Positions 1 to 64,000 of a DNA stretch of 64,000 nucleotides are shown here, one piece after another. Location: contig JAHDVF020000580.1 of NCBI GenBank assembly GCA_022606425.2, forward strand, positions 248,001-312,000, written 5' to 3'. Made by a program: the position numbers and the translations under genes. This DNA is from Lepidostoma basale (Eukaryota > Arthropoda > Insecta > Trichoptera > Lepidostomatidae). A model generated the notes under the pieces. The model had not been told where the DNA came from, searched no databases, and worked only from the letters and a program-made list of their open reading frames with translations. Position 1 is the first letter of the stretch. Each line of letters begins with the position of its first letter.

Positions 1-364
1 TTTATCGTCAGTCGTATACATATCTCGAATATTCAAATGACATATCCGTTATACATATCCGCCTGCATCCGTTCACTTCTGGACGGATACTTCTCCTCCA
101 TCTTCTATCATGTCTGACTGGGCAACACGCAGCCATTGCGTTTGCCGTCGCCAATTGAGGACGACGTGGGTTTCGGGTCACAGCTTTAGGACACCAGCAA
201 AGGAGGCGTTTTGTCCACATATCGTCAGAAGTGCCAGCGACATGGCGCGCCCAGTGCCATTTTAGCGCTACCACTCTTCCGATGATGTCCGACACTCCTG
301 TTCTGGCTCTAATAGTGGTGACAACTGGTCCCCAACATTGCTCTCTCCATAGTTCTTTAGACAA
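1..364 (-). pseudogene. RTE-type non-LTR retrotransposon fragment (C-terminal end of the polyprotein)
   Basis: An open frame on the minus strand (stop near position 8) reads as the region after the reverse transcriptase of RTE elements. It contains the motif KWHWARHVAGTSDDMW, the equivalent of KWRWAGHICRRTDSRW in the intact copy at 58.4-60.9 kb, followed by a weakened GRPP-type segment (RNPRRP). The product would be part of a reverse transcriptase and endonuclease polyprotein. The piece is cut off by the window edge and has no catalytic motifs, so it is a relic and not a host gene. Family assignment rests on this motif likeness alone. Confidence 0.6.
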
Positions 365-1060
365 TTTTTAATTTATTGGCACTTATAAATATATTCGAAA
401 AAGACAATATGTAATGTTTCTGCCGATGGTTATACCTGTAACCTGCCGATGGTTATACCTGTTGGTAGAACAATATCTTTGCTTAGTCGTGACATATTTT
501 GTGAAAGCGGGTTGCCTCAGGTTTGCACTATATTTGTCTTAAGATTTTTTTTCATTCTTTGAATAAATTTAACAACATACGATACTTAAAATAAATAAAT
601 AAAATAATACAATAAAAGTGTATGGGAATACCATAAAGATGTGTAAATTGTTAATTATTATAGTTTATTAATATACGTTTCAAATATGTTATATTAACTG
701 TTTATCCATCAACGTGTTATACTAGTTCAGTGAAAATTAGTGTGATGTCTAAAGGGTTTTCTGAATAATGTGTGTAGCGTAGATTATGTAAACTAGTGGT
801 GTGTTTCCCGTACATATAACATATAACAAAAATAATCAAACCGGAATTTATTGAGGTTAGTTTTTGAAAAAGATTTACGTTTCGGAGGACATGTATTTTT
901 GACGTTGATCAAAGATCAAGCGCAATTACACGCCACATTTATATATTTATTTATTTATATAAGTGAGACATAAAATTACAAAATTTAGGAGACTCATTGG
1001 GTACAAACAAAGATCATATTAGAAGAGGAAAATTATAAAAACTTTAAGAAGATAAATCGG
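365..1060. other. AT-rich spacer, nothing recognised
   Basis: There is no coding likeness here. A short duplicated phrase (TGCCGATGGTTATACCTGT) occurs twice in tandem near 420-460. The rest is low-complexity AT-rich DNA. Confidence 0.6.
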
Positions 1061-1082
1061 CTCTCTCTCTCTCTCTCTCTCT
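1061..1082. repeat. (CT)n microsatellite
   Basis: Eleven CT units occur in an uninterrupted run. Confidence 0.95.
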
Positions 1083-1149
1083 TTAGGAACACCACTTCAC
1101 TGACATTGAAAATTTACACATCCGATGGGATTCAAGTCCTGCTCATTCT

Positions 1150-1150
<1 letters not shown>

Positions 1151-1186
<36 letters not shown>
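1151..1186. repeat. (ATA)n microsatellite
   Basis: Twelve ATA units occur without interruption, ending in ATATG. Confidence 0.95.
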
Positions 1187-1435
1187 TGCTAACTTTTAAA
1201 GCGCCGTTTTTGTGATGTAATCACCTCAAGGGCGCATTAAGACGTGTTTTAAATCTAAAAATCTAAATGTGACCGCTTAAAAAGCGATCGGTTTAAAAGT
1301 ATAGTAGAACAAAGTATAAATGTTTAACTTGGGTATGAAATATGATGAAATATGATTTAAACCATTAGTAAAAACTTTTTGCAATACAGAAGAAAAGGTT
1401 ATTTAATACATAATAACAAGAATATTATATATTGT

Positions 1436-1665
1436 TTCTTGAACAATGATGTAAAACTCCATATCAAATAATTAATATAAATGAAAACGTCCATCTTCTA
1501 GGAGTTTTATTGAAGAAGAAGATGGAATGACATTCGCCCTTGTCAACATTTGATAATGCCTTAGAAGGGTGAAACATGTCATTCCATATAAAATTTAATA
1601 AAACCTCTAGAAGACGGACGTTTTCATTTATATTAATTATTTAACAATGATATTAATTTTACGTC
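1436..1665. mobile_element. MITE-A foldback element, copy 1
   Basis: The left half reads AATGATGTAAAACTCC, then ATGAAAACGTC and TAGGAGTTTTATT. The right half repeats the inner part reversed (TAATAAAACCTCTAGAAGAC, then GACGTTTTCATTTATATTAA). The centre holds two inverted copies of a TTGATAAT - GCCTT - GAAACATGTC block discussed under the hammerhead findings. No coding capacity is visible. The family recurs near 8.8, 25.2, 39.3, 49.7, 51.2, 56.9, 60.9 and 62.5 kb in the window, so it is a dispersed non-autonomous element. Its parent transposon is unknown. Confidence 0.75.
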
Positions 1666-2780
1666 ATTTTCTGATTGTCACGTGGGAAATTATATCCTTA
1701 TTTTAATTACGAATAAATAATCCTACTCCTAAAACGTATGTATGAACTCAGCACACAATAAGTAATTACTGCTATATTATTATTAGATGGCCATTCTATA
1801 ATACCTATGCAGAAACTATAGAGCGTTTTACAATTCCATAACATACCCACAATCACTATTATTCAAGCAATAAAAATGAAACTCGGACAGAAAATCGATT
1901 ATAAACGTATCAACACAAATAGGTAAATTAGAATGATACGTTTTACGTAGCTAAACAATGCTATTGAGTCCATTATTTTAATAACATATTTCCGCATATA
2001 CCATTGAAACCATCGACAATTAAGTATTAAAAAGTAGAAATCTAGATATTTCTGAAAGCTTGGCAGATACACAACTTGTCATTAGTGAATCGACAACCAT
2101 AATTTCATGTATGTGTGCAAGTTTATGCATAATATCAAAAATGTACAAAATTAATTATAATTTGAATATACTTTACGGTTTATAAAATATCCGGACAACT
2201 TTTCGAAAACAATATTATCAAATCTGCAAGCGAGTCCCAACGAGACTGAATACAGCGCAAGCAATGCACGATCAATCATCTTCTTAATTTTTATCTTAAC
2301 CGTCGTAATCTTTGTCGACAATGTTCTATTTTTTGTGTAAGGCTCGCAAGGAAAAACCGCCGTAAAACTCCCTGAAAGGATCAACTAGCGTCATGCTGAT
2401 GCAAGGAGACACATCTTAATTACCTCGATTGTGAATTGTATCTTAAATTACGCATTTCGTTGAATGCTTTAACAGGTGCTAAATTCTTCCTTTACCGCGG
2501 TAATCTGTATCCCATTCAAAAAAAACTTTTAAATTGGTATAAGGCAAAAGATACAAGATCAATTATTAATTATAGCTATAAAAATGGTTTTATCGTTACT
2601 TAAAAGTCGAATAATACAAAAGTGCAAGAAATATAGACAAATAATATGTGTCATGCACGCGCGACAGTCGTAATAAGAATGAACTCGCGCGTCACTGGTC
2701 ACTTGGTAAACATCCCCGTGCGGTGACTATTAATATATTTATTTTCGTATATATTTCACCGTTACTGTATTTTTCACGTC
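1666..2780. other. Spacer, nothing recognised
   Basis: The sequence is AT-rich with only short random open frames. The 2151-2384 minus-strand frame has no recognisable motif and was not called. Confidence 0.5.
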
Positions 2781-2814
2781 AATGTATAAGCTAGACGTTA
2801 AATTCAGCAATACT

Positions 2815-3117
2815 CGTATTGTGAAAACCAATGTGACTGAGGTGACTCTACGGGTAGGCGGGGCTAAGTGGCGGTGGGCTGGTAATATCTGTCGGAGAAC
2901 CGACAGCCGATGGGGAAGACGGGTTCTGGAGTGGAGACCACGTACAGGATTCCGTAGAGTTGGACGTCCCCCTGCCCGCTGAACCGACGATCTAAAGAGG
3001 ATTGCTGGACATGGATGGGTACGAGCGGCAATGGATAGGGGGCGGTGGCGTGCCTTGGGAGAGGCCTACATTCAGCAGTGGATGACAGACGGCTGATGAT
3101 GATGATGATGATGATTG
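2815..3117 (+). pseudogene. RTE-A 3' end with (GAT)n tail
   Basis: This is the last ~95 codons of the RTE-A polyprotein on the plus strand. KWRWAGNICRRTDSRWGRR, then LEWRPRTGF and GRPPAR, match the intact copy at 58.4-60.9 kb almost residue for residue, and the frame ends in YIQQWMTDG. It is interrupted by a stop where the intact copy has tryptophan (TGG to TGA near 2980). The 3' end is a run of GAT repeats (about 3092-3114), the usual microsatellite-like tail of RTE elements. It is a 5'-truncated, dead insertion. Confidence 0.85.
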
Positions 3118-3900
3118 TGAAAATTTAAGGAAAAACTATAAATTTTACCATGTAATTTTTTTAAAACTCGTTTATTAAACGCAAAGATGCAAATTTCTTA
3201 AAAAAATATTATAATATTGAAAAAATTCATACAATGATATTTTACATGTTAAAGTATGTACAAATTTTAACATATAACCAGCAGTAATTGCAAGAATGAA
3301 GGGTGGGAGCATTTTTATTGGGGGTAAAGCCCTCTACTTCCTGTTTTGTCCCCCGACATAATGCGAGGGGAAAGCTCGACAAATTCAGGTAAATATTAAT
3401 AGTGCAAGAACACGTTCCGGAAAAATACAAGAGTGACACATTCAGGTAAAAAAACATAATGATTAATTTGTCAAGTTATACATACTATGATAGTTGCAAA
3501 CAGTGAATACCGTGAACCGTTATATATTTTCACTCTACCATTACAGTTAAAACAAAAATACCCCATCAACCATTTCATGGTTAAATTAAAACAAGTTATA
3601 AATAAAAAAATGAGTAGCTAAACATAAAAACGTTAATAAGACCTTGAGATGTTAAACTTAATGTTGTACTACGTTAAAAATATGTAATTCTACGAGATCT
3701 TTATAAAATAACTTATACGTTTAGATATCGACAGATTTTTATATGTATTAACAGCAACGTTTATGATGTGTTTGGAAATATATGGTAAATGTATACACCC
3801 GCATTTATATAAGAGCAATAGCAATCGACAAATAATTCATTGTGTATTCATAGAAAAGAAGCGTCCCTACCTACGCATCGGAAACTTGAATATTGACAAT
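3118..3900. other. Spacer, nothing recognised
   Basis: AT-rich DNA with no coding or repeat likeness that I could support. Confidence 0.5.
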
Positions 3901-3924
3901 GTGCCCTCAAAATTACTGTAAAGC

Positions 3925-4137
3925 AGCCCTTACATGATCAATATTAGTATTGTCAATAATATTGATACAGTCGTTTACTCTTTGAGGGTACCACCGTCAA
4001 TACATATAATAATATTGACAATATCCCCTCAGATCAGAAAATCTGGATATAATACATATCGCTTCAATATCAACCGTCAATACAATTTTTTATCACCTTA
4101 AAAGATCAATATTATTGATCGTGTAAAGGACCTATTA
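3925..4137. mobile_element. Small inverted-repeat element (MITE-like)
   Basis: The left end CCCTTACATGATCAATATTA is mirrored at the right end by ATATTGATCGTGTAAAGGAC. Between them are several inverted ATATTGACAAT-type phrases. There is no coding capacity. The short length and terminal inversion indicate a non-autonomous DNA element; its superfamily cannot be assigned. Confidence 0.55.
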
Positions 4138-5470
4138 TAGAAATCTTACGTTGCTTACAAGCAGCGATCTGAGAAGACGTTATAATGCCTATACGATACC
4201 CTGATTGCATCTGAACATCGAGGTTAAAACCGAAGGAATGATAGCGGAGTAGCTCGTCTGTGTGTTGAACAGAGACCAATAGAGATAACTTTGAAGTGAA
4301 ATGTCATTGTGTAAACATCGCCTGCAAGTCGACTTTTGCGAGTCTCAGCAGTGAGACTTTTCCCAACCCGCACTTACAGGGCTTAACTGGCACTTGGCTT
4401 TACAAGAACTTAGAGACGACTCAAGTTATCGCACTTATGATGATAGTGGTGATAATTGCAATAAGTATATATTTTTAATTAAAGACAATATTAACCTAAT
4501 ATACTCGTAAATAAAAACTTAAATGAAAAATAACAGTTATTTTAACATTGCTTAAATAATAAGAAAAGTTTAACATTTAAATTGTTTTCGAAGAGTTTAT
4601 TCAAATATTTAGGTACGAAATGTTTCCAAATCATTCAAACAATACAATTATCAATATTATTGGCCATAACTACGTGATAATACAATATAAACAATAATTT
4701 TACACATTCATATAACTCGAATTAAACAATAATGCGTTGATTTTAAATAATCTTATTAATGTATGATATGAATAAATCTAAGGTTTTCAAAAGTCATTAA
4801 AATAACAATAAAATAAAAAATACAAAATAGTTTTACGTATTCGATAAATGCAACTTATACGCAATATATAAATGTTAAATATTATGTACGAAATGATATG
4901 CTGTATAAAAATAAAACAAGTAAAAAATTGCTTATATTTTTAGAACGAAACCGAGCGCCTAAAAGAAACCAAGCGTTTTTAAGTAAAAATAAACATCGTA
5001 AATATATACTGAATACACAATCTTAACGTACCAATTTTTTTTGCAACATTCATCGCACTAAACACTTGGAATAATAACTATGGTTAATCGTGTTGTGTTC
5101 TGCACAACGAAACGGCAAAAACTGAACTGGCAGGCAATATTTTAATATTTTGATAACGCAAACAACATACACACACACTCGTACTTAGCACGCTTCCTAT
5201 CATTACAGAAATGATGTACGCCGGGTGACCGGCCAGATACTGCAATGTGTACTCATTAACCTCACTCTATTACAGCCGAAACGTGATAACGTCACTTATT
5301 GATATTATCTAAGAAAATCTTACTTCTGTTAACCCATCGATATGTTTAAGAAATCATTCAGTTGAAGTTGTAACTAACTTTGATATTATAATATTAGTAT
5401 TTATTAGAGAAAGGACCAAAGTTACCAATGTAATGTGCAAAATAAGTTCGTTGAAGTGGAATCACATCTG
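4138..5470. other. Spacer, nothing recognised
   Basis: Mostly AT-rich DNA. A moderately GC-richer piece at 4255-4400 contains the phrases CATCGCCTGCAAG and CACTTACAGGG. It loosely resembles the inverted-repeat element at 45.69 kb but is not convincing. Confidence 0.45.
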
Positions 5471-5514
5471 GGTCATATACTGCGTGGTGAAAAGTACCAC
5501 CTTCTCCAACTGAT

Positions 5515-5700
5515 ATTGGAGGGGAAAGTTGAGTGACGCCGAGGGCCCGGTAGGAGACAAATGTTCTGGCTGCGAAACGCGAGGGAGTGGACCGGCATCC
5601 GAAGTGTGGAGGAGCTGTTCCGAGCGGCGCAGGACAGGGACAAGTTCGCCGAGGTGATCGCCAACGTTAGGAGGACCCGACAGGGCACTTGAAGAAAAAG
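5515..5700 (+). pseudogene. Retroelement 3' end with (GAA)n-like tail
   Basis: The plus strand reads FWLRNAREWTGIRSVEEL, then FRAAQDRDKFAEVI, then ANVRRTRQGT and a stop, followed by AAG/AAA repeats. The same DKFAEVIANV-RRTRQGT ending recurs at 27.65 kb (followed by GAAGAA repeats) and in decayed form at 38.82 kb, so it is the 3' end of a dispersed non-LTR element. No catalytic domain is preserved. Confidence 0.65.
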
Positions 5701-5935
5701 AAAAAGTGGAATTGGGCCGACCATATAGTGAGGACAGTGGATGATCGGTGAACCAGACGCTTCCTGGAGTGGCGACCGAGAACCCGGGCAGACGAGCGAG
5801 ATGTGAAAAATGGAACAGAAAAAAGTGGAAAGTGGCAGGAGATCAATTGCACAGAGTGGTGAGGGTTAGAGTAATGGAAGTCGGGAAGAGAGGCCTATGT
5901 CCGACACCGGACGAGCTATAGCCATTGATGATGAT
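5700..5935 (+). pseudogene. RTE-type 3' relic with (GAT)n tail
   Basis: It reads KWNWADHIVRTVDDRWTRR, then FLEWRPRTR, which is the post-RT region of an RTE element. It then decays through stops to TGATGATGATGATT at its end. It starts directly after the A-rich tail of the preceding relic, so two insertions are stacked here. Confidence 0.6.
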
Positions 5936-5944
5936 GATTATAAA

Positions 5945-6045
5945 TCACGTACTCGTATTGGAGTGAAAGATGGTCGTCTTCATCACAGGAAGAAAGTTGA
6001 TATCCTGCATAAAGAGATCGCAAGATCTACAATAATAAAAAGAAG
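5945..6045 (+). repeat. 3' tail shared with the relic at 12.9 kb
   Basis: The phrases GTCTTCATCACAGGAAGAAA and GCAAGATCTAC also occur at 12925-12985, in the same order. They mark the 3' untranslated end of one non-LTR family. Confidence 0.55.
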
Positions 6046-6880
6046 TACTCGTATGTAAAGTGCCATTCACTTTGTAAACACAAAAGCTTCATACGAAGAT
6101 TCAGAAACAAGAATTTCTTATGCTAACCAATTTAAGTAACCTCTGTAAAAAACATACTTTGAAAACTTCTCCCCAGCTTTAAAAACATAAAACTGTTACC
6201 AATAAACTGCAATGTTAACAAACGGCAATAATGACAAATGCTAATAAGTAAAACAAATTATTAATTGTCTTTCTGATGACTAGTAAACTCAGCTCTGGTG
6301 AAGCCTGCCTCCTTGATGATATTTCGATTTCCACAATACGAGGCGTTGGCGCTTCCAGCTTTCCCCTTTGCCCAGCCAACCCAAATCAGTTCATACGGTT
6401 CAATGATGGTCTAACGGTCTTGATTCCACCGACCTCGACACATACACGGTTATAATAGCTATGGCTTATCCAACCCGACAAACGTTACTGATCAAGCCAG
6501 GCGAATAGCTATTGTAGTGTTTGTTATAAGAGCTTACTGGGTTGTGGAAGGTATCTCTTGATTGCCATGCCCCAAGCGCGAGAAAGTAATGGACTTAATA
6601 ATATTATAATAACAGAACAAAATAACAGAAATTATTTAAAAAAAAAAAAGATTAGAAGGCTTCGGTTTATAGAACTAAATTGAACGAATACTTCAGAAGC
6701 AAAAACCGAAAAAATGACACATTACTCATATGACAAAATATAAAACATAAGAGAAGCAGTGATACTCAGTAACCACGTGAGGGAGGAAGATTCATCGTGA
6801 TCAATCATCTGGTCATTATATATTTTCTTAAATGTTGGAAATCCAACAAACTATACAGGCAAGAATTTTAGTATAGCAGT
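6046..6880. other. Spacer with an unassigned mixed-composition piece
   Basis: 6290-6590 is less AT-rich than its surroundings and looks like part of an old insertion. I see no motif that names it. Confidence 0.4.
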
Positions 6881-6882
6881 AC

Positions 6883-7257
6883 TTAATGGCCATTAAGAGT
6901 AAGATGAGAATCTATAAAGCATGCGTAAGACCAATAATAACATATGGCGTCGAAGCAAGGGCAGACAAAGTATGGAGCAAACAAGTTTTGAGGATTTCCG
7001 AAATGAAGACACTGAGGACGATAGCAGGCAAGACACTGAGAGATCGCGTGAGGAACACCAGAATAAGAGAGATATGTGAGGTTGAGGATATTATAAAATG
7101 AAGCAGACAGCATATTCAAAGAATGGACACCACCAGACTCCCGTATATTGCATTGCATACTCAGCCTCATGGGACTAGTCCTCGCGGAAGACCTCCTAAA
7201 AGATGGAAGGACAGCTGGGAATCTACCTCACAGGAGGAGCAACGCTTAAGTATTTAA
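6883..7257 (+). pseudogene. Non-LTR retrotransposon C-terminal relic
   Basis: The plus strand reads KSKMRIYKACVRPIITYGVE, then RTIAGKTLRDRVRNTRIREI. After a frame break come IQRMDTTRLPYIAL, SPRGRPPKRWKDSW and a stop. This is the usual order after an RTE/CR1-like reverse transcriptase: a YG-E motif, a DR-RN segment, then GRP-KRW. The polymerase domain itself is absent and the frame is broken, so it is a 5'-truncated dead copy. Confidence 0.7.
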
Positions 7258-7815
7258 TGAACTCTTTGTTTGTTTTTATCAAAACGAACGAAAATATTTG
7301 CAAAATATCATTTAAAACAAATATACTGAAAACATGTGTTCGGAAAACAAAGTGCTAAGAATAAAAATGTAACTTGTATGTTCATCAAAACACGTGCATA
7401 CGTCATTGATCAAGTAGCCTAATAGCTACATCATCTGTACTAGTATTCAATACAGTAACATCGTATATAAAATAAGTCACAATATACAACAGATATTGTG
7501 ACGTGACCTTTACATTAAGGTGTAGTCTGACCCTCGCCCACGGGGCAAGGGTAGTTAGTATAGACCCGGCCTAGATACACATAATAAACCGTACTATTAA
7601 CTGGAGAACTACAACCGTAATATATGTTTTTTAATGAAAATCGCGAATATACGATAGTAAGTTTGTATACATGGTATATATTTTGAATCAATAATTAAGT
7701 TTCTTGTTGTCAATGTCAGACCTCGGGTACTAGTCATTAAGAAATACAGAGGTAAGTAATAAATAAATAATGTTGTAGAAACGTGGACCACAAGAGTAAG
7801 GGAGAGAAAAAATGG
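7258..7815. other. Spacer, nothing recognised
   Basis: A short GC-rich phrase occurs at 7510-7570. No gene or repeat could be supported. Confidence 0.4.
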
Positions 7816-7825
7816 CAGTGTGTTT

Positions 7826-8035
7826 GTTACACTGTCTTTGGTCTGGTGTAGAATTCTCGTGACAATAAAATGGCGATAGATTAGCTACCTATCATATGTC
7901 ACGAGAATCAATTGATCAGCTTAAAAACAAATTGTATACAGTAATTGGGTTCAAGCGACATGTTGCTTACGTAAAAAAAAAAAAAATAATAAAAAATAAT
8001 AGGTAATAAAAAAAAAATAAAAAAAAAGCTTGATG
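7826..8035 (+). mobile_element. SINE-1, 3' part, with A-rich tail
   Basis: The segment ACTGTCTTTGGTCTGGTGTA, then ATAAAATGGCGATAGATT and TTGGGTTCAAGCGAC, is shared with the full-length SINE-1 at 49.43-49.69 kb and the copy at 45.21 kb. It ends in a long A-rich tail with AATAA interruptions. The tRNA-like head is missing, so this is a 5'-truncated copy. Confidence 0.75.
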
Positions 8036-8479
8036 ATTTCTTTCAAGTGTGACATTGGAGACAAATGTAGCTGGTAGATACACTAATTTTAGACGAACTC
8101 TAAATCCGCAATAGGCTGTATGTAGCGTATTTCTCGCGAGTTCTCCAGTTCTTTGTGTAAATCACTGGTAGATGATATGAGATAATGAACATTGTAAAGT
8201 GTGACGGTGATTAGGAGAGTAGAAAACCGTCAGGGTAGAGGAAGAGAGCTTAAAATACCACACCAGGGAAGAATTATAACAAAATATCGGAATAACAAGA
8301 GTATTTATAACGCGGAATCACCATAGATTGATTAAATTTGGACTTAGATTTTCTGGCATACGAGGGTCTTGTAACCATTCCTCTTACTTCTTATTAATAT
8401 TCTTGGAAAGGTGATTTCACGGGCTATTGATTTATAAGTCCAGCAGCGTTCCTCTGAAGGAGGATCGATTTTGAGCGCT

Positions 8480-8569
8480 AGTGGCGGTTGTGAGTGTTCG
8501 GGTCGTAATTTGAATTAAGTGAAGAGAGTCCATTGTAAAAACGTTCAGCAAATTTCTAAATGAAATGAC
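8480..8569 (+). repeat. SINE-2 copy (plus orientation)
   Basis: It shares about 85 bases with the reverse complement of 12179-12263 (GTGGCGG-TGTGAGTGTTCG, then GTAATTTGAA and GTCCATTGTAAAAACGTTCA). GTGTTCGAGTCG in the partner copy resembles a pol III B box (GGTTCGANTCC), which suggests a tRNA-derived head. That origin is an inference. Confidence 0.6.
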
Positions 8570-8784
8570 AGTTTAATATATGAACATTGCAGAGCAATGA
8601 AGACCAATACCATGCAGATGGTGGAAAGAAAAACTTTTGCATGCATTTTACTATATTTTCTACTTTTACCATTAATCTAAAAACAATTCATAATTTATGG
8701 TGAAAACTATAATATATAAACAGGAATATAATACTGGTCTGAAGTGTGTAATCGAATCATGTGGATACTTGAATTGACAAAAAT

Positions 8785-9020
8785 ACAAACTAATGCGTCT
8801 GTTTTCTATAAGTTTTATTATAATTTATGTGAATGACATTTTTCGCCTGTCTAAGGCATTATCAAATGTCACAGATCATATCAGACATATTTGATAATGC
8901 CTTAGACAGACGAAACATGCCATGCACATAAATTATAATAAAACTTCTAGAAAACAGATGTATTCATTCTTATTAATTATTTAATATGGAGTTTTACATC
9001 ATTGTTCTAAAAACAATAAA
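8785..9020. mobile_element. MITE-A foldback element, copy 2
   Basis: Left arm: GCGTCTGTTTTCTATAAG, then ATGTGAATGACATTTTTCGC. Right arm: the same reversed (CGAAACATGCCATGCACAT, then CTTCTAGAAAACAGATG), continuing into ATATGGAGTTTTACATCATT, which is the reversed start of copy 1. Both arms contain the inverted TTGATAATGCCTTAGACAG block. Confidence 0.8.
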
Positions 9021-9224
9021 TAAATACAAACTACATAAATTATACATGTTCCCGAGAGCCAACTTGACTTAAGTCCATTTTTGTCAAAATTGCCTTAAAT
9101 ATATATATCTGAATTCTAATGTCAAACATTTTATTAGAGCCAATCTTATTATGTCGGAATATATTATAACAACAGAATTAACTACACCCAAAGTGTCTTT
9201 AATCTTTGGGACTGATTGCCCAAA

Positions 9225-9398
9225 CAATAAATGTCCACCCCTCTAGGAAAACAGTGCGATAGTGTATTTGTTTGTCTATGGGATAAGAAAAGGATGCAGT
9301 CTGCACGAGACAGAGTGGCGTGGAAGCGAATGGAGGATGCCTTTGCCCAGGAGTGGACGGGAAGGCATTGACTGAAGAAGAAGAAGAAAAGATAAGTC
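9225..9398 (+). pseudogene. Non-LTR 3' end with (GAA)n tail
   Basis: The plus strand reads KKRMQSARDRVAWKRMEDAF, then AQEWTGRH and a stop, followed by GAAGAAGAAGAAGAA. The reverse complement of the same ending is found at 46.2 and 53.6 kb. It is only the last ~40 codons and the tail of an insertion. Confidence 0.65.
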
Positions 9399-9399
9399 A

Positions 9400-11510
9400 A
9401 TGCCAGCATCCACTTATTATATTGAACTTTACGATATATCATTCAGTTCTACTTTTATATGGAGAATCAAATATATTATCATACAAACATTTGGTGTTTT
9501 CTTTAACACAAAGACATGTATTTCCAAAAAATTCATTTCTACAAAAAAGACATAATAAATAAACAAGCAAAATGGTGCATTGTCTTACAAAAAACATACA
9601 CACACACACACACAAACTTTTTAAATACTTACCGCATTTGCTAAATATAGTGGCTGTATTGGTTGAATTCATGACTAGAAGGTTAGCACAAACTTTTTTT
9701 ATTCTATTATATTTTATTTGAACACTTTCACACGACAAACATTTTAGATTTATAGATTTATTGTTGACGAGAAAATTATTATTTATTCTGAAAATGATAT
9801 TCAAAACATAATTATTCAAAATGCACAATTAAAAAGTACCTCATGTACAACTGAATTTACTGATACCACAATGAAAGAAGGATAATGTAGCATTTGAGTT
9901 AATAATGCATGTTACAATGGCATTCCAATATTATCGAAGTCACATCAAATAAATTACCATGTCTACCTTTGCAAGATTATAATACATTAAATGTTTTGTG
10001 ATGAAAATGCTTATTTGTAAGTCAAGCAATTCACTTACAAAAAAATATTTGATCTGTAAGCACAGCAGAGTTGAAAATCACAGAAAAAGAGCATGTTGAA
10101 ATAACTGAAAACGTAGACTTTCTAGCAGTAGTACAAATTATAGCCAGGGGGCATATATCAAGTCTGTATTTTTAGATAATATGTGACCAAGAATACTATA
10201 GCTAAACTGGTGACCTGATAACAAACAAACTAAATATTTTAAACATATTTAATTTAGAATTATACACAAGTATTCAAAATTAAGATTTGCAAACATTACA
10301 AGCCTAAATAAATGGTTTAAAAAAAGTAAGTACCCCGGGCATTTAAAAAAAATACATAAGGTGTCAAAAAAAATTCAGAACATTTCGAAAGTGGTTTTGT
10401 TTCTAAAATATTATATAACCTCAACAGCCTTAAAATCGCGTTATAGTAATTGAATTAAATTTCTTAAAATAATGGTTGCAAACAATAATACTGAATTGAA
10501 TAATTTAAAAGCACGACAAATCTTGTCAAATAAATACAAATCGATCAGTCCTGGTACAATTTAACCACGTTCTAGTTCGACAAACATACTTATACAACTT
10601 ATCGATTTATCGCCGGTAACTTAACCTCAATGCACCACACTCCTTACTTGCACTAAATGTTACCATAATATTTGTAAAATCAATTGTAATGTGAACTCAT
10701 TTACAGCTAGTTTAAACTTTATTGTTTTTTACAGCAACAGCGTTCTATATAAAATAAATAAATTCATAATCGATCTCCCATGAATCGTTAAAAGGGATAA
10801 AACTGAATCGAATAGCTTTAAAATATATATAGTGCTTGTATCATTTTATTTTAAGGAGTTATTTTAATGTTTCATAACATGTATTATGTTCATTTAGTTA
10901 AATAAACAAAATAATTAATTATTGTAGATTGTCAGTGTAACTTTCTTATTTACTTTTACTGAAAACTCACCGAGTATAACTATAAACTAAAACATTTTCA
11001 TTTATAAACTAGACCGATGAAAAACAAACTGATGCCATTTTTAGGGATGCAAATCATTACAAATAAATAAATAATAATTAATTTAAGCCGCGCGCCGCAA
11101 CGTACATTTTAGATTGCCTAGTTTATCGAACTTTTCTGTCAAACGTATTTGCGCATGTTCAAAATCTGACGGACGTCATACGGAATTTTATCCGGCAAGC
11201 GATATTCGTTCTTCGGCACATGTATCTTGAAGATAGTTTTAGCAAAATAAAAATACTTTGGAATGTATGTATGAAAATGACGCATAAATAGAGGCTACAA
11301 AAAATTCTAGGATATAACAATATCGTGCAACATTCATCCTTATGAACCAAAAACATTGCAAAGTTTTATTTTTATTGAACAGGAACTTAAAAAAATAATA
11401 TAATAGATGGCGCTAGTGTAGATTGAACAAAAATATGTGAAGTGTTCCTCAATATATTAGTATATATACAAACAAACAAATATAAAGCATGTATACATCT
11501 CTCTTCATCT
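9400..11510. other. Long AT-rich spacer
   Basis: It holds a short (AC)n run near 9594-9615. The rest is AT-rich with no coding likeness. The 9439-9828 minus-strand frame is low-complexity and was not called. Confidence 0.5.
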
Positions 11511-11511
11511 T

Positions 11512-11665
11512 CGAAGTCGGGATAATCGACGTGCGTGCATGTTACGATGTATGAATGTAGATGAAGCCCGAGAGGTATGCCAGGACAGGCCATTGTGGCG
11601 ATCCATCCTCTCTGCCTACCCCTCCGGGGAAATGGCGTGGTGGTTAGTTAGTTAGTTAGTTACAC
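11512..11665 (+). pseudogene. RTE-B 3' end with (TTAG)n tail
   Basis: The last ~40 codons of the RTE-B frame lie here (NRRACMLRCMNVDEAREVCQ, then RPLWRSILSAYPSGE), matching the C-terminus of the copy at 43.98-45.2 kb. They are followed by GCCTACCCCTCCGGGG and four to five GTTA repeats. It is a severely 5'-truncated insertion. Confidence 0.8.
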
Positions 11666-11682
11666 ATCTCTCAAAAATTTGT

Positions 11683-11915
11683 CAGACGTGGTGGTCGTAA
11701 GAAGGACGGAATGGGGAATGTTGTATTACATTAAGCGATCGCTTAACCCAACCAATGACAGGTCATAAGTCCTGTTAACGCCTCGACCACCATATTCTGT
11801 TTCCAAAAAATTATTTACATCTTCGTCTCTATTGATATAAAATTAATCCTTAAAATGACTAATCCGCAATGGGTTATATTCAGTATTTGTCTACAAGTAT
11901 TTGTATACATTCAAA
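11683..11915. repeat. SINE-3-like dispersed repeat, copy 1
   Basis: About 230 bases are shared, in the same orientation, with 56517-56763 (GTCAGACGTGGTGGTC, GGGGAATGTTGT, CCAACCAATGACAGGTCATA, CATCTTCGTCTCTATTGA, GTATTTGTCTACAAG). On the minus strand the phrase GGTGGTCGAGGCGTTAACAG looks like the start of a tRNA-derived head. Whether it is truly a SINE is an inference. Confidence 0.6.
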
Positions 11916-12178
11916 ATGTTAAATAATATAATATAAATTCTTTTTAATTTATATATTACTTACAAAAAAGTTATGATGAGCAAAACACTTGGTATTTTCA
12001 AAATACCTCTATATATTTTTTTTATCATTTATACATTTTTTTTTTAAATATAAAAATAATTTTTAAATCATCAACTTTCTGGTAATTTGAAATCGGTATA
12101 TTATATTGTATATTAATTTCATTTAATTAAAACCTCATTTTAATTCCTTCGAGGTTCTTTTCCTGACCTGATTAACCG

Positions 12179-12263
12179 GTCATTTCATCTAGAAACTTGC
12201 TGAACGTTTTTACAATGGACTTCCTTCACTTCAAATTACGACTCGAACACTCACGGCCGCCAC
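12179..12263 (-). repeat. SINE-2 copy (minus orientation)
   Basis: It is the reverse complement of the repeat at 8480-8569. On the minus strand it reads GTGGCGGCCGTGAGTGTTCG, then AGTCGTAATTTGAAGTGAAG. Confidence 0.6.
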
Positions 12264-12640
12264 AAATACCCAATGGTTTTTAATGTTTTTTAGTAACAAG
12301 ATTTAAAATTTAGATTTTTTTTAGTTAAATGTTGGTAAATGAAGTAATATTTTAAGAACATCGTTTTTTCTCTCCAATAATGAGATATCTACTCATTGGA
12401 ATACAACAAACCTATTGTATGTTTATGAAGTAATTTAAAAAAAACTTAGAAATGGATATATAAATTTGACTCAGACTCGTCAAATGATTCCTGAGTAAGT
12501 TATTCGAACGAGCTTTAGTAATTTATATTTGCGCAGTACAGCGTATCGATTCGAATATGCTATATTTTTTAGTATAATTATTTTGGAAATTTAGGGCGTA
12601 ATAAACGGTTTGTTATTATTATCACTGCTATTCAACCTCA
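12264..12640. other. Spacer, nothing recognised
   Basis: AT-rich DNA with no supported feature. Confidence 0.45.
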
Positions 12641-12669
12641 CATAGCCAACCCAGCATGTAGATGAAGAT

Positions 12670-12990
12670 TGATAACAACATTAATTGATAAAAAAGAGGC
12701 GAATCATGGGAAGAACCCTTAAATATAGAATAACCAAGGAAGAGATTCGCACATCTTACAAAATTTGTGACACAGTGAGATGGAGTAGGCAGAGAAGGCA
12801 TTTCTGGAGGGACCACATTGAGAGGATGGACCTAGCGAGGATTCCTAAGATCGTGATGCGCGAAACTCCAGAGGGTTGTCGACCACCAGGATGACCACCA
12901 AAAGAAATGGAGAGAAAGCGTCAAGTCTTCATCACAGGAAGAAATATAATAACCTGTTTTAGTAGATTGCAAGATCTACTCTAAGAAGAT
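12670..12990 (+). pseudogene. Non-LTR retrotransposon C-terminal relic with (GAAGAT)n tail
   Basis: The plus strand reads RWSRQRRHFWRDHIERMDLA, then RIPKIVMRETPEG, typical of the HI-RM segment after an RTE/CR1-type reverse transcriptase. A stop and frame break follow in the GRPP region. The 3' end (CTTCATCACAGGAAGAAA, GCAAGATCTAC, then GAAGATGAAGAAGAGG) repeats the tail at 5.95 kb. Confidence 0.65.
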
Positions 12991-13393
12991 GAAGAAGAGG
13001 CGAAGTGTTTACTTGTACATATTTTTCAAAACTATAAGGGGACGGCCAAACCAAAGTGCCGGGGTCGGAGGCTAGGTGGATACCTGGCAAACCAACATAA
13101 TGTATGGCGTGATATGGGACCGGCCACACAATACGGCTCGCGCCACAAGGCGTCATCACAAGCGAACTGTGTCTTGACTCCTACCAGTGCCATTTTGACG
13201 TTACAACTTCAAGATGGCACTGCTCCTACCCAGGCACTCCGGTGTGGCCGTATCTATAAACGTCAATTCTGATTATCTATGGTGTTTGTTGTGTTTAGCT
13301 CGAGGATGACAGGTTGTCGGCAGTTTCGTCTAAATATTATATATTTATAGTAAAGATTTTATTTATAATTCTCTGAAAGTTTTATCTTTCACC
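12991..13393 (+). promoter_or_regulatory. Region upstream of STING; promoter and 5' leader presumably here
   Basis: This is the only host sequence between the retroelement relic and the STING start codon. 13020-13260 is clearly less AT-rich than its flanks. No TATA box or initiator could be named with confidence. A TTTATAG just upstream of 13349 could be a 3' splice site of a non-coding first exon, so part of this stretch may be 5' UTR. The placement is an inference. Confidence 0.3.
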
Positions 13394-16300
13394 ATGACTT
13401 TTCAAGTAAAGATATATAATTATATTCTTAATCAGGCGAATTGCATTATACCCGCTGCTCTCTTACTTTTTAACCTATGTAAGTATTTTTTTAAATCAAT
13501 TTTGATGTATATTTAATATTACATTAAATAATACAAAAGTTTATAATAAATTAGACACTAATCATCTTTCCAGTGTTGATTACAACTAATCATTTTAAGC
13601 CATTAATATAAAATAATATGAATTATTTTATGTAAATATTTTAAAACGGTAAGTAGTAATAAACTTAGATAACTAAGATTGCCACGGCAAAAGCCCTCTT
13701 GATCTATACTTTTTCCTGTATATATTTTTTACTTTGAGTTTTTATTTTATTTTTATAGGTGTTGGTGACATCCAGAATGTTCTAGCATCATATGGTGAGA
13801 GTTTCAATTGAAAACCTTTATTTCTATTATTAATCATTAAATTTATTTATATACGTAAAAATAAACTGTGTATGCAGTTTTAATATTGTTAAAAAAAAAA
13901 AACTGCATCAAATACTTGTAATCATAAAGTATTTTTGATAAAATTATGTGTGTATAATTTAAAAATGTGTTTCTTACAGAGAATATAATTTAATTAATAA
14001 TGTATTTTTTTTAGCTCAGATAATTCTCATATTTATAATTTTGGAATTTTTCCAAAAAATTATTCGGTTTGCCCAATTTGATTTAGGATATAATTACTCC
14101 AGTAGTCAATTCTTTAAAACTATTTGGGATTTTAATAAGTCTACATATGGCATTGCAATTGTGGCATTGTTTCTGATTACAATACAGCATACCGAATTTG
14201 ATGTTAAACTGCTTAGTATTTTTATTGGAGTATTCACACTGATGAAACTCATACATTTTGTAAGTACTTATACTATGTTATAACATATTAACTAATTGAT
14301 GAAAATATAGGAACACCACACATTGTTGAAATAATATTCTGGTTCAATAGCTGCACGTAACTCATGTTAGATTTTTGAATGATTAAGTATTTGCTTTACA
14401 TATTATTCATAAAGTAAAATTATTGTCGTTAAACTTCAACCCCCGCCATTATCATTTCACATCATTAAAAGCCTAACAAATTTTGATGCAGGTACCAGAA
14501 GATGGCAACGAGTTACCGAAACCAGTTGAAGTCATAAACTAAATATTTTCTGTAAATTTTTTTTTATTATTTAAATGTTTCATTAAAATAAACAAAACTT
14601 GAATTTTTATGTACATAAATATATTAGGGTTTAATTTTTTTGCCTTCGAAATATCTAATTCATTTGGATCTTATATAATATTAGGTAGAATGTAAAGTAA
14701 TGACATTTTTAATACGAAAAAAAAAAATTGCCATAACTATAAATATTATCAAATCAAAATACATTTTTTTTCTACTTCTGAGTTTATTTTTATTTCCTTC
14801 TAAAATGTTTTTGGTTATTTCCTTCTATATTTGCATCATCACTTTGTGTTGTAAATTCACATTTGAATACATTTTTAAAAACATTCTATTTTCACACATT
14901 ATACTTTAGTCCATTTTGCAAACATGTTTTAGGCCGCAGATGGCTTTCCTCAGTTTAGAAATTATAACAATAAAATGAGACAAAAATATATCTTATACAT
15001 ATACTAAATGAAAGTAAAAAGATTCCACCAAACACAAACAAGTATCTTTTATAAGGTTTATGATGGTAGGAAGGTTAAAGGAGGTAATTTATTTTTTCAT
15101 TTTGGGTTGGTTCAGAATACCCCTTTTCATCGCCAGTAACAATCATCAGAAACGGATCAGTTTCACGTGTAGAATAAACTCCAAAACTTCAGAGATGTTG
15201 GTGAATGCTCATGTGGTACTCAAATTTCCTGTCTATTTTTCTACAGATTTTTTTCATATTGTCTTGTACAGTTGAATTGGGACAAGGGAGATATTTCACG
15301 GATAATTCCTTCACGGTTGTGCAAATATATATTATATATATATTATGAATTTAAAGTGAAACCATCCAGTTTTACAGATCTTGAATCAATACACATTTCA
15401 AAATGAGAAATTCAAATTTTGAAATAAAATAGAATGCTATTAGGCAATTGTTTCAACTAACTGCAGTTGAAGTCAAAAGCCATATCGTAAATCTAGTTGC
15501 TTATAAACATGAAAAACCATTGGCAAATTATCTCTTCTTCTTGTCCTGTCACACCTCCGTGGTGCATAGGGCCTCAAGGAGCCTTCTCCACTCATTGGCA
15601 AATTATATTCAATATATATTTGTATTTTAGGATGACTGCAAGCAGTTAAGATCACAATGGATCAAGAATTCAAATGGTTTGGACTATGGTTCCGGTATGG
15701 CATATAGCTTCTTCTACGGGTACCTGGCTATCACACTAATTAATAGGGGTGACAACGTTTCATTAAAAAAGGCAATGGAAATATATGAAGGTCGAGAATG
15801 TATTAAATTTGCCGTCAAAAAGATATTTATTTTAGTGCCAACGTTGTTATACTGTCCCCCTAATTTATCTGGGGATACAGATGGTGAAATATATTTGGAA
15901 GCTTGCAAGGTTAGTATATACATATTTATTTTTATGATCTACATTATATATGTCGCCGCCACCTAGTTAAATACGTCGCTCAATTGAACGGCTAGGCTGA
16001 TAATGAAATGGCGGCATTCAATGAAGTGACTAGGCCGGTAGTTGAATAAATTAAGATAGCTCAACGTTTTAGTTCTAATTTTTACCACTGCAACGCTAGC
16101 AGTCATCTAACAATGTTCAACTGTAAGTCGGCATTCGATAACATGTGTTTTTGTAAAAAGTAACCCGATTTTCAAACAAAAAAGAGAGAGAGCATGCGTA
16201 TAGGGGATGTGGGATGTATTATTTGAAAAAAAACTAACTCTAACCTAAACGTATTCTTTACTACCGTCCGAGTTTTGACATTGACTTAGCGCTTGTACGG

Positions 16301-19300
16301 TTATAATGTTCATATTGACGCATAGCGTGTTTATAAAAACATAACTTTATTTTTATTTCTATTTTATTGTATTTTACTTTAACCACCTCAGCAGACCGGA
16401 AGACCCAATTACAGAGATGAATTACATCACAATCACCCAGGCTTCAGAAAAAACGCTTTTTAATTATTATTGATTTCACCGAGAATCGAACCTTTAGGTT
16501 AGAGTTAGTTTTTTTAAAAATAATACATCCCACATCCCTATCTACTCAATAAATTTTTACGCAAACGCTAAAAACTTGTTTAACAAAATCCCTATTTTAT
16601 TTGTGTTCAAATAAATAAATAAATTCACGATAATATAAAGTCACAATAACGTTGCTTTCAACATGTCGGCTAAGCGTCCATTAGCCATGTCATTGAATTC
16701 CGGCATTTTATTATCGGCCTGGCGACGTTTAGCCTTTTGGTTGAACATTGCGTTCAGCAAGTTGGCTAAGCCATGTCATTGAATGCCACCATTTCATTAT
16801 CAGCCTAGCCGTTCAATTGAGCGGCGTATTTAACTAGATGGCGGCGACATATGCACACTTGGGGGAATACAATGAGACTTCTAGATGAATAGTTTATGTT
16901 TGATATATATATATTTTTTTGTGCACAACTAATAAAAATAAAAATTCACATAGATCTTTAGTTTTTAGTTAGTGTAACTCTTTATTGAAATATAACTCTG
17001 CATCACCGAGAGTTTGAATTGCGGCAGTCTACATTGCGATCAGGAATGTCTCGTGCGATGGACAGATTGTTTGAGCAAAAACGCTATATTCACACAAATT
17101 TAGGCGACCAAACCTGCACTGTAGCCGGCCCATTAGCCTGGAATAATCTTCCTACAGACCTTGATGGTGAGATCCCATCTCAATGTTAAGATTGAGACTT
17201 AAAACATTCCGACATGTGTTGAATGCGTCAGTCGCTGGCCACATTCTTAATATGTAGTCTATCTCTAGGTTTTAACACGGACAATTTTTTACAGCGCCCT
17301 TGTGATGATTAATTCATAAAAATGTTGCTTTACAAATCATTCAATTTATTATTAACAAAGATATGGTAAATTAGATACAGTGTAACCCCTCTTAACGGTT
17401 ACCCATTTGGCCAGTTGATCCGAGTAGTATTTTGATCCGGTTGTTCCGAGTGTAGATTTTTATTAAAAATTACACTTTATTCAGAATGCGTAGACGAAGA
17501 ATGTGCCGAGTAATGTAATGTAATGTAATGTAAGTAAGTAATGACAGATAGAGTAACTTTTTTATTTTGTTAAACTTGCCGTTAGCACAATGTAATTCAG
17601 AGTTAACAGAGAAAACAGAGTTTATATCATTCTCCCTATGATGAGATTTGTCTTCCACTATTTCTTTTTCCGTTTACATCGTTAACATATACTTTCTTTA
17701 TCATTATTTCTATGTATCAAAACCATCTTAATGACCCTTTCATTATTTTGTTCATAACACCTTTGTTGCATACACTACCGATATTTGCATTTGACTCTAT
17801 GCAGATTTACACACGTTCATGTAAGACATCTCATTTCTACTATATTTATTATACTTACATTTTTCTTTTACCATTTCCATGCTTCACTTTCATACATAAG
17901 GGTCGACACAAGAACACCATTGTTCACTGTCATCTTATTATTTGACTTTTGTTTTGCGATGACATAATGATGATCAATTATATGATAGACCAGTTAATCT
18001 GAGGACTGGTTGATCCAAGGCCGATTAAGAGGGGTTCTACTGTACAATGATAACCCATATCTTTGTTAAATATATGTCAGATATCAATGTTAATGATATC
18101 CATGTTTTTTATTAGGGGTACCCATAAGTAATGTCGTTTTTTTCGATGCGCCATCTTTAAAATAGTCTCCTTCGGTCTGTTAAGCAGTAAGGACCTGTTA
18201 TAAGTTTTTATTGTGTAGCGGCTACCTGCTCGTGGCCTTGAGACAAAATAAAACGGTTTCTTTATCCCTCTGACGACAATGGTAGAGACGTGTCCGTTGG
18301 AACAACATCTGCAGATCTGTATACTTTTTCAATATCATTTGAATAATAAATCGACAGAAGCTACGAAGGATAGGATGCTGACTATTGAGAAATTATCGGA
18401 AAAGGTCGGTTCATCCTGGTCCAATACTAAAAGGATCCTAAAGAAGTTGGGCAAGATTAAAAAATAAGGTGTTTGGGTCCCACGCGCATTGACCGACCGC
18501 AACGTGGCTCAACGGCTCAGCATCAGTAGATTATTGCTAGAAAAAGAACAATTAAGCCCATTTCTTCGTGACTTAGTGACTGGTAATGAGAAATAGGTTT
18601 AATTCAAACATAATGAAAAAAAAAACAATGGCTAAAATGCGGAAAAAAGGCCGTTTCAACCCCTAAACAGTCATTGCATTCTAAAAAAGGGTTATTATGG
18701 GTTTATTGGGTTTCGAAAGGAATCATTTACTTCGAACTATTGCCATAAGGTCGGACAGTGTCGGCAGAGTTATACTGTCAACAGTTGGATAGCTTTAATG
18801 AAGCACTACGCCAAAAGAGGCCAGCTTTGGTGAATAGAAGCGCCATTACTCTTCAGCACGATAACGCGCGAGCTCATATTGCAAAATTGATGCGTAAAAA
18901 TTCTTGGGTGGGTCACCCTGTTGCATCCTCCATACTCTCCGGATCTCGCACCATCGGATTCTTCTTTATTTCGTTCTATGGAACATTTTTTAATAGATCA
19001 AAATTTCAATTCCTTAGAAGAGGTGAATACAGCCCTATCACAATATTTTCAGTCAAAATCCGCTGAATTTTACAGGAAGGGCATGAGTGATTTTAAAAAA
19101 AAGGTGGCAGAAGGTTATAGATTATATGGGGAATAACTTTATTTAAGAAAAGTTAAATAAAGTATAAAAAAATTGTTTTGAATTTCATTGAAAAAAAACT
19201 ACATTACTTATGGGTACCCCTAATAATACTCACTTCACGGAATTAAAACAAATCAATTTTTTACAATTTGCTTTCCTCTACATTCTTATAGTATGGTAAT

Positions 19301-22300
19301 TATCCACATCTATTGTTTTATTGTAGGATTTGTTATTTCTTTATTTTCATAGATTTTCTGCTCACCTATATGCTCATTTATAATATTTTTTTAAAACTCT
19401 TCTATATTTAAAGTTACTACTTTAAATAAATTCACATGGAAAGAAATTTTATTCTTAATGTTGTTATTTGAAAGTTCATTGTAAATAATGGAAATAAAAA
19501 AAATGTTAAAAATCTTTTTAAAATGTAACTAACTAACTAAGTATCACGTTGTCTCTCCGAAGGGGTAGGCAGAAACACTTTAACTGATGCGGCACTCCAT
19601 CCTTCTGTTTTCGCCCCCGTGGGAGACGCGGCGTGATTGGTTGCTAATCTCATCGCCACCAATAGGCATAAAATGTATATTTAATTCAAATCTACCATCT
19701 TCGACCGGTTTCATCAGCTCGCTGCCGAAACCAGTCGAAGATACAAAATATCAGTAGATTTAAACTAAATATACATTTAAAAAAGATTTTTTACAACAAA
19801 AAAAAATGAAAATTTTAACTTTTATGCTCCCTACATCATATCCATAAATATTTCTAGTTTGAATATATTTTAATTTTAAATCAGAAACAGCATTATTTAG
19901 TACAAATATATGAAAGTATTCACACCTTATGGGCAGAGGGTACATGTATAATCTTGATTCTTTGTATTAGATCTTAAAAAAATCAAATATTAACATTAAA
20001 ATCTGTACCTTAGAGCCAGACGGATGCAAAGACCATTTTTCGTAAAATGACTTTTTTATTGAATAATAATGACAAAAACGTTATCTTTTATTGGTAAAAA
20101 GATGAAAGAGCTACTTGCTATGGTTTAGAATTTAAAAAATCAAAAGGATGTAAAGACCAAAATGATCATAGAGCCAGAAGGATGCAACTCCATATACATG
20201 GATTTGCATCCATTTGTAATATCGGCGAAAAGACTCAAATCCATTTGCACCCTTCTGCCTCTAAAATCTGTGGATTTGCATCTTTTTTTGTCTATGGGTG
20301 ACGCGCTTATACTCTATTCTCACGATGCTGCAATTCTGTACCTTAGAGCCAGACGGATGCAAATCCAAATAGTAAGTTTTTCAGTAGAGCCAAAAACAAG
20401 AGCATGTTTTTATTTATGCCTATTAATTCATTGAAATGAATTATTTGAGATGTGTTTTTTTATTTTATATTGTAGTTCACTTCAAGTACTTTCATTTTAT
20501 GTAAAAAAAACATTATTTTATTTTATTATGGACCTTAAAAAATACAAATAAAAACAGTCTTATGGATTTGCATCCTTCTGGCTCTAAAGTATGTGGGAGT
20601 TGGTGCCAAATTATAAAATTATACTTAACTTGATTTAAATTATTTGAATTGGGAAAATTATAAATAAATAGAGATTGGGTGTTTTTATTGTTTATTTTAA
20701 AATTCTGTCTAAAAAAATTAAAAAAAATTCATACATAGAGGGAAAAATGAGTTTTATTTGAAAAAATGATTGTCATTTATTTTTTTAATTATTAGTTTTG
20801 TCTGTTTCTGGATCTTCTGGAGGATATTCAGGAACTGGTAAATTCAGGTGGGGTAAATTATTATAAAAAATGTGAAGAGGTTTCGGTATCCACTTCAATT
20901 TTTATCCACTTATTATTTTTGTAATTTCTAATGAATTGTTCCCAGTCATGGGGTATAGAGAAGGCATTCGACGCGGTGGAATGGAGAGGGTTGTTCGGGA
21001 TGATGGACAGAATTGGAGTCAAACACAGAGACAAACGAATTATCCAAGCGATATATAAGGAAGAAGCCGCCATCCTTAGACTGGGCAAGGATGAAAAGGA
21101 AGCAAGGATAAGACAAGGGGTGAGACAGGGCTGCTCTCTTTTCCCTGTACTCTTCAATGGCTATATACAATGTGCGATAGATGAAATAAGAGAGGAAATG
21201 GAACATAGAAGAGGTGTAAGACTTCACGGACGGAAAGTAGATATGACAAGATTTGCAGACGATATCGCCATTGTTGCCAACGATGAAATTGAACTAAAAG
21301 ATACCTTAGATACCATGGAAAAAATACTAAGTACAACGTATAACATGAAAATAAACAAAGATAAAACTAAGGTAATGACTGTGGGTAGAGATGAGCGCCA
21401 AATAAATGTTGAGATGGCTGGAACTGCGATCAAGAATGTAAAGACTTTTGTTTACCTGGGGAGCAGTATTACATGGGATGGCCGATCCAAGAAAGACGTC
21501 GATAGTCGTATCTACCAAGCTAAACATGCCTTCAATAAAAAGTCTAAAATATTCGAGTCCAACAATATAGACCTGAACCTCCGAAAACAACTTTAAAAAA
21601 CAATGGTGTTTTACTGTACAGCTGCGAGATTTGGTGCCTGGGCGAAAGAGAGCGCAAAAGGCTGGAGGCATTTAAGAGGTGGACCTACCGACGAGTTGCC
21701 CATGTTTCATGGAGGGACCACATTACAAATGAAGAAGTTCTCAGCAGAGTTGAAGAGAGTAGACACGTGTTGAACACCATAGTGGAGAGGCGCGCAAGAT
21801 GGATTGGTCATGTGTTGCGACATGAATGTTTCCTGCATAATGTGTTGGAGGGAATGGTCGAGGGATCGATTGGCAGAGGACGACCTCGACAAGAGTACCT
21901 AGACCAGATTTACCGAGATATGGGCTGCACCTCTTATGCGGAGTTGAAAAGAGTTGCCGAGGATCGAGCCGAGTGGAAGAGGAGATGTTTCGCATTGCTG
22001 CAGACCAATCGCTAGATTGAAACCGGAGAGAGAGAATGTTTTACGTATGGTTACTGATGCAAAACATTTCCAGTTTAAAATTTGTAAATCACAAATTTCT
22101 TCTTCGAGGTCACACTCATCTGGAAGTAGATTCTGAGCATTCAGTAATTGAACAGGCCAAGAAAAAGATTCGAAATTCATATGTAAAATTCATATAAAAT
22201 GTTCATACCCCATGACTGGGAACAATTCATTAGAAATTGCAAAAATAATAAGTGGATAAAAATTGAAGTGGATACCAAAATCTCTTCACATTTTTTATAA

Positions 22301-25300
22301 TAATTTACCCCACCTGAATTTACCAGTTCCTGAATATCCTCCAGAAGATCCAGAAACAGATAAAACTAATAATTAAAAAATAAATCACAATCATTTTTTC
22401 AAATAAAACTCATTTTTCCCTCTATGTATGAATTAAAAAAAAAAAATATGACAGAATTTAAAAATAATCAATAAAAACACCCAATCTCTATTTATTTATA
22501 ATTTTCCCAATTCAAATCATTAAAATCAAGTTAAGTATAATTTTATAATTTGGCACCAACTCCCACATACTTTAGAGCCAGAAGGATGCAAATCCACAAG
22601 ACTGTTTTTATTTGTATTTTTTAAGGTCCAGAAATAAAATAAAATAATGTTTTTTTTACATAAAATGAAAGTACTTGAAGTGAACTACAATATAAAATAA
22701 AAAAAACACAACTCAAATATTTATTTCAATGAATTAAAAGGCATAAATAAAAACATACTTTTGTTTTTGGCTCTACTGAAAAACTCACTATTTGGATTTG
22801 CATCCGTCTGGCTCTAAGGTACAGAAATTAACTTTCAATTCAAAACACTCTTGGGATATCTTACTTTAAAAAAAATTCTACTTGATTGACCAACTTTTAA
22901 CTCATGCCTTGTTTTATAGAATTTGGAACCTATTGAAATGGATATTGCTGGAGTAACAAACAGAATATACAAACACTCTGTCTACAAAATTCATAAAAAT
23001 GATGGCAGCTATCCCACATACATTGTTGTTGAAGGCGCCACTCCTTTGCTTACTTATCACAAAGTTCTTTCTCATTATGGACCGCATCAAGGTAATCAAT
23101 TTTGTAATTTTCTTAATCCCTGCGGTAGGACCTCTGAAGGGGTATCTCTGTGCTTAGTTGTGAGTTGTGAGAGGGAACCTTCTCACACCTCGGCTCACAT
23201 GTATTGCTGTTTATTATAAATTTATGAAGAACAATTGATGTTTATTACATCTGATATTTTTACTCACTAACAGGTAATCTTATCACAAAATTTTCTCGAT
23301 ATATGATTAACACGATTGTATTATAGAGTGAGGCAAAGTAAGGATATCTCTATATAAATTTATTTTATTTATAAAAGCTGGTCTATGTTGCAAGAAACTA
23401 TGACATTTTCAATAACAATTATGCAAAAATAGAGGCGTGGGATGTCTATAATTTTTAATGCCTTTTATGGTGAAATAAGTTAAACTGTAATGCCTTAAAT
23501 ATATAATTTTACTCCATTGCATAGTTAACCTTTCCCTTACGGTGCTAAAATAAAAACGTGCGTTCCGGTGTAGGGTAGTCAGTACGCGTTAAAAAAGTTG
23601 CGATTTTAAATCTGAAAAATAGGAACATTCATAGCTAATCCCCTCATATAATTATAATTGAAGTCAAAAATTATAATAATTGAGATTTAATTGCTGAAAA
23701 CATTAAAAAACCATCTGGCAACGCTCACGGAACGGGCATAGATCCGCTCTGGTCGCAAGCCCGAAAGCAACTGCCGGCGGGGGCGGGACGGCGAGTGAGA
23801 ACATTGAGCTAGAACATATGCAAGAGTGAGATGCGAATATAGTGTGTTTGTCTGTTTATACGCGACATTGTTTTCGATTTTCACAAAATACCTCCGATGT
23901 ACCCGATAAATTCTGATTATTATTAATATTATTTTTTAAATCAATGCGTAAATATATTATGGAGGAATACCTAAAATCTTAACCTTGTATTTATTATATT
24001 TATAGAGATATTGATGGTTTTTAGAAGCAATGTGTAGAAGATACCCATCACAGGGAAGGGAGGGTTAATTATTATTTGTATATTATATTATATGATAAGC
24101 TTGCAGTTTTGTTTTTGTTGTTGTAGTATAATTATTATATTATTGTTTTAGAACATTATCAGAATCACAAAGATGACATTGTTCTGCAATTTTATCATAC
24201 TTTGAAGACTATAATTGAAAACCATGTTGAGTGCAGAGATGTTTGTGATGTTGTCTATTTTAATAGTAAGTTACATACATGATTATTAAGTTTATTTTGA
24301 TTTACTTTCATCCATTCACTTAAATTCATACTTTCCTCAAAGTTAAAGTTTTACCGTGGAATCTGTATCACTCTAGATCAAATAAATTATACTTGTAATG
24401 ATACAAGTATGCAATAAATGGGACCTTGTGATGAACGTGTCAAAGTCTAAAGTTATGGTATTTGAAAAGGAAGAATGTATGATGGGTTGTGACATAAGTG
24501 CGAACGGTGAGAAATTAGAGCAAGTTACCGAATTTATTTATCTAGGAAGCATCAAAGAAGGGTTGGTCCTGGAAACAAAATGAACGGTGTACTCAAAACC
24601 AACACATCAAATAGAAATATATCAACTAAAGCAAAGATGGCAGTGGACAATGGGTTTCTAGTGCCGACCCTTATATATGAAAGTGAAGCTTAAAGGTTGT
24701 AAGAAAAAGGATGAAAATAGGATAAATTTCATATAAATGAGATCACTTAGAAGTATGTGCGGAAAAACAATGTATGATATGAAGAATACCCAATTAAGAA
24801 GTTAGAAAGGAATGTAAGGTGGATGAATGCATCCTAAATAAAATTAAGAAAGGGTCACTAGGATGGTTTGGACATATGAAACGAATGGATGACAGAAGAA
24901 TGGTCAAAAAGATACATACAAATGGTGTGAATGGAAAAAGAATTCGATCATGGCCAATTACTGAAAGGCGGCCATGTTCAAAGCAGGAACAATCGACGAG
25001 CTTGCGTGTCACAATGTGTGAATTTGGAAGAGGCGCGAGAGTTATGTCAGGATAGAACAGTTTGGCAGTCTATCCTCTCTGCCTACCCCTCCGGGGAAAC
25101 GGCGTGATGGTTAATTAGTTATTAATGATACAATTTCCATGATGACTATTTTTGATGGTGTGATATAAATAAATAAAGAAAACTGAAGCAATACAAATAG
25201 TATTTTTTGATGAAAACATCAGTTTTTTTTTTTTAAGTTTTTGTTATATTTTGCGATAGTTACATGTTTCGGCTTGTTGTGGAATTATCAAATGACTTTT

Positions 25301-25781
25301 GATAATGCTTCTTACAAAGTGAAACATACATTAGTTTTACAACATTTACTCTAACCTAATTTTATTCCACTTATTCTTTTTCTATTTTCAACCAGTTTTG
25401 GCAGCTTCTTTAATTTTCATTAATTTCAAGTAATTACAATTTCCACTGTTGAAATAATATTTAAAGGCTTCTACATCGTCCTTTAAGGAAAAGTGGTAAA
25501 TTTTAAAGTTTTTATTATTATTCGTTTCTTTCTTTTAGTAGTGTGAATGTAAACAAGATAAATTTTGCAACTCAATAAACATTAAGTTATGTTATCATTA
25601 CAATATGAGTCCGAAGGTTAAAAATGTTAAATTGTGGTGATATAATTTTGTAGCTACATGGCTAGAGATTATTTTTTATTGATGTTATTATTTTATTTTA
25701 GATGCTGATCCAAAGGTTAACGTAGCAAGACTTTTGTGGGACAAAGTAAATGAATATCACCCGGGAAATCACTCAATGTGA
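13394..25781 (+). CDS. STING: STING (stimulator of interferon genes), seven coding exons
   Basis: This is the innate immune adaptor of the ER membrane that binds cyclic dinucleotides and in insects signals towards NF-kB/antiviral responses and autophagy. Exons: 13394-13478, 13759-13794, 14015-14259, 15631-15909, 22920-23091, 24152-24265, 25702-25781. All introns are GT-AG and the phases agree, giving 336 residues. The start has a good context (TCACCATGA). Residues 1-122 hold four hydrophobic segments (about 17-30, 45-56, 81-95, 101-120). Residues 123-336 are the ligand-binding domain: GMAYSFFYGYL (144-154), KKIFILVPTLLYCPPNLS, NRIYKHSVYKI (229-239) and VEGATPL (252-258). These align with human GLAWSYYIGYL, the R238/Y240 loop and E260/T263/P264. 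The position of human R232 is isoleucine (I224). There is no C-terminal tail for TBK1/IRF3. Introns 4 to 7 are loaded with transposons. Identity is near certain; exact exon ends are read by eye. Confidence 0.92.
14492..14592 (+). CDS. STING: Alternative last exon of STING (membrane-only isoform)
   Basis: After exon 3 (ends 14259, phase 0) an acceptor (TTTTGATGCAG, with a CTAAC branch-point-like site about 15 bases upstream) opens a short in-frame exon, 14492-14542. It encodes VPEDGNELPKPVEVIN and a stop. A poly(A) signal AATAAA follows at 14587-14592, downstream of a T-rich stretch. Used in place of the exon at 15631, it would give a ~139-residue protein with the four membrane segments and no ligand-binding domain. 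The splice phase, the stop and the poly(A) signal all fit. Transcription has not been shown. Confidence 0.6.
15530..15600 (-). repeat. Short retroelement 3' end in STING intron 3
   Basis: TCTTCTTCTTGTCCTGTCAC, then CTCCGTGGTGCATAGGGCCT, is the same sequence (minus orientation, GAA tail) as at 54.49-54.6 kb. It lies in the intron just upstream of the acceptor at 15630. Confidence 0.6.
15949..16852. mobile_element. TIR element of about 0.9 kb in STING intron 4
   Basis: Left end: ATATGTCGCCGCCACCTAGT, then AATACGTCGCTCAATTGAAC and GGCTAGGCTGATAATGAAAT. The right end is the reverse complement: ATTTCATTATCAGCCTAGCC, GTTCAATTGAGCGGCG, ACTAGATGGCGGCGACATAT. A second inverted pair lies inside (GGGATGTATTATTTGAAAA at 16209; its reverse at ~16520-16545). 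No long open frame exists, so it is non-autonomous. The superfamily is not recognised and no clear target duplication was found. Confidence 0.8.
17025..17285 (+). pseudogene. CR1/jockey-like retrotransposon C-terminal relic
   Basis: The plus strand reads REFELRQSTLRSGMSRAMDR, then CTVAGPLAWNNLPTDLDGE, and after a break LRLKTFRHVLN. AGP-AWN-LP followed by a lysine/arginine-rich ending is the characteristic C-terminus of CR1-, Rex- and jockey-type reverse transcriptases. The upstream polymerase is missing. Confidence 0.65.
17378..18042. mobile_element. pogo/Tigger-like TIR element, non-autonomous, with TA duplication
   Basis: The left end CAGTGTAACCCCTCTTAACG and the right end CGATTAAGAGGGGTTCTACTG are inverted copies. 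They are flanked by TA on both sides (17376-17377 and 18043-18044). A 5' CAGTN-AACCCCTCTTAA is the usual pogo/Tigger terminus. No transposase frame is visible. The interior instead contains an RTE-B relic (17640-17965), which must have inserted later or been captured. Confidence 0.75.
17640..17965 (-). pseudogene. Decayed RTE-B piece inside the pogo-like element
   Basis: Read on the minus strand it matches the central and C-terminal part of the RTE-B copy at 44.2-44.5 kb. The recognisable plus-strand phrases are CATCTTAATGACCCTTTCAT, CATGCTTCACTTTCATACAT and AAGGGTCG-CA-AAGAACACC. It contains many stops and frameshifts. Confidence 0.7.
18115..19220 (+). mobile_element. mariner-like element with inactivated transposase
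   Basis: Terminal inverted repeats GGGGTACCCATAAGTAATGT at the left and ACATTACTTATGGGTACCCC at the right are flanked by TA duplications (18113-18114, 19221-19222). Transposase pieces lie on the plus strand: an N-terminal helix-turn-helix part (TIEKLSEKVGSSWSNTKRIL), the segment ELYCQQLDSFNEAL-QKRP, QHDNARAHIAKL (second catalytic Asp) and HPPYSPDLAPSDSSLFRSM (third Asp), ending in EGYRLYGE. The parts lie in different frames with stops, including one right after YFELLP, so the enzyme is dead. The full length of 1.1 kb is a little under the usual 1.3 kb. Confidence 0.9.
19528..19666 (-). repeat. Short element ending in the RTE-B tail, copy 1
   Basis: It starts with TAACTAACTAACTAA and the RTE-B 3' phrase (CTCCGAAGGGGTAGGCAGAA), then diverges from RTE-B into ACTGATGCGGCACTCCATCC and GGGAGACGCGGCGTGATTGG. 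53410-53570 shows the same arrangement. It has no coding part. It looks like a SINE that borrows the RTE-B 3' end. Confidence 0.65.
19672..19782. mobile_element. Tiny palindromic element
   Basis: ATGTATATTTAATTCAAATC at the left is mirrored by GATTTAAACTAAATATACAT at the right. Inner inverted pairs are ATCTTCGAC-GGTTTC and GAAACC-GTCGAAGAT. It is about 110 bases and non-coding. Confidence 0.7.
20003..20366. repeat. Cluster of AGAGCCAGACGGATGCAAAT motifs outside the foldback
   Basis: The motif is seen direct at 20010-20033, 20169-20191 and 20340-20366. Reversed or partial copies lie near 20200, 20241-20262 and 20272. The two outer direct copies, both preceded by CTGTACCTT, are ~330 bases apart and may bound a small unit of the same transposon family. 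Confidence 0.65.
20957..22018 (+). pseudogene. RTE-like reverse transcriptase fragment in the foldback loop
   Basis: The frame opens exactly at the arm/loop junction, inside RT motif A (EKAFDAVEW). It continues with GVRQGCSLFPVLF, the catalytic FADDIAIVA, KTKVMTVGRDER and the VYLGSSITWDG motif, and stops at 21594-21596. After a one-base type frame break it resumes with ERERKRLEAFKRWTYRR, VERRARWIGHVLRHE, GRGRPRQEYLDQIYRDMG and a final stop near 22013. The finger domain and the endonuclease are missing, so it is a 5'-truncated, frameshifted copy. It is distinct in sequence from RTE-A and RTE-B. Confidence 0.8.
22060..22285 (+). pseudogene. C-terminal end of a transposon-borne ORF, family uncertain
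   Basis: The plus strand reads FLLRGHTHLEVDSEHSVIEQ, then AKKKIRNSYVKFI. After a small frame break it continues HDWEQFIRNCKNNKWIKIEV, then DTKISSHFL and a stop. GHTH-E-DS-H--IE followed by HDW-- is a pattern I associate with transposon-linked proteins in insects; the exact family is not certain. The inverted left arm holds a second copy of the HDWEQFIRN part (minus strand, about 20861-20945). It is broken and not a functional gene. Confidence 0.45.
23690..23860. other. GC-rich patch in STING intron 5
   Basis: About 150 bases with strong GC enrichment (for example GCCGGCGGGGGCGGGACGG) stand out in the AT-rich intron. There is no open frame of note. It could be the end of an unrecognised transposon. 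Confidence 0.4.
24395..25118 (+). pseudogene. Decayed RTE-B copy in STING intron 6
   Basis: The order of pieces follows the RTE-B copy at 43.98-45.2 kb. It has MNVSKSKVMVFEKEE, ISANGEKLEQVTEFIYLGS, then in other frames TKAKMAVDNGFLVPTL and MRSLRSMCGK, then KIKKGSLGWFGHMKRMDDRR. It ends with the RTE-B 3' phrase GCCTACCCCTCCGGGGAAAC and a short TTAGTTA tail. Many frameshifts make it an old insertion. Confidence 0.8.
25205..25355. mobile_element. MITE-A copy, decayed
   Basis: GATGAAAACATCAG, then TTACATGTTTCGGC, followed by the plus-strand block TTGATAATGCTTCTTAC - AAAGTGAAACATACATTAG. Only the central parts remain recognisable. Confidence 0.55.
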
Positions 25782-25990
25782 TATGTTCTATTTTTTCAGT
25801 TTGATCTCCTAAGCATTTTTTTTTTATAAATGCTTTATTTATTAAGTGTCACCAGCTTTATTATCCGCTTTTAATATTATTTTATGTAGTTTTTTCTTAT
25901 TTTCTTTATTGATTCATCACTTATCTAACTTGCAGAGAAACTTTTCCCTGGAATCTTTTTCTCTTATTTAATTTTCTAGCAGTTTTAAGA
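25356..25990. other. STING intron 6 end, last exon and 3' UTR
   Basis: Apart from the last coding exon (25702-25781) there is only AT-rich DNA. The first clear AATAAA downstream of the stop that I noted is at 26323, beyond a retroelement relic, so the true poly(A) site is unclear. Confidence 0.35.
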
Positions 25991-25999
25991 TCGCCCTTA

Positions 26000-26265
26000 T
26001 AATAGATAAATATGAAGAAGTCACATTGAGATGGTTCGGCCATGTAATGCGTCTAGAAATTGACCACATTATGATCTAATCTGCCCTCCCAATCCCAACG
26101 GTCCAGATGGGTTGAGGATAACCTTTGGCAACATGGAGATCATCGAGGCCACTCTCAAGAAATGACTTAACAGAGAGCAGACCCAAGACAGAGCATCCTG
26201 GAGAAATCATGTTAGGAGAGCCGACCTCACTTAAAGTGGGAAATGACAAAGACCAAGACCCATTT
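26000..26265 (+). pseudogene. Old non-LTR C-terminal relic
   Basis: The plus strand reads EEVTLRWFGHVMRLEIDHI and, after several stops, QDRASWRNHVRRADLT. WFGHVMR and a final DR--WR--V-RA are the standard tail of RTE-like elements. It is heavily mutated. Confidence 0.6.
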
Positions 26266-26353
26266 GAGTAACTAAACTAATCCATGATAGTTTATTTTGC
26301 AAGACTCTATTTTTTTAAAAATAATAAATATTATAATATTTTACCTGTTAAGG

Positions 26354-26596
26354 CAGCGGTTTCGGTTATAATAAACAGAATAATAGCAATGTTATGGTGT
26401 CAAAATGTAAAAAAGAATAAACATTCATTCACTGAATTTTTACTCTTACGTTACGTCGTATAATAAATACATGAAATTTTACATCCTAACGGTTTCCATA
26501 AGAATTATTATTATTTTATTAAAAATTGATGGTGCCTCCCCTGGCATTAGTTCACTTCTCCCCTTTGAGGCGCACTTCCCAGGTAGGAAACCGCTG
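26354..26596. mobile_element. hAT-type MITE with perfect 8-bp target duplication
   Basis: The 243-base element begins CAGCGGTTTC and ends GAAACCGCTG, an inverted pair. The eight bases TGTTAAGG flank it exactly on both sides (26346-26353, 26597-26604). An 8-bp duplication with CAG-/-CTG termini is the hAT signature. There is no coding capacity. Confidence 0.9.
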
Positions 26597-26604
26597 TGTT
26601 AAGG

Positions 26605-27640
26605 TCTATTTACACACATCAGTGACGTGATAGTGCCATGATCGGCCCGCGATTAAACAGTTTAATATATTCTTCTATGAATTTAAATTCTTCTTCTTGT
26701 TTACACTTGTCTTGTGTGCGACCTTGTCCATTAAACAATACTGTCGCCACAACCAGCGTGATCGTATAGTGAAAATAAATATTCTAGAAATTTTAACAAA
26801 TTTTTCTTTCATGTCCGGCGTGTGACAGTTTTCTTTGTTTTATGTATATTTTATTTTTTGGAACTTCATATAAATGTAGGCGGGGTAATATTGGGGTGTT
26901 GGAATCACGGTCATGGCACCTGTGAGCTAGGTGGCATATCCTACACTGTACGCTTATCAACTACATATTGACAAGCATACCACCTAACTTGGTACTAAGT
27001 AAAGCATTTTTGTGTGGCCTTAGTCGTACTTATACTGCCTTAAATAATGTTTGGTACAAATGTATCCGAGAAAATATATTTAATTCTACTGTATTTTATT
27101 GGTACTTTCAGTAAAGTATAGATTTACAAAGTTTTATCACTCTGAAGAGATTTTGAGAAAAATATGTTGCATGTTGTTGAATTTCATAATTATTTTTTTA
27201 TTTGGATACATCTATTTCTTTTATTTTTTTATTTAATTTATTTAGTTATAAGAAAAAAATGCATTTTTCTTACAACTAGTATACAACATTTTTAATATAA
27301 GACATATTACACATTACAAGACATAAATTCTGCACTAATCATTTTTCTGTTTCTTGGTTTTACTCTCACGAGTGAGTAAATATTTTATTTTATAAGTGAC
27401 TAAATAAAATTGGACATGAAAATAATATTAAGTGAAATATGCATTATGGGTTTGTATCTTTATTAAATAATGCAACATACTTTGTACTGAATTGCGGAGA
27501 CTTTTTTAAAATATATAATTATTAAGGCTTATTTCCTATGAGGCAGAGATGATAAGCATATATTTTTTTAACATATATTATATTACATGTGATGTTTGTT
27601 TTAAATAAACTGTATTCCCAAGGAAATGGAGTTATTATTA
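26605..27640. other. AT-rich spacer, nothing recognised
   Basis: No coding or repeat likeness that I could support. Confidence 0.45.
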
Positions 27641-27654
27641 TCTTTATTTGTACA

Positions 27655-27725
27655 TTCAGGTTCGCCGAGGTGATAGCCAACGTTGGGGGGACCCGACAGG
27701 GCACTTGAAGAAGAAGAAGAAGATT
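27655..27725 (+). repeat. Retroelement 3' end with (GAA)n tail
   Basis: TTCGCCGAGGTGATAGCCAA, then CGACAGGGCACTTGAAGAAG, repeats the ending seen at 5.64-5.70 kb, followed by GAA repeats. Confidence 0.65.
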
Positions 27726-27827
27726 TGTTATTAGTGTAAAAGTACATAAATTTATTGTTTGAATGAATTTTCAATGGAAAGTGTGTTAATTTGGCTGTGT
27801 AGACTCCTTGCATGATTATATTACACG

Positions 27828-28250
27828 CCTAACTAACTCCGCCTTCGTAAATAGATGAACGTCTTTAGTCGAACGACGGTGCCAGTTCCAAGCCCGGATA
27901 AAGGAGGAGGGAAATTCCTGACCCCATTCCATTCCATATCATAGTATCCCCTCCTATCCTTCTTCCTTTCTCTCTTCCTTCATGGGAGTCAGTTGCTATG
28001 GGGATCTGGCGGCTAGTTATTTTGTCTGGCTACTTGATTCCCGTGTTGCTGTTTCTCTGTGGATTCCTTCCGAATTCTAATTCCCTCTCGGGCTAATCAA
28101 GATCTACGGATGGTCCCTGTCGTCTCATTCCATATGTGCCACAGGCCCAACCACCGTAGTATCGGGGCCCAAACTGAGCCAGGTGCGTGACCGGCTCAGT
28201 ACTTATAACGCAGCAAGCACTAAAAGATGGATCGGTCTGATAGTAAAAAA
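27828..28250 (+). other. GC-richer unassigned segment, possibly the 5' end of a retroelement
   Basis: Base composition changes sharply (phrases GCCAGTTCCAAGCCCGGATA and AAGGAGGAGGGAAATTCC). No open frame longer than a few dozen codons survives. I suspect a 5' untranslated piece of a non-LTR element, but nothing in the window confirms it. Confidence 0.3.
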
Positions 28251-28659
28251 TTAATTTACGGAGGTAAAATACCTCTCCAATTTAGTCACATCAGGTGGCA
28301 CAGAAGACAGACCTAGTTATTTTTGTGTCCCTTATGTTCGTACAAACGATCAATAGGCATTGTGTAAATGTAGTGAATTCTTCCCAGTAACAGGCATGGT
28401 ACTCAAGTAGGTATGATTCTTAGAAGAATTTCTTCTCGAAGCTGTTGTTATATTGCTCGGCAAAAAATAACCATCCCTGTAACTCTTTCTCTCTCTCCCC
28501 TTCCCAAGCAAGTTAGAATTTCGAAGGAACCTGCCAAGATAGTAAGAGTTCGGCAGCCGAACTGCTAAATGTAGAATTTTTTATTCTAGAGTAAATAATT
28601 AAACTAGTGTATTGGTGAAGTTGACTTGTCTTTTTGTGAACTAATATTCCACAAAGAGC

Positions 28660-28712
28660 GGGTACATCTCAGGATACTATTTGCCCACCAAATAGTATCC
28701 TGAGATGTACCC
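28660..28712. repeat. Perfect 24-bp hairpin with 5-base loop
   Basis: 28660-28683 (starting GGGTACATCTCAGGATACTA) is the exact reverse complement of 28689-28712, with the loop CCCAC. No mismatch is seen. Confidence 0.95.
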
Positions 28713-28789
28713 CCAAAGGAAATTTATTTATTTATTGTAGAGTACAGTGATTGTTAATACACATAAAAATAAACAAACTTACAATTAAA

Positions 28790-28935
28790 TAAAGACATAG
28801 AAGGAAAGAGAAATAACTGGTCATCGCAGCATCCTGGCAGCCACGTGTCCGAGACGAAGCCCCACCGGCTGTTAACCTTCAACAGACCAGCCACTGTGCG
28901 AGTTTGCCATCCAAGCTTAAGTCCCGTTAGGCGAA
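28790..28935 (-). other. GC-richer fragment, unassigned
   Basis: The minus strand has an open stretch (VRLTGLKLGWQTRTVAGLLK, then VNSRWGFVSDTWLPG). It looks like a transposon piece by composition, but I recognise no family. Confidence 0.3.
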
Positions 28936-29595
28936 CCAATTTTTTTGTCGAATGTCATATATTTAAAACCGAAATAAGATAACTGGAAACCAAAAAAGAT
29001 TTTTTTATACAGACAAAAAATCACTTGTGATAGTGTGATTGATTTTTTTTTTTTTGCTTTTTGTATTACCCAATTATTATTTCTAAACTAAATGTTATTT
29101 GTATTTTTACAATACTTATTCAATAAAGTATTAATCCACACTACTGCAGACATTTTGAGGAGTGAAAATATGATGACATTTGTGAGAAACAAAACTATCT
29201 AGTTGTAATTTTTCTAATAAAGATTTAAAAAATAATATTTAATTTTTTAAAATTTGAAAAAAGACTTCAAACCATTCAGTGATCAATATCTGAAAAATAG
29301 ACCGACAATTGAGTGACCAGATGGGGAAGGAAGGATTTAAACTTTCCAAATAAAAATCATTGGATAAATATTCTACAAACAAATCCCGTGAAGTTGTAAG
29401 TATATCTAAGAAAATCTACATCTAATTTTTCTGAATTTTTTTAGCTGCATATCCATAGATGTACACTAATACTTACTCAACTTCTTTACTGAGGGTCCAA
29501 ATTGTATATATTATTTGATTGGAAATGATATCTACTGAATTATTGTTAATTGGCATCATGGGACTTAAAAGATCTCCAATACTTTTGATACCTGA

Positions 29596-29817
29596 ACAAT
29601 TAAGTGTAATCATAAGTGCGGTGTAACACATCTATACACCTGGAGGAAGGGTCTCGTCTTAGAAGGTATGAGAGATATGATGGTAAATTTGGGAAAATGC
29701 AAGGAACCACTCCCGTACGAAGACGTATTGTCTTTCTTTAAGCGACAAGAATTGCACCCGAAAAACAAACAATATGGTATGAGATTCATGTGCAAAGCAA
29801 CTCCAAGCATTGGCTAA
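29596..29817 (+). CDS. Unrecognised open stretch, possibly an exon or relic
   Basis: A 73-codon plus-strand frame runs between stops (TGA at 29593-29595, TAA at 29815-29817) and has no start of its own. It encodes YTWRKGLVLEGMRDMMVNLG, then KEPLPYEDVLSFFKRQELHP and YGMRFMCKATPSIG. Residue use looks protein-like, with mixed charge and little AT bias. It could be an exon of an unannotated gene or a transposon fragment. No splice partner or known domain was found, so function is unknown. Confidence 0.25.
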   Translation, partial: TIKCNHKCGVTHLYTWRKGLVLEGMRDMMVNLGKCKEPLPYEDVLSFFKRQELHPKNKQYGMRFMCKATPSIG

Positions 29818-29819
29818 AG

Positions 29820-30540
29820 ATCATATGAATATATTTCAGAAATTTAAAAGAAACATAAATAAAATATAAAATTCATTCATGTTTGAACATTACCATCTAC
29901 ATCAAAGTCACTGTGATGTAAGTCTTTGGAGCAAAGAACTGAATTATTGGAGACATCCAATTTTTCCGTCGGAATGGATAATAACCACTTTTGACGTATG
30001 TCAGCATCATGAGGGAATATGAAGCCAGAAATAATTGTTTGCCTTCACTAAGGTAATTGAATTTGCACGAGGGCACGCAAGATTCTTTGACAGGTTTCCT
30101 AAAAATTAAAAAGTTCAATTGTTAAAATTCTATTTACTTTCTAATAGAGCTAGCTATGAACAATCTATACTTGTGAGGCTTTTTAGCTACTCTACGGCTC
30201 TTCAACAAATGACATCTTCATCAAAAAGAAAAACAATAACACACAAAAGATAAGAGTCCAGAGAATTTCCATTTTGGATGGATTTAGTTTGAGTTTGTTT
30301 GATGCCCAACTATTTAGATATGGCATGAATGCAATTGACAGTTATTGATGTAAGATGTTTGGTGTCATCATTTAAGACAAACTATTCCATTTCAACAATG
30401 AAAAACAGACAATATTTTGAACATCTGAAATTCATTTGAGGTTATATTGATAAGATATATAGCAAAGGAAAATATTCTATATACAGATTCATCTTTATTT
30501 GTGGATGTTAATACTACATAAAAATATTTTAAACATCGTC
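29820..30540. other. Spacer, nothing recognised
   Basis: AT-rich DNA. A minus-strand frame at 29897-30118 is open but unrecognised. Confidence 0.4.
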
Positions 30541-30542
30541 TG

Positions 30543-30985
30543 CCTTGCACGTCCCTCGTGGTGTGGACGGAAGATGATGCCAAGCCGCCTGACGCGGTCC
30601 GTTGCCGTCCACATAGACGCCATCAGCAGCTAGGTACAGACTGCCTCAGATCCGGCCAGCCTCCACCTCACCCTTCGCCGTCGTCTGCCTCGCCCGATCT
30701 CCGCGGCGGAGGCCTGGTCGGCTCCAGCATCCACGGCTTTCCCCCATCGTCTGCCTCGTACGTTCCTCGTAAACGGACAGATGAACGCAGCTGCAACTCG
30801 GCGCTGCTGACCCGAGGATGTTAACATTACGCAGTGAATTAAGTAAGCTGGCCAGCTTTTAGCATGTAAGTCCTCTTTAGATCTGAAGATATCTTTTTTA
30901 TATGAATTTTGGTTCTTAATAAATGTAATTTGTAAATAGTATATACTGGTTTCAATCTCATATCATAATACATCCCGGAACATAT
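30543..30985 (+). mobile_element. GC-rich coding-like end plus putative LTR
   Basis: 30543-30825 is markedly GC-rich, with an open plus-strand frame rich in proline, arginine and serine (QPPPHPSPSSASPDLRGGGL). It ends at GAGGATGTTAACATT. From 30819 (TGTTAACATTACGC) a segment with an AATAAA at 30919-30924 runs to CCCGGAACA near 30981. A GC-rich, proline/glycine-rich polyprotein end running into a TGTTA-starting repeat is reminiscent of BEL/Pao LTR elements. Only one repeat copy is visible, so this remains a suggestion. Confidence 0.3.
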
Positions 30986-31357
30986 CTCATTTAATATAAT
31001 GTTAACATTGGCGAATCACATGGGCAAACGTTGGGAAGTTGTTCGAGATCGGGAGTGAAGGAGTTCATAAATTCATCTTTCACCCAAATTCCCTCCTAAC
31101 AACAATACTAAAATGGTGGTTTTATACGGCCCCATAAATTTCCATGTTGCAAATATTGTCTATGGTGCCTACGGCTGGTAAATACTTTTAAGACGCCATT
31201 GTATAAACAATTGGTTTATTAAAACAAAATTCTAGTTATCTGTGGTTATGTCAGATTGTGCATGGAATAGAGGTTATATTTTTATTTTGTGTGCGCTGTC
31301 ACGTGTATTTCGCCGCGTGCAGTTTAAGTTGATGTTTGAAAGTTCTTTATTGTTATA
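30986..31357 (+). promoter_or_regulatory. Upstream region of URB1
   Basis: This is the non-repetitive sequence between the GC-rich element and the URB1 start. The promoter and 5' UTR must lie here if there is no upstream non-coding exon. No core motif is named with confidence. Confidence 0.3.
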
Positions 31358-34300
31358 ATGAAGAATTTAAAAAAACAAGACCCTCAAGATGAAATTAAGT
31401 CGCCCCCTAAAGTTAGGGTCAAGCGAAAACACACCGAAAACGACAATAAAGATGATTCAACCAAAAGAAAATCACAAAAATTGAATGATTTTGACATCAA
31501 ATATTTCCGCAAACAAATTAATATTAAACCCGTTCAAGTCGTTAGTAAGTAAACATATTTGTAATATATATGGAACAGTTTTATAATGTAAGCAGCTATG
31601 ATGAATTCTTGCTATCGTTCTTTAGAGTTTCACATGTGTTTATGTTTTTTGTCTATTTGAGTTATTTGATGAAAAAATAATAATGGAATTATAACTAAGC
31701 ACGTTGTATCCATGCTACGTGCAATGACTTAATAAAAAACCTTTTTTTACAGATTTGACGCAATTTATAGAAGTTTGCACAAAGCCTCAAAGCTCAGATG
31801 ATTACATGAAACTGTATTTGGAAAATGGTGGTAATGCTAATGAAATTTTGAAGTTGCTGGATGACGATAACAAGAAAAACCCCACGATCGCTTCGGCTGT
31901 CTTCAGTGTGCTTCAATTGATATTTGCAGAAATTCAATCATCTTCTCCACATTTGTTTCAAGCTGCCGAAGAAACCTGTCGTTATTTTTTAAATTCTTAT
32001 GTTTCAACAATAGAATTTATGCTCAGTGAAAAATCAAATGCGAAACAGCAAAAAATTACTTTAAAATTACTCGGCACCATTGTTGGGCTCGGTCCCGAGT
32101 TAGGATTCACCGTGTTAAACCAGCTTTCCTTGCAACCTAAAACTTTAATTCATTTGGTAAAAAATATTCACCCTAATGATAAGGATGATGTTAGAATTGC
32201 TTTTATACAGTTTGCTATGGCATTTTTATTGGATGCTAACACTTCACTAATCAAGTCTGCTCTTGATAAACAAGGATTTCTCACATTGGTCATTCCCGGG
32301 TTAGTAAGAGATACTTCGGACACCGTGCTGATGGTTTTGAATGCTTTCAGTAAGAATGTAATTCACAATGTTAACATATCAAAAACTATTAAAATCAGAA
32401 CATTTAACCAAAATATTTTACTGTCTATTTTCAATTTATTCAACTGGAACGTTGTTACAAAGTCAGAAGAAGACAGAATTAAAGTTAAAGAGGAGGTAGA
32501 AACTGCCGTTTTTAACTTTTTGCTTGTTTTATGTACTTCTCATAAACATGGCATCTATTTCAATGATAAATTCTTAGGAACCAGTGATGTACCGACCAGT
32601 CAGTATTTGTGGAAAGCACTGGAATCATTGGAAGCGCCTTGGAATAATGAAGCGGCTGGACGACTCGTGATAAAAATGGTTTCCAATTGTCCTGATCTGT
32701 ATCGGCCTGTTATTCGCTTGGTAGAGCAATCCTATGAACCCAGACACTCGGAATTGTGGTTTAAAACTAATTTGTTTTTAATAAATACATTGAAATCTCT
32801 TCCTGCTGAGCATCTTATCGCCAGAATGTCAGATATGACGGCAATCCAAATTACAAACTTCATTAGAAATATCTATTTACCTATTCCGATATTGAAAATG
32901 TCTTTAAACGCATTGAGTACTTCAGATGACGCAGTTAGGAATCAAATTATTATCCTTTTACACACTATGCTCTCTAACATTAAGTCATATATGTATATCT
33001 TAGCTGCCAGGAAAAACGATGTTTTGGTTGTTTTAAAAAATCGCCTTGAAGAATTTTTTCTCAAGCATTTTCCATCCACAGATATTTTGATAACTGTATT
33101 ACATTCCATGCTGGACAGTTCTGATTTATCTGAAGTTACCCTAAAAGACAAAGATTCTTTTCAAATACCATTGCCCAATCAGAGTCGATTGTTGATCAAT
33201 GTAATAGATCTCCTACTGTTGTACAATGAGGTTCTACCAAATTCCTTAGATCCAATCACTACGATGCTGGACTCTAAAAGGTTATTTGATAAAATGGAAG
33301 CAATTACAGAAAAAGATAAAGGAGAACTTAAATTAAAGATTACAATGTTTCTTTTGTGCGCTGACAAATTTGCTTTCGCACCAGATAAGCCACTTTTTAA
33401 AGACATTTTGCAATCGGTATTTGAAGTATTTGTTTCTTCAGATTCATCAGTTTCTAGGGAGGCTAGACAGGTTTTATACAATATTCTTGAAACAACTGGA
33501 GTTTTTGAAAAAAACAGACTGGAAATTGCCTTATTATTGTCAGTAATATATATTGTCGGTTCTAAATTTGGTCCGTCTATAGCGGCACATATTGTTGATG
33601 TAGTCGAAAAAGTACATTTGTTTTCTGATAAATGTGTATCTAGTTTTAGTTGTAATGCAGATGAAGATGATGGAGATGGTTTAATTAAACATTTTGATGT
33701 GATAATTGATAATTTAAAGCATTTTAAAAATAGCCAAAATGATGAAAATGTAATTTTTGAAAAGTCCTTTCTTACTAATTTTATAATTGGTTTATTCGAA
33801 CATTTGAATTCAACAACCGATGATAGTTTTAAATTATTAATAAATTTGTTTTCTTTGCATCTGTTTCATTATCAGGATAGTGCTGATAGCATGTGGCAAA
33901 TTGTTGAGAAGTATTCCTCGGGGTCTTCTGTTGAAGATTACATCGTCAGTTGGAAGCACACACCTTCTGCTGTTAATTGTGATTTTGTTGATAAAACATC
34001 AGTTCTTTGTAAATTAAGTGACGCTCTTTTAAGTGACACTAAAATAAAAGTAGAAGAAATTTTTGTAAAAAAACCATCTGCCATCCTAAATCCTTCAGAA
34101 ATATTGCACCTGCAAACTCACAATAATTTGTGTCTATCAGAACGGGAATCTGAGTTATTCTCTTGGTTTAATCTTATATTATTTTATGTAACTCAACAAG
34201 GAAGGTTAAGCACATTGAATGAATATAGGTCATCTAATGCCTCAGTAGCGTTGAATCATATTCTGTTATTGGCTATAGAAGGTGACGTCAATTCCACTAA

Positions 34301-37300
34301 GCTACTACGGTTAATAATTGGAAACTGTTTGACTAATAAAACAATATTAAGAAGTTTTTCTCCTTTCAAAAAGCAGAAACTTGCTTCTAATAAATTTTTA
34401 TCCGAATTTTTGATCCAGTTTGTAAAAAAGTGTAATGAACACGGTATAGAAACTGCTTTGCTCGATTCATTACTGAGACCTTACAAGCACAAGATATTTT
34501 TATCCTTAATGACATATTTGAAAAAATCAGTTAAAGAAGGTAAAGGACAAACTTTACATAATATTTCGGAGATATTATCTACAATAAATTTAGATTTGAA
34601 TGATGCTACATTAATAATTATTGATATCCTGAAAATGGATAAGGCTTGTATGGTCTCTGAAGAGAATGAAGCATCATCGTGGATTCACATTTTATGTTAT
34701 ATCATTAATTTGTTTATTAAGCAGACAAAACTGATGCCCTTGTCAGTAATTCGAGGAGTAGCTTCTTTATATTCCAAGTTGATAACAGAATTAGATGTGG
34801 TTATAAATGTTACTGATTTTGAAGAATCCTTTTATAATTACCTTATTGCTAATCCTGAAATAATAATGTCAGTTCCGAGTTCTACCTTTGAAGCCATTTT
34901 TTCTGTCAAGCATGTTAGTAAATTTACTTCCAAAATAGGAAGTCTTTTGCTTAGTGTTAATGCAAATTTATTACCAAAATTTTGTCAATTTGTTGTGAAA
35001 TCTGACGTTTTAGAAAAACGTGAACTGGTTCTTCCTATGGCTAATGCTGCATTTTCCCATAATATATTATATTCAAACAGTGAAGTAATACAGAAATTAT
35101 ATGATAACTACAAGTCTAATATTATGAAGGTTTTGGAAAAGCCTCATAAAGCATCTCAGATATATGTAGACAATTCAGAGCTTATTATTAAATTCATTAA
35201 ATTATCCATGAGCAGGGTAGACTGTGAGAATTTTTTGAAAAAAGTGCATAAATTTGATTCTGTGGATGTATTTCATATTAATATGTTGGAGGCCATTTTT
35301 TTCAAAGTGCAAGAAAATTGCTTGGTTGATATTTACTCAAATAATTATTTGTTATGTTTATTTCATCTCGCTAACATTGCATTAAAACGGGATATACCTC
35401 AGCGTGTGATTCTGCAAAGACTTTATTCATGTTTAAAACAGTTTCTTTTAGTTTGTAACTTTAATAACAAATCTGATATCTTTTCTGCAGTGAGAGAAAA
35501 TGCTATCTGGACAAGTTTCTTTAAATCAGTTTTGAAATTCTATTTACAGACAGATACTAAAGAATTGAGTGAAAATGAGTTAGACAATAATGAAAATGAG
35601 TTATTTGGTATTGTCTCCTGTCTTGTTCATGTTATATATCCATCTGAGCACACAGATATTGCGGATCTTTTTGAAATGACTTCATCTCATTCTGAATTTT
35701 TAAACATCATGTTAAGTAGTCGTTATTTAAATGTCAAAACACAATTAGTAAAGTTGCTGTATGTAATGGTTTTAAAAAATAAATCGATAATGAAATCATC
35801 TCATATTACTGTCTATTTGAGTGCTTATCATGGGTCTTTAAATATGTGTGATAGATATATTTTAGGTTTATTGAAATTTTATGAACGAAATGGACAATCG
35901 ATGACGGAATATCAACCGTATTTATGGGGAGATATTGCCGCCAATCACTACGCTGTTAGGAGTAAGCGAGTGAAGTCTTCCTTGTGGAGTAATCCAACGG
36001 CCAATCACATATTGAATCTTTTAGACAAGGAAATGATTGAAAAAACTGTGAAATATTTTCCTGTGCAGACAAAACTAAATGTAGAGGAAGATATAATCTC
36101 CGGATCACACTACTTGTTTGGTATATCCAAAACTCAAACCAATCTCATGATTCATAACTTTGTGGAAGAAACGTTTAAGAAGAAATCAGGAAAGGGCTCA
36201 GTGAATGCCTATGAAAAATTATCTGATACCACTGGAAAATTGAAATTAGAGGAATATAAAATAGTTTTGAAAGATTTAATGAAAACAGAAGATTCAATTA
36301 ACATTGAAAGTGGTGTCAACGATTTGGATATTTATGATCCAGCATTCTTGATGCCTTTGTTAAATTTTGTTGTGACCCCAGGGTCTGCCGTGTCATGTCA
36401 TCGAATAGTACGGGGAGGAGTTCTAGCTCTTCCTCTGATGGGGCTTTCTTCAGATTGTCCTTACATGCGTGGAGCTGCTTTCAATATACTACAACGCTTC
36501 TACACACTCCTCGAATCTGAAATGTAAGTTTTTTTATCCCATAAAAATCATAACGTAGTAAAACTCTTTTTAACTTTTTGTGATAGATATTCTAGGGAAT
36601 TTAAAGTTGATTCATTCACATATTGTAGTTTTTGCTATGTGCTTGGTAATATAATATAAAATATTCAAATACAACATTAAAATATAAATACTTTTTAATG
36701 CGGAACTAAACTTGTTCAGTTTCGCTTTCTAATCACCTCAACGTATTTATAATAGTCTCTAAACGTTCTTGAAAAAGTGTGTTTTAATGTAAAAAAAAAT
36801 TGCACAGATAAAATATATTTTTTAATGCATTTATTATAAACGGCTACTTGCTGACATCATTTTAGAGATTGAACACTGCATGCAACTTATTAATTAATTA
36901 GTGTATTTTAATTTAATTCTTCTATGAATTTACATCTGTACTTAACGTTAAATAAATCATTATTATGCAGAAGTTAATGTATGTATTATGAATTAATTAT
37001 TTGTATTATTTTAGGTATTACAGAAATGATAAAGTGCTATGGTCCCAGTTCATCGACACATTGAAGAAAAGCTTGGACTCTGCGATTATAGACCCAAAGA
37101 ATGAGCAGCAGGTGGCGGGCATCAGTGTCCCCCGACTCCCTGCTGTGGGCGCCATCTACCTTGCCCGATCTGCGTTGATAATGACGCACCCCTTGGATCC
37201 CATGTTTAAACCTATCAATAATTTTGTTATATCCAAGCAATACATTAATTTTACCGTTGTGCCGGACCTATTGGATCTTTTCCACAACACTGATATTCAA

Positions 37301-38062
37301 TTCCTAGAAAGGCGTACGTGGATGCTGAAGATTTTACGCGATGGAGTAAAATCATTTTCTGATATTAAAGTTCTATTAAAAAGTGTTGCTTTTAAAATTA
37401 TTCTAGATTTCTATTCTAGCAATTTAGCCGATATAAAACAGAAACTTCTAATTTTAGAAATACTTAATTCGTGTATCTGTATTCCCAAAGCAGCAAAAAT
37501 TCTAACAGATGGATATGGTTTATTCCCTTGGTTAAGTAATTCTTTTAAAAATATTCACCACGATAACAAAAGTTTGATTTCAATGGCAATTAAATTAGTT
37601 TCTAATATTTGGATTAGTTTAGCATGTGAACCCCTTTCAAAAGGAATTGATTTATTGGTATTGAACTATGAGGAAAACACTATTGACTCCATCAGTAGCA
37701 AATGCTTTAGAGTAAGTGAGAGTAATCAGAGTTTTGTGCTCTGTTTACTTTTGGATTTATTACCTAAGTTGGCCGGAACATCGGTATCCGATTTAAAAAC
37801 ATATTTGAATATTTTTCATAAAATATCAAAGAATCCTTTGAACAATGTCAGCAAGTTTCAGTTGCTTTCACTTGTTAAGGATTGCAATTCATTGTTGGCA
37901 CTCGAGAAAGTATCAGCAACATTGACTTCCGCAATTGAGACGTGCAAAGTAAATTTGTTAACGAGCTCCTTATCTGTTTTAAAAATCAAATGTAATGATT
38001 CTGAAGTTAAATATTTGATTGTGAAATATTTGCATGAAATTGTGATGATGTGGATTGCATAA
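31358..38062 (+). CDS. URB1: URB1/NPA1, nucleolar pre-ribosomal-associated protein 1 (three exons)
   Basis: This is a large helical-repeat scaffold of the nucleolus needed for early 60S subunit assembly (the yeast Npa1/Urb1 complex). Exons: 31358-31544, 31753-36523, 37015-38062. Donors are GTAAGT, acceptors TTTTTTTACAG and TTATTTTAG, and the phases (1 and 2) join cleanly, giving 2001 residues. Residues 1-62 are lysine-rich and probably nucleolus-targeting (KVRVKRK, then KRKSQK). The Npa1 N-terminal region follows (for example LGTIVGLGPELGFTVLNQ). The NopRA1-type C-terminal region starts near residue 1445 (YQPYLWGDIAANHY). It includes YDPAFLMPLLNFVV and GLSSDCPYMRGAAFNILQRF, matching vertebrate URB1. 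Human URB1 is about 2270 residues, so this one is somewhat short. The 4.8-kb middle exon is uninterrupted and free of repeats. Confidence 0.92.
36524..37014 (+). other. URB1 intron 2
   Basis: A 491-base AT-rich intron with GTAAGT donor and TTTTAG acceptor. No insertion was recognised. Intron 1 (31545-31752) is similar and 208 bases long. Confidence 0.85.
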
Positions 38063-38076
38063 TTTTGTTTAAAATC

Positions 38077-38082
38077 AATAAA
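38077..38082 (+). terminator. URB1 poly(A) signal
   Basis: AATAAA lies 15 bases after the TAA stop (38060-38062). The 3' UTR is therefore very short if this signal is used. Confidence 0.7.
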
Positions 38083-38735
38083 ATTTATAATGTAATTAGT
38101 GTATAAAAGATATGCCCATTAAATAATTAAAACAAACCGTTTTTATTATCATTTTTAGTTTATATATTCCTGTTTATAATCAAAATATAACCGAGCAATA
38201 GCGACTCAAAGCTAAACTTAGTGGGGGTGTTACTCCAATTTTTTTTAGCTTTTGTTTTAAAATTGTGTAAAAGGAAACAAACACATAAAAACAGAAAATT
38301 GCTTCAGAAATTTTATAAAATCCTAAAAGAACAAAATCTAATTATTCCATGGATTTAAGCACGATACATGCAGAGTAAAAAATAAATAAAACTACCTTTC
38401 AACACCATGTTAGGGTCGGCACTGCAGGAGCGGCAGTGCTCTCTCTCCCTCGCAGCCACGCATGCGCTCTTCACTCAAACACCACAATGCTGAAGTGTCA
38501 AACAAACGGTTCTAAAGGGGGATGACTAATGACATTAAGCTTGCGGATTTTGTATTGTACAAGTATAAAGAAAAAATGTCTTTTATTAAATGTTATCAAG
38601 TGGAAATAGGGGGTGCTGCAATTCCACAGTTCCTATACGCGAGCCACCACTGTTATCAAGTATCAATTGGGTTTAGTGGAGTCCTGAATTTAAATGTGAC
38701 TAGAAGATATAGGTAGATATGGTAGGTACGGTGTG
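38083..38735. other. Spacer downstream of URB1
   Basis: A small GC-richer patch (38410-38490) contains CGGCAGTGCTCTCTCTCC. No feature is supported. Confidence 0.4.
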
Positions 38736-38744
38736 AGACCCTAG

Positions 38745-38880
38745 ATGTCCTGTATGGAAAACATCAAAGAGTGGACCAGAATTCGGAGGGTGCGAAGTTA
38801 CGTCTAGCATAGTATAGAATCCTTCGCCAGAGTGATATCCGACATCGGGGGGACCTGACATGGCATTTTGAGAGAGGAAA
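38745..38880 (+). pseudogene. Old retroelement 3' relic
   Basis: EWTRIRRV is followed, after stops, by SFARVISDIGGT, a decayed version of the EWTGIRSV / KFAEVIANVRRT ending at 5.6 kb. Confidence 0.5.
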
Positions 38881-39289
38881 TGATAGATGAGATTGATATA
38901 CTTAAAACATCAATGATATTTGTACACTTAAACAAATTTGAATTCAAATAATTTATAATATTTACTTGAACAAACTTTCATATTTAAGATGGAAATGAGC
39001 AAGAGCTGGAGCATCGTAACAATGGTCTCGTATTTGCTTCTAACATTATTTCATTGATATGAAAGATGGCATCTTGCAAGTTGGGAGGTGGAACAATATG
39101 TGTTGTTCAAGATGGATATTTAAAAATTACCTCTTACCAGCAGTATGATGATGAAATAAACAAAATAATCATTTTGCTGTATATTCAGAAGGGTAAACAT
39201 GAATGATATACAATTTGGTTCTACATTCATACCTTGTTTCACACATGGCCAAAATTCAAACATTTTCCATGTCCATTATTGTTTCTTTA

Positions 39290-39690
39290 ACAATAATGTA
39301 AAACTCCAAAATAAATTATCAATTCGAATGAAAACGTCTGTTTTTCTATAAGTTTTATTATATTTCATGGTAATGACATGTTTCGCCTTGCTAAGGCATT
39401 ATCAAACGTCATTTAATTATGCCTCAGCAAGGCAAAACATGTCATTCATATAAAGTATTTTTATTTTTTTAAAATAAAAAGACCCAACACCAAATATTTA
39501 AATCGATGATATTAGAATTTATTTTACAATCTTCAATGTGAGCAGAAAATAGCTCATTATTATGAAGAAGGAATCTGGTCGTGTCCAGGCTCGTACCCAT
39601 GTCCCCTGGATCAGGAGCCAAGCGTTCTAATCCCCTAGACCACCAAATATAATAAAACTTCTAGAAAAACAGACGTATTCTATATCAGAC
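39290..39690. mobile_element. MITE-A copy split by a SINE-4 insertion
   Basis: The left part is AATAATGTAAAACTCC, then GAATGAAAACGTCTG, TAATGACATGTTTCGCC and the inverted CAAGGCAAAACATGTCATTC. The right end TATAATAAAACTTCTAGAAA, then AACAGACGTATTC, resumes after a ~180-base interruption that contains SINE-4. The nesting shows that SINE-4 jumped after this MITE-A copy. Confidence 0.8.
39495..39653 (-). mobile_element. SINE-4, tRNA-derived, copy 1
   Basis: On the minus strand the head reads GGTGGTCTAGGGGATTAGAA, then CGCTTGGCTCCTGATCCAGG and GACATGGGTACGAGCCTGG. This has the layout of a tRNA with A box (TGGTCTAGGGG) and B box (GGGTACGAGCC; GGGTTCAAGCC in copy 2). A shared body follows (CAATCTTCAATGTGAGCAGA on the plus strand). 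Copy 2 is at 57905-58052. Confidence 0.8.
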
Positions 39691-40410
39691 AGAATGCAGA
39701 ACATATCTATTGAAACAGCAAATATCAACTGTATTTGATATTTTCTGTTTGCAATAGACATTTTCTGTTTTAAGTTCTACAGTATTCTTTGTATTTTCTT
39801 TGTATATCTCAAGTTTGTAGAGCAATTGATTAAGGTACAAAGCAACTTGAAAAGAACTAGAATTTGAAAACATTTTTATAAACGAATAACACAAAATTTA
39901 ATGCAGGTATTTAGTAAATGTAAGAAATTACGAAACAACTATAATGATATATTTAATTTTTATTTAATTAAAAAAAGTTAATTGATATTTCATACGTTTT
40001 TTTATAGTTCTGCAAACCGTAAAATTAATTTCAATTTAACGGTTTCGAATATTTAGTAGGCACTTCATTTTTAAATGAAATTTATATAATTGAATCTAAT
40101 GGGTATTCTCTTGGATTCTATTTAACAAGAATGAAAGCAGCTAATGGAAAATTATTATTAAAAATATACATATTTTTTCAAATGAATATAAAATACCAAT
40201 ACAACAAAATACCTTTTCACCCTCCATTCCTAACTATCGGCGCACATTTTTTGAACGCGGTGTACATACTTACCTGGATAGTGTATGCTCTTGCACTCAG
40301 TTATGTGAGAGAAAGAGTCAACAATAGAAATATGAAGTCCGTTCTCGATCCTTGCCTACCTGTTTGCCCGCCAACCGCCCGCAGTCAACACCGGTGATGG
40401 CGTTCATGTT
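39691..40410. other. Spacer, nothing recognised
   Basis: AT-rich DNA. The short frames at 39685-39894 and 40131-40397 show no motif. Confidence 0.4.
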
Positions 40411-40416
40411 CTACTG

Positions 40417-40500
40417 CAGTGCTTCTCAAAGTGGGAGATGCCACCGGCGGAACTATCCACCGCGCACCGTTGCGCGGTGAGAGCGGGAAAGGGCGCACAC
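40417..40500 (+). mobile_element. hAT-like terminus (one end only)
   Basis: CAGTGCTTCTCAAAGTGGGA is a typical hAT terminal sequence. The other end was not found. A GC-rich hairpin (CCACCGCGCA-CCGT-TGCGCGGTG) lies within it. Confidence 0.4.
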
Positions 40501-40533
40501 TCGGTTTATTATCCACAAAATATTAAAAAAAAA

Positions 40534-40570
40534 CACGATATGTTTCGGAGGATACCTCCATCTTCAGGTG
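40534..40570 (-). ncRNA. Hammerhead-like motif, left arm of the 40.5-kb foldback
   Basis: On the minus strand the parts are CAC (stem I), CTGAAGA, T, stem II GGAGG-TAT-CCTCC (perfect), GAAAC, then ATATC and GTG (stem I). The triplet is ATC instead of GTC, which breaks one stem III pair. Likely a slightly decayed copy of the right-arm motif. Confidence 0.45.
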
Positions 40571-40973
40571 TAAATATATAATAAAAACTAAACAAAGGTA
40601 GACTAATGCAAAAAACGCATTTAAAATTCGATACAATAATTCAAATTTAAAAATTAACCTGGGCTAATTGTTATACGTACTAATAATTATTTTTTATCTG
40701 TAAGAACTAATAAATAACATTATACAATAATAATATAAAATTGTATTATAATTTAGAATAAAAACAAATTCACGTTTTTTCTAAATTACAATTTTATATT
40801 TTTATATGATCATTACGTATTATGTATTATTGTTTAATATTATTTATTAGAAATAATTATTAGTACTTACAACAATTAGCCCAGGTTAATTTTTAAATTT
40901 AAATTATTGAATCGAATTTTAAATTCGTTTTTTGTACTAGTCTTTCTTTGTTTAGTTTTTTATTATATATTTA

Positions 40974-41010
40974 CACCTGAAGATGGAGGTATCTTCCGAA
41001 ACATGTCGTG
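40974..41010 (+). ncRNA. Hammerhead-like ribozyme motif, right arm of the 40.5-kb foldback
   Basis: The order is CAC (stem I 5'), CTGAAGA (fits CUGANGA), one extra T, stem II GGAGG-TAT-CTTCC with one G-T pair, GAAAC, ATGTC (self-complementary ACATGT stem III with GTC cleavage triplet), then GTG (stem I 3'). This is the layout of a type I hammerhead with a minimal stem III. Such RNAs are known to act as dimers. The extra T before stem II departs from the textbook core. Confidence 0.55.
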
Positions 41011-41047
41011 ATTTTTAATATTTAATTTTTTTTTGTGGATAATAAAC

Positions 41048-42815
41048 AAAGTTTTTTTCAATTTCCTAAGTATATTACTATGGAATTCCCCAGTGTTAAT
41101 GCCTTAGCTTTCAATAACTTAATTGTGTTGAATACGTATAAATATAAGATTTCTATAGATATCATATAAATATTATATTCGGTAGAGTATTTACTAAGAA
41201 GCTAACATTATTTTAAATAAGTTTAGTACCTAATGATATTTTTGTATTCTGTTATGAATTAAAACAGTTTTTTTACTTTTTAGTTTATTTTTCTAGACTT
41301 TTTTCGAAGATATTAAATCTTCATCTACGCTAAGGAATTCTGCAATGATTATTTATTTAAATGAATTATCTGAGTTAACATCATTCTTTCGAGTGTGAAG
41401 GTGTACCATCTTCGTAATAATTCTGGAAAAGTAAACATTGGAATTCTACAATAATTCTTCTTCTTCGGAGTTTCAATCTCATGGATAGGTTTGTAGCAGT
41501 CTTCTGTTTCGTATTTCACTGCTTTCGGTCTTTGCAGACCTCTTCAATTCAACTTATGAGACGCTGTAAGATCATGACGATGAATGATGATTAAGCATGA
41601 CCAAAGTTTATGACAATAGTATTCATTGTGTTTTTTTATTTTGGGTACATTCTCGTAAACACTAACGAAATTCTTACAAGTTCAATTAGACTTGTTTTAT
41701 CGTGAATATTGTAAACGTAGATATACCCAAAATTATTAATAATGCAAAATAAAGGCAATTTTCAGTTTGTACGCTTAAAGTAGACACATTCCCTGCGTAT
41801 TTTTATGGTTATCTCAAAAAGAGTCAGTGAATCAAAAGAGTTTGAGAATCCCTATTCTATGGGATTCGAATTCGAAATTCCTCCGCAAAGAACCAAGAAC
41901 GGCAACAAAAACCAATTTGAGAGTGCTGCGGTCGGTGGTGGACGCTTGCGCACCTGTTCGCGATTTTTTAAACGCCAAGTATATTTACAAACATATTTCA
42001 TTTAATTCAGAAGTTAATGTATATGCAATAATATGGATTCAGTTTCCAATTAACGCTGAGGGTCTAATCAACGGATCAAAGTGATAATTCTTCTTTTCGT
42101 TGACAGTCATAAGTGCATTAAATATATTTTTCATTGATGCGTGTGATGTTCAATGTTGAAAATATGTTTATTTTTAAAACGTGCGAATACATATACTAGT
42201 GCTCGTGTCTATGGTTAAATATGTAATCGAAATATTGTAAAAAATATATAATAAAGTAGATTCATAAAATAAAAACATATATAAATAAATAAAAAAAAAT
42301 ATTTGTGCGCGATTTACAAATACCTAAAAGCATTTTGAAAACATTGTGGATAAAAATATTTTCATATAATAGTTATAATAAGTTTCATACGTTTAAGTGT
42401 AATGGTTTTTTAAAAGACAGTTATAAGTGTTTGTTTAGTGCATATAATAATTAATTTCAAGGCTTTGGTTGTAAGTATCAACGAATTGTTTATTTAACAC
42501 ATAGGTATTATATAATGTTATTTATATTAATTTGCATTTTGTATCCGGTATTACAAAAATAATTCTCTCTCACAAAATGTTGCAATTACGCTGTTAGTTT
42601 AACGTTATTTTAGCGTTTTTATTGAATTCTGTATTATTATTGATACCAAAATGTTCTCAATGGCAAATAAGCACAATGCATAATTTATTTAAATCAACGT
42701 CTACACCTAGTCACCTAGGAAGCTCTAAATAAAACGCAGGGAAACCCTTGTATATTAATGAATTAATTATTAATTTAACAATATTGTTTTCCTTGGTAAC
42801 ACAACACTTCATTTT
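41048..42815. other. Spacer, nothing recognised
   Basis: AT-rich DNA. A mixed-composition piece at 41800-42060 has overlapping open frames but no motif. Confidence 0.4.
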
Positions 42816-42817
42816 TA

Positions 42818-42994
42818 TTTTATCATGAATGTGGTCGGTTTTGACAGATGTTAGAATGCGTGATTTTTTTTCGAACGTCTTATGCATTTGTTGTTACAAA
42901 TATTTTCAAAAATTCTGAAATAATATTTGAAGTTCTTATTGAGGCCTAGGTATTTATTTTAACATCTGTCAAAACTGACTACATTCATAATAAA
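42818..42994. mobile_element. Short TIR element
   Basis: TCATGAATGTGGTCGGTTTT-GACAGATGTTA at the left is mirrored by TAACATCTGTC-AAAACTGACTACATTCATAA at the right with few differences. The element is about 177 bases and non-coding. Confidence 0.75.
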
Positions 42995-43035
42995 TCAAAA
43001 AAATAGATTTATTTTGTGAATATAATATTTTAACT

Positions 43036-43075
43036 GCACTGATTAAGGACTTCTGTGTCCCGAAACATGTTTGGG
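43036..43075 (+). ncRNA. Degenerate hammerhead-like motif
   Basis: CTGATTA (G8 replaced by T), A, stem II GGAC-TTCTGT-GTCC, C, GAAAC, ATGT (ACATGT stem III), T, then TGGG. Only two outer stem I pairs form (CA/TG). It is probably a dead relative of the other blocks. Confidence 0.3.
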
Positions 43076-43970
43076 TTAATGTGTAATTTTAATAAAGTGT
43101 TTTGTAACAAATAAAAAATATTGTTCAATTATGAATCCGCAACACAAAGTAATGGTGAAGAAGTTTATTATTAAGTTTGAAATTTCTACAAAGCTACACA
43201 TAACATCTAACTCATACAATCTGGGGTGAAGAATAAATGAAAACATGCAACCACAATACAAAATATTATCTTACAGAGTAGACCCATGGCAATTGATAAA
43301 AAGTATTAAGATATCATTATATTCATGTACTGAATATTTTTAAATTGGTGTTCTAAGGCACAGAATGGTTGATTCCTGATCCAGGGAGGATGGGTTCAAT
43401 CCTAGATAGCCGTATTCACAATAATGAGTTATTATTTCTGTTTAAATTGGAGTTATTATTTCTGTTAACATTGGAGATAACATCATATAAGAAAACATTA
43501 ATAAAAAAATTGAGCAAAACATTTTTCTCTCCTATTTGGAAAAGTGTTAAAAAACAGCGTTTTCTTTTGAAAAATCCAAGATATTGAATTCCAGTATAAA
43601 TACGAGTACATACTTTCGGTTTATAAAATAACCATGTTTTAATTCATTTAAATAATATGTAATACACATTTAAGGGACGGAAAATGAAAATATTTTGATA
43701 TACAACATAAATTAACAAATCTTTTTAATAGGTAAAATAAATATTTATGTTTTTAATAACTATTTAGTAAATGGTGCCTGAGTCACTGAATTCATAAGGC
43801 TTTAAAATATGAAATGGTTAAGTAGCTTATATTGAATAATTGTATCAAGAACTGTGAATATTTATGGTAGAATATAAACCTTCCAAGAACCATGCGTGGT
43901 GGTAGATATCTACGGCCATAAATGGTACGTTTCCCATATACCTATATGGAATAAACGTTTAAAGTTTACA
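43076..43970. other. Spacer, nothing recognised
   Basis: AT-rich DNA with no supported feature. Confidence 0.4.
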
Positions 43971-43971
43971 C

Positions 43972-45206
43972 TAACTAACTAACTAACCATCACGCCGTCT
44001 CCCCGAAGGGGTAGGCAGAAAGAATGGACTGCCACACCTTTCTTTCCTGACATATTTCTCTCGCTTCCTCAACATTCATACATCGTGTCATGCACGCGCG
44101 TCGATTTCTCTGACTCCTCACATGGCCGACATTCAATATTTGATTTATTTGATCGTGCCACGTTTTCCTCGGTCTTCCTCTATTTCTGGTACCATTTACA
44201 TCATTAACATATAATTTTTTTACCATTCTTTCTTCATTCATTCTTTCCATATGTCCAAACCATCTTAATGATCCTTTCATTATTTTGTTCATGACACCAT
44301 CATTCGCACCGCATTCACTTCTTATATTTTCATTCGACACTCTATCGTACACAGAATATCCACACATTCGTCTAAGAGATCTCATTTCTACTGCATTTAT
44401 TCTACTTTCATCCTTCCTTTGCCAGTTCCATGCTTCGCTTCCATACATAAGGGTCGGTAGAAGAACACCATTGTGCACTGCCATTCTAGCTTTTTTGGAT
44501 AGGTTTTTGTTTGCGATGACAACTTTAAGTGCACCATTCACTTTGTTGTCTGCCCCAACCCTTCTTTCAATATCCCTCTCCACTCGCCCATCTCTTGTAA
44601 ACATACTACCTAAATACACGAACTCAACTACTTGCTCCAAATTTTCACCATTCGCGCTAATGTTGCAGACTGTCATGGTTTCTTCCTTTTCAAAAATCAT
44701 TACCTTGGACTTATTAACATTCATCATCAGATCATTTCGCATGCATACCTCATACATACAATTCACCAGGACTTGTAGTTCATGTTCGTTGTCAGCAAGT
44801 AGGACAGCGTCATCCGCATACAAGAGACAGCTTACTGACACTCCGCTCATTTTGGCACCTACATCCAACCCTTTCAGCTCTTTCATACAATTGTCCATAT
44901 ACAGATTAAATAACCACGGGGACATTACGCAACCTTGTTTGACACCTTTATTGATATCAAACCAGGCTGTAAGATTTCCATTTACTCTGACACTAGCAGT
45001 GCTTTCCGTGTATAGCGACTTAATGGCCGTGATCAGTTTTGTACTTATTCCATATTCAGACAATATTTTCCACAACTTTTCTCTATTAACGTAATCATAT
45101 GCTTTTTGTAAGTCGACAAACGCACAGAAAAGTTTGCGATTTTTGGCCAGAAACTTCTCTGTCAATGTACGAAGTCCAAACAAACTCTTATAACTTAACA
45201 AAACTC
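43972..45206 (-). mobile_element. RTE-B retrotransposon, 5'-truncated, with open 403-codon RT frame
   Basis: This is a minus-strand insertion. The frame (43990-45201) starts inside the reverse transcriptase: LFCAFVDLQKAYDYVNREKL (motif A), VKQGCVMSPWLFNLYMD (motif B), the catalytic YADDAVLLA (motif C), then VEFVYLGSMFTRDG, YGSEAWNWQRKDESRINAVE, RWFGHMERMNEERM and NRGRPRKTWHDQ. It ends SILSAYPFGETA. The fingers and endonuclease are absent, so it cannot move alone. The 3' end is the phrase CTCCCCGAAGGGGTAGGCAG (reversed) and an (AACT)n tail at ~43972-43986. No stops interrupt the frame, so it is fairly young. Assignment to the RTE clade rests on motif order and the repeat tail. Confidence 0.88.
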
Positions 45207-45350
45207 TGTCATTGGTCTGGTGTAGAATTCACGTGACGATAAAATGGCGATAGATTGGCTACCTATCACATGTCATGAGAATCAATATAATAGCTAAAAT
45301 AAATGTGTTGTATACAGTAATTGGGTTCAAGCGACCTGTTGTATACAAGG
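45207..45350 (+). mobile_element. SINE-1 3' part joined to the RTE-B 5' end
   Basis: CATTGGTCTGGTGTAGAATT, then ATAAAATGGCGATAGATTGG and TTGGGTTCAAGCGACCTGTT, match SINE-1. It begins exactly where the RTE-B sequence stops. Confidence 0.7.
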
Positions 45351-45685
45351 AGAACAAAAAATAAGAAAAAAATTCGAATGAAGCTTAAACAATTTTTAGA
45401 TTATTTATTATAATTTATTATTTTATTTATTGAACTAGTCGTGCAAAAAGTACTTGGTTCCTTGGTTAAGGGTTTTGTCCCTGCTTAATGTTATAAAATA
45501 AACCTTTCACCATAACATAAACTTTTTCTTAGTATACCATATCATTTCATCATTACACAAGAAAGGTAGTAGAGAAGATGGATCATTATATTCTTATTAC
45601 TACTCCACATTCACAAAGCGTTTTAAACACGCATATTCACTTTTATGAGTTCTAACATAAGCGAACTCAGTTGAAACTTCAGAAA

Positions 45686-45768
45686 GTGCCTTTCACTGTG
45701 AAACACCCCCTGCAAGCTGACACGCGCAGATTGCGATAACTTGCAAGGTGTGTTTACACAGTGAAATC
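45686..45768. repeat. Imperfect inverted repeat (MITE-like)
   Basis: TTTCACTGTGAAACACCCCC-TGCAAG is mirrored by CTTGCAAGGTGTGTTTACAC-AGTGAAA about 20 bases further on. It is non-coding. Confidence 0.55.
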
Positions 45769-46187
45769 ACTTGCAGGGCATTTCTTGCCAGTAGACGCTT
45801 CGCTTTATGATCGTGTCATGCAATCCTCGACTTTTTTTGATTTTGTTCTCCATTCACTTCTTGCAATGGCATTTTCTTTATCCAATATTTCCACACAGCC
45901 AGCCGTCTCAGCGATTGTAATAACGTTTTTGTCTGCTGTTCATATATTTGTTTTATCTTGGAAATTGATAATTTATCCCACAATATTTAAATTAACATTC
46001 ATATGAGAGATTCCTCTTACGACTATTATATTTTTATCAATTGCTCAGTTTAGTGGTCATATTTTTTATACGAAGAATAAAACAATAATTCCTTTGTGCA
46101 TTGTCAGTACTACGAATATACCGCCTTTATAAATTTAAATTTGATGTTAATTTTGTTGTCATAATAATGATCAGGGAGAAATTCCAT

Positions 46188-46470
46188 CTTGAGATACTTA
46201 TTCTTCTTCAGCTTATTCCCGTCCACTCCTGCGCAAAGGCCTCCTCCATTCACTTCCACGCCACTATATCTTATGCAGACTGCTTCCAGGTTATTCAGAC
46301 ATGTCTGTTCAGGTCATCCTTCCACCGTAGTTGCGGTCACCCTGCACTTCTCTTTGCCGTCCATGGTCTCTAAGTCAGTAGTCTTCTTGTCCATTTTTCG
46401 TCTGAGCTTCTGGCTACGTGAACTGCCCATGTCACTTTAGAGTCGCTACCCGGTGGATGTTGTCAGTGAC
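46188..46470 (-). pseudogene. Non-LTR 3' end, (GAA)n tail, minus orientation
   Basis: It is the same sequence as 53.58-53.86 kb (plus-strand phrases GCAAAGGCCTCCTCCATTC, TCAGACATGTCTGTTCAGGT, CCGTAGTTGCGGTC-CCCTGC). On the minus strand this is the C-terminal coding end of a retroelement. It starts with TTCTTCTTC, the reversed GAA tail. Confidence 0.65.
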
Positions 46471-47127
46471 CTATGTTTTTTCTCTCACGTATCGTTTCTG
46501 AGTATGTCTCCTTATTATTCAGGCTGGCTCTTTCCATGGCTACCTATATGCATATGTATTATAAAATCAATAGGTTTTTTTACATCAAAATTCCACCGGT
46601 ACCTTTCTCTAGTCAATAAATAGTCGATGTCAATGACGCTAACGGAATCAATCATATAAATAAAGTTAAAAGTGTGACATACATTACAGATGTATTTTGG
46701 TTTATACTTTGATTAAACCACCTACTTGTAAATCACAAATACGTTAGGCTACTGCCACACAGAAAGGAGGCTTGCTTAGTGTTTAGAGCTACGCTGCAAG
46801 CAATTTAGTAAACCAACATACGGTGATCGTATAATCATGCTGCATGCTTCGCGTCGCGCTACGTTACTTTATAGTGAAAAACTTATCGTCTAGCCAAGCA
46901 CTACACACTATTATAGAACAATAGTTTATTTTATAGTACCTATACGAAAAGCAGAGGACCATACAACTGCACTCAGAATCGATGATACATGAACACATTA
47001 AAAAATAAAGAAAGAAGGATTCATTTTACGTCCTAAATCTATAATAAAAAAATCTCTCAAAATAACGACCGAATTACCCCAAGCCGCCACAAGTGTTTAA
47101 AATAGTTTAAATTTAGAAGTGCACTCC

Positions 47128-47172
<45 letters not shown>

Positions 47173-49420
47173 TCAATTTTACCATCAAACGTCAGAGAAA
47201 TACTTACAAGATCTGAACCTCCGTATGTCAGAGATCGAAGTTTATGTCCAAGTTAAGTCCAAGCCCAAATAAATGAAGTGGGTTGTTAGTCCCGAGTGAA
47301 TTTTTTGCTCGATTTGTGTAGGTACTCGTATTTGTGACCTTTTATCCCACCTCTGCCATGTTTCCTCTTGCACCAGCTTTAGGTACTAAAAACAATCTTC
47401 TCAATAAATTAGGAGTTTTATGATTTGATCTCCACCTCTACTCGCCTCGGTTATCTCCGGCTCTGTTGGCGTGTAAATTGATACCGGGAATAAAGATTGA
47501 GCCTAACGACACATCCAGAGAGAATGAAGACATTAACGTCACACGGAATTGCCACTCGGACACAGTCGTCGAGGAAACTCCTCGCCCAGCGGGGGTTTTA
47601 TTATTCTCTTATTATCCATAATACATGCATAATATTACAGTTAGAGTGGTACTCTTGTTTTCCAAAACTTTAACGAAAAGCGATTTCAAAATACTGCATC
47701 AAAAACATGTACATTTACAAATAAATGTTATTTATTGTATATAATGACACTTACTGACAATCTTTCCGCAAGTTGGAGAATTCTCTAGATTAACATAGGA
47801 GTGATTATAATAATTCCTCTCTTGTATGTACAATTATGACAGATCACTAAATTGTATTATATATTTCATAAAATCATTATTGTTGTTTTTTCTCACAATT
47901 GTGTGTATTTTTTATGCAGACTGTAGTTTAAATCCCGTTTGTGGTATACCATATTTCTTAAATTTAAAACGATGGAGGTTTTTTATGTTTCATTTGAATC
48001 GCCTCCAGCCGTACCATAGTTCACTTCTCTCAACTTTTTATCACCGTACATATATTTTTAAACTTCTCGATTACTTTGCAGATGTTATCGAAGCATCGTG
48101 TTTTGTATCATCTTATGCTTCCGCCCCATCACATTTTGGGTTCTTCATTGTTTCTGACAAATGAAATCATTTGAGATGAATCCTTTCGTGTAAATTTTTG
48201 TCATGGCGCAGAGACATGAAATGTGGATCTAGTATAGATCAAGGAGTCTTTTATATACTCGTATGTATACGAATAAGGCATACCTTGATTATTAATTTCA
48301 ATTTGAAGAATTCTTAATAACCGCATATTCTTAAGGAAGTTAATAACTGCGTCTGCATTTATGTTCATCGATCTTTAATTTCTATACTCTGTTAAGTTCT
48401 CCTGACGTTTATTATAAGTTGTGAGTATTATAAGCTTATCTATCCTTAATTGTGTGAAACCTTCTCACCGTTCTATTCACTAATGTTTCTGAGTGAAGAC
48501 ATTCGTGTTCTACCGACTCTACGACGGTAATCATTCTTTCATCAAAGTATTAGTTGTATTAATTACAATATTTTAACTCGTTATTAATGATCTGAGAATG
48601 TCACTTTCAAGAGATGTAGGAGTACATAGGGCATTTGATGCATTAATCAATGTATCCTTACTTCCAATTCTAATATACATTATTGAATGTATTTTTTTCC
48701 ATCTCTATAGTATAGGTGTAATGATACGTGATTTGAAGATAGGATACGAGACCCATCACTAAAAACAGCTTCCAAGGTTTATGCAACATATTCAAAATTC
48801 AACTATTGCAGTACAGTGCGTCGCGACGAATTCTAAGATTGCTAACAAACCAGTCCATACTCTACAGATCATTGTGCGAGTATTGGAGTTATTTATTAAG
48901 TTATTTCACTCTGCCTGGTTGCAAACATATTATGTCTTTAAGTTTTTGGTAAAATAATTCATTTAGTTTTTTTCAACTTTACTTTACTCTTACATTCATT
49001 TATTGATAGGATCAAATGAGTAAAAAGTGACTATTTTTTAAGTTATTAATTCTATGAAACATGTCTACAAATAAAAGTTTATTCTTTACTTGCCATAATT
49101 TTGCATGGTGGATTTACATTTGATTAACTTAAAAAAAATGTACATTCATAACACTTTATTGCACTCTTAACTAACATGTTTCGGATGGTACTTTTCTTTC
49201 TTCAATGTAATTTTTTAAATCATGTTTGTGACGAGTGCAATAATGTGTTGTGAAAATGTAACGCTTTTCAAAAATGATTTCATTGTTCATTGCATTGATT
49301 AGTGTGTTCGGTCCCTATACGTTCGCACATGGTTCATCCGATTGAATTGAAACTATGTACAGTTGTTGTTGGCAATATTGGCGATTCAACTGATAACTTT
49401 TGGCGATTCAATTTAATTAC
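46471..49420. other. Long spacer
   Basis: It contains a (CA)n run and otherwise AT-rich DNA. 46745-46920 and 47450-47600 are less AT-rich and may be old insertions without a recognisable family. The plus-strand frame at 47826-48164 is open but unrecognised. Confidence 0.4.
47131..47169. repeat. (AC)n microsatellite
   Basis: About 19 AC units occur without interruption. Confidence 0.95.
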
Positions 49421-49427
49421 TAATTGA

Positions 49428-49688
49428 AAGGGGCATTGCATTGATGACCTTCGTGGCAGAATGTTAAAAGCTCTGACTTCCATACCGAAGGTCCCGGGTT
49501 CGATTCCCGGGGATGGCAGTGTGATTGTCACACTGTCTTTGGTCTGGTGTAGAATTCACGTGACAATAAAATGGCGATAGATTGGCTACCTATCACATGT
49601 CACGAGAATCAATATAAATAGCTAAAAAATAAATTGTATACTGTAATAGGGTTCAAACAACCTGTTGTGTACTTAAAAAAAAGCTTGC
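49428..49688 (+). mobile_element. SINE-1, full-length, tRNA-derived
   Basis: The head contains CTTCGTGGCAGAATGTTAAA, then CCATACCGAAGGTCC and a perfect pol III B box GGTTCGATTCC (49497-49507). The body CTTTGGTCTGGTGTAGAATT, then GGCGATAGATTGG, is shared with 7.83 and 45.21 kb. It ends in an A run before AAGCTT. This is the only copy in the window with the head, so it defines the family. Confidence 0.85.
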
Positions 49689-49712
49689 CGGGCACAAGCT
49701 AGTACAAAATAA

Positions 49713-49850
49713 AATGTTTGATAATGCCTCAGCCAGGCGAAACACGTAAATCTTATAAAACAAAATATTGTAGCTCTTGTAGAAAACGTAAATTTTCATT
49801 CGTATTATTTTTTTATATGGAGTTTTGGTGTTCAATTAATTATATATTTT
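49713..49850. mobile_element. MITE-A copy, right half
   Basis: TTTGATAATGCCTCAGCCAG-GCGAAACACGTAAATC, then CTCTTGTAGAAAACGTAAAT and TTCATTCGTATTA. The block keeps stem II (GCCT-CAGCC-AGGC) and GAAAC. It starts shortly after the SINE-1 tail. Confidence 0.65.
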
Positions 49851-52055
49851 TACACATTATAATATATTATATATTTTTTAGAATAGGTAGAAGAAGAAGT
49901 CGGTACGGCAGCAAACAAAAAAATTAACGTGAAAATTATACGGAATATTAATTGGCAAACTATTATTCGAAGAGTGAATTTTTTTTAAGGTGAAAAGAAG
50001 GTGCGATAGAAAAAAACACACACTCCTTTCATTAAAACTTCCGCGACTTTCAAATTCTTTTGTTTGAAAAAATATGGAACTGAATAGAAAACTAAGTTGG
50101 TCAAATAGTACCGTTCCAATCCACTTCAATTTTGATGGACTCTCGTGTGATGTGTGTGCCAAATTTATTTTTGTATGCGTACCTACTTATTGGTGTTTCT
50201 GTTTACCTACTTTCGTATTAAATATACGAACCAAAAATAAATACGATTTAAAATTTTAAATAAGAGCATTTTTAAATATAAATATTTATTGTGTATTCGC
50301 AAGGTTTCTCAAGTTTACATTTAAAAAAAAGATATAATGTGTTTTCTTTTGAGTAACTTACAGTTGGGTATTTTATTACGAGGGCATGTCATTTTGAGTA
50401 TATTGTTAGTTGTTTTATTTTCCGCATACTAAGGCGCATCTGGCAACTGAACGAAACATTTATCATGCCTCCAAAAAGTTGTTTCGACGGGTTTTTAGTA
50501 AGAGTTTTGGCTGCGAGACGACCCGCTTGGAGTAGAAATATTATTATATGGCTGGCTATCGAAACCTTACATGTATTATAATATATGTATGAAAATACAT
50601 CGCGCAGGTATGCGGTACATCCATACGTATGTGTTCACGTTTGTGCGATCACACACACTATTAAACAATGTCTGCACGTACACATTTGTGTGTTGCGAAC
50701 TTTCAATTTTCAGTTGCACATTTCACCGCACAACGCGTCGGTCGCTATTTTCCCGCGGTACCGGCACTACTTAAGACATTTCCTGTGTAAATTATTGATA
50801 CCCCAGTTTTAATTAGACGAAGTAAATACTATAAAATAGTATAATTTAAATTCGTAAATTTGGCAGTAAAAAATAAGTAAAATCAATTCATAACCAATAG
50901 GGCTGATTTTATGTATAAATAAAAGATAAAATTTAAATTAACCTAAATTTAATAACATCATCAATTTATAATATGTAACCACCTGCCAATTATTTGTATA
51001 AGAACTACGAACTTAATACAAATGAATGAATGAATTGCACAGTTTATCAAATCAAATCAAATCAGTATATTTCATCAATAGACATTATAAAATTAATTTT
51101 TAAGGCATCATCAGAACAGGTAAAATAATACATTGTGTATAGTATACTACCAGAAACGCATGAGAGATGGTTCGACATTAGGAAGACAGTTTATTTTATA
51201 TTAATACATCTTTACCTAATTAATACGAATGAAAACGTCCGTTTTCGTGAAGATTTTTAATAATTTATGGGAATGTGATGTTTCGTCTTTTTAAGAGAGA
51301 CTTTTTTTTTCATTATTCTTTTGAGTACTAGTTGTATCAGTGAGTACTTTTGAGTAAGCTTTTAATGTATATCCGAAAGAGCGAAATATTTACTCAATTG
51401 AATGTTTTGTCTGTGCATTTTGTTTTCCAACAACTTAACTCGAAACACGTTTACGTCGCCTTAAACAACACGCCAGCGAAAGACCTACATACGGCAGATA
51501 TTCCAGTTTTAAAAGAAACTCTGAGGATCATCTTAGTTGAATTAGGTTAAGAACAATGCTACACTTGATGTATGAAATTACATACATTCTACAAAGTAAT
51601 TAAAAAAATGTATGCACGCCATGGAAACATTCACAATGTACAAAATATACATATATGAGTGTTACTACATAACCGTATCATACATATTTTTCTTCCTCGT
51701 ATTATTCTAAATCATTGATCTGTTCTTGGACAGGAGTCATCCTCATGGGATGTGGAACATCTGATAACTTTCCACCTTTTTGGCTGTCTTCCTGGCAGGC
51801 GATATCTCACGTGTATAGTGTAAGCAAGCACATAGGAAATTCTTGCATCATCATTCCTATCCTCTTGGTCTCTCTAGTACTACCTACCGCCGATTCTTCT
51901 TCATCATTCATGATTCCTGATATTTATTTATTCCTGGATGGATCTCACGATAATTTCAGATAACAATGCATTTCATTGATTTTACAACTTGAAATTTTAA
52001 ACCATCGTAGTTTAGGCGAGGAATAGGTATGTGAAATGAATCATTAATACGCCAG
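49851..52055. other. Spacer, nothing recognised
   Basis: Mostly AT-rich DNA. A weak MITE-A fragment occurs at 51225-51300 (ATGAAAACGTCCGTTTTCG, GTGATGTTTCGTC). The frames at 50571-50812 and 51350-51550 show no known motif. Confidence 0.4.
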
Positions 52056-52060
52056 GAGAA

Positions 52061-52160
52061 TTATGAATATGTGTGGGGAATTATAAATATGTGTGGGGAA
52101 TTATGAATATGTGTGGGGAATTATGAATATGTGTGGGGAATTATGAATATGTTTGGAGAA
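52061..52160. repeat. 20-bp minisatellite, five units
   Basis: The unit TTATGAATATGTGTGGGGAA is repeated head to tail five times. The last unit has changes (GTTTGGAGAA) and a partial unit precedes the first. Confidence 0.95.
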
Positions 52161-52199
52161 AATTCAAGGTTGCGCCCATAAATGAAGAGTTACCAGTAT

Positions 52200-52420
52200 C
52201 AAGGGTCATATTGTATTGTCACGTAATGAGGAGACCCCACGATCGTGTCAAGTAAGTATATTTCCGTGGCTAGTAAGAAAGAGGGAGATGAAACCTCCAA
52301 ACCACTTGGCTGACGAATGTGCAGAAGGATACGAAGACCTTGGGCTTTAAGGAAGAAGATGCCTACTTACGAAACCCCTAGCGCCAAGCAATTAAAAAGG
52401 CAATTTTGAATAACGGGAAG
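52200..52420 (+). pseudogene. Old non-LTR C-terminal relic
   Basis: The pieces RRPHDRVK, CRRIRRPWALRKKM (in one frame) and KTLGFKEEDAYLRNPSAKQL (in another) resemble the GRP--RW-D--KKD-K--G---EDA-- ending of RTE/CR1-like elements. It is weak and frameshifted. Confidence 0.4.
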
Positions 52421-53267
52421 TTGTGAGGAGACATAAAACTAGTTTTTGTTCATCACATATTGACTAACTTATAAATGGCGGTATATATTGAAGTGTTAGT
52501 GACAATGCTAGTGTATGAAAGTGATATATGGGGTGGTAAAATAGGTAGAATATTTTTTTATAAATTAAATCATTACGACCAATGTGTGAATAGACGAAAT
52601 ATAAGTAAAATAATGTTAAAGAAAAAAAAATTAAGTAATGCCGAAGGGATGTAAAGCAGATGAATGAGTCAAAATAAGAATAGGTTAATATTATGAAGTA
52701 AATAAAATTTATTCGAAGTTTGTATCCTCATTCATTAACAACTGTTATAATAATACATTATATAATTTATCATTAACAACATTTATAAAAATAATATCTG
52801 TTTCCAGATCTGTTAAGATGTCATTGACATGACGATTTTAGATATTTTAAGTACCCTATTCAATCTATTCTTCAATGAGTTTTCATTGATACTAGGATAC
52901 TGGGTATGGGAGATACGAATGCGGTCTGTAATGGGATACGTAAAAACAAATATTGATTTTTTAGTCGTGTGGCTTCTTTTACAATCATCTACCTGAGTAA
53001 GGGAATGGCTCCCGCTTGTGTTGGTGCCTGCTTCCATTCACACAGATGAGTACTCAATTGGAAAAAGGACCCCCCAAAGTGTTACACTTTACGGAATCAT
53101 CTCGGCGGAAGATGAAGTTGAGTGAACGCGACATTCACTCTTCAACTGGAAAAACGTGACGTAAAATATTAATATGTAATACACGCTACATATGAATATT
53201 TTATAGGTTATTTGGAAAGAAATGTAAAGCAAAAATAACAAAAGATGTAGATTTAAAATAATAAAAT

Positions 53268-53413
53268 AATTTGGTTATAATTGATGCCAGATAGTTTCAC
53301 TTGTAACCCTGTAAGCTTCATCAGGACAATATAATAACATATTTATGTACAATAAGTTAAATGAGTGATTATATTGCCCTGATGAAACTTGGGTCCAAGC
53401 GAAACAAGTTGGT
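53268..53413. mobile_element. Foldback element with hammerhead-like blocks, older relative of the 55.7-kb one
   Basis: Left: TTGATGCCAGATAGTTTCAC, then AAGCTTCATCAGGACAATAT. Right: ATATTGCCCTGATGAAACTT, then GGGTCCAAGCGAAACAAGTT. The arms correspond to those at 55.7 kb but have diverged. The RTE-B tail directly follows. Confidence 0.7.
53376..53413 (+). ncRNA. Hammerhead-like motif, right arm of the 53.3-kb foldback
   Basis: GCC (stem I), CTGATGA, AA, stem II CTTGG-GT-CCAAG, C, GAAAC, AAGT (ACAAGT, stem III less symmetrical), T as cleavage base, then GGT (stem I, one G-T pair). Core residues are intact. Confidence 0.5.
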
Positions 53414-53572
53414 TAACTAACTAGCTAACCAACCATTACGCCGTCTACCGAAGGGGTAGGCAGAAAGAATGGACTGCCTCACTTTAACCGATGCAGCACT
53501 CCATCTTTCTCTTTTCACCCCCACGGGAGACGCGGTGTGATGGGTTGCGAACCTCATCGCCAATTCATAAAT
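53412..53572 (-). repeat. Short element ending in the RTE-B tail, copy 2
   Basis: The tail phrase CCGAAGGGGTAGGCAGAAAG-AATGGACTGCC is identical to RTE-B. It then switches to ACCGATGCAGCACTCCATCT and GGGAGACGCGGTGTGATGGG, as in the copy at 19.53 kb. Confidence 0.7.
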
Positions 53573-53584
53573 TATAATGACCAT

Positions 53585-53862
53585 CTTTTTCTTCTTCTTC
53601 TTCTTCCTCAGCCTATTCCCGTCCATCCCTGGACAAAGGCCTCCTCCATTCGCTTCCATGTCACTCTGTCTTGTGCAGACTGCATCCAGGTTATTCCGAC
53701 ATGTCTGTTTAGATCATCCTTTCACCGTAGTTGCGGTCGCCCTGCACTTCTCTTTGGCGTCCACGGTCTCCAAGTCAGCAGTCTTCTTGTCCATTTTTCA
53801 TCTGAGCTTCTGGCTACGTGACCTGCCCATTGCCATTTTAGAGTCACCACCCGGTGGATGAT
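53585..53862 (-). pseudogene. Non-LTR 3' end, (GAA)n tail, minus orientation
   Basis: The plus strand starts TTCTTCTTCTTCTTC, then GACAAAGGCCTCCTCCATTC and CTTGTGCAGACTGCATCCAG. It is parallel to 46.19-46.47 kb. On the minus strand the coding end includes MEANGGGLCPGMDGN in one frame. Confidence 0.65.
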
Positions 53863-53885
53863 GATAACCATACCGTGGTTAAATA

Positions 53886-54403
53886 CTAACTAACTAACTA
53901 ACTAACCATCACGCCGTCTCCCCGAAGGAGTAGGCATAAATAATGGACTGCCACACTTTTCTTTCCTGACATATTTCTCTCGCTTCCTTAACATTCATAC
54001 ATCGTGTCATGCACGCGCGTCGACTCCTCACATGGCCGACATTCAATATTTGATTTATTTGATCGTGCCACGTTTTCCTCGGTCTTCCTCTATTTCTGGT
54101 TCCATTTACATCGTTAACATATAATTTTTTTACCATTCTTTCTTCATTCATTCTTTCCATATGTCCAAACCATCTTAATGATCCTTTCATTATTTTGCTC
54201 ATAACACCATCATTCGCACCGCATTCACTTATTATATTTTCATTCGACACTCTATCATACACAGAGTATCGACATATTGATCTAAGAGATCTCATTTCTA
54301 CTGCATTTATTCTACTTTCATCCTTCTTTTGCCAGTTCCATGCTTCGCTTCCATACACAAGGCTCGGTAGAAGAACACCATTGTGTACTGCCATTCTAGC
54401 TTT
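53886..54403 (-). pseudogene. RTE-B, strongly 5'-truncated copy
   Basis: A minus-strand frame of 161 codons lies at 53909-54394: MAVHNGVLLPSLVYGSEAWN, then RYSVYDRVSNENI, RWFGHMERMNEERM and NRGRPRKTWHDQINQ, ending SIIYAYSFGETA. It is nearly the same as the end of the 43.98-kb copy, with a small deletion (VRSRRACM for VRSQRNRRACM). An (AACT)n tail lies at 53886-53902. There is no RT domain. Confidence 0.85.
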
Positions 54404-54484
54404 ACATAGTGTATTTTTTTATATCTATAAGTTTAAAATGTCTAATCACAAAGTGAGTGCTTCATTTGAAAATTTAAAAATAAT

Positions 54485-54690
54485 TATTTCTTCTTCTTCT
54501 TCTCTTTGTCCTGTCACACCTCCGTGGTGCACAGGGCCTCAAGGAACCTTCTCCACCCGACTCTATCGCATGCCTGATGCCTAACATCATCCCAAGTGAG
54601 GCCTGGCGTCTTAACCTCGTCCTGCAGGGTTCTTCTCCAGGTGGCTCTAGGTCTGCCTCACTTTCGCTTTCCCCCCATAGGGGACCAATC
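54485..54690 (-). pseudogene. Retroelement 3' end with (GAA)n tail
   Basis: TTCTTCTTCTTCTTCTC, then CTCCGTGGTGCACAGGGCCT and CATCATCCCAAGTGAGGCCT. The first part is the same as the fragment at 15.53 kb in STING intron 3. The minus strand is the coding orientation. Confidence 0.6.
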
Positions 54691-55670
54691 TAGTGCACTA
54701 GTGCATAATAATTTACTTACATTAAATACAAATTCAAAAGATAATGTAACAATATTGTATTACTTTAATACTGTTCATTATTAAAATGGTTAATGAAAGT
54801 GAATAGTAATGAAAACTAAAAGTGTTTTCCTAATTGATTATTGTGTACGTTGGGGCGTTGCTCGTACCTGTAATGTTGTATGAAATAGAATTTTAACCTT
54901 TGGTAAACCTGAAGTTTAATTATAAAATTACCTTCCAACATTCTCCTCCCCCAACGGATTGCGGTTGATATAATCTGATCTCCGTTTGAGATTATTCGTT
55001 TTGTGGATCATTTAAAATCGTTTAGAAAGTATAGCAATTACAATAGTGCACGAGTTCTGAAGTACCATTATGGTTTTTACAGGTGACTAGGTACACTCCG
55101 TTCTGGCTGGAGCAGTGCATCGTACACAGGTGGATAAATAAAAGCAGACTGACTTTTTATCGAAAAAGTGCTCGCAACGTGTTTTGTGGCGTCGCACTGG
55201 AAAGGCTTCGAGGAATGATGAAATCGTTTTTTATATGAGAAAAGCAATTTAAGCATTCTTCGAACCGTTTACCTTCGCAGCAGCCGCGAGAGGCCGGCCG
55301 CTGCTCGGCTGCCGCAAGAAAGAGCTGACTTATTTACCGAAGGATTTGGCATTTGAACGTGATATAATTTATGTTCCGCTTTTGCATGTTTCAACTCCAC
55401 GAACATTTCTACTAGTCCCACACACATTCACGACTTAAGTTCACTTGTTTTTGAACTATATATTATTTATCTATAACTGTGGAAATCCATAATAACTGTT
55501 TTTTATGAATGAAAACACTGTTTTTCCAAGTGTATTTTTCTCGACACGTTTTGAAGGCTTTATACCTTCATCATTGGGAGAACGATATAAACTCAAAAAG
55601 TGGAAAATAAACTAAAAAACAATTAATTCTTCATATAAAGCACTTACTTTGTGGATAGACATTTTAAATA
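54691..55670. other. Spacer with GC-rich patch
   Basis: 55270-55330 contains a GC-rich CGAGAGGCCGGCCGCTGCTC. Near 55540-55575 a decayed hammerhead-like phrase exists on the minus strand (ATGATGAAGGTATAAAGCCT). No gene is supported. Confidence 0.4.
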
Positions 55671-55723
55671 ATTATATAAATAAAATAACTTTGTATTTAA
55701 CCACGGTAGGGTTATTATATTGA

Positions 55724-55763
55724 TGCCAACTAGTTTCGCTTGGACCCAAGCTTCATCAGGGCA
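55724..55763 (-). ncRNA. Hammerhead-like ribozyme motif, left arm (minus strand)
   Basis: It is the exact mirror of the right-arm motif: TGCC, CTGATGA, A, GCTTGG-GT-CCAAGC, GAAAC, TAGTT, GGCA on the minus strand. A transcript of either strand would therefore carry one complete motif in its 3' arm. Confidence 0.6.
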
Positions 55764-55838
55764 GTATAATAACTTATTATACTATAGTATAATAAGTTAT
55801 TATACTGCTTATATATATAGTATAATAAGTTATTATAC

Positions 55839-55878
55839 TGCCCTGATGAAGCTTGGGTCCAAGCGAAACTAGTTGGCA
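55839..55878 (+). ncRNA. Hammerhead-like ribozyme motif, right arm (plus strand)
   Basis: Parts in order: TGCC 55839-55842 (stem I), CTGATGA 55843-55849 (perfect core), A 55850, stem II GCTTGG 55851-55856, loop GT, CCAAGC 55859-55864, GAAAC 55865-55869. Then comes TAGT, completing the self-complementary stem III ACTAGT (55868-55873), T 55874 (GTT cleavage triplet), and GGCA 55875-55878, which pairs with TGCC. All conserved hammerhead residues are present. The one oddity is the extra A between the core box and stem II. Cleavage is predicted after 55874. No activity has been shown. Confidence 0.65.
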
Positions 55879-55940
55879 TCAATATAATAACCCTACCGTG
55901 GTTAAATACAAAGTTATTTTATTTATATAATTATTTAAAA

Positions 55941-56510
55941 AACAATTAGTCTCCTGAACGCGGTCTCCTCGGAGATCGATGTCTTTAATATAATATTAGT
56001 GAAAGTACGTTCAGAAGACAAATACTCTTGACTTTAGAGAGTATCTTGTCTTCCTAATGTCAAACCACCCACCATTCATGCGTTCCTGGTATTATATTGT
56101 AAATATTATATTTTACATGTACCTACTCAATCGATGGCTTTATCAATTTATATTGTTTGTAATAAATGTTTAGACAATAAACTGATTTGATTTGAAATAA
56201 AAAATAGCCTTCGTGTGGTGTTATTTTTATTCTTTAAAAATTTGGATAACTTTGACAATACGATGCACTGATTTAAAATATTTATATACTTCGTACATTT
56301 ATTTTAAGTAGTTGTGTGTTCAATATCTATAATACATATTTTTCGGGTAACAGACAGCTATTTGCATACATAAATAAAAATACACAGATTGAATAAGGAA
56401 CGTATGACGGATTGTACAACTAATCCATTAAAATCTGCTCTATTCAGATGAAAATTTGGAATATTATATTGTAAAAATAGGCGTAAAAACCTACCATATA
56501 TACAAGTTCC
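55941..56510. other. Spacer, nothing recognised
   Basis: AT-rich DNA with no supported feature. Confidence 0.4.
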
Positions 56511-56516
56511 AAAAAT

Positions 56517-56763
56517 TTGTCAGACGTGGTGGTCATAACGGCGGAATGGGGAATGTTGTTAAACGTGAAGCGATCGCTCAACCCAACCAATGACAGGTCA
56601 TAAGTCCTGTAAGCGCCTCGGCCACCACCTTCTGTTCCCAGAAAACAATTTGCATCTTCGTCTCTATTGAGAAACAATTAATCCTTGTAAAATAAAAATA
56701 ATTTATCCGCAATGGGTGAAATCCAGTATTTGTCTACAAGAATTTGTATACATTCAAAATGTT
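56517..56763. repeat. SINE-3-like dispersed repeat, copy 2
   Basis: It has the same phrases in the same order as 11683-11915 (GTCAGACGTGGTGGTC, CCAACCAATGACAGGTCATA, GCATCTTCGTCTCTATTGA, GTATTTGTCTACAAG). Confidence 0.6.
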
Positions 56764-56849
56764 GTTGTACAAATTATCATTATTATTATTTAAAAAAGGA
56801 GAGCATTATTCAGTATAAAAACACATTGAAAATGACTTAAAGATACATA

Positions 56850-57062
56850 ATTAATATAAATGAAAACGTCTGTCTTCTAGGAGTTTTATTAAATTTTATA
56901 TGGAATGACATGTTTCGCCCTTCTAAGGCATTATCGCCATATAAAAGTTAATAAAACTCATTGATGACAGATGTTTTTCATTTAGATAACTAACTAACTA
57001 ACCATCGCACATTTACATTAATTATTTAATATGGAGTTTTACATCATTCTTCAAGAAACCAT
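56850..57062. mobile_element. MITE-A copy interrupted by an (AACT) run
   Basis: ATGAAAACGTCTGTCTTCTA, then GGAATGACATGTTTCGCCCT, then the mirrored GACAGATGTTTTTCATTTAG, and the outer end ATATGGAGTTTTACATCATT. A short AACTAACTAACC insertion (56990-57003) resembles the tail of RTE-B. Confidence 0.7.
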
Positions 57063-57540
57063 AAAGATGCATACCATTTATTGGATACCATCTATTGGAT
57101 ATCTACAGGTTGGGAACATTACGCGTACCTGTATAATCTGAATATAAATTTAAACTAATAATATTTTCTACGAAGGTGCGTTGTTATTACTCTTGGTTCA
57201 GTTTAGACCCACCCAAGCAGGTCTTCGGTTGAGGCACAAATGAATAAAGTGTTATTAAAACGCATATTTTGAATACGATTTGATTTATTGTTTCTAACTC
57301 TCTGGTTCCTAGAACTTCCTTTATAACGCACCTCTCGGGATGAGTTACCGCTCCGTTGGGCGACCTCTGATCCCCCTCCAGCTTGCACGCTAATAACACG
57401 ATAAATCAAACCACCACATGCACACCTAATCACATTCCCAATTCGTTAAAGGCTGAAACATCCCATTGTGGCGTGTCGTGTCGTGGAGCACGTTAACGTG
57501 ACGGCGAATCGGGGAGCGCTCTGACGTTTTTACGAGTCAA
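57063..57540. other. Spacer, nothing recognised
   Basis: 57320-57500 is less AT-rich and has two overlapping minus-strand frames without motifs. GTGTCGTGTCGTG at about 57473 echoes the pentamer run at 61.03 kb. Confidence 0.4.
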
Positions 57541-57544
57541 TATA

Positions 57545-58130
57545 ACTAACTATCTTACCATCACACCGTTTCTCCGGAGGGGTAAGTAAAAATGATGGAC
57601 CACCATACTGCTCTATCCTGACGTATCTCTCGAGCTTCCCCTAAATTCATACATTGTAACATGCACGATTGTCGATTTATCCGACTTCGAATGTGGCTGC
57701 CTTGTTTTCATGCCATGTTTTCCTCGGTCGTTCTCAGCTTCTCTTTCCGCTCTCCTGCTTGTATACAACTTTTTAACTATTCTTCTCTCATCCCTTCGTT
57801 CCACATGTCCTTTATAATCATTTTTTAATTTTAAGGCACTAATATTTTTATGCAATAATTTGCCTTATTATTTTTTTTATTGTGAAAAAGAATAACCCCA
57901 AGGATTTAAATCAATGGTATTAGAATTTATTTTACAATCTTCAATATGAACAGAAAATAGCTCATTATCATGAAGAAGAAATCAGGTCGTGTCCAGGCTT
58001 GAACCCATGTACCCTGGATCAGGAGCCAAGCGTTCTGTCCCCTAGACCACCACCATTTCTTCCTTATTTCGTCGTTTGCTACTCTATCATACACCCTTTT
58101 CCCGCACATTATTTTCGGTGATGGGTCTTC
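57545..58130 (-). pseudogene. Old RTE-B copy split by SINE-4
   Basis: The part at 57545-57850 (minus strand) has KNDYKGHVERRDERRIVKKL, then VHVTMYEFRGSSRDTSG and the reversed tail phrase TCTCCGGAGGGGTAAG. The part at 58050-58130 has MCGKRVYDRVANDEIRKK, the next upstream block of the same protein. The gap is filled by SINE-4 and ~50 bases of A/T-rich tail. Confidence 0.75.
57905..58052 (-). mobile_element. SINE-4, tRNA-derived, copy 2
   Basis: The minus-strand head GGTGGTCTAGGGGACAGAAC, then GCTTGGCTCCTGATCCAGGG and a B box GGGTTCAAGCCTGG, is followed by the same body as copy 1 at 39.5 kb. It is nested in the RTE-B relic. Confidence 0.8.
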
Positions 58131-58414
58131 AAATGTTTTATATTTTATTATCAATTACCATTAAAAATATTAATGAAATAAAACGATTTTTTTTAAAGAA
58201 CTACTTCAACTTTTGTCTATGGAACAGACCGGAGGTTCTTCAGTCTGCCGATGCCAGTGAGCCTGGGGAAACTAGTCGCTGTCGAAATAAATGTAAAAGT
58301 GGAAGTAATTCTTAAAAAGTATTGTTTTATTTCATTATTATTTGAAATGAACTTTTATCAAAAGATTCAAGAAAAAAGATAAGATTATCTCAATTATCAT
58401 TATCAAATTAATGG
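58131..58414. other. Spacer, nothing recognised
   Basis: AT-rich DNA between the RTE-B relic and the RTE-A insertion. Confidence 0.4.
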
Positions 58415-58425
58415 TTTATGCTATT

Positions 58426-60870
58426 CATCATCAGCCGTCTGTCATCCACTGCTGAATGTAGGCCTCTCCCAAAGCCCTCCACCGCCCCCTATCCATTGCC
58501 GTTCCCATCCATCCATGTCCAGCAATCCTCTTCAGATCGTCGGTCCAGCGGGCAGGGGGACGTCCAACTCTACGGAATCCTGTACGCGGTCTCCACTCCA
58601 GAACCCGTCTTCCCCATCGGCTGTCGGTTCTCCGACAGATATGGCCAGCCCACCGCCACTTCAGCCCGCCTATCCGTAGAGCCACCTCAGTCACCTTGGT
58701 TTGTTGTCGAATAAATTCGTTTCTAAATCTATCCCTCAAGGTTATTCCAAGCATGGCTCTTTCCATGGCGCGCTGGGCAACCTTGAATCTGTAGACTAGA
58801 CCTTTTGTCAATGTCCACGTCTCGGCTCCGTATGTTATGACTGGCAAAACGCACTGGTTGAAGACTTTAGTCTTGAGGCATTGTGGTATTTTGGAAGTGA
58901 AAACATGACGTAATTTCCCAAAGGCCGCCCAACCCAACTGAATTCTTCGGTTGGCTTCTTTCTCGAAATTGTTTCGTCCTAATTGTATGATTTGACCAAG
59001 ATATGTGTATTCTTGTACCACTTCGAGTGCCGACCCATCGACGGTTACTGATCCCGGGATAATATGTTCATTATACATGACTTTCGTCTTGTCCAAATTC
59101 ATCCCGAGACCCACTCGTCTGGATGCAGTGTTCAGTTCATCTAGCATGCCTTCTAGATGCCCAGCAGATTCCGCCAGAATAACAATGTCATCCGCAAAAC
59201 GAAGGTGAGATATGTATTCGCCATTTATGTTGAGGCCACGTTCAGACCAGTCCAAAGTTTTAAATATATCTTCCAAAGCACAAGTGAACAGCTTCGGAGA
59301 TATCACATCCCCTTGTCTGACTCCCCGTTGCAGCTCAATCGGTTTGGTCTTCTGGTTTTGGATTTGAACGGACATTGTGGCGTTATTATAGAGGCATTTC
59401 AACACCTGTACGTAATTCCAATCAATCTGGTTTCGCTGCAGAGACTCCAGAACAGCCCAGGTCTCGACAGAGTCGAAGGCCTTCTCATAGTCCACAAAGG
59501 CAAGGCATAGGGGTCGATTATATTCTTCTGTTTTCTGGATAATCTGCCTAACTGTATGGATGTGGTCTATGGTGCTGAAGTTTGCTCTGAACCCAGCCTG
59601 CTCCGGAGGCTGAAAATCGTCAAATCTGCGGGAAAGACGGTTTGTTATGACCCTTGAGAACAACTTATAAACGTGGCTTAGGAGTGAGATCGGCCTGTAG
59701 TTTTTTAACAAAGTCTTGTCTCCTTTTTTGAAAAAGAGGACCACGATACTTTCGCTCCACGCTTTCGGTGTGCATTCCTTACGCAGTACGGAATTAAACA
59801 TTTTTTGTAGTGCGCATAGAATTGGGAGTCCTCCGGCTTTTAGAAGTTCTGTGGTGATTCCATCTTCTCCTGGTGCCTTGTTGTTTTTCAGCTGTCTCAG
59901 GGCCATCTCAATTTCATCTATGTTTATCTCTGGGAGATCGTCAGTATGGTGGCGGGTTATTTTAGCTCTGGGATCACCATCTTCGTCATGTAGTACGGGC
60001 CTTGTAGCGTGTTTAGAGTAGAGACGTCCATAGTATTTTTCGACTTCCGCGAGTAACTCTGGTTTGGAGGTAACGATATTGCCGTCTTCATTTTTCAGTT
60101 TAGTCAGTTGGCTTCTGCCCAGTTTTTGTGTAAACACTTTGGACCCCCTATTCTGTTCAATTGCGTCCTTGATCATTTGTGTGTTTGCGTTTCGAAGATC
60201 CCTTCGAATCGCCGAATTGATCTGTTTACTCAAGTTTCGGGAAGTAATTGAAGCCATATCTGACCCAGCTATTTCTCGTCTCCTTTTCATGAGTTCCAGT
60301 GTCTCGCTGGAAAGTTTGGACTTCTTTCCATCACGCTTCGTTGGAAAGTGTTTACGTCCGGTTTCGTATAGGATTTTTGTTATACATGTGTTCTCCTCGT
60401 CAACATTTTCGGTATCTTCCAACGCGTCAAATTGGTTTTTAAGTTCTAGTTGGAAATTATCGGAGCTCACATTGGCTTCCAGCAGATTTGGGCGGATAGT
60501 TGATCTCATCAGTCGAGTTCTCTCGATTTTATAGTTGATATTTATGCAGGCTCTTACTAGACGGTGATCACTTCCGGTTTTAAATCTGTTGATAACCGTG
60601 ACGTCTTCAACTATGTGTCTCTTGTCCGCAATGATGAAGTCGATCTCATTTTTGGTAACTTTGTCAGCACTATGCCAGGTCCATCTCCTTTGGGGCTTCT
60701 TCTTGAAGAAAGAGTTCATCAGAAATAATTTCCGTAGCTCCAAGAAATTTGCTAGCATTTGTCCCCTCGAATTTCTGTTACCAATACCGTATGGTCCGAT
60801 CCACGATTCATCAAACTTCTGTATTCCCATTTTGGCGTTGAAATCTCCCATAACAACAACACTGAATTAT
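58426..60870 (-). mobile_element. RTE-A retrotransposon, young 5'-truncated copy with open 806-codon frame
   Basis: The minus-strand frame runs 60851 to 58431 without a stop. It begins in the endonuclease domain at MGDFNAKMG, followed by GIGNRNSRGQMLANF, NEIDFIIADKR and the SDH motif (TGSDHRLV). The reverse transcriptase then shows NNKAPGEDGITTELLK, KNYRPISLLSHVYKL, CLAFVDYEKAFDSVETW (motif A), GVRQGDVISPKLFT (motif B), the catalytic RFADDIVIL (motif C), and EYTYLGQIIQ. The C-terminal part has YGAETWTLTK, KWRWAGHICRRTDSRW and GRPPARWTDDLKR, ending QQWMTDG. The 3' end is a short TGATGATG run. An 11-bp target duplication TTTATGCTATT flanks it (58415-58425 and 60871-60881). Missing N-terminal endonuclease residues prevent autonomous movement. 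Confidence 0.93.
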
Positions 60871-60940
60871 TTTATGCTATTAGCATAAAATAATTTTTTT
60901 TTTTTAGAAAACAGACGTTTTTATTCGTATTAAATATGTT
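60862..60940. repeat. AT-rich hairpin and MITE-A end next to RTE-A
   Basis: ATTATTTTATGCTATTAGCA-TAAAATAAT is palindromic and contains the right-hand target duplication. AGAAAACAGACGTTTTTATT, an end of MITE-A, follows. Confidence 0.6.
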
Positions 60941-61032
60941 CAATCAAGTTCTCGGATAACTGTTGCTTGCAAAATGTACACGCGCGTTCCTAATGATTGA
61001 CAGTCGAGTTAATAATTTTAGAAACATATTAC

Positions 61033-61070
61033 CGTGTCGTGTCGTGTCGTGTCGTGTCGTGTCGTGTCGC
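61033..61070. repeat. (GTGTC)n pentamer run
   Basis: Seven to eight GTGTC units run in tandem. It lies in a less AT-rich patch (60960-61200) with several scattered CACGAC/GTCGTG words. Confidence 0.9.
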
Positions 61071-61199
61071 GCAATAACTGCCACAACTACCCTGACGCTG
61101 ATGAAATCGAAATATCGCCGTCACGACACGGAGTGTTGCAACACGCGACTCCATAGTATTGTGATTCGAATTGTGCAGTCCACACCACGACAAGTTTGA

Positions 61200-61290
61200 A
61201 TGGTTTGCTTTTCTACGGTTCTTTTTTTGGTGCCGTGTCAGGTCCCTCTAACGTTGGCGATCACTGCAGCAAAAACATCTCTGTTCTGCG
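61200..61290 (-). repeat. Decayed retroelement end
   Basis: GTGCCGTGTCAGGTCCCTCT-AACGTTGGCGATCACTGCAG is the reversed relative of the ANVRRTRQGT coding end seen at 5.66 kb. Confidence 0.45.
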
Positions 61291-62475
61291 CTACTTTGAA
61301 CAGTTTCTTAACATTTATAAGGAACGTTTGATATACTATTAATAAAATACAATTGAACTCGGTTAAAGCGATCACGGATGTAACGAGGAAACATTCGTTG
61401 ACAATTTAGTTCATAATTTTCTCCATATTCACTTTTATAACGAGCTACTTCTCGGGCATACCGAGCAAAATATCCATTTTTTTTTATTAAAACTGTTAAC
61501 GTATCGATCATTTAAAATTAACCAGATTTTTTATTTTAACTTAATGATGCATGGAATAATGTTACCCTGACAGTTAATTGTTTAAATTAACGATTTACGG
61601 ATGGAAAACGAAGAAGATAATTAGCCATATTCTGAGTGGTTAAAATGTAACTGAATTATTGTTTGTTCAATGATAAAATGGATGATGAGGACTTATTAAT
61701 TTCTGGGCTTCCTACATAAAGTGATATTGCGGAAGATCTTTGTTGAACACTCAACAAAGATGATGACAGTGATGATGATGATGTGACCAGTGAATGTCAA
61801 ATTGAGAAATCCTAACCAGTAACGACGATCTCTAGGGCTCGTGTTATATGACCGCTCCAGATACTTTATGTCTTCATGTGATGGGCACTTTTGTAAGCGT
61901 TTAAAAATAACTATTCTCTAATATAACGAGTAATGCTCATAACGAGCAAATTCAGTCAGTCCCATCTTCCTCGTAATAACCAAGTTCCACTTATATTAAA
62001 GCTTAGATATTTAGATTAAATCAGTGTTGGTGTAAATGGTGTTACAATCTGATGTAAATGACAATTTAATCTAACTTAACCCAATAGATTGTACGTTTTT
62101 ATTATCTATATTTGGAATTATTAAACTTTTCCCGTTTTTTTTACTTATATCAAGCCCCACAATATATTAATAAACTGCATACTTGTATATCAAATGAATT
62201 ATCTCAGAAATAAGCGTTGTGGACAAGTTCTGTTGCCACATACGGCGAGCAAGTCTGACATTTTCTTTTTATAAATGTCACAAGGCAATATAATTAATAA
62301 TTCTATCTTATGTTGAATTAAAATATAACTAATACGAAATCCGCAAAGTAGAAAGTTATTTTATATTAAATAGAAATGACATTGTACAGGGATCATCTTG
62401 ATTGCTTAATAAGTGTTTATCAAATGTTTATTCGCCAACCATTTTAAATGTCTTTGATTTATTTTTATTACTATC
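61291..62475. other. Spacer, nothing recognised
   Basis: AT-rich DNA. A GATGATGATGATG run occurs near 61770-61785. 61345-61470 and 61915-61995 share TAACGAG-type phrases in a loosely inverted arrangement, typical of an old pogo-like element, but this is too weak to call. Confidence 0.4.
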
Positions 62476-62477
62476 GA

Positions 62478-62600
62478 AAAACTCCGTTTTCTAGAAGTTT
62501 TTATTTTGTTGGAATGATATGTTTAACCTTGCTAAGGAATTATCAAATGTCATGGCGATACATGTAATTCCAATAAATTATAATATGGAGACTGAATATA
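62478..62600. mobile_element. MITE-A copy, decayed
   Basis: ACTCCGTTTTCTAGAAGTTT, then GGAATGATATGTTTAACCTT-GCTAAGGAATTATCAAATGT and CATGTAATTCC. It is the left half plus a short mirrored end. Confidence 0.6.
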
Positions 62601-63825
62601 ACTGATATTATAGATTAAGGAAACAATAAATAAGTCAATGATTGCATTAAATTTGAAATAAAATAGAGTAATTTTAATTTTTAATCAGCTCATTTCCCTA
62701 ACTTAAACGTTATAAATCAATATTTTACCAAATTATTAAATTATTGTTTTTTCATAATAAAAATATATGTTTGCTCTTTCAAACCAGCCATATTAAAATG
62801 AAATCCTGCCACTGAACAAAATCTAGATATAAGAGGAATATTCATTACAGTTGAACTTCTGTGTCACAGGAATTACAAGTTTCCAGAAAATATGTTATTT
62901 TACGTACTTATATTTTTATTTCATTCCATTCTTAAAAACTTGATTATCAACGTTTTCTACTTCTAATGAAACTTGCCATTTGTAGAATAACACATAGTTT
63001 ATAACAGCTTCATTGAAGCGTCATATATTTAACCTTATACATACGCGTTAGAAGAAATGGGTTCTGGACATGTTTCTATAATTCAATGTATCTCATACGC
63101 ATATTGTTGCAAGAAGAATGTAACTGGTTGAATATATTGGATGGAACTAGTTTCTTCGATGATTGACGGGGGATCGGAGGTGAGAGAGAAATCAAGCCGT
63201 CAACTTGATAAATACATAACTTCTTTTGGTTGCTTTTGCAAAAGAAATTGCGCTTTTAGTAGCGCTACTGAAACCTGAAATCTAAACAATATTTTCTTCA
63301 CGTAAATCCGCATGATGATAATTTATTAGCTGTCTAGCGTCTGAAAGGATTACTTTATTTTTATAAAGATAATAATTAATAATTGATAAATTCAGCGATA
63401 CTGTGATGCAATGTTTTTAAGGAAACCTTCGTTGAAATATTTTCTATAAATATACGTAACTACATATACACTCCTTTGGTACATCAGATCACTGTAACTC
63501 TAGTTCTATTACTCTTTGCACTACTCTATTTTTATATTTTTCATTAAATGACTACGATCTAAATTATTACCGTTTATCATATCAATAATGACCCTTTATC
63601 ATCAAGTTATCCACCATCCACCATCATTTAAAAAAAATCTCACCGATAGCCCACCACGTACTTCGCCAAACAAAATGGTCGCACGGAAGATTGCGACAAC
63701 TCCATCCAGGCACTGTTCCACTTCTATTCCCCCCGGAGAGAGACTTTTTTTAAAAATAATAAGATTTCTTCTTTTCCATAGTTTTCGTCGTATGACCTGT
63801 TTTTAACGGTATGTTGTCCTGGGAT
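62601..63825. other. Spacer, nothing recognised
   Basis: AT-rich DNA. 63640-63740 is less AT-rich and has a short frame without motif. Confidence 0.4.
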
Positions 63826-63827
63826 GA

Positions 63828-64000
63828 TGATGTCCAGTCATCCCTCCATCTCTTCGGCGGCTTTCCTGGTAATCTCTTGCAGCTGGGGTTTCCATATTTT
63901 ACATTTTTTGCAATTCTTGTCCTGTCCACATACTATTTCCAAAAGCGCCTTCTGCTTCTCCCCCACCTAATAATACTGATCTCATCATACTCAACGATGC
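63828..64000 (-). pseudogene. Non-LTR C-terminal relic at the window edge
   Basis: The minus strand contains KYGNPSCKRLPGKPPKRWRD, then DWTSSSQDN, the GKPPKRW-D-W segment that closes many RTE-like polyproteins. It runs off the right edge of the window. Confidence 0.6.

Follow-up and report, generated by a model that had tools for sequence, protein, structure and literature searches.

Head-to-head hammerhead motifs in a young palindrome of Lepidostoma basale point to a body-less Penelope-like insertion

What kind of element is a short, young palindrome that contains a hammerhead-type motif in each arm, and how was it written into the genome? The palindrome lies in the window analyzed here, a 64,000-nucleotide stretch of Lepidostoma basale DNA. 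Its arms (55662–55786 and 55816–55940) are perfectly complementary over 125 nt and lie 29 nt apart. A preliminary description had placed the palindrome at 55672–55940; these limits had to be revised, and the inserted unit was found to be 55626–55935, plus a 13-bp target-site duplication (TSD) (Table 1). The two ends are unlike, and a 37-nt tail, starting with ATG, is present on one end only. The palindrome is very probably a body-less, non-autonomous insertion of a Penelope-like element (PLE), made of two head-to-head pseudo-LTRs (pLTRs), one of which has a short tail. This identity is based on the head-to-head pLTRs, the one-sided tail, and the TSDs, which are documented PLE anatomy (PMC3846280, PMC11167929). 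The earlier proposal of a mobile element thus holds insofar as the palindrome belongs to one, but the palindrome appears to be two PLE pLTRs and not a self-standing element.

Table 1. Features of the young insertion and of older related sequences in the window (positions on the forward strand)
Feature	Position	Strand	Remarks
Left TSD copy, TAAAAAACAATTA	55613..55625	.	Same 13-mer at 55936–55948
PLE-type tail, ATGTCTATCCACAAAGTAAGTGCTTTATATGAAGAAT (read on minus)	55626..55662	-	12-codon frame opens in tail
Tail-bearing pLTR, full arm	55663..55773	-	
Hammerhead motif with extended stem I	55711..55773	-	CTGATGA from 55759; predicted cleavage between 55728 and 55727
Junction (centre) between heads	55774..55828	.	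Mostly repeated scraps of pLTR head
Inverted tail-less pLTR	55829..55935	+	End at about the pLTR/tail junction
Hammerhead motif with extended stem I	55829..55891	+	CTGATGA 55843–55849; predicted cleavage between 55874 and 55875
Right TSD copy	55936..55948	.	Same 13-mer as 55613–55625
Older diverged copy	53253..53412	.	Left-arm hammerhead on minus (53339–53272), centre, right-arm hammerhead on plus from 53364
Older copy, outer right-arm piece	53861..53889	+	Split off by other sequence (53413–53860)
Old pLTR/tail fragment	54414..54470	+	nhmmer match; tail = MSNHKVSASFEN

In the 769-Mb assembly, 40 of 1304 candidate copies were scored, and 40 loci were read. The sister copies had a common anatomy of two head-to-head pLTRs, a tail on one side, and TSDs. 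Exact genome matches numbered 587 + 561 for a spaced hammerhead pattern and 91 + 84 for a pattern across the pLTR/tail junction, with no match to the reversed hammerhead pattern or to the control of the junction pattern, although the genome counts may be inflated, as the assembly may contain both haplotypes of some loci. Among the matches listed, close hammerhead pairs counted by eye were minus/plus in 13 cases and plus/minus in none, and two same-strand close pairs were seen (C36 and C64).

The tail, starting with ATGTCTATCCACAAAGTGAGTGCTTTATATGAAGAA, was found in 39 of the 40 loci, always on one side and with one match each except in L043, where the second match was part of an older copy. 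No tail was found in L020, and none of the 40 copies had tails on both ends. Six family variants of the tail were translated, and all of them started with ATG and were open for 12 codons. By position and size, the tail appears to fit the published PLE tail, described in PMC11167929 as an optional extension of 30–40 bp. In PLEs, this extension sits at the 3′ end of one pLTR and overlaps the start of the ORF. The end of the tail-less arm was measured in 32 copies (an anchor was lacking in 4 of the 36 parsed copies) and lay within −4 to +10 nt of the tail ATG in 26 of them; among the remaining six, L012 and L021 were thrown off by small indels, and L032 was truly shorter. Matches of at least 10 nt abutted both ends in 29 of 37 copies, compared with 65 of 1332 mismatched pairs. 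TSD length varied between copies, and the A+T richness of the target was judged by inspection only. The PLE reverse transcriptase (RT) motif was not found in a scan of the read loci, and viral contigs did not match either of two motif patterns.

Other repeats and genes were observed in the window. An older palindrome with hammerhead motifs lies at about 53253–53889, 2.3 kb from the young insertion, and a TAAC-rich stretch at 53414–53485 is repeated at 53887–53959. A decayed hammerhead-like repeat (ATGATGAAGG..CCTTC) adjoins the insertion site at 55573–55530 (minus strand), and similar decayed repeats occur in the flanks of L024, L025, and L039, which suggests that insertion of these elements close to other such repeats may be common. 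Another hammerhead-like family, CTGAAGA-T-GGAGG..CCTCC-GAAACATGTC, is present at 40566 (minus strand) and 40977 (plus strand), head to head and 0.4 kb apart, with further copies in L049 and L058; a wide scan for the GAAACATGTC-type motif was too loose to count and was replaced by the strict descriptor used below. A ribosome biogenesis gene with Npa1 and NopRA1 domains, which we take to be URB1-like, occupies 31728–38062. RT ORFs are located at 58431–60866 (minus), 43990–45228 (minus), and 20925–21596 (plus). At least the first is LINE-type, and the closest named proteins to this LINE ORF (58434–60866) belong to Bombyx, Dendrolimus, Plutella, and other Lepidoptera.

The centres between the two heads were parsed in 36 copies (L020, L037, L043, and L044 were dropped). 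Only L006, L007, and L008 shared a junction, a single 83-nt centre that is inverted in L007 and has small deletions in L008; the test for similarity of centres excluded fillers under 10 nt. The shared centre would be accounted for by template jumping via a palindrome that already existed, and the three copies demonstrate that transmission of an intact palindrome can also occur. In 33 fillers of at least 8 nt, 652 of 1328 bases lay under pLTR 8-mers in either orientation, compared with 46.6 after mononucleotide shuffling, which does not keep dinucleotides. The fillers of L033 and L045 contained no pLTR 8-mers, and the centres of L035, L038, and L039 consisted of one to three bases added to the two heads.

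Agreement between arms was examined at site 84, the sole site that separates two subfamilies. In all 30 copies that could be scored, the two arms carried the same allele (A in 16, G in 14); the other 6 of the 36 were unscorable. Of the variant cells, 43 were shared by the two arms, 91 were confined to the tail-side arm, and 238 to the other arm; the last number is inflated by a ragged outer end and by deletions (L036, L041, and L042). Site 84 accounted for 17 of the 43 cells, and most of the others were in L034, L041, L045, and L016. Most differences between young copies occur in a single arm and seem to have arisen after insertion. In L034, and in no other locus read, a one-base insertion in the pLTR head occurred in each arm and again in the scraps of the filler, as would result from repeated copying of a single error.

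The arm agreement indicates that both arms of one copy go back to one source, and a palindrome made anew from one template at each insertion would explain the arm agreement and the varied centres together. The insertion is recent, the best sister copies being 99% identical. The nearly perfect arms had previously been ascribed to recent movement or gene conversion; the former stands, but the latter is not needed, since near-perfect arms follow if both were copied from one template at insertion.

The course that we propose has, taken as a whole, about an even chance of being right. A putative PLE enzyme would cut AT-rich DNA, and reverse transcription would be primed at the tail. The cDNA would extend through an intact or re-joined hammerhead to the presumed 5′ end of the RNA, where the enzyme would turn round on short repeats, the template would slip, and the same template would be copied again. 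The second copy would form the inverted arm, which ends at the inner start site; the junction would be patched with scraps, and the arm would be joined to the other target end. The order of these steps draws on the anatomy of the copies and on the published anole enzyme.

Two other origins of the arms have to be weighed against this course. In a PLE insertion with arms derived from two RNAs, each RNA would be primed at one of the two cut target ends and the products joined head to head. For the anole PLE enzyme, PMC11167929 describes cleavage and extension of both strands and two RT start sites flanking the tail; here, one end is the tail and the other stops about where the tail begins. However, the arms agree at site 84 in every scorable copy with both alleles about equally common, which means that both RNAs, or both passes, came from one source, and no copy has tails on both ends. 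We consider an origin from two RNAs possible but on the unlikely side.

A transmitted foldback unit that is copied whole, and whose unstable centre is rewritten later by replication slippage or hairpin repair, is improbable, though it has points in its favor: L006, L007, and L008 share their centre, the templated scraps also fit repair, and the arm agreement also fits inheritance as a unit. Against it, no equal centres were found outside these three among the 36 parsed copies, and L007 belongs to a different subfamily from L006, site 84 differing in both arms. The centres of L035, L038, and L039 add just one to three bases, and the genome likewise has head-to-head pairs of PLE RT motifs, whose spacing varies.

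These pairs were found with a codon pattern for RYVDDx[FL], which we take to be the PLE RT motif and which had 57 + 51 genome matches, compared with 5 + 3 in the control. Among the matches listed, inspection by eye showed nine RT-motif pairs in head-to-head orientation within 2 kb and no tail-to-tail pair; the pairs on C219 and C848 look like one locus twice. A protein search with a query presumed to be a PLE-type protein led to P0127, a PLE-type protein with 55 scored places in the genome, 19 of which had a stop-free frame over 800 aa. The same search also gave P0138, which contains a GIY-YIG domain. The RT/GIY-YIG ORF is absent from the palindrome copies themselves. Two arrays (C308:2096364–2107766 and C502:3233–14630) each contain four PLE-type ORFs, in the order minus-minus-plus-plus with units about 2.95 kb apart, and are possibly one array present twice in the assembly.

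A sister hammerhead pattern, with GCUC/GAGC as stem II and ACCGGU as stem III, had 736 + 762 exact genome matches and none in the control. Three PLE ORFs, on contigs among the matches listed (C92, C95, and C77), could be checked for a sister hammerhead. On C92 and C95, one lay 272 and 226 nt, respectively, beyond the 3′ end of the ORF match and in the same orientation; on C92, where the ORF has two stops, an inverted one lay 645 nt off the 5′ side of the ORF match. No sister hammerhead was nearby on C77 among the matches listed. Two of three would occur by chance with a probability of about 3e-7 under a uniform model, for a pattern noticed after the fact. Four RT-motif matches on listed contigs (C38, C64, C73, and C88) had no sister hammerhead nearby. 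No ORF joined to an exact young pLTR was found, and no exact tail was seen by eye at the start of a PLE ORF among roughly 100 of 175 places listed. The link to PLEs drawn in the preliminary description, a known association for hammerheads, is borne out by the pLTR/tail/TSD anatomy and by the PLE-type ORFs, two of which have a sister hammerhead.

Long inverted repeats and TSDs would likewise be seen in a transposase-driven DNA transposon or MITE bounded by long terminal inverted repeats, in which the hammerhead would be incidental. This reading was rejected for the asymmetric ends: the tail is one-sided in 39 of 40 copies, so the termini are not equivalent. The varying TSD length and the two PLE-type ORFs adjoined by sister hammerheads also argue against it, and we regard it as very improbable.

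The PLE reading gives the hammerheads a place in the pLTRs, and their architecture was examined next to that of the consensus. A complete core with a cleavable triplet had been described for both arms, and all elements were found on the strands given. On the plus strand, TGCC (55839–55842), CTGATGA, A (55850), GCTTGG-GT-CCAAGC (55851–55864), GAAAC (55865–55869), TA, GT, T (55874), and GGCA (55875–55878) follow each other, and the motif in the minus-strand arm is identical. CTGATGA, GAAA, and the GUU triplet agree with a type I core (CUGANGA ... GAAA, NUH). The 4 bp previously given for stem I are present, and a further 9 bp lie across an internal loop; stem I thus has 13 pairs in two parts (9 + 4 bp), in which GUUAUUAUA-C-UGCC pairs with GGCA-UCAA-UAUAAUAAC (55829–55842 with 55875–55891, plus strand). 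The single A reported after CTGATGA is also present, but it is one residue beyond the consensus core, between A9 and stem II. Stem II had been drawn with 6 bp; it folds as 5 bp with a 4-nt loop, and the sixth pair, like the 2-bp stem III as drawn, closes a 2-nt loop, which the energy model forbids.

A stable stem III was not found, and helix III is usually missing from published PLE hammerheads as well. The monomer has only 2 bp around a 2-nt loop, and by the folding model its stem III can hardly form. ACUAGU is self-complementary, and its self-pairing in a dimer was calculated at −4.8 kcal/mol. In the minimum-energy fold of the RNA alone, some core bases were paired. Judged by sequence, each pLTR contains a minimal type I hammerhead with an extra A10, a 2-bp stem III, and an ACUAGU that could pair with a second copy, and the window motif has a real hammerhead architecture.

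Scanning with the Rfam hammerhead models, which had been proposed as a check, gave no match at the gathering threshold or at E ≤ 10. The low scores were all under the family cut-offs, and fold-back of the palindrome accounted for those of MIR6217 and a trypanosome rRNA. A strict descriptor (core, stem II, GAAA, stem III, cleavable triplet, and stem I) matched the window solely at the two palindrome sites and had 1 match in 300 Markov-1 windows. The minus-strand motif scored 97.6 bits with covariance model R1, which has the window copy among its building sequences. When the stem III dinucleotide was left free, the descriptor had 5 matches in 264 kb (the window plus 20 ten-kb stretches) and 0 in 20 shuffled sets. 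In all 5, A9 was followed by one extra residue and the dinucleotide was self-complementary (TA in two, AT in three), both TA matches being the window palindrome. With CG in L058, three families have a self-complementary dinucleotide, which hints at action as a dimer; L003, L053, and L045:592 have other dinucleotides. At L045:592–652, a hammerhead variant, CTGAGGA...GAAACTGGTC, has a GUC triplet.

Conservation of the core relative to its flanks depended on the age of the copies compared. Among young copies, counts were 4/416 and 6/410 in the core and 10/1163 and 9/1194 at positions 47–85, with L026, L034, L040, and L045 left out, in a comparison that tests neutral decay only. The core was not more conserved than the flanks in these young copies, which is the outcome that the preliminary description had named as a refutation but is also what dead copies are expected to show. 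Older relatives were collected by a covariance model search of the loci and of 20 ten-kb stretches chosen by place, the latter (200 kb) giving 3 matches. Across 11 divergent sequences, the core was the best-conserved part, with mean identities of 0.98 for GAAA and 0.94 for CTGATGA, compared with about 0.82 for the stems and 0.78 and 0.65 for the outer flanks. The proportion of paired cells was 86.4% and the covariation score was 0.288, each above all 500 shuffles; two-sided changes occurred in 5 of 12 pairs, which 18 of 500 shuffles reached, and all these values contain some bias, since the 11 sequences were found with the motif model and are related sequences from one genome. The further copies and paired stem changes that the preliminary description had proposed to look for were both found, as 40 sister copies and as compensatory changes in stems I and II between families. 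Four of the 11 divergent motifs are not expected to cleave because they lack a proper U16.1-H17: position 17 is G in L003 and L053, and U at 16.1 is missing from the left arm of the old window copy and from L050.

A coincidental resemblance to a hammerhead, arising within an AT-rich palindrome, with which the missing Rfam match and the non-hammerhead fold of the single RNA would agree, was rejected as extremely improbable on the basis of the descriptor control (1 match in 300 windows), the 5 real matches against 0 in 20 shuffled 264-kb sets, the compensatory changes, and the 1148 and 1498 genome matches against zero in the reversed controls.

Spread through RNA self-cleavage, as proposed in the preliminary description, was not supported in that form. 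Both arms read through the cleavage site, so that the copied RNA was uncleaved there or had been re-joined. The putative ribozyme would cleave, probably as a dimer or with the PLE protein, to separate tandem transcripts. For the Poseidon PLE PAc of Anolis carolinensis, PMC11167929 states that unprocessed RNA was the dominant substrate in vitro, that catalytic mutants of the hammerhead had no effect on in vitro insertion, and that the hammerhead cleaved only with the PLE protein.

The insertion was compared with known systems as described in print. Penelope of Adineta vaga (PMC3846280), for which self-priming was proposed, likewise has head-to-head inverted pLTRs, palindromes at the inverted junction, solo pLTRs, a 31-bp tail on one pLTR, and a pLTR running into the first ORF codons. 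Its TSDs are 8–10 bp, and the TSD matches here are mostly 10–16 nt. The copies here differ in that they contain no ORF, have over a thousand motif matches against few copies, and carry hammerheads in both arms, whereas the word hammerhead is absent from PMC3846280. PAc (PMC11167929) is similar in the hammerhead within the pLTR, the AT-rich target, and the tail as the stretch between two RT start sites; however, PAc copies are tandem and those here are inverted, and the PAc ORF begins inside the hammerhead at stem II, whereas the ATG here is about 65 nt past the predicted cleavage site.

The minimal PLE hammerheads of Cervera and De la Pena (via PMC6155905 and PMC7229834) are also type I motifs in terminal repeats with little or no helix III; compared with these, the motif here has the extra residue after A9 and the two-part 13-bp stem I. 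Animal retrozymes are similarly small, non-autonomous, and of type I, with a weak palindromic helix III in the axolotl, but they form direct tandem repeats of 170–400 nt, and the copies here are inverted and have a PLE-type tail (PMC7229834). The plus-strand hammerhead of CChMVd naturally contains an A10 insertion between A9 and G10.1, although it belongs to a viroid, an unrelated element (PMC3705267). In a weak search, confined to titles and abstracts of the open-licence literature, no report of lepidopteran PLE hammerheads or of a junction comparison in such a family was found.

Whether palindromes are written afresh from one template copied twice, and several PLE families retain a dimer-type hammerhead (with a self-complementary ACNNGU stem III and an additional residue following A9) that Rfam misses, is in our estimate a balanced question. 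If this is true, the dozens of differing, scrap-filled junctions are a frozen record of how PLE inverted repeats are made. Transcripts beginning at GUUAUUAUACUGCC would account for the head that both arms share. PMC3846280 did not settle whether self-priming gives rise to head-to-head palindromes, nor which template would be used, and in PMC11167929 the later steps of insertion were not validated. Dozens of readable junctions, most of them different, together with subfamily alleles and clear TSDs make such insertion questions testable by sequence comparison, in an insect-like genome in which hammerhead-type motifs are numerous and go undetected by Rfam models in the pieces tested.
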